DNA of 46,131 nucleotides from Flavobacteriaceae bacterium (GTDB lineage Bacteria > Bacteroidota > Bacteroidia > Flavobacteriales > Flavobacteriaceae): the NCBI GenBank assembly GCA_019634365.1, contig JAHQVM010000064.1, positions 1 through 46,131 on the forward strand, written 5' to 3'. Below, in pieces: positions 1 to 46,131 of the stretch (within the stretch, counting starts at the first letter, position 1; every line of letters starts with the position of its first letter). A program made the position numbers and the translations under genes. Under the pieces are notes generated by a model. It was not told the DNA's origin and ran no database searches. It worked only from the letters and a program-made list of their open reading frames with translations.

Positions 1-518
1 CAATGACTATTGCATTTGATGGTGCTCAAACTGTAAGTGCAAATGCAACAGGATTAACCAGAGCTTCTGGTAGTTCGTATATTATGAGACCGGCAACTGG
101 TCGTGAGGTAACAATTAATGTTACTGCTACTTTGCCTGGTGGAGAAAGAAAGACCGATAATAAAACTTTCCGTATAAAAGACATCCCACGTCCGGTAGGA
201 ACCATTCGTGGAGAAACTGGAGACGGAGGATGTGTGCGTATGCAACGTCAAGGTCTTGAGATTTCAAGTGTTGGAGCTATCTTGGAAGATTTCGATTTCG
301 ATCTTAACCTAAATGTTACTGGGTTTAAGTTCAAAGTTTCGGGTCAACCTACGGTAGCCGTAAGCGGAAGAAAATTAGATGGACCTGCCAAGAACGCTTT
401 GCGTAGAGCAAGACGCGGTGAAACCGTTCAAATTTTCGATATCAACGCAAGAATTGCGAACAATTCTGGATATAAGCTGAAGAAGATCTCTCCAGTTTGT
501 ATCGAGTTAACAAACTAA
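1..518 (+). CDS. gldM: Gliding motility protein GldM, C-terminal part (5' truncated by window)
   Basis: The reading frame is open from the first base and stops at 516-518; the Met at position 3 is only an internal codon. About 171 C-terminal residues are visible. They contain the segment FRIKDIPRPVG followed by a glycine-rich turn and a beta-rich domain ending in SPVCIELTN, which I recognise as the periplasmic C-terminal domain of GldM. GldM spans the inner membrane with GldL and forms the proton-driven motor of gliding motility and type IX secretion; its periplasmic domains reach the GldK/GldN ring. The next gene, 19 bases downstream on the same strand, is gldN, which confirms the gldKLMN order. 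Confidence is high because of both the sequence and the context. Confidence 0.93.
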   Translation, partial: MTIAFDGAQTVSANATGLTRASGSSYIMRPATGREVTINVTATLPGGERKTDNKTFRIKDIPRPVGTIRGETGDGGCVRMQRQGLEISSVGAILEDFDFDLNLNVTGFKFKVSGQPTVAVSGRKLDGPAKNALRRARRGETVQIFDINARIANNSGYKLKKISPVCIELTN

Positions 519-537
519 AAAAGTAAATTTCGTTTTT

Positions 538-1437
538 ATGAATTTGAGACATGTTGTTTTAAGTGGAATTGGCCTTCTTCTGGGTGTGAGTGCAACGGCA
601 CAAATCAACATCCTGAATGCCAAGACTCCCGATGATATTGGGGTAAAGACAGAAGCACAGATCGCTTACGATAACGACGAGCCACTTCCATATGGCTACG
701 TGGATGAGCGCGATGTACTTTGGTCCAAAACCACATGGGAGTATATAGATCTTGACGAGCGAGTGAATTTCCCATTGTATTACCCAATCGACACCAACAA
801 CATTGGAGCAGAGAGACGTTCATTATATGACGTATTGGTAAAAGGAATCAAAACCGGTGAGATTGAGCACGTTTATGCAGACTCATATTTTACCGAAAAA
901 AGAACCCTAGGCGATCTAGGCGCTTCTTTGGTGTACCGTGATACTACCGATTTAGGTATCGAGCAGTACAACGCCGAAGGAAGGGTAGATCCAGAATACA
1001 TCCGGGAGTTTACCTTGGATGCTGGAGATATTCAAGCTTGGAAAGTAAGAGGGTATTGGTACCTTGACAAGCGCCAAGGGGAATTGAGATACCGAATGTT
1101 GGGTATCTGTCCCGTTGCCAATGAAGCGCGTTCCAAAGCGTTCGATGATGAAGGAATTGATGCCTCTGTAGATTTGTTCTGGGTTTGGTTCCCAGCGGCA
1201 AGGCCGGTATTGCATAAAGCAAAGGCCTTTAACCGCAAGAACACTTCCCAGCCCATTTCCTATGATCACCTTCTTAACTCAAGAAGATTCCATGGAGTGG
1301 TGTACAAAGAAGATAATGTTCAGGGAGACCGAAGTGTATCCGACTATATCAATGACAATGCATTGATGCAGTTATTAGAATCTGATCGAATCAAAGAACA
1401 AATTCGTAACATCGAAATCGATATGTGGAACTACTAA
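538..1437 (+). CDS. gldN: Gliding motility / type IX secretion protein GldN
   Basis: A 299-residue protein with an N-terminal signal peptide (MNLRHVVLSGIGLLLG, likely cut after SATAQ). The mature part matches GldN/PorN by length and segments such as TTWEYIDLDERVNFP, NFPLYYP and DLFWVWFP. GldN is a periplasmic ring component that binds the GldK lipoprotein and contacts GldM; it is needed for secretion of adhesins through the type IX system. It follows gldM by 19 bases and is the last gene of the operon, since a strong hairpin and T-run follow at 1463-1494. The stop is TAA followed at once by TAG. Confidence 0.94.
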   Translation: MNLRHVVLSGIGLLLGVSATAQINILNAKTPDDIGVKTEAQIAYDNDEPLPYGYVDERDVLWSKTTWEYIDLDERVNFPLYYPIDTNNIGAERRSLYDVLVKGIKTGEIEHVYADSYFTEKRTLGDLGASLVYRDTTDLGIEQYNAEGRVDPEYIREFTLDAGDIQAWKVRGYWYLDKRQGELRYRMLGICPVANEARSKAFDDEGIDASVDLFWVWFPAARPVLHKAKAFNRKNTSQPISYDHLLNSRRFHGVVYKEDNVQGDRSVSDYINDNALMQLLESDRIKEQIRNIEIDMWNY

Positions 1438-1462
1438 TAGTTTCAAATTAGATGATATATTG

Positions 1463-1494
1463 CCCTCCATTGCGTAGCTTTGGAGGGTTTTTTT
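1463..1494 (+). terminator. Intrinsic terminator after gldN
   Basis: A 7-bp perfect stem, CCCTCCA (1463-1469) with TGGAGGG (1481-1487), is followed by seven T. It ends the gld operon. The T-run ends at the base before the ATG (1495) of the next gene, so the downstream gene must use readthrough or a promoter inside the hairpin region. Confidence 0.85.
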
Positions 1495-2541
1495 ATGAAA
1501 GAGGTTGAATTTATAGTAGTAGGGCTTGGTATAGCAGGTGTTTCTTTTTGTGAACGACTCCTAGGGTCCAAAAAGGAATTCGTGGCCTTAGATGGGCCCA
1601 AAATGGCCGCTACGGCGGTTGCTGGGGGAATTGTGAATCCAGTGGTACTTAAAAGGTTCACTCCGGTTTGGAATGCAGCGCTATTTTTGGAAGAAGCAAT
1701 CCCTTTCTACCAAACCATACAATCGCGCCTTCAAATTGATTTTTTCAGGGAAACGGAAATCCTTAGAGTATTTTCTAATGTTCAGGAACAGAATGAATGG
1801 TCGGTGGCAAGTAGTTCCCATAAATTAAAGGATTTTCTCAATCCGGAATTACTTTCGAACAATGGCCCTGAGCTGAATGCCCCTTATGGCCTCGGAGCGA
1901 TGCAGACCGCCCTACTATTGAATACACTTCGTTTGTTGGAAGCCTATCGCTCCTTCTTGAAGGATCGGGTCGTGCAGGAAGAGTTTCGATATGAAGAGGT
2001 TGTAATGAAAGAGGATGCCATAGCGTACAAAAACATTCGGGCGAAGCACCTTGTTTTTGCCGAAGGAGCAAGCGTGATAAACAACCCATTCTTTCAAGTG
2101 GAAGGCCTAATACCAAAAAAAGGGGAGTACATTACCATTAGATCTGAGAATCTGAATATTGACAAGGTAGTCAAAGGCCCATTTTTTCTGATTCCCCTGG
2201 GAGACCATTTGTACAAAGTGGGAGCCACATTTGCCCATGGCGACATGACCTATGAGAACACTGAAAAAGGAAGGGAGCAATTAACAGACGCAGTAGCGAA
2301 AATGATCCATGGTCCCTTTGAGGTGGTGGATCAGGTTGCTGGCATGCGTCCTACCGTTAAAGACAGAAAGCCTCTATTGGGGAGTATTTCAGATAAAAAG
2401 ATTCAATTTTTTAATGGATTGGGCACCCGCGGATTGCTCATGGCACCGTTGCTTTCAAAACTATTGCTGGATCATATAGAAACGGGAACCGATTTACCTT
2501 CAGAAATGGATATTAAGAGGTTTTCTTCCGGTCGAACTTGA
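1495..2541 (+). CDS. FAD-dependent oxidoreductase (DAO family)
   Basis: A 348-residue protein starting with a beta-strand and dinucleotide-binding loop, IVVGLGIAGVSFCERLL (GxGxxG near residue 10), and ending with GLGTRGLLMAPLLSK, the C-terminal FAD-contacting segment of the D-amino-acid oxidase / glycine oxidase / MnmC-like fold. Substrate is not evident. I chose ATG 1495, although an in-frame TTG lies at 1480, because 1495 puts the Rossmann strand at the usual distance from the N-terminus and 1480 lies inside the terminator stem. The 3' end overlaps the end of the convergent DUF983 gene by 29 bases. It could be a deaminating oxidase or an orphan related to MnmC's C-terminal half; the family call is firm, the reaction is not. 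Confidence 0.85.
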   Translation: MKEVEFIVVGLGIAGVSFCERLLGSKKEFVALDGPKMAATAVAGGIVNPVVLKRFTPVWNAALFLEEAIPFYQTIQSRLQIDFFRETEILRVFSNVQEQNEWSVASSSHKLKDFLNPELLSNNGPELNAPYGLGAMQTALLLNTLRLLEAYRSFLKDRVVQEEFRYEEVVMKEDAIAYKNIRAKHLVFAEGASVINNPFFQVEGLIPKKGEYITIRSENLNIDKVVKGPFFLIPLGDHLYKVGATFAHGDMTYENTEKGREQLTDAVAKMIHGPFEVVDQVAGMRPTVKDRKPLLGSISDKKIQFFNGLGTRGLLMAPLLSKLLLDHIETGTDLPSEMDIKRFSSGRT

Positions 2542-2896
2542 AAAAGAAATTGATCCAAATATTTCTAGATAGTCGAACGATGATGGGCAACAAGATGATC
2601 AAGGTTCCAACGATCACTAGAAAAGATTGAAACCGATTTAGGTTCAGAAAAAAGAATGCGATCACAAAGGCGGCGATGGCAAAGGCAACCCCAACTCCAT
2701 AACTCACATACATAGCGCCGTAAAAGAAAGAAGGTTCAATTTTGAATTTGGTGTCGCAATGAGAGCAACGCTCGTTCATTTTCAACGTTTTGGAAAAATG
2801 ATATGCATTGGAACTCTCGTACATTTTGCCCTCTTGGCAAACAGGGCATTTTCCCGTAAAGATGCTGTAGATCTTGGTGCCTTTTAAGAATGACAT
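2513..2896 (-). CDS. DUF983 family zinc-ribbon membrane protein
   Basis: A protein of about 127 residues starting at the Met of MSFLKGTKIYSIFTG; an upstream in-frame Met at 2929 would add 11 residues, but family members begin close to KGTKIYSI. Two CxxC knuckles (CPVC in GKCPVCQEGKM, and CSHC in ERCSHCDTKF) suggest a bound zinc, followed by two hydrophobic helices (roughly residues 60-85 and 93-110) and a basic tail. DUF983 proteins are of unknown function and common in Bacteroidota and alphaproteobacteria. The gene is convergent with the FAD oxidoreductase (29-base overlap) and divergent from the ABC-F gene. Confidence 0.85.
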   Translation of the reverse strand: MSFLKGTKIYSIFTGKCPVCQEGKMYESSNAYHFSKTLKMNERCSHCDTKFKIEPSFFYGAMYVSYGVGVAFAIAAFVIAFFFLNLNRFQSFLVIVGTLIILLPIIVRLSRNIWINFFFKFDRKKTS

Positions 2897-2907
2897 AGGC
2901 CGTTTTT

Positions 2908-2934
2908 TTGGTACTGCAAAATTAAGCATCTTTG
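2908..2934 (+). promoter_or_regulatory. Candidate promoter of the ABC-F gene
   Basis: CATCTTTG at 2927-2934 differs by one base from the Bacteroidetes -7 box TAnnTTTG, and a TTG lies at 2908-2910. The 16-base spacing is shorter than the usual 18-20, so this is tentative. It would give an RNA with a leader of about 17 nt before ATG 2956. Confidence 0.35.
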
Positions 2935-2955
2935 CACAAATTATGTGTTGAAAGA

Positions 2956-4875
2956 ATGCTAAACATTCACAATATTTCGGTTTCCTTTCAAGGGGAATAT
3001 TTGTTCCAAGGAATCACTTTTATGCTAACACCGGGTGACCGGGTTGGATTGGTAGGGAAGAATGGTGCCGGTAAATCTACTTTACTCCGAATCATTTCAG
3101 GAGAACAGGAATATGACGAGGGGTCCATTGCAACCGATAAGGAGATTTCCATTGGTTTTTTAAAACAGGACATCGACTTTGTTAAGGGCCGCACCGTGTT
3201 GGAAGAATCCTACGAAGCCTTTACACTCATAAAGGAGCATGAGAAGAAATTGGAAGCCATCAATGAACAATTGGCCGAGCGCACAGATTATGAAAGTGAA
3301 TCCTATAACCAATTGCTCATCGATTTAAACGAAGTTCAGCATCAATATGAAATTCATGGAGGGTATCACTATCAAGGGGAGACAGAACGCATTCTTCAGG
3401 GATTGGGTTTTCAACGGGAAGACTTCAATAAGCTAACCGATACGTTTTCTGGAGGGTGGCGAATGCGAATTGAATTGGCCAAACTGCTCCTTCAGAACCA
3501 TGATATCCTGTTACTGGATGAGCCTACCAACCATTTGGATATCGAATCTATTTTATGGTTAGAGGATTTTTTAAAAGCCTATCCCGGAGCCGTCATGTTG
3601 GTGTCCCACGATAAGATGTTTTTGGACAATGTAACCAATAGGACCATTGAGATTTCGCTGGGTAAAATTTATGATTATCCCAAGCCTTATTCCAAGTACC
3701 TGCAATTGCGAAATGAGATGCGGGAACAACAATTGGCCGCACAAAAGAATCAGCAAAAACAGATTGAGCATACCGAAAAGCTCATTGAAAAATTCAGGGC
3801 CAAGGCTACCAAAGCCACGATGGCACAGTCACTTATCAAAAAATTGGACAAACTCGAACGAATCGAAGTCGATGAGGATGACAATGCCGTAATGACCTTG
3901 CGTTTTCCTATTTCGGTAACACCCGGGAAGGTCGTGATTACTGCCGAGGGAGCTTCAAAAAGTTATGGTGAGAAAGAAGTATTGCGCAGCATTGATCTTT
4001 TGGTAGAACGGGATAGCAAAATTGCCTTCGTTGGTCAAAATGGACAAGGAAAATCCACCTTGGCCAAGATGATCGTGGGGGAAATTGAGTACGGCGGTGA
4101 TTTGCAATTGGGACACAATGTTCAGATTGGGTATTTCGCCCAGAACCAAGCCGATTATTTAGATGGTTCGAAAACGGTAGAGGATACCATGTTGGATGCT
4201 GCCGATGAAAAAACACGCCCCAGGGTTCGGGACATACTTGGAGCCTTCTTGTTTCGCGGGGAAGAAGTAGATAAATATGTACGGGTGCTTTCGGGAGGGG
4301 AACGGAACCGTTTGGCACTGGCCAAACTTCTACTTCAACCTTTCAACGTGCTTGTCATGGATGAGCCTACCAACCATTTGGATATAAAATCCAAGAATGT
4401 ATTAAAAGAAGCGCTTAAGAATTTTCAGGGAACTTTAATCTTGGTTTCCCACGACAGGGACTTCCTTCAAGGATTGACCAACAAGGTGTATGAGTTTAAG
4501 GACCGCAAGATTAAGGAATACCTCGGCGATATCGAATTCTTTTTGGAAGAACGAAACCTTCAGAATTTAAGAGAGGCTGAGAAGCGGACGCAATCCGAAA
4601 CGAAGGAGGAGAAACCCAAGGAAACTACAGGGAAGCTAAGTTATGAGCAGCAAAAGAAGCTGAAATCCTTGAATAACAGATTGAGTAAGGTGGAGGCATC
4701 CATCAACAAATTGGAGAGGGAGATCAAGGAAATCGACGTGGAACTTTCCATCAACTACGACGAAACCATTTCCCAGCCCAATTTCTTCGATGATTATCAG
4801 GCTAAGAAAAAGCAATTGGATGATTTCATGGAGGAATGGGAGTCCATTCAAGAATCCATTGATTTACACTCGTAA
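2956..4875 (+). CDS. ABC-F family ATP-binding protein
   Basis: A 639-residue protein with two ABC ATPase domains and no membrane segments. Domain 1 has Walker A GKNGAGKST (residues 34-42), signature FSGGWRMR and Walker B/D-loop LDEPTNHLD; domain 2 has GQNGQGKST, LSGGERNR and MDEPTNHLD. The linker between them is helical and charged (residues about 240-290), and residues about 545-639 form a charged C-terminal coiled coil. ABC-F proteins act on ribosomes, as translation factors (EttA, Uup, YheS types) or as antibiotic protection proteins; the C-terminal coiled coil resembles the Uup/YdiF side of the family. The start at ATG 2956 was chosen over an in-frame TTG at 2932 because MLNIHNISVSF is the usual N-terminus. 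Confidence 0.92.
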   Translation: MLNIHNISVSFQGEYLFQGITFMLTPGDRVGLVGKNGAGKSTLLRIISGEQEYDEGSIATDKEISIGFLKQDIDFVKGRTVLEESYEAFTLIKEHEKKLEAINEQLAERTDYESESYNQLLIDLNEVQHQYEIHGGYHYQGETERILQGLGFQREDFNKLTDTFSGGWRMRIELAKLLLQNHDILLLDEPTNHLDIESILWLEDFLKAYPGAVMLVSHDKMFLDNVTNRTIEISLGKIYDYPKPYSKYLQLRNEMREQQLAAQKNQQKQIEHTEKLIEKFRAKATKATMAQSLIKKLDKLERIEVDEDDNAVMTLRFPISVTPGKVVITAEGASKSYGEKEVLRSIDLLVERDSKIAFVGQNGQGKSTLAKMIVGEIEYGGDLQLGHNVQIGYFAQNQADYLDGSKTVEDTMLDAADEKTRPRVRDILGAFLFRGEEVDKYVRVLSGGERNRLALAKLLLQPFNVLVMDEPTNHLDIKSKNVLKEALKNFQGTLILVSHDRDFLQGLTNKVYEFKDRKIKEYLGDIEFFLEERNLQNLREAEKRTQSETKEEKPKETTGKLSYEQQKKLKSLNNRLSKVEASINKLEREIKEIDVELSINYDETISQPNFFDDYQAKKKQLDDFMEEWESIQESIDLHS

Positions 4876-4876
4876 A

Positions 4877-4900
4877 AAGGGGGTTTTCCCTCTGTTTTTT
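4877..4900 (+). terminator. Weak candidate terminator after the ABC-F gene
   Basis: A short stem AGGG/CCCT (4878-4881 with 4888-4891) is followed two bases later by six T. The stem is short, so termination would be partial at best. Confidence 0.35.
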
Positions 4901-4954
4901 ATCATTTTTTAGGGATACATTGCCATATCTATTGTTTTAATAAAATCTGGGGAT

Positions 4955-6697
4955 ATGAGCGATCAAAAGAAATTTAAATTATGTATTACCATGGCAGGTG
5001 CCGTATCTGCTGGGGGATATACAGCTGGTGTGTTGGATTATTTGTTGGAGACCCTTGAGCTTTGGGAACAGGCCAAGGACAAGAACCGAAAATTAGGCAA
5101 GGATCATCCAGACTACGATACTTCCATCCCTATGCACGACGTGGAGATTGATGTGATCAGCGGTTCCTCTGCGGGCGGTATTTCAGGAACATTGACTATG
5201 TTGGCCCTTGCCAATAAGAATCATAAGGGTTTTGGAGAGAAGAACCCCAATGGCGACAATAACGTCTTTTACAAAAGTTGGGTGGAAATGGCAGATGACA
5301 ATCAGAGTGATACCCTCGAAAAACTTTTGAATACTCGCGATTTGGAAGAACATGATGAGATTCGTTCGCTACTCAATACCGAGGCCATCGAAGTGATCGC
5401 CGATAAGGCACTGAGCATCGATGAGCAGCGATCTGTGCCAGCGTATGCATCCAAAAGCTTGGACCTCATTCTCACTACGACCAATTTAAGGGGAGTGAAT
5501 TTCCGGGTGAATTTTGACGGTAACTCCAATACTTCTTCTGGTGGTACCGTAATTACCAATCATGGCGGTTTTTTTAGGTATAAACTAACGAACGACCAAT
5601 TTGCACCTGGAATTCCTAAGAAGGGATCTGGCAATGACGATGATCTTTACTATGTCCTGGATTTTAAGGAGGATAAGGATATGGAGTACCTAAAAGGGGC
5701 CACATTGAGTACCGCTGCCTTTCCTATAGGCCTTAAATCGCGAAAGATTAGTATTTCGAGTGAATATATTAAACGCTATCCAAGGTATTTGTTTGGTACT
5801 TCTGATGGCATTACTCCGATCATCCCTGAGGGAGAGAATTATACTTTTAATTCGGTCGATGGTGGGTTGATCAATAACGAACCCTATGGAATTGGCCTTA
5901 AAATGCTCCGGGAAAAAAACCCTAATCATTTTAAAGAAGGCAAGTATGCTGTTCTAATGATTGATCCTTTCCCGAATAAGGATCAGGATGTAGAAGAGAC
6001 CGGGAGCAGTATTCTGAAGATTGCAGGTGGAATGTTCAAGGCATTACGAAATCAGGTCATGTTTAACCAGGATGGAATTATCGATGCCTTGTCATTGGAA
6101 GATCGAACGAAGTTTTTGGTGGAGCCCATTCGCAAGGTGGAGAACGACCAAGGCAAATGGGTACGGGCCAAGAGCGACTTGGCAGCTGCACCAATAAGTG
6201 GTTTTGCAGGATTTTTAAGCAAAAAATTTAGAGCCCACGATTTTCAGTTGGGAAGGAGGAATTGCCAATCTTTTCTAAGGTATTACTTTGCCGTACCAGA
6301 AGATAAAATAGAAAGCCGCCTCTGTCATAAAGCAGAGAAAGAAGCGATGGATCGATTCCAGTTCATGGTACCTCCACGAGATCCCAACGGAAATAAATTC
6401 TTTCCCATCATACCCGATATGCGGGTTTTGAGCAATTTTGATGAGAAGGTCGATCTAGCGACCTACGGTAAGGATGCGTTTATCGAATTGCTGCCGTATC
6501 CCAAACTTTCATTTTCAAGATTCGAAAAAAAATACAAAAAGCGGATCAAAACAAGGATTGGTAAAATTTCCAAGGGTCTTATAGGAAGTAATTTTTTGGG
6601 AAGTTTGGCCAACTTTTTCTTTATCAAAAAACGGGGATACAAAACTGTTGCCAATGGAATCAAAGATTCGTTGGGCAGTTTCGATCTGTTGGAATAA
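4955..6697 (+). CDS. Patatin-like phospholipase family protein
   Basis: A 580-residue cytoplasmic-type protein with the patatin catalytic parts: a glycine-rich oxyanion-hole segment (MAGAVSAGGYTAG, residues 13-25), the nucleophile elbow GSSAG with Ser72, and the DGG motif in SVDGGLINNEP with Asp302. These make a Ser-Asp dyad that hydrolyses acyl esters of phospholipids. The protein is much longer than minimal patatins (about 300 residues); the extra C-terminal 200 residues have no motif I recognise and finish in a basic region (FEKKYKKRIKTR). There is no signal peptide, so it probably acts inside the cell. Substrate and role are unknown. It is followed after 9 bases by the small CPXCG gene. 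Confidence 0.88.
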   Translation: MSDQKKFKLCITMAGAVSAGGYTAGVLDYLLETLELWEQAKDKNRKLGKDHPDYDTSIPMHDVEIDVISGSSAGGISGTLTMLALANKNHKGFGEKNPNGDNNVFYKSWVEMADDNQSDTLEKLLNTRDLEEHDEIRSLLNTEAIEVIADKALSIDEQRSVPAYASKSLDLILTTTNLRGVNFRVNFDGNSNTSSGGTVITNHGGFFRYKLTNDQFAPGIPKKGSGNDDDLYYVLDFKEDKDMEYLKGATLSTAAFPIGLKSRKISISSEYIKRYPRYLFGTSDGITPIIPEGENYTFNSVDGGLINNEPYGIGLKMLREKNPNHFKEGKYAVLMIDPFPNKDQDVEETGSSILKIAGGMFKALRNQVMFNQDGIIDALSLEDRTKFLVEPIRKVENDQGKWVRAKSDLAAAPISGFAGFLSKKFRAHDFQLGRRNCQSFLRYYFAVPEDKIESRLCHKAEKEAMDRFQFMVPPRDPNGNKFFPIIPDMRVLSNFDEKVDLATYGKDAFIELLPYPKLSFSRFEKKYKKRIKTRIGKISKGLIGSNFLGSLANFFFIKKRGYKTVANGIKDSLGSFDLLE

Positions 6698-6706
6698 CTT
6701 TGGAGA

Positions 6707-6886
6707 ATGATCGAGCATTTTTTCCAATGTCCCTACTGTTGGGAATCCGTTTCCATGTTGTTGGATCCATCGGTGAGCACTTCCTATATCGAAGACTGCG
6801 AGGTATGCTGTAATCCCATTCAAGTGACCACTCAATTTACAGGTGGAGAATTGATAGCCTTTACGGTGGAAAGTATTCAGCAGTAA
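6707..6886 (+). CDS. CPXCG motif-containing cysteine-rich protein, 59 residues
   Basis: A small protein starting MIEHFFQCPYCWESVS and ending FTVESIQQ. It carries two cysteine pairs (CPYC, and CEVC followed by a further Cys) that likely bind one zinc ion, matching the small CPXCG cysteine-rich family by length and by the central DCEVCCNPI segment. Function is unknown. It begins 9 bases after the patatin gene and is probably co-transcribed. Its short length makes it easy to miss. Confidence 0.85.
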   Translation: MIEHFFQCPYCWESVSMLLDPSVSTSYIEDCEVCCNPIQVTTQFTGGELIAFTVESIQQ

Positions 6887-6925
6887 TTTTTATCTTTACA
6901 AGAAGCAAACCTTAACTAATTTTCC

Positions 6926-7294
6926 GTGTTTTTGAATTTCAATCTTGGCGATGATATCGTTGGGTACATTGTGGACGGTGTTATGGATCGACCTTCCATA
7001 GAATACTTGCGTGATGAAATTTTAAAACGTTTGGAAACGCATGATACCATTAGCGTATATCTAGAAGATGGCGGTGTACGACGATTTTCCTTAAGTTCTA
7101 TGGTGATCACCACCTTGTTTCCACATAGACATAGGAGAAGGATCCGTAGGGCGGCTATGGTTACAGATCGATCCTGGATACACTTTATTTGCTGGTTAAA
7201 CAACTTTTTGGTGGATACCCAGATCAAGAATTTTAAGATTAGGGACCGTATGAAGGCAATCGACTGGATTTCTGAGGAATCTAATGCTCAGTAG
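6926..7294 (+). CDS. SpoIIAA/STAS-like domain protein (copy 1)
   Basis: A 122-residue protein with the pattern of SpoIIAA-like (SEC14/STAS-fold) proteins: VGYIVDGVMD, then a long helix, SVYLEDGGVRRF, and a late AMVTDRSWIHFI strand-helix. It aligns with the next gene along its full length (for example VGYI(V/I)(D/E)G, YLED(G/S)G, TLFP, (K/N)(N)F...RM(K/D)A), so the two are tandem paralogues. I chose the GTG at 6926 because this gives the same 10 residues before the VGYI strand as in copy 2. Proteins of this fold bind phosphate-bearing or lipid ligands or act as regulatory partners; the role here is unknown. Confidence 0.75.
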   Translation: MFLNFNLGDDIVGYIVDGVMDRPSIEYLRDEILKRLETHDTISVYLEDGGVRRFSLSSMVITTLFPHRHRRRIRRAAMVTDRSWIHFICWLNNFLVDTQIKNFKIRDRMKAIDWISEESNAQ

Positions 7295-7396
7295 ATCAGG
7301 GGGTTTTGTTTATTCGGGATATCAATTTCTAAAAGTTGGCGGTACATGCCCAGTCTAGGGTTTTTCTTTGTACCTTAACATCACAATACCCCAAGC

Positions 7397-7756
7397 ATGC
7401 TTTCAGGTTTTAGTTTCGCAAAAGATACCGTTGGTTATATCATCGAAGGAAGGATGGATACCGAAGCTATTAATAGGCTTCGTGCAAAGATTCTTGAAAA
7501 GTTCGAAGAACAGGAGAAGATCAATTTATATCTGGAAGATTCTGGAATAGAGAGTTTTAGTCTGAATGCTGTTTTCATCGCTACCTTGTTTCCGTTAGAA
7601 CATGCCGATCGATTCCATAAGATTGCTTTGGTTACCAATAGAAAATGGATTCACCTCTTGGGGAATATGGATTCTTTAATTGCCAAGGTGAATATCAAGA
7701 ACTTCACGACCGAGAACCGAATGGATGCCATGGCCTGGATTGCCAAAAAGGAATAG
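7397..7756 (+). CDS. SpoIIAA/STAS-like domain protein (copy 2)
   Basis: A 119-residue paralogue of the preceding gene, starting at ATG 7397 (MLSGFSFAKDTVGYI). It shares the TVGYIIEGRMD strand, LYLEDSGIESF, ATLFP and ALVTNRKWIHLL segments. Copy 2 is more acidic and lacks the basic HRHRRRIRR stretch of copy 1 (it has LEHADRFHK in that place), so the pair has diverged in surface charge and may have different partners. The two genes are 102 bases apart. Function unknown. Confidence 0.75.
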   Translation: MLSGFSFAKDTVGYIIEGRMDTEAINRLRAKILEKFEEQEKINLYLEDSGIESFSLNAVFIATLFPLEHADRFHKIALVTNRKWIHLLGNMDSLIAKVNIKNFTTENRMDAMAWIAKKE

Positions 7757-7782
7757 TTTCCATAATTTATTTTTCATTCCAT

Positions 7783-7813
7783 TTGTCGGATTTAAAAGAC
7801 TGTTGTATCTTTG
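7783..7813 (+). promoter_or_regulatory. Promoter of the initiator tRNA gene
   Basis: TTG (7783-7785), 20 bases, then TATCTTTG (7806-7813): an exact match to the Bacteroidetes primary sigma consensus (TTG and TAnnTTTG). Transcription would start a few bases before the tRNA 5' end at 7824. Confidence 0.8.
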
Positions 7814-7823
7814 CCGTCCACAT

Positions 7824-7896
<73 letters not shown>

Positions 7897-7902
7897 CTAG
7901 CA

Positions 7903-7932
7903 AAACCAGTTACGAAAGTAACTGGTTTTTTT
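7903..7932 (+). terminator. Terminator after tRNA-Met
   Basis: AAACCAGTTAC (7903-7913), loop GAAA, GTAACTGGTTT (7918-7928) and further T: an 11-bp perfect stem with a stable tetraloop. Confidence 0.93.
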
Positions 7933-7971
7933 ATGGCAAAAAGCCAAGTGCAACACAGGTAGGCTTGAATA

Positions 7972-8088
7972 CCATAAAAAACAGCTGCTTGGCAGCTATG
8001 GTTTTGCTTGATATAGCTTCCCGATTCTGGTCCAACGACGCTCCGAAGTCTTGACGAAGGAGTGGAGTTAATCCAGCTCCCGTTACAA
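7972..8088 (+). repeat. Hairpin plus partial copy of the tRNA-Met 3' end
   Basis: Between two terminators lies a stretch with a hairpin (AGCTGC/GCAGCT with outer CCAT/ATGG, about 7972-8012) and, at 8072-8086, a 15-base near copy of the tRNA 3' end (TCCAGCTCCCG then T/C, TAC; one mismatch to 7883-7897). The rest does not fold into a tRNA. This looks like a remnant of a duplicated tRNA end or of an element that once integrated at the tRNA. Confidence 0.5.
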
Positions 8089-8122
8089 AAAAGCTCCTTG
8101 ATTTTTCAAGGAGCTTTTCTTT
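8089..8122 (+). terminator. Second terminator downstream of the tRNA echo
   Basis: AAAAGCTCCTTG (8089-8100), six-base loop, CAAGGAGCTTTT (8107-8118): a 12-bp perfect stem directly after the tRNA-like 3' end. The minus-strand copy is also usable and could end the opposite transcript of the small gene at 8187-8426. Confidence 0.85.
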
Positions 8123-8186
8123 TGGGATCCATTTAAATTGGATTCATTACTTCTGAACCAAAAAATGGGTTTGGCCACAGATCGGT

Positions 8187-8426
8187 CTATATACAAGTGA
8201 AAACTTCACATTGACTCCAATAACCCCCATAAAAAATATTGGTAGCGCCTGCATTTTGAGCACATGCAGCACTACTAAAACGAACTTGCCTGCCAAATAT
8301 GGTTCCATACCAAAAGGGTATTTCGATTAAACAAGGGTTATCACTTTTAATAGGTTCTAAGGTACTTGAAGGGGTGAAGCCCATTAAAAAAATCGACAAA
8401 ACTAAAATACTAACAATTTTACGCAT
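8187..8426 (-). CDS. Small secreted hypothetical protein, 79 residues
   Basis: The protein starts MRKIVSILVLSIFLMGFTPSS, a clear signal peptide, and continues with about 55 mature residues containing four cysteines (NPCLIE, AACAQ, SQCEVF, FTCI) that could form two disulfides. I do not recognise a family. It stands alone on the minus strand between the tRNA terminators and a divergent membrane-protein gene, in AT-rich DNA. The signal peptide and the length of the open frame support it as real, but a small peptide of unknown function is all that can be claimed. Confidence 0.6.
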   Translation of the reverse strand: MRKIVSILVLSIFLMGFTPSSTLEPIKSDNPCLIEIPFWYGTIFGRQVRFSSAACAQNAGATNIFYGGYWSQCEVFTCI

Positions 8427-8635
8427 AACTAATGGTTTTAAGGTTAAGTATTAAAGTTAAACATATTAAAAATCAGATACTTACGTAAAAACCGCAATTA
8501 ACATTAAAATAAATGCTTCAATGGTTATCACATAAAAAATATGGAATTGAAATGTTTGGATTTTATCGATCATTGGGTTTTATTTTGTTGCTTTATCAGT
8601 ACGAACATATAACTGTATTTCACTAATTTTACTCC

Positions 8636-8908
8636 ATGCATATATTCAAAAAGGTTTTAGGGGTTGTATTTATTTTAATGGGTATTCCGCTTACCCTTTC
8701 CCTAGCCGTACAAATTCCAACAGTGCTCGGTAATGTGCTGTCGATTTTCTCTGCTTCCAATGCGCAAGAGGTGGGATATGGTATCGGTTCCTTGGTGGCT
8801 TTTCTGTTTTTTGGGTTCATAGTGTATCTGTTGTTCCGCTTTGGGATCAAATGGCTTAAAGCACCCAAGAAGAAGATAGATCCCATCGATTCTGTTGGGG
8901 AAGAGTAA
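8636..8908 (+). CDS. Small membrane protein with two transmembrane segments
   Basis: A 90-residue protein starting MHIFKKVLGVVFILMG. Hydrophobic helices lie at about residues 5-30 and 45-70, with a short loop (SASNAQEVGYG) between them and a charged C-terminal tail (WLKAPKKKIDPIDSVGEE). No family recognised. It precedes the HAD phosphatase gene by 94 bases, which has its own promoter-like sequence, so it may be a single-gene unit. Confidence 0.65.
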   Translation: MHIFKKVLGVVFILMGIPLTLSLAVQIPTVLGNVLSIFSASNAQEVGYGIGSLVAFLFFGFIVYLLFRFGIKWLKAPKKKIDPIDSVGEE

Positions 8909-8955
8909 AGGCGGTTGTTCCCAATTTCTTATACAATTCTTCACCTAATGGTAGC

Positions 8956-8985
8956 TTGGGTATAAACGTACTTTCAATATCTTCG
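8956..8985 (+). promoter_or_regulatory. Promoter of the HAD phosphatase gene
   Basis: TTG (8956-8958), 19 bases, TATCTTCG (8978-8985), one base from the TAnnTTTG consensus. The RNA would have a leader of roughly 10-15 nt before ATG 9003. Confidence 0.6.
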
Positions 8986-9002
8986 CAAAAATTTAATGGC
9001 AC

Positions 9003-9653
9003 ATGGTAAAAGCTGTACTGTTCGATATGGACGGGGTGATTATAGACACAGAACCTTTGCATAGAAAGGCCTATTTCAGCATGTTTAAGGAAGTTGGAAT
9101 CGAAGTGGATGAAACACTATATACCAGTTTTACCGGAATGGCCACCTTGCCCATTTGTGAAACACTATGCGATGTGTTTTCACTGGAACGAGAGCCTAAG
9201 GAACTCGTGCAAATCAAAAGATATTATTTTAAGGAGTTGTTCCGGACCGATACAAGCCTTCAGTTACTTCCTGGGGTTTTACAACTCATCCAGGATTATG
9301 TGGCCCATGGATTAACCTTGGTGGTGGCATCTTCAGCATCTATGGAGAATATCAACCGAGTATTTGATAGATTCGACCTCAACCCATATTTCCAAGGCAA
9401 AATTAGCGGTGCCGATCTTGCACAATCGAAACCCCATCCCGAAATTTTTGAAAAGGCCGCTGTCATGGCACAAACCCCCAAGGAGTTTTGTATGGTCATT
9501 GAGGATGCGACCAATGGCATTAAAGCAGCGAAAGCGGCTGGAATTTACTGCGTGGCCTACCGAAGTCCGCACTCAACTTTGCAGGATTATGCATTAGCCG
9601 ATAGGGTAATCGATTCCTTTGATGAAATTACCTATGCAATGTTAAAAAAGTAA
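9003..9653 (+). CDS. HAD family hydrolase, beta-phosphoglucomutase-like
   Basis: A 216-residue HAD-superfamily protein. Motif I is LFDMDGVIIDTEP with the nucleophile Asp8 and acid/base Asp10, followed by the helical cap (residues about 15-85), motif II in VVASSAS, and motif III/IV in SKPHPEIFEKAA and VIEDATNGIKAAKAAG. The cap type and length match the beta-phosphoglucomutase/phosphatase subfamily (YcjU, GPP-like), which either isomerise or hydrolyse small sugar phosphates. No neighbouring sugar genes indicate the substrate. A bidirectional terminator begins in its stop codon. Confidence 0.88.
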   Translation: MVKAVLFDMDGVIIDTEPLHRKAYFSMFKEVGIEVDETLYTSFTGMATLPICETLCDVFSLEREPKELVQIKRYYFKELFRTDTSLQLLPGVLQLIQDYVAHGLTLVVASSASMENINRVFDRFDLNPYFQGKISGADLAQSKPHPEIFEKAAVMAQTPKEFCMVIEDATNGIKAAKAAGIYCVAYRSPHSTLQDYALADRVIDSFDEITYAMLKK

Positions 9654-9680
9654 AGGCGTCCTTTTAGGACGCCTTCTTTT
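9653..9680 (+). terminator. Bidirectional terminator between HAD and TPR genes
   Basis: AAGGCGTCC (9653-9661), loop TTTTA, GGACGCCTT (9667-9675), then CTTTT. On the minus strand the same stem is followed three bases later by six T, so it can end both convergent genes. Confidence 0.9.
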
Positions 9681-9707
9681 CATGATTTGGTCTGCTATAT
9701 ATTTTTA

Positions 9708-10958
9708 TTAATCGTCCAAACGTTGTTTTAGAACGGCATACTTGGAATCCTGACCAATGATGCTGTAAATGTTCAGTAGGGTTTTTATAACATCCATGTT
9801 CTTTGGTTGCAATTCTACGATGCTTTCTAAATAGGGCAGGGCCTCATTGTACAGATTGTAACGCTCTACTTTCAATTCTTCATAACGCTTATCATCTTCA
9901 GGGGTCATTCCCAAATTGTTCATCTCATCCAAAATTGCCGTCTCCTGATCCAATATGAGGATAGATAGATTAATCTTGGCATTTACATGATTGGGATCCA
10001 ACTCTAAGGTTTTTTTGTAGTATTCCTTAGCTCTTTCTTTATCATCACTCTGCGTGCTGGACACCCCAAGGTTATAATATAAATTGGGATCTTTTGGGGA
10101 TTCTGCAATAAGCTGATCGTTAATCTTGTTGTATTTATCCATGGCACCCAATTGTCGGTAAAGGTGGTAGGCTTGGTTTAGTAGTTTTTTATCATTGGGG
10201 TTTTTGGCCATGGCTTTATCGATCGCCAAAACCGCTGCGCTCTGTTGGTTTACTTGGATGGCCGTATTGGTTAAACCACGCAATAGTTCGGGAACTTTGG
10301 AGCTGGAGCGTACCACTTCGGCATTCTTGTGTGTACCCAGTTCAATAGCTTGATTTCTGAGGTAAGAGGATTTAAATGCTTCCTTTTCTTTGGTTTTTAC
10401 ATTAGTGGCTACATATCTCACATTGGAGTTGGTGAAGCCCATGTCTATAAGGTTTTTGTAAATCCTAAAAGCTTCTTCGTAGTTCTTCGCCATGAGATGA
10501 CTTTTGGCCGCATTGAAATATAACAAGGTGTCTTTATTAGATTGATAGGCCACGTTGAATAAGGTGGCGGCATCCGCATAGTTTTTCTTTTTGAATTCAC
10601 CCTCTGCAGCTCTAGCAGACATATTGTTGAGTGCGGTATGGATTTTGGCAATGCGGCCTTTCAATGTACCATTCAAGGTATACGTTTGGGCACGCTCTAC
10701 AGAATTGGAAATGGATTCCATTTGTGCTAGGTCCATGCTTTTGTTGGCAAGTTTCATTTCTGCTTCTACTACATAAAAATGGGCACGGGTCTCACTATCT
10801 GCAGCAGCAAAAATCTGTTTCGCCTGTTCCAAATAGGCAAATGCATCTCCTAATCGGCCGGAGTTTACAGCTTGTTCTGCTTTCTTAATTTCTTGTTTTT
10901 GTGCATGGAGTGAGGTGATCGCGAGTAGCGATACTGCCAGAAACATAAGATTTTTCAT
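9708..10958 (-). CDS. Secreted tetratricopeptide repeat protein
   Basis: A 416-residue protein with a signal peptide (MKNLMFLAVSLLAITSLHAQ) and helical hairpin repeats through most of its length. Clear TPR units include NYADAATLFNVAYQ, NYEEAFRIYKNLIDMG and ERAKEYYKKTLELDPNHVNAKINLS. A charged insertion (NNLGMTPEDDKRYEELKVERYN) lies before the last repeat. TPR proteins are scaffolds; this one should sit in the periplasm or on the outer membrane. Similar proteins are common in Flavobacteriaceae, with no function that I can assign from sequence. It is transcribed towards the HAD gene and away from era. Confidence 0.85.
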   Translation of the reverse strand: MKNLMFLAVSLLAITSLHAQKQEIKKAEQAVNSGRLGDAFAYLEQAKQIFAAADSETRAHFYVVEAEMKLANKSMDLAQMESISNSVERAQTYTLNGTLKGRIAKIHTALNNMSARAAEGEFKKKNYADAATLFNVAYQSNKDTLLYFNAAKSHLMAKNYEEAFRIYKNLIDMGFTNSNVRYVATNVKTKEKEAFKSSYLRNQAIELGTHKNAEVVRSSSKVPELLRGLTNTAIQVNQQSAAVLAIDKAMAKNPNDKKLLNQAYHLYRQLGAMDKYNKINDQLIAESPKDPNLYYNLGVSSTQSDDKERAKEYYKKTLELDPNHVNAKINLSILILDQETAILDEMNNLGMTPEDDKRYEELKVERYNLYNEALPYLESIVELQPKNMDVIKTLLNIYSIIGQDSKYAVLKQRLDD

Positions 10959-11402
10959 GGGGGGTTGATTTAGTAGGTTAGTTACACTTTTTAGATTCTT
11001 TATTCTATTTCGCTACTTGGGGTCTAGTAAGCTTTGGTTGAGTGATTTGAATGACGAGGGTTGAATTTTCCCATCGAAATTCAAGGTATCACGATTAAGG
11101 TATTCCTAAGATGTACATTAATAACATATGATAAGAGGTTGGTGGTTAGCAATTTAAAAAAAAATCATTGAAATATGCCAATGAAAATAACCATTTTTTT
11201 CAAATATTATGCATTTTGTCGATTAAATATACCATATGACGGTAAAATGTAAATAATATGTAGGAAAAAACAATGTGGATATTATTAATAAATTGAGACA
11301 TCCAGGGTGTAGGTAGAGTGTGGAAAAATGAATTCTAAAAAAAAAGCGTTTGATAAATTGCTTTTATCAAATAGTAGACGATGAGGAGAAGAACCACTAC
11401 CT
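10959..11402. other. Long AT-rich intergenic region between TPR gene and era
   Basis: About 440 bases without a gene, separating divergent transcripts. Contents: homopolymer runs near 11155-11165 and 11337-11345, a 9-bp inverted repeat at 11349-11371, and the start of the era promoter box at 11398. I see no ORF, tRNA or terminator for era upstream. Confidence 0.6.
11349..11371. promoter_or_regulatory. 23-bp inverted repeat upstream of era
   Basis: TTTGATAAA (11349-11357), spacer TTGCT, TTTATCAAA (11363-11371): perfect 9-bp arms. On the minus strand the hairpin is followed by CGC and nine T, so it may be a weak terminator that shields the TPR side from antisense RNA; on the plus strand it lies about 27 bp upstream of the era -7 box, where a regulator could bind. 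Confidence 0.5.
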
Positions 11403-11405
11403 TTG
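11398..11405 (+). promoter_or_regulatory. era -7 box
   Basis: TACCTTTG is an exact match to TAnnTTTG. No TTG lies at the expected -33 distance, so the promoter is weak or helped by an activator. ATG 11421 is 16 bases downstream. Confidence 0.5.
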
Positions 11406-11420
11406 TCCAAAATCCATTCT

Positions 11421-12305
11421 ATGGCGCATAAAGCTGGTTTTGTAAATATTATTGGGAATCCTAATGTTGGGAAAAGTACCCTTATGAATGCCTTTGTTGG
11501 AGAACGGCTGTCCATCATTACTTCCAAAGCACAAACCACACGCCACCGAATTTTAGGTATTGTTAATGGTGACGATTTTCAAGTATTGCTGAGTGATACG
11601 CCCGGCATCATAAAACCAGCGTACCAACTTCAGGAAAACATGATGGATTTCGTGAAGTCTGCCTTCGAGGATGCCGACGTGCTTTTGTACTTGGTCGAAT
11701 TGGGGGAAAAAGACTTGAAGGACGAAGCTTTCTTCAAGAAAATCACCCAAGCCAAAATTCCCGTACTGTTGCTCATCAACAAAATTGATTTGGGCGATGA
11801 AGATCGTCTTGTGTCGGCCGTGGAAATGTGGCAGGAAAAAGTCCCGAATGCTGAGGTATTTGCGATTTCAGCACTGGAAAACTTTGGCGTTTCGCAAGTG
11901 TTTCAACGAATTCTGGAATTGTTGCCCGAATCACCACCTTTCTATCCAAAAGATCAACTCACCGATAAGCCCGAGCGTTTTTTCGTTAATGAAGCCATTC
12001 GGGAAAAGATCTTACTCCATTATAAAAAGGAGATTCCCTATTCAGTAGAGATCGATACCGAAGAATTTCACGAGGATGACAAAATCATTCGAATCCGTTC
12101 TGTGATCATGGTTGAGCGCGATACCCAGAAAGGGATCATTATCGGCCACAAGGGATCGGCGCTAAAAAGGGTAGGGGTAGAAGCCCGAAAGGATTTGGAA
12201 AAGTTTTTCGGAAAGCAGATCCATCTCGAATTATATGTGAAGGTAAATAAGAATTGGCGCTCTAATGAGAAACAATTGCGTCGGTTTGGCTATAATAATA
12301 GCTAA
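11421..12305 (+). CDS. era: GTPase Era
   Basis: A 294-residue protein with an N-terminal GTPase domain and a C-terminal KH domain. G1 is GNPNVGKST, the switch I threonine lies in AQTTRHR, G3 is DTPG, G4 is NKID and G5 SAL. The KH RNA-binding loop is GIIIGHKGSALK (residues about 237-248). Era binds the 3' end of 16S rRNA and assists 30S assembly. The start MAHKAGFVNIIG at ATG 11421 is preferred to an in-frame TTG at 11403, because family members start just before the first strand. The last 4 bases overlap the end of the convergent membrane-protein gene. Der, the other ribosome-assembly GTPase, follows nearby. Confidence 0.96.
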   Translation: MAHKAGFVNIIGNPNVGKSTLMNAFVGERLSIITSKAQTTRHRILGIVNGDDFQVLLSDTPGIIKPAYQLQENMMDFVKSAFEDADVLLYLVELGEKDLKDEAFFKKITQAKIPVLLLINKIDLGDEDRLVSAVEMWQEKVPNAEVFAISALENFGVSQVFQRILELLPESPPFYPKDQLTDKPERFFVNEAIREKILLHYKKEIPYSVEIDTEEFHEDDKIIRIRSVIMVERDTQKGIIIGHKGSALKRVGVEARKDLEKFFGKQIHLELYVKVNKNWRSNEKQLRRFGYNNS

Positions 12306-12808
12306 CGCTTCAGGATTCCCTGCATAAACTGGTAGAGTTCCAGCATTTCATCCTGTCCGGTGGCCTTTCCCATTCTTCCTGCAAAATAAAGCACAAACCA
12401 AAGGAGGATCAATAATCCCATGACGGTAAGTTGTACGGCGTAAGGCTCACCCAATGAAATTTGGGTGTAGGCCCAAATAGCGATGCCTATAAATAAAGTA
12501 GCTACCAAAAAGTGAATAAACATGAACAGCGTCCAAACACTGGGTTTGGGCCCAAAGAGCCCATGAAGGGTACAATGATCCTTCTCGAAGGAAGTAATCT
12601 CTAAATCCAGTTGGGGAGACCAAAAATGTTGCTTTTCCTTCGGAACCTTAATAAATACGTGATCATCGATACAATGAACAACAAAAGGGGAAGGTTGTTG
12701 ACGTGCTTCTTCAAACCAGCTTAAAGCCAATTCCTTCGCGCAATCCAATTCAATTTTAAATCGGGGCCTTAAAACGATTTCATTAGCTATTTCCTGGGGT
12801 GGTTTCAT
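12302..12808 (-). CDS. Membrane protein of unknown function between era and der
   Basis: A protein of about 168 residues starting MKPPQEIANEIVLRPRFKIEL; an upstream in-frame Met at 12865 would extend it by 19 residues that look unlike the rest. Residues 1-90 form a soluble, beta-rich domain (HCIDDHVFIKVPKEKQHFWSP), followed by two transmembrane helices (TLFMFIHFLVATLFIGIAIWAY and a second about residues 128-146) and a helical tail. I do not recognise the family. It lies convergent to era with a 4-base overlap and divergent from der. Confidence 0.75.
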   Translation of the reverse strand: MKPPQEIANEIVLRPRFKIELDCAKELALSWFEEARQQPSPFVVHCIDDHVFIKVPKEKQHFWSPQLDLEITSFEKDHCTLHGLFGPKPSVWTLFMFIHFLVATLFIGIAIWAYTQISLGEPYAVQLTVMGLLILLWFVLYFAGRMGKATGQDEMLELYQFMQGILKR

Positions 12809-12904
12809 AGTTTCAATGTAGGTAGTGACACCAGCTCTGAAAATGACAACGGTCACTTTTTCCAATATTTTGAATGAAAAGGAGTGTAGCTAGGACGGAA
12901 ATAG

Positions 12905-12912
12905 TATTTTTG
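12905..12912 (+). promoter_or_regulatory. der -7 box
   Basis: TATTTTTG, an exact TAnnTTTG match 17 bases before ATG 12930. A good TTG at -33 is not visible. Confidence 0.5.
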
Positions 12913-12929
12913 CAGTCAATTATTGAAGT

Positions 12930-14231
12930 ATGAGTATTGTAGCCATCGTAGGAAGACCGAATGTGGGGAAATCCACTTTCTTTAATCGCTTGATCCAGCG
13001 GCGTGAAGCCATCGTGGATTCGGTGAGCGGAGTGACTCGTGATCGTCATTATGGTAAGAGTGATTGGAACGGAAAGGAATTCTCCCTAATCGATACCGGT
13101 GGTTATGTAGTGGGTAGTGATGATATCTTTGAGGCCGAAATCGATAAGCAGGTAGAATTGGCGATCGATGAAGCCGACGCCATCATCTTTATGGTCGATG
13201 TCGAAACCGGTGTTACGGGAATGGATGAAGAAGTGGCACAATTACTTCGGAAGAGCAAAAAACCTTTTTTCCTTGCCGTAAATAAGGTAGATAGTTCCAA
13301 ACGCCAGAACGATGCGGTGGAGTTCTACTCCTTGGGGGTAGAAAAATACTATACCATTTCCAGCATCAATGGAAGCGGAAGCGGTGAATTGTTGGACGAT
13401 TTGGTAAAGGTACTGCCCGATGATCCTATAAAAGAGGAAGAAGAACTTCCAAGGTTCGCCGTAGTGGGTCGTCCCAATGCAGGTAAATCTTCATTTATCA
13501 ATGCCTTGATTGGGGAAGATCGCTTTGTGGTTACCGATATTGCAGGAACTACACGCGATAGTATCGATACGCGCTATAATCGTTTTGGGTTCGAATTCAA
13601 CTTGGTAGATACCGCTGGAATCCGAAGAAAAAGCAAAGTAAAAGAAGATCTCGAATTTTACTCCGTGATGCGAAGTGTCCGCGCTATCGAGCACTGTGAT
13701 GTGGTTATTGTGGTATTCGATGCTACCCGTGGATTCGACGGTCAGGTTCATAATATCTTTTGGTTGGCACAGCGTAACAATAAAGGCGTGGTGATCTTGG
13801 CCAATAAGTGGGACCTTGTTGAGAAGGAAACCCATACCGTGAAAGAGTTCGAAGCCTATATTCGCAAACAATGCGAACCTTTTACCGATGTCCCCATCGT
13901 ATTTATGTCTGCTTTGACCAAGCAACGTATTTACAAGGCAATTGAAACGGCTGTAGAGGTACACAAAAGAAGAAGTAAAAAGATAAAGACTTCATTGCTT
14001 AACGATACCATGTTACCCATCATACAGGCAACACCTCCCCCTGCGTACAAAGGCAAATATGTAAAGATCAAGTTCTGTACACAATTGCCTACACCGCATC
14101 CATGTTTTGCCTTCTTTTGTAACCTTCCGCAATACCTGAAGGATCCATACAAAAGATTTATAGAGAATAAGTTGCGCGAGCATTTCGATTATACGGGAGT
14201 GCCACTTACCATTTACTTTAGGAAGAAGTAG
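12930..14231 (+). CDS. der: Ribosome-assembly GTPase Der (EngA)
   Basis: A 433-residue protein with two consecutive GTPase domains and a C-terminal KH-like domain, the hallmark of Der. Domain 1: G1 [10 protein letters not shown]3 DTGG, G4 NKVD. Domain 2: G1 [10 protein letters not shown]3 [11 protein letters not shown]4 NKWD. The KH-like end contains [14 protein letters not shown] and finishes with [10 protein letters not shown]. It acts in 50S subunit maturation. Length is typical. Confidence 0.96.
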
Positions 14232-14287
14232 TACTGTTTGACTGAGATTGTTAAAATTTGAGATTGCATAAAAAATGATGTGCCATT

Positions 14288-14324
14288 TATTGGAATATTT
14301 CCTAATTTTGGAATAATTCCAATA
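14288..14324. promoter_or_regulatory. Double palindromic operator around the dinB -7 box
   Basis: Two 11-bp palindromes, GGAATATTTCC (14292-14302) and GGAATAATTCC (14310-14320), start 18 bp apart and are nested in a larger inverted repeat TATTGGAAT (14288-14296) / ATTCCAATA (14316-14324). The exact -7 consensus TAATTTTG occupies 14303-14310, between the two palindromes, and ATG 14330 follows 5 bases after the repeat. A repressor bound to either site would cover the promoter. This is what a damage-response (LexA-like) operator should look like, but the protein that binds it is not in this window. Confidence 0.7.
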
Positions 14325-14329
14325 AACGT

Positions 14330-15553
14330 ATGTCTAATCGCACCATTCTCCACCTCGATCTGGACACTTTTTTTGTCTCCTGTGAACGCTTACTGGACAG
14401 CCGTCTGGTGGGACGTCCTGTTATTGTTGGTGGTACAGGCGATCGGGGTGTGGTGAGTGCAGCCAGTTATGAAGCTAGGGTGTACGGGGTGCACTCGGGT
14501 ATGCCCATGCGAATGGCCCGCGAACTTTGTCCTATGGGAACCTATATTCGTGGCAATGCAGGGACGTATACCAAGTTTTCCAAAATGGTTACCGAAATCC
14601 TCCAGGAAGAGGTGCCAGTGCTCGAGAAATCTTCGGTGGATGAGTTCTATGCCGACTTAAGTGGGATGGATCGTTTTTTTGGGTGTTACAGGTTTTCAAG
14701 CGAACTGCGGAAGCGGATCATTAAGGAAACGGGCTTGCCTATCTCCTTTGGGCTTTCAGAAAATAAAACGGTATCCAAAGTAGCTACCAATGAGGCCAAA
14801 CCCAACAATCAACTTAAGATCGATGCAGGCTACGAGAAACCTTTTTTGGCGCCCCTTTCCATAAAGAAGATACCCATGGTAGGTGAGAAGACCTTCCGCA
14901 CGTTCTGTAATTTGGGGGTGAAACGTGTTGCTACGGTTCAGGAAATGCCCTTGGAAATGATGCTGTCGGTTTTCGGGAAAAACGGGAAGGTGATATGGCA
15001 ACGGGCCAATGGAGTCGATGCTACTCCCATTATTCCGTATCACGAGCGAAAATCCATTTCCAGTGAGCGTACCTATGGTAGGGATACTACCGATATCACC
15101 AAGATTAAAACGACCATCATTGCTATGGCCGAAAACCTGGCTTTTCAACTCCGTAGGGGCGAAAAGTTAACCTCCTGCGTTACGGTGAAGATCCGTTATT
15201 CCGATTTTCAGACCTATTCCAAACAGGCAAAGATTGCCTATACCTCTGCCGATCACAATTTGATTCCGAAGGTGATGGAACTTTTCGATAAGCTCTATAA
15301 TAGGCGACTGCTTATCCGTTTGGTAGGCGTTCGCTACAGTAGTCTTACGGCAGGGAATTATCAAATCGATCTTTTCGAGGACACCAAGAAGACCGTAAAC
15401 CTGTACCAAGCCATGGACGCCATACGTGTTCGTTATGGCGATAGGAGTATCATGCGGGCGGCGACTATGGGAGAAGGAGCCCGTACGGTTGGTAATTTTA
15501 CGAATCCATTCAATGGCGAACCGCCCATCGTCTTGGCACACCGGCATCAATAA
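14330..15553 (+). CDS. dinB: Y-family DNA polymerase (DinB / Pol IV)
   Basis: A 407-residue translesion polymerase. The catalytic residues are present: Asp10 in LHLDLDTFF and Asp104/Glu105 in SSVDEFYADL, so it is an active polymerase and not an ImuB-type inactive one. Helix-hairpin-helix region near GEKTFRTFCNLGV and a little-finger domain after residue 235 complete the fold. The stop codon overlaps the ATG of the next gene (TAATG), which is a second, short DnaE; the pair is therefore translationally coupled. Its promoter is bracketed by palindromic sites (14288-14324). Role inferred: lesion bypass during DNA-damage response. Confidence 0.93.
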   Translation: MSNRTILHLDLDTFFVSCERLLDSRLVGRPVIVGGTGDRGVVSAASYEARVYGVHSGMPMRMARELCPMGTYIRGNAGTYTKFSKMVTEILQEEVPVLEKSSVDEFYADLSGMDRFFGCYRFSSELRKRIIKETGLPISFGLSENKTVSKVATNEAKPNNQLKIDAGYEKPFLAPLSIKKIPMVGEKTFRTFCNLGVKRVATVQEMPLEMMLSVFGKNGKVIWQRANGVDATPIIPYHERKSISSERTYGRDTTDITKIKTTIIAMAENLAFQLRRGEKLTSCVTVKIRYSDFQTYSKQAKIAYTSADHNLIPKVMELFDKLYNRRLLIRLVGVRYSSLTAGNYQIDLFEDTKKTVNLYQAMDAIRVRYGDRSIMRAATMGEGARTVGNFTNPFNGEPPIVLAHRHQ

Positions 15554-18500
15554 TGTATCTCAACAATCATACATATTATAGCCTGCGCTACGGCACGTTG
15601 TCCGAAGAGGAGTTGTTATCCCTTGCCCAAGAGTGTGGGTGTGAAAAACTGTCCATTACCGATATCAACAACACCTCGGCCTGTCTCAATTTTGTGCGCA
15701 AGGCTTCCCAATTTGGTATTGAGCCTATTCTGGGGGTCGATTTCAGGAATGGGGCCGATCAGCAATTTGTGGCATTGGCTAAGAATAATGAAGGTTTTTT
15801 GGAGATCAATAACTTTCTATCTCACCATTTGCACAATGATCTCGAGATTCCGCCGGAAGCACCTCCTTTCGAAAATGTGATCGTAGTATACCCTTTCGAA
15901 AAGATCCTGTTGCTGGAAAAAACTGATTTTAAGGAAAATGAATACATCGGCATACATCCACGGGAACTGAACAAACTCCGGTTTTCACGTTTGTCCGGCT
16001 ATCGCGATAAGCTGGTGGTACTGCAAACGGTGAGCTTTCGCAATAAGCGAGATTACAATATCCATAGGCTTCTAAGGGCGATCGACAACAATACCCTCCT
16101 CAGTAAACTATCGGAAGAAGAGCAGGGTAGTAAGGAAGATAAAATGATTGCTTTGAAGAATATGAAAGCTCTTTTTTCTGAACAACCCTACATCATACAA
16201 AATACGGAAGCGATCCTCTCTAAGTGCCGTATCGAGTTCGATTTTTCACGCGACCAAAAACCTCAGAACCTTCGTGCGTTTACAGGGAGTATGGATCAGG
16301 ATTTCGAGCTGTTGAATAAACTGTGCCAAGAAGGGCTCCCATACCGCTATCCCGATGTGGATGAGGAAATATGGAAGCGGTTAAAAAAAGAACTGGATCT
16401 CATTAAAAAGAAAGGGTTTGTTTCCTTTTTTCTCATCAATTGGCGTATCGTACAATATGCCAAAGAGCATGGCTATTACCATGTGGGTCGCGGGAGTGGG
16501 GCCAATAGCATTGTGGCTTATTTACTCGAAATCACCGATGTGGATCCCATAGAGCTCGATTTGTATTTTGAACGTTTCATGAACCTGTACCGATCGACTC
16601 CGCCCGATTTCGATATCGATTTTTCTACTTGGGATCGTGAAGACGTAACCCGCTTCATTTTCGATTTTTTTGGAGGCAACGGTCAAGTGGCTCTTTTGGG
16701 AGCGTACGTTTCCTTTAAACACAGCGGAGCAGTACGCGAATTGGGAAAGGTTTTTGGATTGCCCAAGGAGGAGATCGATAAGCTAAGCAGTGCAAAGTTT
16801 AAGGTAAGTGAGCTGGACGACCTTTCAAAACTTGTGCTCAAGTATGCGAAATTGTTCCATGGCCGCCCCAATTATGTGAGTATTCACGCAGCAGGAATCC
16901 TTATTTCAGAAAAGCCCATTCATTATTTTTCGGCGACCAACCTTCCGCCCAAAGGCTTTCCCACCGTACAATTCGATATGCATATTGCCGAAGATGTAGG
17001 GCTCTATAAATTTGATATTCTTGGTCAACGGGGTTTGGGAAAAATAAAGGATGCCATAGCAATCATTAAGGAGAACCATCCAGAAGTGCAACTGCTCGAC
17101 ATTCACAATGCAAAACCTCTTTTCGAGGATGCGAATATCAACAACATGATTGCCGAAGCAGAATGTATTGGTTGTTTCTATGTGGAATCCCCCGCCATGC
17201 GAATGCTGCTGAAAAAGATAGGTGTAAATGATTATCTAACCCTGGTGGCTGCGAGTTCCATCATCAGACCAGGAGTGGCCAAAAGTGGAATGATGCGGGA
17301 ATATATCCTTCGGCATAAAAACCCTGAACGCATAGATCGAGCACATCCTGTGCTCTTAGACCTCATGGAAGATACCTATGGAGTCATGGTATATCAGGAG
17401 GATGTTATAAAAGTGGCACACCACTATGCGGGATTAACGCTCGGGGAGGCCGATGTGTTGAGAAGGGGGATGAGCGGGAAATACCGATCCCGGGAAGAGT
17501 TTCAGGCCGTTCGGCAAAAGTTCATCGATAACTGCCGGAAGAAAGGGGAAGACGACGCCATGATTTTCGACGTATGGAGGCAGATCGAGAGCTTTGCTGG
17601 TTATGCCTTTGCCAAAGGGCATTCGGCATCTTATGCAGTGGAAAGTTACCAGAGTTTGTATCTTAAATGCTATTATCCTTTGGAGTATATGGTAGCGACC
17701 CTCAATAATGGGGGAGGGTTCTACCGGGTAGAGACCTATGTGCATGAAGCACGTCGGTACGGGGGAATCATTCACGCTCCTTGCATCAATAACAGTCAGA
17801 TTCAAACAGTGATCTATGGAAAGGATATTTACTTAGGCTTTCAGCATTTGCACGGCTTGGAGAAGAATACCATGATAAAGATCATCAATGCTAGGGATGG
17901 AGGGGTTTTTGTTTCTCTCGATGATTTTATCGAAAGGGTTCCCATGAGCATTGAACAGATGGATGTTTTAATTCGGATTGATGCTTTTCGGGCTTTCGGA
18001 AAGGACAAGCGAAGCATTTTGTGGGAAGCCCATATCAAGGAAAACAAATCCTTGGTCGATGAATCACAGCAGCGAATGTTCCGGTTGTCTGGTAGGGAAT
18101 TCACCTTGCCAACATTCGAAATCACCGATTTGGAAAATGCTTTCGAACAAATGGAATTGATCGGCTTCCCTTTGTACGATCCATTCATCTTGTTGGAGAC
18201 CCCACCGGAAAATAATCTTAGCTCGAAGGAGCTCTATAAGTTTTTGGGTAAAACGATCGTGATTTATGGTTATCTGGTGACCGTAAAAAACACAAGTACA
18301 CACAAGGGAGCCCGTATGAATTTTGGAACCTTTTTGGATCGGGAAGGCCATTGGATCGATACGGTGCATTTTCCACCAGTAGCCAAAAAATATCCTTTTC
18401 GGGGGAAGGGAATTTATAGGATTACCGGAAAGGTTGTAGAAGAATTCGATTTCATGTCTGTCGAAGTTTCAAAATTGGAACGCATGAATTATATTCCAGA

Positions 18501-18573
18501 TCCACGGTTCGATACTTCGTTTGATGGAAAAGCCCCAAAAGGGCCGAGTATTTTATTGCCGGATGCGCTTTGA
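15553..18573 (+). CDS. dnaE: DNA polymerase III alpha subunit, short error-prone type
   Basis: A 1006-residue C-family polymerase, shorter than the main replicative DnaE of this phylum. Order: N-terminal PHP domain (HTYYSLRYG, ITDINNTSACL) with its metal-binding residues largely replaced, polymerase palm with the catalytic PPDFDIDF (Asp352, Asp354), fingers with RRGMSGKYRSREEF, helix-hairpin-helix near QHLHGLEKN, and a C-terminal OB fold (about residues 895-960). Because it is coupled to dinB (1-base stop/start overlap) it is likely the DnaE2-like partner of a lesion-bypass cassette, not the main replicase. The gene ends 4 bases before the convergent TPM gene. Confidence 0.9.
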   Translation: MYLNNHTYYSLRYGTLSEEELLSLAQECGCEKLSITDINNTSACLNFVRKASQFGIEPILGVDFRNGADQQFVALAKNNEGFLEINNFLSHHLHNDLEIPPEAPPFENVIVVYPFEKILLLEKTDFKENEYIGIHPRELNKLRFSRLSGYRDKLVVLQTVSFRNKRDYNIHRLLRAIDNNTLLSKLSEEEQGSKEDKMIALKNMKALFSEQPYIIQNTEAILSKCRIEFDFSRDQKPQNLRAFTGSMDQDFELLNKLCQEGLPYRYPDVDEEIWKRLKKELDLIKKKGFVSFFLINWRIVQYAKEHGYYHVGRGSGANSIVAYLLEITDVDPIELDLYFERFMNLYRSTPPDFDIDFSTWDREDVTRFIFDFFGGNGQVALLGAYVSFKHSGAVRELGKVFGLPKEEIDKLSSAKFKVSELDDLSKLVLKYAKLFHGRPNYVSIHAAGILISEKPIHYFSATNLPPKGFPTVQFDMHIAEDVGLYKFDILGQRGLGKIKDAIAIIKENHPEVQLLDIHNAKPLFEDANINNMIAEAECIGCFYVESPAMRMLLKKIGVNDYLTLVAASSIIRPGVAKSGMMREYILRHKNPERIDRAHPVLLDLMEDTYGVMVYQEDVIKVAHHYAGLTLGEADVLRRGMSGKYRSREEFQAVRQKFIDNCRKKGEDDAMIFDVWRQIESFAGYAFAKGHSASYAVESYQSLYLKCYYPLEYMVATLNNGGGFYRVETYVHEARRYGGIIHAPCINNSQIQTVIYGKDIYLGFQHLHGLEKNTMIKIINARDGGVFVSLDDFIERVPMSIEQMDVLIRIDAFRAFGKDKRSILWEAHIKENKSLVDESQQRMFRLSGREFTLPTFEITDLENAFEQMELIGFPLYDPFILLETPPENNLSSKELYKFLGKTIVIYGYLVTVKNTSTHKGARMNFGTFLDREGHWIDTVHFPPVAKKYPFRGKGIYRITGKVVEEFDFMSVEVSKLERMNYIPDPRFDTSFDGKAPKGPSILLPDAL

Positions 18574-18577
18574 GGTT

Positions 18578-19387
18578 TTACCAACTTCCAGAGGCACCGC
18601 CTCCGCCAAAGCCACCACCACCAAAGCCGCCGCCGAAACCACCGCCACCGCCAGAGCTCCAACCACCACCAGAGGAACTGCTGCTTCCGCCACCATAGGT
18701 AGACCGTCCCATATTGCTCAAAATGATGACATCGAGTAAACTGCCGCCACCGCCATTACCGCTTCCTCCACCGCCATTTTTCTTGTAGCTCAATGCGATG
18801 AATAGAATTACGAAAATTAGGATGATAATGAGCTCCTTAGGTATTCCTTTGTCACTAAAATCCCGGTCTTCTTTGTAAGTGCCACTCAAAAGGGCAATCA
18901 TAGTGTCCGTACCCTTGTCGAGACCACCGTAGAAATTCCCCATTTTGAAATTGGGGACCATATCTCGGTTAATGATACGTTCGGCATCGCGATCACTAAT
19001 GAGATATTCGATACCGTAACCCGTATTGATGTCCACTTGCCGATCATCTTTTGCCAAAAGAATAAAAATACCATTGTCTTCTTGGGCTTGGCCAATACCC
19101 CATTCATGCCCCCATTTGGTGCCCAACAGAGAAATGTCTTCCCCTTGGGTGGTACTTATTATCGCGATAACTATTTGTGTAGAAGTAGTATCTGCATATC
19201 CCTTTAGTTTGTTGGCAAGTCGAGTACTATCGGCCTTGGTAAGCAGGTTTATATAATCGTAAACGGCTCTTTGATCCTTTTTTTTGGGTAGTTTGGGAAT
19301 GTCGAATTGCGCTTGGACGGAAACCGTAAAAAACAAGGAAAGCAAGCATCCTAAAAGAAAACGATATGGCGGAAACCCTTTCTTCAT
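18578..19387 (-). CDS. TPM domain protein with glycine-rich tail
   Basis: A 269-residue envelope protein: signal peptide (MKKGFPPYRFLLGCLLSL, likely cut at VQAQ), a TPM_phosphatase (Psb32-like) domain at about residues 40-175 (VYDYINLLTKADSTRLANKL, GIEYLISDRDAERII), one transmembrane helix (LIIILIFVILFIALSY, about 186-201) and a tail made mostly of Gly and Ser ending GGASGSW. TPM proteins occur with LemA, as here, and have been linked to membrane or photosystem repair in plants; the bacterial role is unclear. Last gene of the M23-merR-lemA-TPM operon; it starts directly after the stop of the upstream TPM gene with no gap. Confidence 0.87.
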   Translation of the reverse strand: MKKGFPPYRFLLGCLLSLFFTVSVQAQFDIPKLPKKKDQRAVYDYINLLTKADSTRLANKLKGYADTTSTQIVIAIISTTQGEDISLLGTKWGHEWGIGQAQEDNGIFILLAKDDRQVDINTGYGIEYLISDRDAERIINRDMVPNFKMGNFYGGLDKGTDTMIALLSGTYKEDRDFSDKGIPKELIIILIFVILFIALSYKKNGGGGSGNGGGGSLLDVIILSNMGRSTYGGGSSSSSGGGWSSGGGGGFGGGFGGGGFGGGGASGSW

Positions 19388-19825
19388 CTAATTGGTGGAG
19401 ATTTCGTTGGGCAATTCGTCCGTATCATCCAAAGTATAGGGGAAGTGCTTCTGTAATTGTTCGCCAGCTTCCAAAATACCTTGAACAAGTCCTTGTTTTA
19501 TATCACCTTGTTTAAAATGGGTAAGTATATGATCCTTGGTACTTTCCCAAAATTCATTAGGCACGGCATCATTAATTCCTTTGTCGCCCAAAATGACCAA
19601 CTTTTTATCTTCTACAGCGATATAGATAAGCACCCCATTGGCATGTTTGGTATTGTCCATATGTAGCAAGTGAAAGAGTTGAGCAGCCCTGTCCAATGGA
19701 TCCATTTTGGTATGGGCCTCGAGGTGAACACGGATTTCACCTGAAGTCATTCGTTCAGCATGGCGAATGGCTTCAATGATTTCGGATTCTTCCGAGGGGG
19801 TTAAAAATGCTTCAACTTTAGACAT
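19388..19825 (-). CDS. TPM domain protein, cytoplasmic-type
   Basis: A 145-residue protein without signal peptide that is almost only a TPM domain: EAFLTPSEESEIIEAI, TSGEIRVHLE, GVLIYIAVEDKKLVILGDKGI and a helical end. It is followed immediately by the membrane-bound TPM protein and preceded by a small membrane protein and LemA, so all should be made together. The two TPM proteins probably work as a pair on the two sides of the membrane, or with LemA; this is inference. Confidence 0.85.
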   Translation of the reverse strand: MSKVEAFLTPSEESEIIEAIRHAERMTSGEIRVHLEAHTKMDPLDRAAQLFHLLHMDNTKHANGVLIYIAVEDKKLVILGDKGINDAVPNEFWESTKDHILTHFKQGDIKQGLVQGILEAGEQLQKHFPYTLDDTDELPNEISTN

Positions 19826-19828
19826 GCT

Positions 19829-20377
19829 TTAGGATCGTAAGCCTTTCATAGTTAATTCAGTATACGGAATCACCATTCCGCTAATATCTTTTTCAAAGGA
19901 AACATCGATTTCGTAGGAAACACCATACAATTTGGCAATGGCATCTACTTTCTCCTTTTTTCGCGTCGCTTCCCGAAATTTTGATCTAAATGTCCCAAAG
20001 GATTCCGTAGCATTCATTAATAGTTTCAGCAAAATGATTAGACAGGCGAAGGGCGTTAAATACACAAAATAGGCCCTTCCCCCTAATCTTTTCCACAATG
20101 GTTCTATGTATTCAAACATCCACAAAGAGATAATTAAAATACCAATTGCCAATATCAGATAGACCGCGAACAAACTGTAATGCTTCCATTTGGCTCGCGA
20201 GGTCAACTCAAAATCAATATTGGCGTCTTCAATTTTTTCTTTAAAAGTATCTCCTAAGGAAATTTTGTTGCAAATACCATGAAAATTGGGTTTTCGCATG
20301 GTGACACCGCAAAGGGATCCTTCTTCCAAAGAAAACTTTTGGTGCTCACAAACACGACAATGTTCCGTTAGTTTCAT
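19829..20377 (-). CDS. Zinc-finger-like membrane protein of the LemA/TPM operon
   Basis: A 182-residue protein. The N-terminus has four cysteines in pairs (EHCRVCEHQ, SLCGVT, GICNKI) that may bind zinc, then two transmembrane helices (about residues 68-88 and 99-121) and a soluble C-terminal part with a beta-rich end (YEIDVSFEKDISGMVIPY). I do not recognise a named family. Position between lemA and the TPM gene (3-base gap to the latter) ties it to that module. Confidence 0.75.
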   Translation of the reverse strand: MKLTEHCRVCEHQKFSLEEGSLCGVTMRKPNFHGICNKISLGDTFKEKIEDANIDFELTSRAKWKHYSLFAVYLILAIGILIISLWMFEYIEPLWKRLGGRAYFVYLTPFACLIILLKLLMNATESFGTFRSKFREATRKKEKVDAIAKLYGVSYEIDVSFEKDISGMVIPYTELTMKGLRS

Positions 20378-20404
20378 AGTAGTTAAAGTAAAATGTTCCC
20401 AGCT

Positions 20405-20983
20405 CTAAAACTCTACTACGGGCGCTTTGTCGGTTCCTTCTTCTGCTTCGAAATACGCTTTTTTATCAAATCCGAGAACGGAAGCCATGATCGAATTCGG
20501 GAATTTTCGGACGGAAGTATTGTAAGGTCTCACTACTTCATTGTAGCGGATTCGTTCTGTGTTAATGCGGTTTTCCGTTCGTTCCAGCTCATTGATCAAT
20601 TCCTTAAAATTTTCGTTGGCCTTTAAATCGGGATAGCGTTCAAAAACGGCCAAAAGTCGAGCTAGGGCTGAGGTAAGGCCGCTTTGCACTTCTTGAAATT
20701 GCGCTAACTGTTCAGGAGTAATATTGCTAGGATCGATAGTTACTGAAGTCGCTTTGCTTCGCGCTTCTGTTACCTTGATCAAGGTCTCCTGTTCAAATTC
20801 GGCATAGCCTTTTGCAGTATTAACGATGTTGGGTATTAAATCGGCCCGGCGTTGGTATGAGCTTTCCACATTTCCCCATTGTGAGGCCACTTCTTCGTCC
20901 AGTCCTACCAAGTTATTGTTGGTGAATACACCCCATAAAACGAGTATCGCGGCGATGGCGATGATAGGAATCCATTTTTTCAT
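20405..20983 (-). CDS. lemA: LemA family protein
   Basis: A 192-residue protein with one N-terminal membrane helix (MKKWIPIIAIAAILVLWGVF) and the LemA coiled-coil domain: NLVGLDEEVASQWGNVESSYQRR, RADLIPNIVNTAKGY, and NENFKELINELERTENRI, RYNEVVRPYNT. LemA proteins are anchored with a short outside N-terminus and interact with TPM-type partners, which follow here. Length and motifs are standard. Confidence 0.92.
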   Translation of the reverse strand: MKKWIPIIAIAAILVLWGVFTNNNLVGLDEEVASQWGNVESSYQRRADLIPNIVNTAKGYAEFEQETLIKVTEARSKATSVTIDPSNITPEQLAQFQEVQSGLTSALARLLAVFERYPDLKANENFKELINELERTENRINTERIRYNEVVRPYNTSVRKFPNSIMASVLGFDKKAYFEAEEGTDKAPVVEF

Positions 20984-20995
20984 GCTTGGAAAAGT

Positions 20996-21325
20996 TTAGA
21001 GTTGGTCTTTGATTTTCAGTAATTCAGCTTTCACTGATTCCAATTTACGAATTATCCCAAAGTTGTCGAGGGTTTCCTTTTTGTTTTCTTTCAAGTGCGT
21101 TTTTGCACCGTCCAACGTGAAGCCCCGTTCCTTTACCAAGTGGTAAATGAGTTCGAGGTTTTTAATATCCTCTTGGGTAAACTTGCGATTGCCTTTGGCA
21201 TTTTTCTTGGGTTGTAATACATCGAACTCCTTTTCCCAGAAACGTATGAGTGAAGTGTTCACTTCGAATGCATTGGCGACTTCGCCAATACTGTAGTATC
21301 GTTTTTCGGGAAGGTCTACATGCAT
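20996..21325 (-). CDS. MerR family transcriptional regulator
   Basis: A 109-residue protein with an N-terminal winged helix-turn-helix (YYSIGEVANAFEVNTSLIRFWEKEF, NRKFTQEDIKNLELIYHL) and a short coiled-coil end, lacking any large effector-binding domain or cysteine cluster. The ATG overlaps the stop of the M23 peptidase gene by one base (TAATG), so the two are coupled. In Flavobacteriaceae this pair is a common arrangement; the target is not visible, though autoregulation of the operon is possible. Confidence 0.88.
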   Translation of the reverse strand: MHVDLPEKRYYSIGEVANAFEVNTSLIRFWEKEFDVLQPKKNAKGNRKFTQEDIKNLELIYHLVKERGFTLDGAKTHLKENKKETLDNFGIIRKLESVKAELLKIKDQL

Positions 21326-22302
21326 TAATCCAAGGATTGGTTTTCTTGTTGCGATTTCTTTAGGAGTTCAGCAAATTCCTCAGCACTTAAGTTACCGTAA
21401 TAGAAGTTGATCGGGTTAATACGCTCGTTGTCCTTAAAGATTTCATAGTGCAAGTGTGGTGCTTCACTGCGTCCCGTACTACCCACAAAACCAATGAGAT
21501 CACCCCGCTTTATCTTTTGTCCCTTTTTCACGTTGTACTTATACAAGTGTGCATACAAACTCTGGTATCCGAAACCATGATCGATTCGAATATGGTTTCC
21601 ATAACCTGAAGCCGCATTATCGGCCCTAATGACCACACCATTTCCAGAGGCGTATACAGGCGTGCCACGAGGTGCCGTAAAATCCATTCCCCAATGAAAT
21701 TTCCTGGCTTTGGTAAAGGGATCGGTTCTATATCCATACCCTGAAGCCATTCGCGTTAAGTCTTCATTGTTTACAGGTTGAATGGCCGGAATGGCCTCCA
21801 GTAACTGTTCTTTTTCTTCAGCCAATTGGGTGATCTCATCCAAGGATAAGGATTGTACCACAATCTGCTTGGTTAATATGTCCAGACGTTGGCTGGAATT
21901 GATGATAAGGTTGGAATTGTCGTATCCTTCCAGTTCTTTATAACGGTTAATTCCTCCAAAACCAGCTTTTCGTTGTTCTTCAGGAATGGGATTGGCTTCA
22001 AAGTATACTCTATACAAATTGTTATCGCGGTTGGCAAGATCTTCCAGTACTTCTTCAGCTTGGGCCATTTTGCGATTTAAAATCTCATACTGAAACTCCA
22101 AATTGGCCAGTTCCCGTTTCATCGATTTTTCCTGTGGCGTTTCTACCCCTGGAATATTGTACAATATAAGAACACCGAGCAGTCCGAAAAGTCCGGCTGC
22201 CGCTATAAAGAGTAATACATAACCAAATTTCCTACCTTTTTTGGGCTCTATTTTCCGGTAGGAAAGGGTATCACTATCGTAGTAATATTTTACCTTAGAC
22301 AT
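21325..22302 (-). CDS. M23 family metallopeptidase (LytM type)
   Basis: A 325-residue membrane-anchored peptidase: short cytoplasmic N-terminus, one transmembrane helix (GYVLLFIAAAGLFGLLGVLIL, about 28-48), a coiled coil (about 60-100, with QYEILNRKMAQAEEVLEDL-like heptads) and a C-terminal LytM domain with the zinc ligands HWGMD and HLHYE and the usual GNHIRIDHGFGYQSLYAH core. It should cut peptide cross-links of peptidoglycan in the periplasm, or act as a regulator of such enzymes. It starts the minus-strand operon, divergent from alaS, behind a good promoter. Confidence 0.93.
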   Translation of the reverse strand: MSKVKYYYDSDTLSYRKIEPKKGRKFGYVLLFIAAAGLFGLLGVLILYNIPGVETPQEKSMKRELANLEFQYEILNRKMAQAEEVLEDLANRDNNLYRVYFEANPIPEEQRKAGFGGINRYKELEGYDNSNLIINSSQRLDILTKQIVVQSLSLDEITQLAEEKEQLLEAIPAIQPVNNEDLTRMASGYGYRTDPFTKARKFHWGMDFTAPRGTPVYASGNGVVIRADNAASGYGNHIRIDHGFGYQSLYAHLYKYNVKKGQKIKRGDLIGFVGSTGRSEAPHLHYEIFKDNERINPINFYYGNLSAEEFAELLKKSQQENQSLD

Positions 22303-22361
22303 AAATAAAAAGTCCTATTTTTGCGGTTGATGGGAAGCGCTACCATTTGAGTAACGCTGGG

Positions 22362-22390
22362 CAAATATAGAAATTGTTTGTCCTCCACAA
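22362..22390 (-). promoter_or_regulatory. Promoter of the M23-merR-lemA-TPM operon
   Basis: On the minus strand, TTG (22390-22388), 18 bases, TATATTTG (22369-22362), an exact -7 match. It gives a leader of about 55 nt before ATG 22302. It overlaps the alaS upstream region. Confidence 0.65.
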
Positions 22391-22418
22391 TATACGCAAA
22401 TTCAATTAATCGATTTTT

Positions 22419-25031
22419 ATGACTTCTTCTGAGATACGAAGCCAATTTTTGAAATTTTTCGAATCGAAAACGCACGCAGTCGTTCCTTCGGCACCCATGG
22501 TGGTGAAGGACGATCCTACACTCATGTTCACCAATGCTGGGATGAACCAGTTTAAAGAATTCTTTTTAGGGAATAAAGAGGCCAAGAACAAGCGTGTCGC
22601 CGATACCCAGAAATGCTTGCGCGTAAGTGGAAAACATAACGACTTGGAAGAAGTAGGTATGGATACCTATCACCATACCATGTTCGAGATGTTGGGCAAT
22701 TGGAGCTTTGGTGATTATTTCAAGAAAGAAGCGATCGCCTGGGCTTGGGAGTTCCTTACCGAGGTAATGAAGATTGATAAGGATATCATCTATGTAACAA
22801 TTTTTGAAGGCGATGAATCGGAAGGATTGGAACGCGATACAGAAGCATACAACTTCTGGAAAGAACACATTGCTGAAGATCGCATTCTCAATGGAAGCAA
22901 ACACGATAACTTCTGGGAAATGGGCGAGCAAGGGCCTTGTGGTCCCTGTTCCGAAATTCATGTCGATATTCGACCCAAGGAGGACAAGGAAAAGATAGAT
23001 GGAGCTACCTTGGTGAACCAGGACCATCCTCAAGTAGTTGAAATTTGGAATCTGGTGTTTATGCAGTTCAATCGTAAGGCAGATAGAAGTCTGGAAAAGT
23101 TGCCAGAACAACATGTAGATACGGGGATGGGATTTGAACGCCTGTGCATGGTGCTTCAAGAAAAGCAGAGTAATTACGATACCGATGTTTTTACACCCCT
23201 TATCCGGGAAGTGGAAGCGATTACCAAAACCAACTACGGAAAAGATGAAAAGGTCGATATTGCCATTCGTGTGATTAGTGATCACGTTCGTGCTGTGGCA
23301 TTTTCCATTGCCGATGGACAATTACCGAGCAATTCTGGTGCGGGTTATGTAATCCGACGTATTTTACGTAGGGCGATCCGTTATGGATTCACGTTTCTGA
23401 ACAAAAAAGAACCCTTCATTCATAAATTGGTGCCCACTTTGGTAAAACAAATGGGGAAGGCCTTTCCCGAATTGGTTTCTGAAAAGAATCTTATCACCAA
23501 CGTCATCCGGGAAGAAGAGGCATCTTTTCTCAGAACCTTGGATCAAGGATTGGTGCTCTTGGAAAATGTCATAAAGAACAATACCGGAAATCAAGTTTCT
23601 GGAAAGAAAGCTTTTGAATTATACGACACCTATGGTTTCCCGATCGATTTAACTGCTTTGATCCTACGTGAGCGAGGTTTCGATTTGGATGAAGAGGAAT
23701 TCAAGGCGGAACTTCAGAAACAAAAGGATCGCTCGAGAGCAGCTACCAAGGTCGAAACAGGCGATTGGGTAGTGTTGCAAGAGGATGCTGAAGAAGAGTT
23801 CGTTGGGTATGATCTTTTGGAAGCCCATGTAAAAATAACGCGCTACCGGCGTGTAGAAAGCAAGAAGGAAGGCGAATTGTATCAATTGGTGTTTAACCTA
23901 ACACCCTTCTACCCTGAAGGTGGTGGACAGGTAGGTGATAAAGGCTATCTGGAAGCTTCGAATGGTGAAGTGGTGTACATAGTGGATACCAAAAAGGAGA
24001 ATAACCTTATTGTTCACTTTGCGAAGAATCTCCCTAGGCACCCAGAGGAATCGTTCAAAGCTGTGGTCGATAAGTTGCAACGTGCCCGGACAGCCTCTAA
24101 TCACACAGCTACCCATTTATTGCACCAAGCTTTGCGCAATGTACTGGGAGATCATGTGGCACAGAAGGGATCGATGGTACATAGTAGGAATATGCGATTC
24201 GATTTTTCGCATTTCAGCAAGGTGACCGATGAAGAATTGCGTCAGGTGGAAGATTTTGTTAATGCTCGAATCCGCGAAGGTATCGATTTGGAAGAAAAGC
24301 GAAATATTCCTTATCAGCAAGCGATCGATGAAGGTGCTTTGGCACTATTTGGTGAAAAATATGGGGATACCGTGCGGGCTATTAAATTTGGAAAGTCCAT
24401 GGAACTCTGTGGAGGAACCCATGTGGATTGTACCCAGGACATCTGGCATTTTATCATCACTTCGGAAAGTGCGGTAGCGAGTGGAATCCGTCGTATTGAA
24501 GCGATAACGGGTGATGCTGCCAAAGATTATTTTGTAAAGAGCAGTGAAAACTTGAAAGGGGTTCAAAAATTACTGAATAATAGCAAAGATCCTGTTGCTT
24601 CCATCCAGAAACTCCAGGAAGACAATAATGACCTTCAGAAGCAAATACAGCAATTATTGAAGGATAAGGCCAAAAACCTGAAAGGGGATTTAAAGTCTGA
24701 AATATCAGCAATAAATGGAGTTCAATTTCTGGCCAAGGAATTGGATTTGGATGCAGGCGGTATGAAAGATCTTGCCTTCGAATTGGGAGGTGAAGTAGAC
24801 AACCTATTCCTTATTTTTGGTTCCAATGCTGGAGGAAAGGCCTTGCTTACCTGTTATATTTCTAAGGAACTCGCCACAAGCAAGGACTTGAATGCAGGGC
24901 AAATTGTTCGAGAATTGGGCAAGCATATCCAAGGCGGTGGAGGAGGACAGCCCTTCTTTGCTACTGCGGGAGGAAAAAATCCTGCGGGAATACCCGATGC
25001 ATTGGCTGCGGCGAAGGCATATATAGACTAG
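22419..25031 (+). CDS. alaS: Alanine-tRNA ligase
   Basis: An 870-residue class II synthetase. Landmarks in order: catalytic domain with [14 protein letters not shown] and [25 protein letters not shown] (motif 3), editing domain with [11 protein letters not shown] and [12 protein letters not shown] (zinc ligands His, His, Cys, His), coiled coil near [14 protein letters not shown], and C-Ala domain ending [14 protein letters not shown]. It charges tRNA-Ala. Divergent from the M23 gene with 116 bases between. A palindromic repeat begins at the base after its stop. Confidence 0.97.
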
Positions 25032-25163
25032 TGTCACCTAAAGCGAGTTCATAGAACTTGTCTGGTCGAGCGCAGTCGAGACCTATGATGGCTGCGGTCT
25101 TCTAAACCTCTCGACTGGTGCTTCCGCTAAAGCTTTAGCGACATGTGGACGCTCGAGGTGACA
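25032..25163. repeat. Palindromic intergenic repeat element
   Basis: 132 bp bounded by 8-bp inverted ends, TGTCACCT (25032-25039) and AGGTGACA (25156-25163), beginning directly after the alaS stop. Inside are GGTCGAGCGCAGTCGAGACC-type arms, the matching right arm split by an insert that contains a perfect 16-bp palindrome (25125-25140, CGCTAAAGCTTTAGCG). A 16-base partial copy of the right end (15 of 16 identical) follows at 25172-25187. Such TCGA-rich repeats are typical of flavobacterial intergenic elements; it may also act as a terminator for alaS. Confidence 0.7.
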
Positions 25164-25220
25164 AACCATGGCGCTCGAGGAGACAAAAGAATCTTTCAAC
25201 TATACCTAACTCATAGTACT

Positions 25221-26168
25221 TTGAACTTACAGACTCAAATAAAAGTAACACCGGGAGCGCATCAGATCGATTACGATTCGCAACTGTTATTGCTGGGGTC
25301 CTGTTTCACGGAAAATATGGGAGCGAAGCTGGAGTATTTCAAGTTTCAAAATCTTCAGAATCCATTTGGGGTCCTATTCAATCCACTTTCCATTGCCAAA
25401 TTAGTGACTAGAGCGCTTAATGGTACGCGTTTTAATGAAGAAGATATTTTCCAAAAAGACGGTGTCTGGCATTGTTTCGAAGTGCATTCCCTTGTTTTCA
25501 ATTCAGATAAGCAAGCGTATTTGAATCAATTGAATGATCTTCTTTCATCATTGAAGAATTCCTTGTTGTCCAGTTCTCATATCATCTTCAGCTTTGGAAC
25601 GGCTTGGGCGCATCGACTCAATGAAAGTAGTGAAATTGTGGCCAATTGCCATAAAGTCCCTCAGAAAGAATTTACTAAGGAACTCCTTGAGGTTGATACG
25701 ATGGTCAAGATGGTAAAGGAGATGGTGGTTGCCATTCAAAAAGTAAACCCTAGGGTTCAATTTATCTTCACGATTTCGCCAGTACGCCACATTAAAGATG
25801 GATTCGTTCAAAATAATTTAAGTAAATCACATCTTATTGCTGCGGTTCATGAGGTGGTAGCATCCACACAGTCCACACATTATTTCCCATCCTATGAAAT
25901 CATGATGGACGAACTCAGGGATTACCGATTTTATAAAAGGGATATGATTCACCCTAATGAGACGGCCATCGAAATCATTTGGGAGCGCTTTAATTCGGCA
26001 TGGATAGACCCTGCGACCGAATTACTTCAGAAAGAAATTGGAAATATTCAAAAAGGGCAGGCGCACAAACCGTTTCATGCGGAAGGAGCCGAACATCAGG
26101 CCTTTCAGGAACGTTTGCAGGAAAAAATAAAACTGCTTAAGGCTAAATTACCACACGTATCTTTCTAA
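25221..26168 (+). CDS. GSCFA domain protein
   Basis: A 315-residue protein when started at TTG 25221 (NLQTQIKVTPG). An in-frame ATG at 25143 would add 26 residues encoded by the repeat element, with no resemblance to family N-termini, so I reject it. The name-giving motif is present (LLLGSCFTENMGAKLEYFKF), as are QNPFGVLFNP, the FSFGTAWAHRL strand and HPNETAIEIIWERF with the likely catalytic His near the C-terminus. The fold is related to SGNH/GDSL esterases; the natural substrate is unknown. A downstream helical tail (about 275-315) is charged. Confidence 0.85.
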   Translation: MNLQTQIKVTPGAHQIDYDSQLLLLGSCFTENMGAKLEYFKFQNLQNPFGVLFNPLSIAKLVTRALNGTRFNEEDIFQKDGVWHCFEVHSLVFNSDKQAYLNQLNDLLSSLKNSLLSSSHIIFSFGTAWAHRLNESSEIVANCHKVPQKEFTKELLEVDTMVKMVKEMVVAIQKVNPRVQFIFTISPVRHIKDGFVQNNLSKSHLIAAVHEVVASTQSTHYFPSYEIMMDELRDYRFYKRDMIHPNETAIEIIWERFNSAWIDPATELLQKEIGNIQKGQAHKPFHAEGAEHQAFQERLQEKIKLLKAKLPHVSF

Positions 26169-26186
26169 TAATACGTCAATTGTCGT

Positions 26187-26217
26187 ATTGAATCGCCTGT
26201 TGGGTTGGGGCATCTTT
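26187..26217 (+). promoter_or_regulatory. Promoter of the lipoprotein gene
   Basis: TTG (26187-26189), 20 bases, CATCTTTG (26210-26217), one base from consensus. ATG follows at 26249. Confidence 0.55.
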
Positions 26218-26248
26218 GTACCCATACTAACTATAAAACCCAACAATT

Positions 26249-26788
26249 ATGAAAACGTTTAAAACCGTATTTTTTCTTTTCCTGTTTTCTGCAGTATTGG
26301 TTTCATGTAGCAAAGATGATGATTCTAGTGATAGTGCAGCTGCTGGAAGTGGAGGAGGAGAATCTTTTTCTGCCAAAATAGATGGTGCCGAATTTGCTGC
26401 TTCTACCGATCCGGCCACACTCATTGGCGCGACTTTAAGTACCAATAATGGGATTACGGTACTTACAGGTCAAGGTAGTACCAACTCGGGGGACTTTATC
26501 AACTTTACCATTATGAACTACGATGGTACGGGCACCTATACGTCTGGTGATAACCTATCCAATCCAAACATCATTCAATATGGTGAACTCAATGGAACAA
26601 CGGCCAATGTATGGGCTTCCAATTTGGCCACGGCTGCTGTGGGAGGATTGCAGGCTGGAGAAATTAGAATAACCTCCCAAGATGATGATGGTGCGGAAGG
26701 TACATTCTCATTCGAGGGTTACAATGCAGCCGATATGAGCACCAAGATGATCACAGAAGGGCAGTTCGTGATTACCTTCGATAACTAA
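26249..26788 (+). CDS. Secreted lipoprotein of unknown function
   Basis: A 179-residue protein with a lipoprotein signal (FFLFLFSAVLVSCSKDDD): the lipobox Cys is at about residue 21 and is followed by an acidic and Ser/Gly-rich linker, which in Bacteroidota usually signals export to the cell surface. The mature domain is beta-rich with many Gly/Thr/Asn (ISFSAKIDGAEFAAS-like opening, NNGITVLTGQGSTNSGDFINFTIMNY). It resembles the flavobacterial lipoproteins annotated only as DUF proteins. A clear terminator follows. Confidence 0.75.
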   Translation: MKTFKTVFFLFLFSAVLVSCSKDDDSSDSAAAGSGGGESFSAKIDGAEFAASTDPATLIGATLSTNNGITVLTGQGSTNSGDFINFTIMNYDGTGTYTSGDNLSNPNIIQYGELNGTTANVWASNLATAAVGGLQAGEIRITSQDDDGAEGTFSFEGYNAADMSTKMITEGQFVITFDN

Positions 26789-26829
26789 TGAACATACAAG
26801 AATCTCATGCGTTGAGGTTTTTATGCGTG

Positions 26830-26866
26830 ACCGGGAGCAAAACCAAGTTTTGCTTTCGGTTTTTTT
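26830..26866 (+). terminator. Terminator after the lipoprotein gene
   Basis: ACCG...AGCAAAAC (26830-26843), loop CAA, GTTTTGCT...CGGT (26847-26860) and a run of seven T; a 12-bp stem with a small 2-by-2 internal loop. Confidence 0.88.
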
Positions 26867-26910
26867 ATGCCTTGATTCTTGCCCTAGGACATTATAGGGC
26901 AATTGCCTTA

Positions 26911-26941
26911 TTGAATTGAAATCTATGGTTTTACATCTTTG
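26911..26941 (+). promoter_or_regulatory. Promoter of the PQQ-propeller gene
   Basis: TTG (26911-26913), 20 bases, CATCTTTG (26934-26941); the same variant -7 box and spacing as at the lipoprotein promoter. ATG 26967 follows. Confidence 0.55.
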
Positions 26942-26966
26942 AACTGTCAACTTAAAAACCAGAATT

Positions 26967-28826
26967 ATGAAAACTTCAACGTTAAAAAATGCAATCTCCC
27001 TTTGGCTGGTATTGTGCGCCTTTATGGTACATGCACAAAGGGCAGAAGCGCCAGACTACCAGTACGATGTTGGTGCTAAGATCAATGAAATGACCCTTAC
27101 GGAAGGAGGCACCATGGTGGTGGCAACAAACGATGGGTTGGTGGGGATTAAACCAAGGGCCAATGATCTGCTTTTCAATTTTACTGACTATGGTCGCGTA
27201 AAACCAGAAGAATTATTCTTTGTGCCCAGAGCACCCTATGTAGTAGTGGGGCAAACCGGATTTGGCGCCATGACCACCAAAAAAGCCGTTATCGACTATA
27301 TGTCCGGTAAGAAACTCTTCAGTACCGAGGATAATGGATGGAAAATGATCATGACTTGTGATGTCATGATGCCACAGAATAAATTGGTAGTAAGCGGACA
27401 AAGAAGGGCAAAGGAAAAATATGCTATGGCTGTCGCGGTATACGATCTCAATACGGGAGCCCAAGACAGTTTTTTCAAGTTTAAAGGTTCTGAAGCCGTT
27501 AGTGGAAGACCGTTAATGCTTTCAAGTGGTTTAATTATTCCCACAACAAAATCACTCAAAAAAATTAATATGCAAACCGGTGCTATCGATTGGACCATTA
27601 AGGCCGATGACATAAAATGGATGGTTGCCGACGAATCCGAGCAGGAAATTTATGGTTTCGAAGTAGCTGCCAACGGTAACAACACCAAGGTACATAAGAT
27701 TGGATCCAACGGTAGTTTATTATGGGAAGATCCCCATAAAGTAAAAGGCAAGGTGGTGAACTTTGAAATATTACCACAAGGACTGGCTATTGTAAGCAAT
27801 GTAGACAATTCGGGAAAATCCAAACTCATGAAATTGGCGTCGGGCCGTTCTGAGTCCAAGATCGCATTTTTAAGTGCTTCCAACGGGGAAGATTTATGGG
27901 AAAAAGCACCCAAAACCAAAGGGTATGTGCAGCACTTTTATATCATGGACGATGGTATTTTGTTTGGAATCTATGAAGGGGGAATCAATAAGATTTCTTA
28001 CGATGGGAAAACCCTCTTCAAAAAGCCCTTGAAAACGGGAGAGAACATTCTAACCATGGCCAATACGCCACAAGGACTCATTTATATTACCTCAGAAGAC
28101 GCAAATATTGTAAATTTAGATACTGGGGAACAGGTTTGGAATAAGCCACTTAAGTACAAAAGGGCCGATGCCGTAGGATCGGATTACGATGAACAGAACC
28201 AGCGCTATCTTATTAGTGCAGACGAGAAATTATTCGCAGTCGATGCCAGCAGTGGATCTGTATCTACTTTGGCCGAGTCTAAATTTGACGGCAAGGAAGA
28301 TCCTACGGGAGTTGAGGTTAGAGATGGAGGAATATTATTGTCCAGCGACCAAAACATGATGCTTTTGGATTGGGATGGAAAACCCAACTGGCACGAATAC
28401 CATAGAGCACCGGGTAAAAGTGCTTTTGGTGCCATTTTAATGGGTGCTTTGGCGGTAGCAACGGCAGCTACTGCAACCGCCTCTTATGCGGAAGCCAATC
28501 GGAATAGAAATCGATTGGGATATTATACCTCTCGAGGCGAATCTTATGCCAATATGGGAGATAGTATGGCCGCCGCCTCTGGTGCTTCTATCGCAGAAAT
28601 GCTGAAACGTTTTAAAGCAACTTCAGCAACCGAGAATGCTCAGTTTATCCTAACCAAGTTAGATGATGGTGTTGGATTGGTAAAGATTAATAAGGATACC
28701 GGAGCCAAGGAAAAAGAGATTATTCTAAAAGATAAAAAACCTGAATATACAGTGGATGATTTTGGTGGAATTCTTTACTATAAAGCAGATGCCAATTCTA
28801 TTTACGCCTACGACTTAACTAACTAA
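26967..28826 (+). CDS. PQQ-like beta-propeller protein, secreted
   Basis: A 619-residue protein with a signal peptide (MKTSTLKNAISLWLVLCAFMVHAQ). The mature chain is built of propeller blades with the PQQ/BamB-like signature, for example NMQTGAIDWTIKADD, SNGEDLWEKAPKTKG, NLDTGEQVWNKPL. Near residues 485-560 the propeller is interrupted by an Ala-rich hydrophobic stretch (GAILMGALAVATAATATASYAEA, too mixed to be a sure membrane helix) and a helical insertion before a last blade (DANSIYAYDLTN). Whether it binds a cofactor or is only a scaffold cannot be told. The next gene is a MORN protein, after a hairpin. Confidence 0.8.
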   Translation: MKTSTLKNAISLWLVLCAFMVHAQRAEAPDYQYDVGAKINEMTLTEGGTMVVATNDGLVGIKPRANDLLFNFTDYGRVKPEELFFVPRAPYVVVGQTGFGAMTTKKAVIDYMSGKKLFSTEDNGWKMIMTCDVMMPQNKLVVSGQRRAKEKYAMAVAVYDLNTGAQDSFFKFKGSEAVSGRPLMLSSGLIIPTTKSLKKINMQTGAIDWTIKADDIKWMVADESEQEIYGFEVAANGNNTKVHKIGSNGSLLWEDPHKVKGKVVNFEILPQGLAIVSNVDNSGKSKLMKLASGRSESKIAFLSASNGEDLWEKAPKTKGYVQHFYIMDDGILFGIYEGGINKISYDGKTLFKKPLKTGENILTMANTPQGLIYITSEDANIVNLDTGEQVWNKPLKYKRADAVGSDYDEQNQRYLISADEKLFAVDASSGSVSTLAESKFDGKEDPTGVEVRDGGILLSSDQNMMLLDWDGKPNWHEYHRAPGKSAFGAILMGALAVATAATATASYAEANRNRNRLGYYTSRGESYANMGDSMAAASGASIAEMLKRFKATSATENAQFILTKLDDGVGLVKINKDTGAKEKEIILKDKKPEYTVDDFGGILYYKADANSIYAYDLTN

Positions 28827-28838
28827 CTTGAGTCGAGA

Positions 28839-28865
28839 ACCACAAATGAGAGGAGTATTTGTGGT
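28839..28865 (+). terminator. Hairpin after the PQQ-propeller gene
   Basis: ACCACAAAT (28839-28847) pairs with ATTTGTGGT (28857-28865), 9 bp. No T-run follows directly, but a second imperfect stem with G-T pairs (about 28870-28901) ends in TTTT. Probable composite terminator. Confidence 0.5.
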
Positions 28866-28927
28866 GATAAAAAGGGGTCGTTTATAACGGCGGCCTCTTT
28901 TCAATACAACGCATAAAACCTTCAATT

Positions 28928-30400
28928 ATGAAAACAATTGTTCAATTTTTACTGATTCTTGTCCTCGTTCCGACCTTGGCGTTGGGGCAGACCAAAAGAA
29001 ATGACAATGCCCCATTAAACCCTTATGGGGTTCGATATCACGTAGACCAATTCAATCTAAAAGGGCCCGTAAAGGAGTATAAGGATTGGCTGGGTACGTT
29101 TTATTTCAGTGAAAACGGATATCTCATGAAAGACGAAAGTTTATTGGGGCTCACAACCGAATTCCATTACGATTCATCCAACAACTTGTATAAAATAGTC
29201 AGCACCTATGCGGGTAGTCCCGTGACCTATAACGTGATTTTAGACCAGAATAAGAATGTGCTCATTAAAGCCACAGCATTGAATATAGGTGAGAAATACC
29301 TGTACGATGCCAAAGGTAATGTCGTTGAGAAGTATCGTATAGATGGAAATGAATTGCAGAACAGGTACACCTACGATAGTCAAAATCGATTGGTTTTGAG
29401 TGAAGGATTCTACAATGCCATTAATGAAACATCCACAACGTCATACAGTTATAGCAACGATGGTGGATACCTCAAGGTAACTTCGCATTACAAATCCTCG
29501 AATCCCGAAAAAAAGGAGAATCGATATGTGAGCCACTACAAAAATGGCGAGTACGTAGGTGAGTCCAAAAATTCCACCATGAAATACGACAAACATGGTA
29601 ATCCGCTTCATTTTCTGGATAAATTCGGGAAGGTAAGTTCGGACAAGAGCTATGTGTATTTTGGTGAGGAGTCGAGTTCTTCATCGGCCACAACAGGTAC
29701 ACCTCAAGTGAGTACTCCGGGCACCACATCCACGACGAGTAGCACTACATCCAACTGCAGTGGGGATTGCCAAAATGGATGGGGCTATAAGACCTATGGT
29801 GATGATTATTACGAAGGATTTTGGAATAATGGCCAACGTAATGGTTACGGAATGTACTTCTGGACCGGTACGGGGAAGCACATTGGTTTTTGGAAAAATG
29901 GCAAACAAGAAGGATTTGGTGTGTATTTGGCTGAAGGCGGTGACAGTAAAACGGGGATGTACAGCAATGGAAAGTTAAATGGCAACGGCTATTCGAAAAT
30001 AAACGAAAAATGGGAGCGTGCATCTTACCAAAATGGAGCGATCGTAACCTCCTACAATTTTTATGATAATAAAGTGGAAACAGGATGTATTGCAGGGGAT
30101 TGTCAAGATTCCTATGGTCGTTTCAAATGGGCTAACGGGGATGTGTTTACGGGTTACTTCCAAAATGGGGTGATGCATATGGGGTACTATTCCTTCGCTA
30201 ACGGGGATGCCTATGCCGGTATGTTCAACAGCAAAGGGCAATTTCACGGAGGCGGTCGTTACTTCTTTAGTGACAAAGCTTATTATGGTGGGCAATGGCA
30301 AAATGGGAAGTATCACGGCTTGGGGTATTTCCATGATAAGGACCTAAAACAGCAAATTGGGGAATGGAGCAATGGAGTGCTTTCCCGAAAAATGAAGTAG
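28928..30400 (+). CDS. MORN repeat protein, secreted
   Basis: A 490-residue protein with signal peptide (MKTIVQFLLILVLVPTLALGQ). The first half has YD/RHS-like strands (FHYDSSNNLYKIVSTY, YLYDAKGNVVEKYRIDG, YTYDSQNRLV), then a Ser/Thr linker (about 250-275), then at least seven MORN units (YYEGFWNNGQRNGYGMY, HIGFWKNGKQEGFGVY, FTGYFQNGVMHMGYY, YGGQWQNGKYHGLGYF). MORN units form flat beta sheets that bind lipids or act as scaffolds. The same GDCQNGWG / GDCQDSYG turn occurs twice (about residues 279 and 393), so the MORN part is two blocks. Role unknown. Confidence 0.85.
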   Translation: MKTIVQFLLILVLVPTLALGQTKRNDNAPLNPYGVRYHVDQFNLKGPVKEYKDWLGTFYFSENGYLMKDESLLGLTTEFHYDSSNNLYKIVSTYAGSPVTYNVILDQNKNVLIKATALNIGEKYLYDAKGNVVEKYRIDGNELQNRYTYDSQNRLVLSEGFYNAINETSTTSYSYSNDGGYLKVTSHYKSSNPEKKENRYVSHYKNGEYVGESKNSTMKYDKHGNPLHFLDKFGKVSSDKSYVYFGEESSSSSATTGTPQVSTPGTTSTTSSTTSNCSGDCQNGWGYKTYGDDYYEGFWNNGQRNGYGMYFWTGTGKHIGFWKNGKQEGFGVYLAEGGDSKTGMYSNGKLNGNGYSKINEKWERASYQNGAIVTSYNFYDNKVETGCIAGDCQDSYGRFKWANGDVFTGYFQNGVMHMGYYSFANGDAYAGMFNSKGQFHGGGRYFFSDKAYYGGQWQNGKYHGLGYFHDKDLKQQIGEWSNGVLSRKMK

Positions 30401-30470
30401 GCACTGCATCTTTGGAATCATGCAGCTTCATTAAATTTCGCTACATTTAAGCAACTAACTGACCCCTATA

Positions 30471-32357
30471 ATGAAATATCTCATTCCATTCCTATGGTTG
30501 TTCCTGGGTGCCATTGGGTATGCTCAAGAAGAATCGTTAGAGGATCTACTCAATAAAGGATTCCAAAGCAAGGATTCCAGTTACCATTACTTTGCCCAAT
30601 CCAAAAGATTGCTGCAATCTAAGGCAGACACGGCGAGTTATCTCTATTTCCAGTTTTATAGAAAGAATAGGGATAAGGAAATAGACAGTGCCAATTATTA
30701 TGCCGAACGTCTTATTCCACTATTCAAAGCATTGGACACAACGGAGCGATTACGCAAGGTTTATGAACGACTTCATTTTCAGGAGCTTGCGAGCGGGAAT
30801 TACGAAGGCGCATTGAAATTTTGCCAAAATGCGTACGATTTGGCAGAGCGGCGACGGGACACAGCCATGATGTCCCTGCACTTGTCGGATATGTCCATTA
30901 TATATCATGATTTTGAGGACTACGAACGGGGAGTGGAATATGGTAAAATGGCCTACAAAACTATGGATCGTGCTGTTCAGAAATCGTATAAATATTTAAT
31001 TTATGCCAACAATGCCGTAGGAATCAATTTTGATGATTGGGGGAAGGCCGATAGTGCATTGTACTATCACTTCCAAAACATGAAGTTGCTTGAAAAAGTG
31101 GATGACACATTACCTTTTACGTTTATCTTCAACAATATTGGAAATACCTATTTAAAGCAGGAAAAGTATGTAGATGCCAAAGAATTTTTGGAAGAAGCCT
31201 TAAGGCTCAACAAAATACGCAAACGCGATTATAACTTGGCCTCCAATTATACCAATTTAGCTACAATTGCTTACCGCCAACGCCAGTATGAATTAGCAAA
31301 AATTCACTTTAAAGACGCTTACTTTCATGCCGAGAACAGCACCAGCATTGAAAAGATACGCGATGTGGTTCAGCAAGAGGCGTGGTTTTATAAAGAACTA
31401 GGTGATTTTGAAAAGGCCTTGGAGCGACAAGAGGAGTTCTATAAACTAAGGGATTCTGTATTTAATGAGGATCGGGCAAAAAAGATGGCCGAATTGGAAA
31501 CCAAGTACCAAACTGAGAAAAAGGAGCGGGAAATTCTGTCACAACGTGCCGAGTTGGCCGAAAAAGACCTGCAGGTTCGCCGAAAGAATACTTGGATCTT
31601 TGGTGGGTTTGGCTTGGCATTGATTTTAGGGCTTTTGGGGTATCTATTATTCAACCAACAAAAATTGAAAAACAATCAGTTGAAAAAGGAAGGCGAATTG
31701 AAGTCGGCTTTGGCACGAATTGAAACACAAAATAAGTTGCAGGAACAACGCTTGCGAATTTCGAGGGATCTCCATGATAACATAGGCTCGCAACTCACGT
31801 TCGTGACTTCTTCGGTAGACAATCTAAAATACAAGATGAAGGGTGAAGACGGAAAGGTGACACAAAAGTTGGGTGAAATAAGTGATTTTACCACGCAGAC
31901 CATTTACGAACTTCGGGATACTATTTGGGCCATGAACAAAACGGAAATTACCTTCGAGGATCTTCAAGGAAGGATTGCCAATTTTATGGATAAAGCAGGC
32001 GGTGTAAGTGACAAGGTTTCATTTAAATTTAAGGTGAAAGATGGGATTGGAAAAGACGCCGAACTCACTTCTATACAAGGGATGAATGTGTATAGGATAA
32101 TTCAAGAGGCTGTTAACAATGCATTGAAATATGCAGATGCATCGACCATCCATGTTGCTATTTCTACTTTGGAAGATGCTAACATGATGATAGCAATTTC
32201 CGATGATGGAAAAGGATTCAATTTGGATACAGTGGAAAAAGGAAACGGTTTGAATAATATGAAGAAAAGGGCGCGCGACTTAAAAGGTAACTTACAGGTA
32301 AGCTCAGAGGAAAATGAGGGGACAGAGGTGCAGCTAACCTTCAAATACGGCAAATGA
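30471..32357 (+). CDS. TPR-containing sensor histidine kinase (NarX/DesK type)
   Basis: A 628-residue protein: signal peptide (MKYLIPFLWLFLGAIGYAQ), periplasmic TPR region (about 80-340, e.g. YEGALKFCQNAYDLAERR, KEFLEEALRLNKIRK), one transmembrane helix (WIFGGFGLALILGLLGYLLF, about 371-390), a coiled coil, then a HisKA_3 domain with the phospho-accepting His435 in ISRDLHDNIGSQL, and an ATPase domain (NNALKYADAS, DDGKGFNLD, GLNNMKKRA). The architecture is typical of Bacteroidota two-component sensors. Its partner is the LuxR-type regulator two genes downstream. No ligand can be inferred. Confidence 0.92.
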   Translation: MKYLIPFLWLFLGAIGYAQEESLEDLLNKGFQSKDSSYHYFAQSKRLLQSKADTASYLYFQFYRKNRDKEIDSANYYAERLIPLFKALDTTERLRKVYERLHFQELASGNYEGALKFCQNAYDLAERRRDTAMMSLHLSDMSIIYHDFEDYERGVEYGKMAYKTMDRAVQKSYKYLIYANNAVGINFDDWGKADSALYYHFQNMKLLEKVDDTLPFTFIFNNIGNTYLKQEKYVDAKEFLEEALRLNKIRKRDYNLASNYTNLATIAYRQRQYELAKIHFKDAYFHAENSTSIEKIRDVVQQEAWFYKELGDFEKALERQEEFYKLRDSVFNEDRAKKMAELETKYQTEKKEREILSQRAELAEKDLQVRRKNTWIFGGFGLALILGLLGYLLFNQQKLKNNQLKKEGELKSALARIETQNKLQEQRLRISRDLHDNIGSQLTFVTSSVDNLKYKMKGEDGKVTQKLGEISDFTTQTIYELRDTIWAMNKTEITFEDLQGRIANFMDKAGGVSDKVSFKFKVKDGIGKDAELTSIQGMNVYRIIQEAVNNALKYADASTIHVAISTLEDANMMIAISDDGKGFNLDTVEKGNGLNNMKKRARDLKGNLQVSSEENEGTEVQLTFKYGK

Positions 32358-32396
32358 CGTATTCGGGTATTCATCGAGTACGATTATATTTAGCGT

Positions 32397-32651
32397 ATGA
32401 AAGTAGTATCGGAAATTCCCTTGTTCCTGAGCATCTCGATCGCCTCGATTTGTTTACTTATGGTGAGTCTGTTCCGAATGCAAAATCGCCTGCTTGTGCA
32501 TGCTTTTCTTAAGCGTATAAAGCATATGGATGAATTAATAGCGAAGCATGGTTTTCAGATAAGGTATCGCCAGAAGGGCCTGGATACCTATGATTTCATA
32601 TTGCAGAATTTGAAAGAAGCACTGAAAATTCAAAAGGACATTGAATTATGA
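32397..32651 (+). CDS. Small membrane protein inside the two-component operon
   Basis: An 84-residue protein with one hydrophobic helix (IPLFLSISIASICLLMVSLF, residues 7-26) and a basic, helical cytoplasmic part (RIKHMDELIAKHGFQIRYRQK). Its TGA overlaps the ATG of the response regulator in ATGA, so they are translationally coupled. I do not recognise a family. The position between kinase and regulator suggests an accessory that tunes signalling, but nothing in the sequence proves it. Confidence 0.65.
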   Translation: MKVVSEIPLFLSISIASICLLMVSLFRMQNRLLVHAFLKRIKHMDELIAKHGFQIRYRQKGLDTYDFILQNLKEALKIQKDIEL

Positions 32652-33298
32652 ATTTGAAAATAGCCATTGTAGACGATAATACATTCCTGATCCACGCAAT
32701 TAAGGAAAAACTCTCTTTTTTCGAGGATGTGGTAATTAAGCATACGTCACAAAATGGGAGTGAACTACTTACCCAATTGGAGGAAAATCATAATCTAGAT
32801 GTGATATTGATGGATATTGAAATGCCCGTGCTTAACGGGATAGAAGCGACCCAAGTCGTAAAACAGAAATATCCCCATATTAAGATCATCATGCTTACGG
32901 CATTCGACAATGACGAGCATATCTTTAATTCGATAAAGGCTGGTGCCGATGGGTATCTGTTGAAAGAGATTGACCCAGAGGGATTGTATAAAGGCATTAA
33001 TGAGACCCTGAATGGCGGTGCTGCCATGAACCCCTCCATCGCGCTTAAGACTCTGAAGTTACTTCGCAATCCGCTTAACATAGACAATCTAAAGGACAAA
33101 GAGGAGATTTCCCTTTCTAAACGTGAGATTGAAGTATTGGAGCAGCTCAGTACCGGTCTTAGTTATACAAGTATTGCAGACAATCTTTTTTTATCGCCAA
33201 GTACGGTGAGAAAGCACATCGAAAATATCTACAAAAAGCTCCAAGTGCATAGTAAAATCGAGGCCGTGCAAAAGGCTAAGAATCACAATATCATTTAA
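32648..33298 (+). CDS. LuxR/NarL-type response regulator
   Basis: A 216-residue regulator. The receiver domain has the acidic pair Asp9/Asp10 (AIVDDN), phospho-acceptor Asp56 (VILMDIEMPVLNG), the conserved Thr in MLTAFD and Lys in LLKEI. The C-terminal HTH is LSKREIEVLEQLSTGLSYTSIADNLFLSPSTVRKHIENIYKKLQ in pieces, a GerE-type domain. It is coupled to the small membrane protein upstream and pairs with the TPR kinase. Targets are unknown; a terminator follows, so the next operon is separate, but could be a target. Confidence 0.93.
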   Translation: MNLKIAIVDDNTFLIHAIKEKLSFFEDVVIKHTSQNGSELLTQLEENHNLDVILMDIEMPVLNGIEATQVVKQKYPHIKIIMLTAFDNDEHIFNSIKAGADGYLLKEIDPEGLYKGINETLNGGAAMNPSIALKTLKLLRNPLNIDNLKDKEEISLSKREIEVLEQLSTGLSYTSIADNLFLSPSTVRKHIENIYKKLQVHSKIEAVQKAKNHNII

Positions 33299-33321
33299 TT
33301 GGATTAACACTCGATCTAAAT

Positions 33322-33346
33322 ATACCCGTTAATGGGTATTTTTTTC
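33322..33346 (+). terminator. Terminator after the response regulator
   Basis: ATACCC (33322-33327), loop GTTAAT, GGGTAT (33334-33339) and seven to eight T. It separates the two-component operon from the caspase/TIR/STAND operon. Confidence 0.85.
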
Positions 33347-33377
33347 ATTTTCAGCTTCCGCTTTCTTTACCTCATCA

Positions 33378-33402
33378 TTTGTATTACATGAGATAATACA
33401 AA
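33378..33402. promoter_or_regulatory. Inverted repeat upstream of the caspase operon
   Basis: Perfect 9-bp arms TTTGTATTA (33378-33386) and TAATACAAA (33394-33402) with spacer CATGAGA, 30 bases before ATG 33433 and after the upstream terminator. Size and position suit a dimeric repressor or activator site; as RNA it would be a weak AT-rich hairpin without a T-run, so I prefer an operator. It is the only regulatory-looking element in front of the operon. Confidence 0.6.
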
Positions 33403-33432
33403 GTTGAGCACTAACCTATTAAAATTAGAATT

Positions 33433-34386
33433 ATGAAGAAAGCATTGGTTGTTGGGATCAATCATTACCAACATGTAAGCCGGTTGTATGGGTGTGTAAA
33501 TGACGCGCGCACGGTGGCCGAAGCGCTAGGGCGAAATGGTGATGGCCGGAAAAACTTCGATGTTAAATTAATGGTGGCAGAAGATGCCAAAACTTCGATC
33601 CAGCGCCGAAGTCTAAAGCAAGCGGTCATGGACTTATTTGCCGATAATGACGATGTTGCTTTGTTCTATTGTTCTTCCCATGGTTATGTAGAAAGCACAG
33701 GCGGATTCGTAATTACTTCGGATTGCAGGCACGGAGACGAAGGGCTTTCCCTGAATGAGCTTTTGCAGATTGCCAATGACAGTCCAGCCAAAAACAAGCT
33801 CATTATTTTAGATTGCTGTCATTCGGGTTTCATGGGGAAAACCAATCATCATTTCGATAAGGCTTATTTATCGGAGGGACTTACGATATTAACGGCCTCC
33901 ACCCAGGATCAATATGCCTATGAGGTAAATGGTTCCGGGATATTTACTTCTTTATTTGTTGAAGCACTAAATGGAAGCGCTGCCAATTTATTGGGGGAAG
34001 TTAGTCCGGCAAGTATCTATTCGCAGATCGATATGGCCTTGGGTGCTTTCGAGCAACGCCCATTGTTCAAGACAAATACCAAGTCATTTGTTTCGCTAAA
34101 GACCGTTAAGCCTCCTATTGAACTGGAATTGCTCCACAAATTGGTCGAGCTGTTTCCAACGCCCGATTACGATTTTCCATTGGATCCTACCTACGAATTT
34201 ACCGAGCAAACTGCAAAACAGGAGAATGTTGAAAAACTCAAAATACTTCAAAAGTACAATCGCGTGAATTTGGTGGTTCCGGTGGGCGAAGAACATATGT
34301 ATTTCGCAGCGATCAATTCCAAATCCTGTCGCTTAACCAACCTTGGAAAAAGGTATTGGAGTTTGGTGAAGGCGGGACGCATTTAA
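33433..34386 (+). CDS. Caspase-like protease (C14 family) with C-terminal winged-helix-like region
   Basis: A 317-residue protein without signal peptide. The N-terminal caspase/metacaspase fold (residues 1-215) begins KALVVGINHYQH, has the catalytic His83 in YCSSHGY and the catalytic Cys129 in LDCCHSG, and the small-subunit-like strand LTILTASTQDQYAYE. Catalysis should be cysteine proteolysis; substrate unknown. The last 80 residues (VEKLKILQKYNRVNLV, then LTNLGKRYWSLVKAG) look like a winged helix that could dock to the partner proteins. It is the first gene of an operon with a SIR2/TIR protein (16-base gap) and a STAND ATPase, an arrangement typical of NLR-like defence or programmed-death systems, where the protease is the likely killer when the sensor is triggered. 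Confidence 0.85.
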   Translation: MKKALVVGINHYQHVSRLYGCVNDARTVAEALGRNGDGRKNFDVKLMVAEDAKTSIQRRSLKQAVMDLFADNDDVALFYCSSHGYVESTGGFVITSDCRHGDEGLSLNELLQIANDSPAKNKLIILDCCHSGFMGKTNHHFDKAYLSEGLTILTASTQDQYAYEVNGSGIFTSLFVEALNGSAANLLGEVSPASIYSQIDMALGAFEQRPLFKTNTKSFVSLKTVKPPIELELLHKLVELFPTPDYDFPLDPTYEFTEQTAKQENVEKLKILQKYNRVNLVVPVGEEHMYFAAINSKSCRLTNLGKRYWSLVKAGRI

Positions 34387-34402
34387 TAAAAATTAGGAAG
34401 TT

Positions 34403-35887
34403 ATGCCAGATAATGATAAAATATATCAGCGTATAGCAAGGAAGTTGAATGTTGACCAATCGGAATGCGTATTATTGCTGGGACCGGAATTATCTGTAAA
34501 TGCAGCTGGGGTTTCCGCTATAGATTATTTTTCGGCACTTTCCGAAAAGAACAATGTGGCACATTATTTTCCTAATGAGAACCTATTTGGCTTTGTATCC
34601 AAACAGGCCGAAGAGGATGCACGTTATGAAGTAGTAGATTTCTATGAAAATTGTGCCAATATGGAACTCCTTCAACTTATCTACCGAATTAAAATTCCAT
34701 TGATTATCAATGTTTGTCCAGATAGATCGTTAAATGATTATTTCCGAAGGCAGTTAAACAATGACTTTACCCAAGGATATTTTTCAATACGTGAGTATCA
34801 CAATAACCAGGAAATGCCTAGTCCTACCAAAAATAATCCGGTCATTTACAACCTCTTTGGTAGGGTAGATAGCGAGCAATCTCTCATTATAACGCATTCC
34901 TTGTTATATGAAACCATGGACAAATTGCTTCAGGACCATTCCTTGCCTGAAAACATTGAAAGATTTCTTCAAAAAGCGAGCTGTTATATTTTTCTGGGGT
35001 TTAAGTATGATTCTTGGCAATATCAGTTGGCTTGCCATAAGCTTCGGGTAAAGGATAAGGATTTGTCCAGTCAAGTACTAAGTACTCCAGAGTATGAGGA
35101 GGGTCATCCTGTAGGATTCATTATGTGTAATCATTTTTCGGTGAATTTTACTCCGCTTTCGGCTGCTGAAACATTGAAGCAGATTATCAAAAATTGCAAT
35201 AAGAATACACTCAGGAAGGATAATCCATTAGGTGACTTTAGTATTTATATTTCCTATTCGTGGCAAAGGCCGCGTAAAGCAGGCACGATAGATAAAGAAA
35301 CAATTGTGGATTGGATAGAAGATGATCTAAAGGTAAATCCGAAGTACAAAGGATTACCACAGGTGTTTCGAGATAAATCTCGGGTTGAGAATGGAGATAG
35401 CATAGCAGCTTTTATGAATAATCTGAGTAATGCCAGTATGGTGGTTCAGGTGATAGGGGATGACTATTTAAAATCTCCGTTTTGCCTGGAGGAAGCTATG
35501 GGTATTTGGAATTCGGAAGGAGGTAAAAACAAGGCTCTATTATTGGTGGCTGCAGATGTTGATCTAAGCACTAAAGGGATTGCTGATTATAAACAATATT
35601 GGAAGGAAAAGTTTGAGAAGGAAGATGATAGAATTAAAAATGGCAATCTCACTCCTATAGAACAGAACCAAGAAAGGGAAGCTCACGAATTCAAGAGGTT
35701 AGTGCAGATCTACAATTTTATTGACGGTTTTTTAATTGAATTGAAGGATACAGTTCATATCCAATTGGATCTGGAGAAAGACTTAATTATAGAAAGTGCC
35801 GAGGTAGATTGGCTCGATGAGGACAAGCGAGATGCATTGGTGACGGGGTTGGTAAATTTAGTTAATAGGATATTGATAAAAGACTAA
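34403..35887 (+). CDS. SIR2-like plus TIR domain protein
   Basis: A 494-residue protein with two NAD-related folds. Residues about 1-230 look SIR2-like: CVLLLGPELS in place of the GAGxS loop, IPLIINVCPDRSLNDYF, PVIYNLFGRVDSEQSLIIT, and CYIFLGFKYDSWQYQLA. In active SIR2 NADases the third segment reads LHG; here it is L-Phe152-G, so the catalytic His appears lost. Residues about 277-400 are a TIR domain: FSIYISYSW, a VFRDKSRVENG loop, ASMVVQVIGDDYLKSPF and Cys361-Leu-Glu363-Glu364, where one Glu can serve as the NADase catalytic residue. A helical C-terminus follows. Likely role: NAD cleavage or signalling by the TIR domain in the death module. It lies 4 bases before the STAND gene. Confidence 0.8.
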   Translation: MPDNDKIYQRIARKLNVDQSECVLLLGPELSVNAAGVSAIDYFSALSEKNNVAHYFPNENLFGFVSKQAEEDARYEVVDFYENCANMELLQLIYRIKIPLIINVCPDRSLNDYFRRQLNNDFTQGYFSIREYHNNQEMPSPTKNNPVIYNLFGRVDSEQSLIITHSLLYETMDKLLQDHSLPENIERFLQKASCYIFLGFKYDSWQYQLACHKLRVKDKDLSSQVLSTPEYEEGHPVGFIMCNHFSVNFTPLSAAETLKQIIKNCNKNTLRKDNPLGDFSIYISYSWQRPRKAGTIDKETIVDWIEDDLKVNPKYKGLPQVFRDKSRVENGDSIAAFMNNLSNASMVVQVIGDDYLKSPFCLEEAMGIWNSEGGKNKALLLVAADVDLSTKGIADYKQYWKEKFEKEDDRIKNGNLTPIEQNQEREAHEFKRLVQIYNFIDGFLIELKDTVHIQLDLEKDLIIESAEVDWLDEDKRDALVTGLVNLVNRILIKD

Positions 35888-35891
35888 AAGT

Positions 35892-38800
35892 ATGGGGGCA
35901 ATAATGCGGAAATACAGATATCCGGGTGTTCGATACTTTAAAGAACAGGATCAGGATATTTTCTTTGGGCGCGATGAAGATTTGAAAAGGTTGTACACAC
36001 GGGTCATGATCAACAATACCCTAACCTTACATGCTGCATCAGGTGTAGGTAAGAGCTCATTGATTCGCGCAGGGCTCATCCCACTTTTAAAAGACCGTGG
36101 CTCCAAATACATTCCGGTTATTATTCGTTTTGCTGATCTTCGGCGTAAAAAATTAGGAGATCAAGAAACATTTAGAAACTATCTCATTCATGAGATGTTT
36201 CGCCAGATCAACAGGGCCTTCGAAAAACAATCCCTTAAGAAAGGGGAAGGCAATTGGGATCCGAAATTACCCATTATTGAGAATAACGAAAACAGTCTAT
36301 GGCATCTGGCAAAATTGGTTGAATACAACGGTAAATCCCTACTATTGATTTTCGATCAATTCGAAGAATTACAAACATTTTCACACAGGGAAATCGAAGG
36401 ATTCAAAAGGACCTTGGTTCAACTATTTACACATTCTGTACCCAGCACTGTGTATCGTGAAATGAAGTCTATCCATTTAGATCCCTCCGAGGAATGCATT
36501 CGCATCCGGGATAATGCATCCTACGAAAATGGATTGATCTTTTTAAAACAGCCCTTGGACGCTAAAGTGATCTTTTCCATTCGTTCCGACAAATTGGATG
36601 TCATGAGTAAGCTGAAGGATAGTTTTCCGGACATTTTAAAGAATGAGTTCAAATTATCCCGTTTAACATTGGCTAGTGCGAGATTGGCGATAGAGGAACC
36701 CGCAAAAAAAGAGGGGCAATTTTATTCCAGAGAATTCGAATTCGAACAAAGCGCAACAGACCGTCTCTTAGGACAGATAGATCCAGAAAAGACCAGCCGT
36801 ATAGATCCTATCCAAATTCAAATAGCTTGTATAGATATTGAAAAAAGGATCATTTCAGGAAAAATCCAAGATAAGGTGAACGAGGAGGATGTGAAGGATT
36901 TTAAGGATTTGATGAATCATTTCTACAAAGAGAAATGGGAAGAGGTGCGGCAACAATACTTTCATACTGAAGAGAAGGAATTCAATTATTCGCGCAACAA
37001 GATCTGTTCCGCCTTGCTTTCTGGGGAAAACCGTATCCCAGTCCATGTCAACGATTTGGAGTCCATTCCATTAGGGGTGGAAGTTGCTAATTCCTTGTGT
37101 AGCAAGGGAATTCTGCAACAAATAAATCTGGACGGACAAACTTTTTATCGAATCAATCATGATCGTATTGCGGTACCCTTCTTCGAAGAAGTGATGCGAT
37201 GGAAGGAAAGTAAAAAAGAAGTAAAGGAAAATCGGAAAAAACTGGAGGAGGCTACAGAGCAAGCGCGTAAAGAAAGGTTGTATAGGCTCCAATTACTCAA
37301 GGAAAAACTGGAAGAAGAATTGCAAAGGCAGAATGTAGAATCCGAAAAGACAATATTAGAAAAAAGACAAAAATACCTTTCTGTAATAGGGACAGGATTT
37401 GCAATTTTCAGTTTAATCATTTCAATTCTTTCATTTTTCATATTGGATCAAAAAAATAATGCAAATGCTCAAAGGTTTGTTGCTGCTGCTCGACCTTTAG
37501 AGAGCACAAATCCTACTTTGGCATTCTATATTGCCGCCATGGGAATGGAATTGGGAAATAATACAAATGAATTATCTTCTTTGGTGGATAGATTTGTCAG
37601 TTACGATCATACTTACAATACAAAGGATATACCTATTCTCTCTGGTTTAAAAGAAATTGAATTGAATCATGAAAATCAATTACAAATAATGGAAGAGGAT
37701 AGAATTGCCATTTGGGACTATGAGGATAATATTGCTATAAGTTTCGATTCATATTCGGATCGCGAATTGTTGAAGACTTTCAATACAAGTCGAGGAAGAA
37801 TTTATGGGTTTTTGACAGCCTCGGAAGATATCGAACAAAACCTTGAGTTAAGGGACACCCTCGACTGCGTAATTAATTCAATTAATGTTAGCGATCATCG
37901 AATTAGGGATGCTAGGGATGTTGAAATTTCATCAAATAGGAGACTAGCACTTATTGAAGATGTGCTTTACGATTTAGAATCAAGCAAGCCCTTGGACACG
38001 CTGCCAGATTATGGCTTGCAAGATCAAATGGTGGCCAATTTCATTAATGGTAGTGGATATTTAGCCGTGGGTTATTGGCGAGGACTTGTATTAATATATA
38101 AAATTGATCCTAATGAAACAGAGGTGTTTAAATTGGTTCGACTTTTAGATTATCCAAATGGAAATCGTTATAATGGATCCATAACGGCTATTGATGTCGA
38201 TGAAAAAAAACAATTATTGGCAGCTGGTAATCGCATCAATTCAGTTGAGATTTGGTCTATAGCGAATTTGGATGAAGGGGCAAACTTAACAATTAAGCAG
38301 GTTATGAGACAAGCGGAAGATCGAGAACCTATATATCGTTTAAAGGGACATGAAGGAGAAATCAATAGAGTAGCTTTTTCCGAAGATGGTAAACAATTGT
38401 TGAGTGGCAGTGACGATGGGAATGCTATATTGTGGAATTTAGAAAATGGATCAAGGGAGTCTACTTTGCGAAGCGGTGAAAATATTCCAATAACCAAGGT
38501 GGGATTCGTAGATGATTCAAATACTATGTATACCTCGGGCAAAGGACATGTCTGGTTTTGGAAAAATAAAAACCCAAAGGAACTCTTGGAGTTAAACGAA
38601 TTTAAAAAGTATTCACCATTCTATTTTTATTCCCGCGGTATAGATGATATAACTTATGATGAAATCTACAATGATAAAAGCATAAATTATCGCGCAAAGA
38701 ATATCTATGACTATATGCGGAGCATTCCAAAATTCAATAGGTTTCCAGAAAGCAAAGAATATATTTCTGCTTGGGCTAGTGCTTTCAGCGAAGTGAATGC

Positions 38801-39584
38801 CGAGTATCAAGAGTTTCTGGAAAATCTTAAGATAAGTGAGCCAGTGGACTCATATTTATTGGAATCCATAGAAGATGAGTTTATTCAGTTAAGAATCGCA
38901 AAACTCGAATTTCCAACTATAAATGATGACGTTAATTCAGGTAATAAGGATGTATTGAAATCGAAAATATATTCAGAAAGGGTCCAAGAGCTACTTAAGG
39001 ATACAAGTGATCTAAAAAATGCTATTTCATATAGTATTGAACTCATCGAATTAAATAATGAAATTATAGAAGAAGATCCACTTTCACCTGTTGTTTCGGA
39101 AAATTTTGACACGATTGAAATGGTTCATTCCGCGTACCTGCATAAATATTCTGAAAGCGACAAGCCTAAGGAGCTATCGCAAGAGTTAATTTCGTTTTAC
39201 GAAAGTAAAGAACAATATCATAAGGCTTATACTTTTGCAATGGAATGCCGTTTAAATTGTAATGGCGATTCTTATTACGAAAGAAAAACCTCAAGACTTG
39301 CCTTATTTGTAGGAAAACAACAACAAGTTCTGCTAGAATTCGAGGGTCAAGATTTTGATGAAGTCGATTCTACTATTAGAGCCTACATTATAACAGCCCA
39401 TTTAATAAATGGAGATTTGTCGATTGCAGAAAGGATGTATATAAAACTGTATCAAGACCTGTCAGAATACAACGTTCAAGAGTTTTTTGAAGAACTTCTT
39501 AGAGACTTGCTTGATTATGGGGTCCTAGATAATGATGCGTTTAACCAGTTTAACAGGGCTATGTTAGAAGTAGTGGATGAGTAA
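35892..39584 (+). CDS. Membrane-anchored STAND ATPase with WD40-type sensor
   Basis: A 1230-residue NLR-like protein. Residues 1-410 are a novel-STAND (nSTAND1) ATPase: PGVRYFKEQDQDIFFGRD, Walker A ASGVGKSS (49-56), Walker B SLLLIFDQFEEL (about 149-160), sensor-like IRSDKLDVM. Then a charged coiled coil (about 430-490), one transmembrane helix (VIGTGFAIFSLIISILSFFIL, about 497-517), a beta-propeller region with one textbook WD40 blade (LKGHEGEINRVAF...GNAILWNLENG, about 816-855) and a helical TPR-like C-terminus. The ATP-dependent switch should gather the caspase and TIR partners on the membrane after ligand sensing. Met at 35904 is an alternative start. The part after the coiled coil is much richer in A+T than the ATPase part (about 30 vs 46 percent G+C in sampled stretches). 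Confidence 0.85.
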   Translation: MGAIMRKYRYPGVRYFKEQDQDIFFGRDEDLKRLYTRVMINNTLTLHAASGVGKSSLIRAGLIPLLKDRGSKYIPVIIRFADLRRKKLGDQETFRNYLIHEMFRQINRAFEKQSLKKGEGNWDPKLPIIENNENSLWHLAKLVEYNGKSLLLIFDQFEELQTFSHREIEGFKRTLVQLFTHSVPSTVYREMKSIHLDPSEECIRIRDNASYENGLIFLKQPLDAKVIFSIRSDKLDVMSKLKDSFPDILKNEFKLSRLTLASARLAIEEPAKKEGQFYSREFEFEQSATDRLLGQIDPEKTSRIDPIQIQIACIDIEKRIISGKIQDKVNEEDVKDFKDLMNHFYKEKWEEVRQQYFHTEEKEFNYSRNKICSALLSGENRIPVHVNDLESIPLGVEVANSLCSKGILQQINLDGQTFYRINHDRIAVPFFEEVMRWKESKKEVKENRKKLEEATEQARKERLYRLQLLKEKLEEELQRQNVESEKTILEKRQKYLSVIGTGFAIFSLIISILSFFILDQKNNANAQRFVAAARPLESTNPTLAFYIAAMGMELGNNTNELSSLVDRFVSYDHTYNTKDIPILSGLKEIELNHENQLQIMEEDRIAIWDYEDNIAISFDSYSDRELLKTFNTSRGRIYGFLTASEDIEQNLELRDTLDCVINSINVSDHRIRDARDVEISSNRRLALIEDVLYDLESSKPLDTLPDYGLQDQMVANFINGSGYLAVGYWRGLVLIYKIDPNETEVFKLVRLLDYPNGNRYNGSITAIDVDEKKQLLAAGNRINSVEIWSIANLDEGANLTIKQVMRQAEDREPIYRLKGHEGEINRVAFSEDGKQLLSGSDDGNAILWNLENGSRESTLRSGENIPITKVGFVDDSNTMYTSGKGHVWFWKNKNPKELLELNEFKKYSPFYFYSRGIDDITYDEIYNDKSINYRAKNIYDYMRSIPKFNRFPESKEYISAWASAFSEVNAEYQEFLENLKISEPVDSYLLESIEDEFIQLRIAKLEFPTINDDVNSGNKDVLKSKIYSERVQELLKDTSDLKNAISYSIELIELNNEIIEEDPLSPVVSENFDTIEMVHSAYLHKYSESDKPKELSQELISFYESKEQYHKAYTFAMECRLNCNGDSYYERKTSRLALFVGKQQQVLLEFEGQDFDEVDSTIRAYIITAHLINGDLSIAERMYIKLYQDLSEYNVQEFFEELLRDLLDYGVLDNDAFNQFNRAMLEVVDE

Positions 39585-39586
39585 TT

Positions 39587-40843
39587 TTAAAGTCCTAATG
39601 CCCCCTTCACCCGATCCACATAATCCAATTTCTCCCAGGTAAACAATTCCACCGCCATGGTTTTGCTTTCACCATAGGGTGTTGTAAAGGTTTTATTTAC
39701 AACTTCATTAGTACGTCCCATATGTCCGTAAGCTGCGGTTTCCGAATACATCGGTTGGCGCAGTTTAAGGCGTTCTTCAATAGCAGCAGGTCGCATATCA
39801 AAGATTTCAGATACCTTTTGCGCAATTTCACCATCGGTTAAATCAACTTTGGAAGTACCATACGTATCGACAAAAATTCCCATGGGTTCTACCACACCAA
39901 TCGCATAACTTACCTGTACCAAAATTTCGTCACATACTCCGGCTGCTACCAAATTCTTGGCAATATGCCTCGTAGCATAGGCAGCAGATCGATCCACTTT
40001 ACTTGGATCCTTACCACTAAAGGCTCCACCACCGTGGGCTCCTTTTCCACCGTACGTATCCACAATGATCTTGCGTCCCGTTAATCCCGTGTCTCCATGA
40101 GGGCCTCCAATCACAAACTTTCCAGTAGGATTAATGTGGTAGGTAATATCTTCATTAAATAAAGCCTGAATCTCTGGCTTCGATTGTGCCTTTATTCTTG
40201 GGATAAGAATGTGGATAATGTCATTCTTTATTTTGGCCAGCATAGCTTCGTCATCACTATCAAATTCATCGTGCTGCGTAGACACCACTATGGAGTCGAT
40301 ACGAACTGGCTGATTGTCATCATTATATTCTATCGTTACCTGACTTTTAGAATCTGGTCGCAAATACCCAATCTCATTTCCGTTATGGCGCATAGCTGCC
40401 AATTCCTTTAAAATGCGATGTGAAAGATCCAATGCCAACGGCATATAATTGTCGGTTTCACGGGTAGCATATCCAAACATCATTCCTTGATCACCGGCAC
40501 CTTGTTCTTCCTTGGTTTCGCGATCCACCCCTCGGTTAATATCATCACTCTGCTCGTGAATGGCCGATAACACACCACAGCTATTACCATCAAATTGATA
40601 TTCACCTTTGGTGTAGCCGATACGGTTAATCACATCACGGGCTATTTTTTGCACGTCGAGGTACACCTTCGATTTTACCTCCCCGGCCAAAACCACCTGT
40701 CCAGTAGTTACCAGGGTTTCACAAGCTACTTTCGATTGGGGGTCGAAGGCCAAAAAATGGTCAATGAGAGCATCACTAATCTGATCTGCAACTTTATCTG
40801 GATGTCCTTCGGAAACACTTTCCGAGGTAAATAAATAAGCCAT
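39587..40843 (-). CDS. metK: S-adenosylmethionine synthetase
   Basis: A 418-residue protein with MetK landmarks: [32 protein letters not shown], the P-loop-like segment [19 protein letters not shown] and FMxTYG-like FVDTYGTS. It makes SAM from methionine and ATP and needs Mg and K ions. The gene is convergent with the STAND gene (2 bases between stops) and preceded by a structured leader (40855-40955) that suggests control by its own product. Confidence 0.96.
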
Positions 40844-40854
40844 ACAATGGTTTT

Positions 40855-40955
40855 AAAAAAATAACTTCAGTTAGGGGCTTAGATTTGACGAGAAAGGGTC
40901 GGGAAGTTAACACTGCCTTTAGCATTTTTTCTCGAGGTTGCAATCAGTCAAATCT
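40855..40955 (-). promoter_or_regulatory. Structured metK leader, candidate SAM-sensing RNA
   Basis: On the minus strand the leader holds two interleaved pairings that exclude each other: arm A AGATTTGAC (40955-40947) with A' GTCAAATCT (40889-40881), 9 bp; and arm B TAACTTC (40909-40903) with B' GAAGTTA (40868-40862), 7 bp, the latter followed at once by seven T (40861-40855) and the start codon 12 bases on. Just after arm A comes TGATTGCAACC (40946-40936), then, 12 bases later, GCTAAAGG (40923-40916), words that recall the SAM-II/SAM-V pseudoknot core (GAU..AACC and GCUAA..GG). Order and spacing do not match any SAM class I know exactly. I call it a candidate only. Confidence 0.4.
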
Positions 40956-41009
40956 GTCCTCAAATCGTGACGGCAAATGTACGCATTCTCTAAAAACTAC
41001 AAAAGGAAT

Positions 41010-41534
41010 TTACTGTTTCTGAAGCACAGCTCTTTGCACCGTGGTTATGGGATAGGAAATTACTTCGGTTTTAGTTTCATCCTCCGCAAAGGTTACGTTC
41101 TTTCGATCTTTCGGGGCGAAGACAATTTCGAAGACCATATGGTTCTTTTCAAAAGTGATGAAGGTTGTTAATAAATTACCACCTACTTCGAACAGGGCGT
41201 ACATTCTATTGTCAATTACTTTATCGTCTAGAATTATTCCGTTGTTTTCATCCACGACGTAGATTCCTTTTTCCAGGTCCTTTTCAATAAGGGTATACTT
41301 CCGTTCTTGGCGTTTATCACCTTCACCATACACCAAAATGTAGTTGTACCTACCCACAGTATCTGTTGCTGTGAGATGAAACTCCATGGGGATGTTTTGT
41401 TGTCCCCTTTCAGAATCAATCTGAAGGGTCCCTAAATAGACCCCGATATAATCGTTTGGGAATTGAGAGGTATCTTGGGCGAAGATTAGTGTACCGAACC
41501 ATAAAAACAAGAATACGAAACGAAAGGACATCAT
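41010..41534 (-). CDS. Secreted protein of unknown function
   Basis: A 174-residue protein with a signal peptide (MMSFRFVFLFLWFGTLIFAQ; the second Met at 41531 is an equally good start). The mature part is a small beta-rich domain with strands such as DYIGVYLGTLQI, YNYILVYGEGDKRQERKYTLI and GIYVVDENNGIILDDKV, likely lipocalin-like in shape, but I do not recognise a family. It is divergent from the YitT gene and lies upstream of the metK leader, reading towards metK. Confidence 0.7.
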   Translation of the reverse strand: MMSFRFVFLFLWFGTLIFAQDTSQFPNDYIGVYLGTLQIDSERGQQNIPMEFHLTATDTVGRYNYILVYGEGDKRQERKYTLIEKDLEKGIYVVDENNGIILDDKVIDNRMYALFEVGGNLLTTFITFEKNHMVFEIVFAPKDRKNVTFAEDETKTEVISYPITTVQRAVLQKQ

Positions 41535-41613
41535 AAAATTATATTGAAAGGACTAAAATTACTGTTTTAAAACGAAGATTAATAATACCTTTAGGAAGCG
41601 CAATCACCTGCCT

Positions 41614-42522
41614 ATGAAAAAATCCGTAAAGCTCTTTTTGGAAATCTTTCAAATCGCAATCGCTATTTTTCTGGCAAGCATTGGACTCAAGGCATTTCTT
41701 TTACCCAATGGATTCCTCGATGGTGGGGTTACTGGAGTTGCCATCCTCATTAGTAAACTAACTTCACTCGAAATTTCAATAGCCCTACCCTTGCTAAGTA
41801 TTCCCTTCTTCATTCTGGGTTGGTTTACGGTTTCGAGAAGAATTTTGATGAAGTCGGTCGTTTCCATTTTGGTTTTGGCTCTGATGATTCACTTTGAAAA
41901 TTTTAAACCCATTACAGAGGATAAACTCCTCATTTCCATCTTTGGTGGCCTATTTTTAGGGGCAGGGATTGGTTTAGCGATTAAAAATGGCTCTGTACTC
42001 GACGGATCTGAAATCCTAGGGATATTCGTGAACGATAAGACCGGAATTTCCATAGGAGTTATTATTCTCGGTTTCAATATCGTGCTGTTTGTTCTTACGG
42101 GAATCCTATTCTCGCTGGAAGTAGCAATGTACTCCGTATTGGCCTATCTCGTTACCGCCAAAACCATCGATCTGTTTCTGGAAGGGTTTGAAGACTATGT
42201 AGGTCTTATGATCATCACTTCCAAATCCAAAGAGATGCAGCAGGAGCTTATTGAAAAAGTAGGGCAGGGCATAACTGTATATCGCGGGGCCAAAGGCTTC
42301 GGGAGTCGAGGGAAAAAAGAAGGGATGGAAATCATACATATAGTGGTAAATCGAATCGATTCCAAAAAAACGTACCGTACCATCGATGCACTTGACGAGG
42401 ATGCCTTTATCATAGAGTTCGACGTAAATAAAGTAAAGGGTGGTGTATTGAAACAATATTTTTCCAAAAAGAACTCAAAGCGACTGGCACCTGCGGTTTA
42501 TGAACCCGATGACGAATCGTAA
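41614..42522 (+). CDS. YitT family membrane protein (DUF161 + DUF2179)
   Basis: A 302-residue protein with about five to six transmembrane helices in the first 200 residues (e.g. IAIAIFLASIGLKAFLLPNGF, GGVTGVAILISKL, GGLFLGAGIGLAIKNG, IIILGFNIVLFVLTG) and a cytoplasmic DUF2179 domain (GQGITVYRGAKGFGSRGKK..., DEDAFIIEFDVNKVKGG). The motif LDGGVTGVA and the C-terminal domain are standard for the YitT family, whose function is unknown. It precedes the ilv leader region, but that has its own promoter. Confidence 0.88.
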   Translation: MKKSVKLFLEIFQIAIAIFLASIGLKAFLLPNGFLDGGVTGVAILISKLTSLEISIALPLLSIPFFILGWFTVSRRILMKSVVSILVLALMIHFENFKPITEDKLLISIFGGLFLGAGIGLAIKNGSVLDGSEILGIFVNDKTGISIGVIILGFNIVLFVLTGILFSLEVAMYSVLAYLVTAKTIDLFLEGFEDYVGLMIITSKSKEMQQELIEKVGQGITVYRGAKGFGSRGKKEGMEIIHIVVNRIDSKKTYRTIDALDEDAFIIEFDVNKVKGGVLKQYFSKKNSKRLAPAVYEPDDES

Positions 42523-42543
42523 GCGAAAATTGAAGAATAAATT

Positions 42544-42574
42544 TTGATTTCTGAAAAGATTTTCAGAACCTTTG
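42544..42574 (+). promoter_or_regulatory. Promoter of the ilv leader
   Basis: TTG (42544-42546), 20 bases, AACCTTTG (42567-42574), one base from the -7 consensus. The predicted start site is close to 42580, which is the ATG of the first leader peptide, so that peptide could be translated from a leaderless or nearly leaderless RNA. Confidence 0.55.
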
Positions 42575-42579
42575 TGTAG

Positions 42580-42630
42580 ATGAGTACCCAAAATGTCATT
42601 ACTGTCATTATCAACATCGTCATTCCATGA
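42580..42630 (+). CDS. ilv leader peptide 1 (Ile/Val-rich, 16 residues)
   Basis: The frame encodes MSTQNVITVIINIVIP and stops at TGA 42628-42630: five Ile and three Val in 16 residues, eight of ten residues 6-15 excluding Thr and Asn. This is the hallmark of an attenuator peptide that measures charged tRNA-Ile and tRNA-Val. A perfect 6-bp hairpin (CGTCAT/ATGACG, 42618-42632) overlaps its last codons. A terminator follows at 42676-42709. The core bases GTCATTACTGTCATTA (42595-42610) recur exactly in leader 2, 142 bases on. Confidence 0.8.
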   Translation: MSTQNVITVIINIVIP

Positions 42631-42675
42631 CGGTGCGGGACGGTATTCATTTATTTTAGTTTAAATAGTAAATAG

Positions 42676-42709
42676 AAAAAGCCTTCCCATAAAACGGGAA
42701 GGCTTTTTT
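42676..42709 (+). terminator. ilv attenuator terminator 1
   Basis: AAAAAGCCTTCCC (42676-42688), loop ATAAAAC, GGGAAGGC plus T-run (42696-42709). A competing pairing of GGGACGGT (42637-42644) with GCCTTCCC (42681-42688), one mismatch and one G-T, would open the terminator when the ribosome stalls on the Ile/Val codons. Confidence 0.88.
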
Positions 42710-42721
42710 GTTGAAACCCAT

Positions 42722-42778
42722 ATGAAGCATATAATCGTCATTACTGTCATTAGTATCGTCTCGCCACCTCGGCGCTGA
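42722..42778 (+). CDS. ilv leader peptide 2 (Ile/Val-rich, 18 residues)
   Basis: The frame encodes MKHIIVITVISIVSPPRR and stops at TGA 42776-42778: five Ile and three Val within residues 4-13. It begins 13 bases after the T-run of terminator 1, so it is translated only if that terminator has been passed. The stop codon and the two Arg codons lie inside the 5' strand of the antiterminator (42772-42783), exactly where a ribosome that finishes the peptide would block it. It shares a 16-base core with leader 1. Confidence 0.82.
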   Translation: MKHIIVITVISIVSPPRR

Positions 42779-42797
42779 TGCAGACAGTCATAACTAT

Positions 42798-42835
42798 AAA
42801 AAAGACCTGTATCAGCGCGATGCAGGTCTTTTTTT
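42798..42835 (+). terminator. ilv attenuator terminator 2 with antiterminator
   Basis: GACCTGTATC (42804-42813), loop AGCGC, GATGCAGGTC (42819-42828), extended by flanking A/T pairs and a run of seven T to 42835. The 5' half plus loop (42807-42818, CTGTATCAGCGC) can instead pair with GCGCTGATGCAG (42772-42783) over 12 bp with one G-T, an antiterminator that forms when the ribosome is held at the upstream Ile/Val codons. Confidence 0.9.
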
Positions 42836-42914
42836 ATACTCAATAATTGCAAGTGAACATCGGAATGAAGGGTAATTCAAATAACTGTAAATCAATTAAA
42901 TAAACAAAATTCGA

Positions 42915-43019
42915 ATGAAATTAGACATCTCTCAAAACGTAAAAACGAAATCAGGCTACTACACAGATCACCTACTTTCGAGTGTTGGTAAATCACATCT
43001 TATTGAACCGCAGGACTAA
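42915..43019 (+). CDS. 34-residue ORF coupled to ilvD
   Basis: An open frame starting [16 protein letters not shown] and ending HLIEPQD, whose TAA overlaps the ilvD ATG (TAATG). It lies after both attenuators, so it is transcribed only with ilvDB. It is not rich in Ile/Val (two and two), so it is not a third leader peptide of the same kind. The coupling suggests that translating it delivers ribosomes to ilvD, or that it is a real micropeptide. Reality as a stable protein is uncertain. Confidence 0.45.
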
Positions 43020-44695
43020 TGAAGCTCAATACATACAGCAAAACAGTTACCCAAGATCCTACGCAACCTGCAGCACAAGCCATGCTGCATGCCATAGGGC
43101 TAACCCGCGAAGATTTTAATAAACCCTTTGTGGGCATAGCCAGTACGGGATACGAGGGGAACCCATGCAATATGCACCTAAACGATTTGGCTAAGCGGGC
43201 CAAAGAGGGAACCCAAAATCAGAATTTGGTAGGTCTCATTTTCAATACGATTGGTGTCAGCGACGGCATTTCCATGGGAACTCCGGGAATGCGTTACTCA
43301 CTGCCTTCCCGGGACATCATTGCCGATTCTATGGAAACCGTGGTACAGGCTATGAGTTATGACGGGCTCATCACTGTAGTAGGATGCGATAAAAATATGC
43401 CCGGTGCCTTGATGGCCATGATACGATTGAACCGGCCTTCCATCCTTGTATATGGCGGAACCATCGATTCAGGTTGCCATAATGGAAAGAAACTGGATGT
43501 GGTTTCTGCCTTCGAGGCTTGGGGAAGCAAAGTAGCGGGAACCATGACCGAAAACGAATATCAGCAAGTGGTAGAAAAAGCTTGTCCCGGTGCGGGTGCC
43601 TGCGGCGGAATGTACACGGCGAACACTATGGCTTCGGCCATCGAAGCATTGGGAATGGCGTTGCCCTACAATGCGTCCAATCCGGCATTGAGTGACCAAA
43701 AAAAGAATGAATCCGTAGCAGCTGGAGAGGCCATGCGGATTTTGTTGGAAAAGGACATCAAGCCAAGCGATATTATTACCCGAAAATCCCTTGAAAATGC
43801 TGTTCGGTTAGTGACGGTCTTGGGTGGATCTACTAATGCAGTGCTTCATTTCTTGGCCATTGCCAGGGCTGCTAATATTTCATTTTCTTTAAAAGACTTT
43901 CAACATATAAGTGATACCACACCTTTCTTGGCCGATTTAAAACCAAGCGGGAAGTATCTCATGGAAGATATTCATGCCTTGGGCGGTATACCCGCTGTAT
44001 TGAAATATCTTCTTAGAAAGGGACTTCTACATGGGGACTGTCTTACAGTAACTGGAAAAACCTTGGCAGAAAATGTAATCGATGCACCTAATCTTCCCGA
44101 AGGGCAAGATGTTATTCATCCCGTTGAAAAACCTATCAAACCTTCTGGACACCTGCAAATGTTGTTCGGAAATCTAGCCGAAGAAGGTTGTGTGGCCAAG
44201 ATAACAGGAAAAGAAGGACTGAAGTTTACCGGTAAGGCCAAAGTATTCAACAGTGAATTTGAAGTAAACCTTGGCATAGCCGAAGGGAACGTAGAAAAGG
44301 GAGATGTAGTTGTTATCCGCTACGAAGGTCCCAAAGGAGGTCCCGGAATGCCTGAAATGTTGAAGCCAACTGCCGCCATAATGGGTGCAGGATTGGGAAA
44401 GGAAGTCGCCTTGATTACCGATGGGCGCTTTTCGGGAGGTACCCACGGATTCGTGGTAGGTCATATTACTCCCGAAGCTCAAGAGGGTGGAACCCTAGCC
44501 TTGGTAGAAAACGGTGATGAAATTACTATCGATGCCGAGCAGAATACCATTCAGTTGCACGTCAGCGATGCCGAATTGGCAATTCGGAAAGAACAATGGG
44601 AAGCACCTCCCCTAAAATTCGAAAGAGGCGTGCTTTATAAATACGCAAAAACAGTTTCATCGGCCTCACAAGGTTGTGTTACCGATGAGTTTTAA
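43019..44695 (+). CDS. ilvD: Dihydroxy-acid dehydratase
   Basis: A 558-residue protein with the IlvD iron-sulfur ligands and active-site segments: [38 protein letters not shown] and [17 protein letters not shown] near the C-terminus. It dehydrates dihydroxyisovalerate and dihydroxymethylvalerate to the keto acids of Val and Ile. It is the first structural gene behind the tandem attenuator and is followed after 24 bases by ilvB. Start is the ATG in the TAATG overlap. Confidence 0.96.
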
Positions 44696-44719
44696 TCTTC
44701 ACATCTTAAAAAAGAAATT

Positions 44720-46131
44720 ATGGAATTACAAACCGTAACCCAAACCCAGACTTCAAAGACTACCAAAACCAGAATGGCAGGAAGTGAAGCGGTCGTTCAC
44801 TGTTTATTGGCCGAAGGTGTGGAGACCGTATATGGATATCCAGGAGGAGCCATTATGCCGGTGTACGATGAGTTTTACAAGTACCAAGATCGACTTAATC
44901 ATGTATTAACGCGCCATGAACAAGGTGCCACGCATGCTGCCCAGGGATATGCCCGTATTTCGGGTAAGGTTGGGGTAGCCATTGCAACCTCGGGTCCGGG
45001 AGCCACCAATCTTATTACAGGAATTGCAGATGCCATGATCGATTCCACACCTATGGTCTGCATTACAGGACAGGTTGGGGCACATTTATTGGGATCGGAT
45101 GCCTTTCAGGAAACCGATATCATTGGTATTTCAACACCGGTGACCAAGTGGAATTATCAGATTACAAAAGCTTCAGAAATTCCTGAAATTATGGCCAAGG
45201 CTTTTTACATTGCCCAAAGCGGACGACCCGGCCCTGTGTTGATCGATATTACCAAGAATGCACAGTTCGAAAGTTTCGACTTTGCCTATGAAAAATGTAC
45301 CGCTATTAGAAGTTATCATCCAGTCCCAAAATGCAACCCTGAAGCATTGAAAGAAGCTGCAGCGCTTATCAACAATGCCAAAAAACCATTAATCGTATGG
45401 GGTCAGGGCGTGATTTTGGGAAAGGCAGAAGAAGAACTAAAAACCATAATTGAAAAAGCGGGAATACCTGCGGCATGGACCATCTTGGGTGCTTCCGCGA
45501 TTCCAACTTCCCATCCAATGAATGTGGGTATGGTGGGCATGCATGGTAATTACGCACCCAATATACTAACGAACGAATGTGATGTATTAATCGCGATCGG
45601 AATGCGCTTCGACGATCGTGTAACGGGCAATTTGAATACCTACGCCAAACAGGCCAAGATCATTCATTTTGAAATCGATCCGGCCGAAATAAATAAGAAC
45701 GTTGCAGTCGATGTAGCTGTTTTAGGCGACGCCAAGTCAACCCTTTCAAAGCTTATTCCATTACTGCAATCCAACGAACATCCATCTTGGAGGGACCGTT
45801 TTTCAGAATTAAAAGCCATTGAGCATGAAAAAGTCATTCAAAACGATCTGTTTCCAACAAAGGACGGCTTGACCATGGGTGAAGTGATGCTTGCTATTAA
45901 CAAGGAAAGTAAAGGCAAAGCTGCTATTGTGAGCGATGTGGGACAGCACCAAATGATCGCCTGTCGTTATGCCCAATTCAATGAAACGCGTAGTAATATT
46001 ACATCTGGCGGATTGGGGACCATGGGATTTGCACTCCCAGCGGCGATTGGAGCTAAAATGGCCGCTCCAGAACGGGAAGTAGTTGCTGTGATCGGGGATG
46101 GAGGTTACCAGATGACCATTCAGGAATTGGG
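44720..46131 (+). CDS. ilvB: Acetolactate synthase large subunit (3' truncated by window)
   Basis: The first 470 residues of a protein of about 570-580. A short Thr/Gln/Lys-rich leader (MELQTVTQTQTSKTTKT) precedes the fold, then GVETVYGYPGGAIMPVYDE, RHEQGATHAAQGYAR (catalytic Glu of the ThDP fold), SGPGATNLITGIADA, the QVG and AFQETDI segments, GMRFDDRVTGN, SDVGQHQM and the ThDP-binding GDGGYQM at the edge. It condenses pyruvate with pyruvate or 2-ketobutyrate, the first common step for Val, Leu and Ile. Regulatory subunit ilvN would be expected just outside the window. Confidence 0.96.
   Translation, partial: MELQTVTQTQTSKTTKTRMAGSEAVVHCLLAEGVETVYGYPGGAIMPVYDEFYKYQDRLNHVLTRHEQGATHAAQGYARISGKVGVAIATSGPGATNLITGIADAMIDSTPMVCITGQVGAHLLGSDAFQETDIIGISTPVTKWNYQITKASEIPEIMAKAFYIAQSGRPGPVLIDITKNAQFESFDFAYEKCTAIRSYHPVPKCNPEALKEAAALINNAKKPLIVWGQGVILGKAEEELKTIIEKAGIPAAWTILGASAIPTSHPMNVGMVGMHGNYAPNILTNECDVLIAIGMRFDDRVTGNLNTYAKQAKIIHFEIDPAEINKNVAVDVAVLGDAKSTLSKLIPLLQSNEHPSWRDRFSELKAIEHEKVIQNDLFPTKDGLTMGEVMLAINKESKGKAAIVSDVGQHQMIACRYAQFNETRSNITSGGLGTMGFALPAAIGAKMAAPEREVVAVIGDGGYQMTIQEL

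Follow-up and report, generated by a model that had tools for sequence, protein, structure and literature searches.

Two putative leader-peptide attenuators in series, reading the same isoleucine/valine signal, upstream of ilvD in a Flavobacteriaceae genome

The window analyzed here, the whole stretch of 46,131 nucleotides, is contig C54 of a 3.29-Mb genome available in 144 contigs, and the closest named relatives of its IlvD protein are from the Flavobacteriaceae. Two genes at its end were assigned on the plus strand with NCBIfam models, both at scores above the cut-off: ilvD, the regulated gene, encoding dihydroxy-acid dehydratase (43019-44695; TIGR00110, 749 bits vs. a cut-off of 618), and ilvB, encoding the large subunit of acetolactate synthase and truncated by the contig end (44720-46129; TIGR00118, 583.5 bits vs. 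a cut-off of 538). The region upstream of ilvD carries two units, each comprising a short Ile/Val-rich leader ORF, an intrinsic terminator and a predicted antiterminator that excludes it; the antiterminator of the first unit is imperfect. At some distance, a SAM-II riboswitch (40909-40967, minus strand; 62 bits vs. a threshold of 44) is located directly upstream of metK.

The first unit (type A) is preceded by a predicted promoter of the Bacteroidota type on the plus strand (42542-42574), composed of TTTTG (42542-42546), a 20-nt spacer, and AACCTTTG (42567-42574; five of six matches to TAnnTTTG), with an RNA start predicted at about 42579. The -33 element and its spacing are those of the general Bacteroidota pattern, and sequence comparison shows an identical layout in two genomes of the same genus, L082 and L083. 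The leader ORF 1 (42580-42630, plus strand; MSTQNVITVIINIVIP) contains five Ile, three Val and no Leu codons, Ile and Val making up 8 of its 16 residues. A 9-bp hairpin found by folding, with the arms CATCGTCAT and ATGACGGTG, spans the end of the leader (42615-42635) and is a possible pause hairpin. It is followed by the antiterminator strand (42637-42644), which forms seven of eight pairs with 42681-42688 (duplex energy -11.5 kcal/mol) and includes GCGGGACGGTATTCATT, without variation across the three species in an alignment of the window, L082 and L083, and by intrinsic terminator 1 with the word GCCTTCC (42676-42709; -19.4 kcal/mol).

The second unit (type B) begins with leader ORF 2 (42722-42778, plus strand; MKHIIVITVISIVSPPRR), again with five Ile, three Val and no Leu codons (Ile/Val in 8 of 18 residues). 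Its antiterminator strand (42772-42783) pairs at all 12 positions with 42807-42818 (-23.4 kcal/mol) and contains the UGA stop codon of the leader (42776-42778), and intrinsic terminator 2, containing CCTGTATC, occupies 42798-42835 (-21.0 kcal/mol). The leader coordinates and codon counts of the original prediction, which was made from this sequence, were confirmed base by base, and the rest of the anatomy it described was borne out: a hairpin with a T-run for each unit, the lack of Leu codons in both leaders, a 12-bp antiterminator including the stop codon in unit 2, and a weaker, 8-base antiterminator in unit 1. Both leaders also share the 16-nt run GTCATTACTGTCATTA (42595-42610 and 42737-42752), which occurs in both leaders of L082, has one difference in leader 2 of L083, and is absent from L084, a third genome of the genus, as if the leaders had exchanged sequence within the genus.

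Both attenuator units precede matching biosynthetic genes, ilvD and ilvB in the window and ilvE followed by ilvD in L082, where ilvE still lies between the attenuators and ilvD (ilvE_I model, above cut-off). A 34-aa ORF directly before ilvD (42915-43018) was considered as a third leader and dropped: by-eye comparison places ilvE at this position in L082 and L083. This ORF, which ends at the ilvD start, is probably the remnant of an ilvE gene lost between the attenuators and ilvD. Another branched-chain transaminase is encoded on contig C130 of the same genome (L217; ilvE_II model, above cut-off).

Scans with generic models were also applied. A terminator scan reported hairpin 1 on the minus strand only and did not report hairpin 2, and terminator-like sites were not enriched in 40000-46131 (6 vs. 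6.4 in shuffled sequences); both stems run into their T-runs, which probably hides the two terminators from the scan rule. A sigma-70 promoter scan yielded 11 sites vs. 14.1 in shuffled sequences, none of them on the plus strand of the leader. No Rfam family exceeded its threshold in the leader region. The Thr_leader model (RF00506) scored 35.9 bits over unit 2 (42729-42836) and 34.6 bits over unit 1 (42587-42712), below its curated threshold of 55, and since the same model gave 27.6 bits on the wrong strand, part of this score is generic.

For the comparative analysis, 237 ilvD loci were surveyed, comprising 157 loci from genomes, predominantly of a single family, and 80 from named records; the 157 are the loci that were fetched, some further genomes with ilvD being left out, and L093 was excluded as its ilvD is cut by a contig edge. 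The set contains near-duplicate organisms with identical leader sequences (L003 and L131; L019 and L098), and the available upstream length ranges from 268 to 3000 nt, so that units separated from ilvD by an ilvE gene may escape detection. An attenuator unit was called where an ORF 8-40 codons long, with six or more Ile/Val/Leu codons in 10, had a hairpin and T-run within the next 80 nt. Types A and B were set by short terminator words, later widened, so that the first units of L084 and L007 count as A-like. In the last 700 nt before ilvD, the detector found at least one unit on the forward strand of 101 of the 237 loci and two units in 15, in comparison with at least one unit in seven loci and no doubles on the reverse strand and no units at all in block-shuffled sequences. 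Stricter cut-offs gave 90 forward, 0 reverse and 0 shuffled hits. The double unit is thus far above chance, and a chance ORF combined with a stray terminator is rejected on the basis of the wrong-strand and shuffled controls.

To analyze the placement of the control codons, we assumed that the ribosome covers 15 nt counted from its A-site codon and folded the RNA left exposed past it at the moment strand 3 is complete. In unit 1, seven of the eight antiterminator pairs form with any A-site codon up to Ile15, three at Pro16 (codon 16), and none at the stop codon. In unit 2, all 12 pairs form up to Ile12, 11 at Val13, eight at codon 14, five at codon 15, and none from codon 16 on. These pair counts mark the last control codon as the switching point in both units: a stalled ribosome would leave the antiterminator free, and a ribosome at the stop codon would mask it. 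Folding of the full-length RNA favored the terminators at every A-site position tried but one (in unit 2), and therefore the switch must be kinetic.

Within the genus of the window, both units were found in G007 (L082; IlvD identity of 96 percent), G008 (L083; 91 percent), and G001 (L084; 86 percent); thus both leaders, antiterminators and terminators are kept among genomes whose IlvD proteins differ by 4 to 14 percent. Compensatory base changes occur in both units among the window, L082 and L083. In unit 1, the pair 42618-42632 is C-G in the window, U-G in L082, and U-A in L083, and the change falls on the third base of an Ile codon, leaving the peptide unaltered; in unit 2, the C-G pair of the window at 42773-42817 is replaced by U-A in L083. 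Neither unit was found in three other genomes of the genus, G002, G003 and G004 (L085, L086 and L090), G005 and G006 being left out of this comparison, and the B terminator word occurs once each in three of the nine genus genomes. A GrrCATCGkA-like motif is located about 150 nt before ilvD or ilvE in L085, L086 and L090, and at about 42852 in the window, and is hence present even without attenuators; it precedes ilvD in 5 of the 157 genome loci vs. 0 of 406 background windows, too few for more than a possible second regulatory site.

Among the 157 genome loci, 40 have unit A alone, 14 have unit B alone, 16 have the A-B pair, and one has a near-miss A followed by B; the rest include one other double, seven other single units, and 78 loci with none. 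Over all 237 loci, the detector found no unit in 105, and these unit-free loci, together with the three unit-free genomes of the genus, indicate that the tandem is not essential. Doubles among the 80 named records belong to Tenacibaculum caenipelagi (L007), Gaetbulibacter (L008), Lutibacter (L030), Aquimarina (L012), an Ignavibacteriae MAG (L027), a Cyclobacteriaceae MAG (L032), Chryseobacterium (L054 and L058), and Myroides (L062). Seven of the doubles of other than A-B type were inspected by eye. Most of the extra units in L068, which has multiple ones, look false, and in L062 the first leader reported by the script is in the wrong frame, an Ile-rich leader being visible by eye. In all 20 tandem loci, the A or A-like unit comes first and the B unit second; the reverse order was not found in any of the 237 loci. 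The conservation of the A-B pair across relatives makes the doubling look selected rather than accidental.

A strict pattern of unit B, covering the antiterminator and both terminator arms and not tied to ilvD, was searched in 397 genomes of the family. It produced 11 matches, one per genome, and none in the reversed control. All 11 precede ilvE or ilvD, and unit A lies upstream in nine of them; five of the 11 genomes were already present in the 237-locus survey. The two exceptions are L261, with B alone, and L260, in which an Ile-rich ORF runs past the usual stop and no leader is called by the detector. The exact pattern is not matched by the window, G007 or G008.

Loss of the Ile/Val codons from relatives that keep the hairpins would speak against attenuation, and a search for hairpins without the leader condition, up to 1600 nt before ilvD in the 237 loci, found 66 of type A (63 with a leader) and 39 of type B (36 with a leader), or 99 of 105 with a leader. 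Of the six hairpins without a detected leader, none of which belongs to a tandem, the one in L062 is spurious and results from a masked stretch, and four (L125, L154, L169 and L179) show on visual inspection a leader with Ile/Val codons that falls short of the cut-off; only in L229, a single A unit, does the leader seem lost or degenerate. The stop codon is UGA in 33 of 40 B units and UGAURYRG occurs at or just past the stop in 32 of 40, hence the stop codon itself tends to belong to the switch. The expected co-variation across ilvD upstream regions was also recovered: in a permutation test that ignores relatedness, antiterminator arms pair better with their own partners than with swapped ones, both for type A (-11.70 vs. 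-9.48 kcal/mol, 83 units) and type B (-14.09 vs. -12.54 kcal/mol, 38 units), with none of 5000 permutations as good in either case. Compared with shuffled leader ends, a z-score below -2 was reached by 60 percent of the type A units (n = 85) and 74 percent of the type B units (n = 39), the remaining 40 and 26 percent missing this level when taken singly.

These data bear on the possibility that only one unit works and that the other is a duplication relic or a spare kept by chance. Relatives with A alone or B alone suggest that one unit is enough, and the antiterminator of unit 1 is weak; however, codons, antiterminator and terminator are retained in both units across the divergence of the genus, both units have compensatory changes, and the 20 tandems keep both, which makes this explanation unlikely. 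On a FastTree phylogeny of IlvD (135 rows), the A-B state has to change 12 or more times over 132 rows, and the tree does not distinguish gain from loss. At L205, two near-identical complete attenuator units form a direct repeat between -1176 and -931, a fresh-looking duplication that may show how tandems can arise. In both Chryseobacterium loci, double units with other terminators are found at about -1400 to -1090.

In Flavobacterium psychrophilum, the box of the primary sigma factor was described as TAnnTTTG at -12 to -5 (PMC9723704). We counted matches that end in TTG and agree at five or more of the six positions, in the 24 nt preceding each start codon; the background rate was 0.0062 per position. 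Such boxes precede 63 of 81 first A leaders, with 46 matches at gaps of 8-11 nt and multiple matches at some loci. For first B leaders the count is 16 of 20, with nine matches at a gap of 5 nt. Among units of other sequence types, the box was found before 16 of 31 first and one of five second leaders, and it precedes the ilvD start itself in 30 of 237 loci. Only two of 20 second B leaders (about three expected by chance) and none of four second A leaders have it, and just before leader 2 of the window no box was seen by eye, the best match being four of six at the T-run. Since the second B units have no recognizable promoter, polymerase would arrive at them by reading through terminator 1. The arrangement could alternatively be parallel, each unit being entered from its own start under different conditions. 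First-placed B units do carry a box, yet the numbers for second B units and the inspection of the window, both concerning boxes of the TAnnTTTG type, argue against separate starts and leave this arrangement very unlikely.

For most of the boxed first leaders, the start codon is predicted to be about 1 to 7 nt from the RNA 5' end (1 nt in the window), and by their sequence these leaders look nearly leaderless. In Bacteroides thetaiotaomicron, only about 3.7 percent of 5' UTRs were reported to be shorter than 10 nt (PMC7366714), and near-leaderless first leaders would therefore be unusual. In the Chryseobacterium doubles (L054 and L058), the first leader is predicted to be fully leaderless, its AUG being 4 nt past a TACATTTG box without mismatches. 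If real, a near-leaderless first leader would suggest how ribosomes are loaded in step with the polymerase in a group without reliance on Shine-Dalgarno sites.

The amino acid composition of the tandem leaders addresses what the two units sense. In the 20 tandems, first leaders have an Ile/(Ile+Val) ratio of 0.73 and second leaders one of 0.75 (paired Wilcoxon test, P = 0.21), with means of 6.1 Ile, 2.35 Val and 0.9 Leu codons per first leader and 6.15 Ile, 2.05 Val and 0.5 Leu codons per second leader. This equal balance speaks for two readings of one signal, one of the two outputs suggested in the original prediction; the other, separate sensing of Ile and Val, is not supported by the composition. 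A division of labor in which one unit reads Ile and the other Val or Leu would be permitted by the presence of two leaders, and a tandem in the Salmonella mgtCBR leader does read two signals (PMC3641672), but the identical Ile and Val counts in the window leaders, the matching ratios in the tandems, and the scarcity of Leu render it highly improbable.

Three copies of the GCCTTCC hairpin are present in the genome of the window, one of them in unit 1. The second (L250; contig C45, minus strand) follows a single Thr-rich leader, MKHNITNTTTTTTGTS, with a promoter-like box again near the AUG, and the gene after it begins, by eye, like aspartokinase; the genome thus seems to use single leader-peptide units too. 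The third lies past the end of another gene and lacks a visible leader. That hairpin 1 is the terminator of the upstream gene (41614-42522), with leader 1 a chance ORF and unit 2 the sole attenuator, would agree with this third copy and with the near-symmetrical shape of hairpin 1, terminator-like on the minus strand in the generic scan, but is extremely unlikely given that leader 1 is kept in L082, L083 and L084 despite DNA further upstream that differs by eye, that no doubles occur on the wrong strand or in shuffled sequences, and that a promoter-like box lies at a fixed gap before first leaders.

We consider it probable that the 5' leader of this ilv operon comprises two ribosome-mediated transcription attenuators in series that respond to the same Ile/Val signal, the reading of the original prediction that is best supported. 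It is based on the anatomy, conservation, co-variation, the lack of a recognizable second promoter, and the position of the control codons; transcription, stalling, termination and the steeper response of the tandem are what we infer for its operation, as follows. The signal for both units would be charged tRNA-Ile and tRNA-Val. Transcription would begin from a single promoter, about 1 nt ahead of leader 1, and the ribosome would load at the 5' end. When Ile and Val are plentiful, the ribosome would reach the stop codon of leader 1 and mask 42637-42644, and terminator 1 would halt RNA polymerase. A ribosome stalled at any of the eight Ile/Val codons would allow the antiterminator to pair first, and the polymerase would continue to unit 2, where a second decision of the same type would be made with its own leader and a stronger predicted antiterminator that holds the UGA stop codon of that leader. 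The ilvD-ilvB genes would be transcribed only if both stages pass the polymerase. Leak through the two stages should therefore multiply to a lower level, and starvation should elicit a steeper response.

Single attenuators of the leader-peptide kind have long been established, with one unit per operon in the usual depiction, and other groups have earlier surveyed attenuation comparatively. As in the enterobacterial ilv and thr leaders, a peptide rich in the end-product amino acids and mutually exclusive antiterminator and terminator precede a biosynthetic operon in the window, whereas the window differs in having two units in series, no Leu codons, and a first leader predicted to be near-leaderless. 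In F. psychrophilum, a member of the same family, leader-peptide attenuation before amino acid operons was proposed in 2021, with no tandem mentioned in the passages on it (PMC9723704). The Salmonella mgtCBR leader has tandem attenuators that respond to ATP and proline, with stem-loops unlike intrinsic terminators, and was regarded by its authors as a singular case in which tandem attenuators serve different signals (PMC3641672). It shares with the window two attenuators in one leader and two short ORFs, each of which controls read-through or, in the window, is predicted to do so, a single transcript being predicted for the window from its anatomy and the lack of a recognizable second promoter; in contrast to mgtCBR, both window units appear to read Ile/Val in the same balance and each has an intrinsic terminator. 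The leader ORF of trpL in Sinorhizobium meliloti is leaderless (PMC7298713) and begins at the RNA 5' end, close to the 1-nt distance predicted for leader 1, but it is a single unit, for trp, in another phylum. Two leader peptides are described for the translational attenuation of ermB (PMC8274638), and an engineered set of antisense attenuators was also reported (PMC3753616). Riboswitches arranged in tandem for a single ligand have been termed pseudo-cooperative and produce steeper curves (PMC9481103); they resemble the window in having two complete same-signal units in series, from which a steeper response is expected, and differ in the sensor, an aptamer rather than a translating ribosome. 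No same-signal tandem of leader-peptide attenuators was found in the open-licence PMC literature, among the matches listed, and none in Bacteroidota.

A more specific proposal, on which we are evenly divided, is that flavobacteria use a two-stage, same-signal switch with a leaderless first attenuator, an internally started second one, and a near on-off response to Ile and Val, and that such doubling has arisen more than once in the phylum. The part on repeated origin draws on the A-B pairs in Flavobacteriaceae, on the other types in Chryseobacterium, Myroides, Aquimarina, a Cyclobacteriaceae and an Ignavibacteriae genome, and on the repeat at L205. If true, the two-stage switch would be the leader-peptide counterpart of tandem riboswitches, with two ribosome decisions multiplied. 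A conserved double unit for the same signal raises the question of whether steepness, lower leak or timing is gained by asking the ribosome twice, and operons with A only, B only, A-B or no unit occur naturally in the family and could be compared directly.
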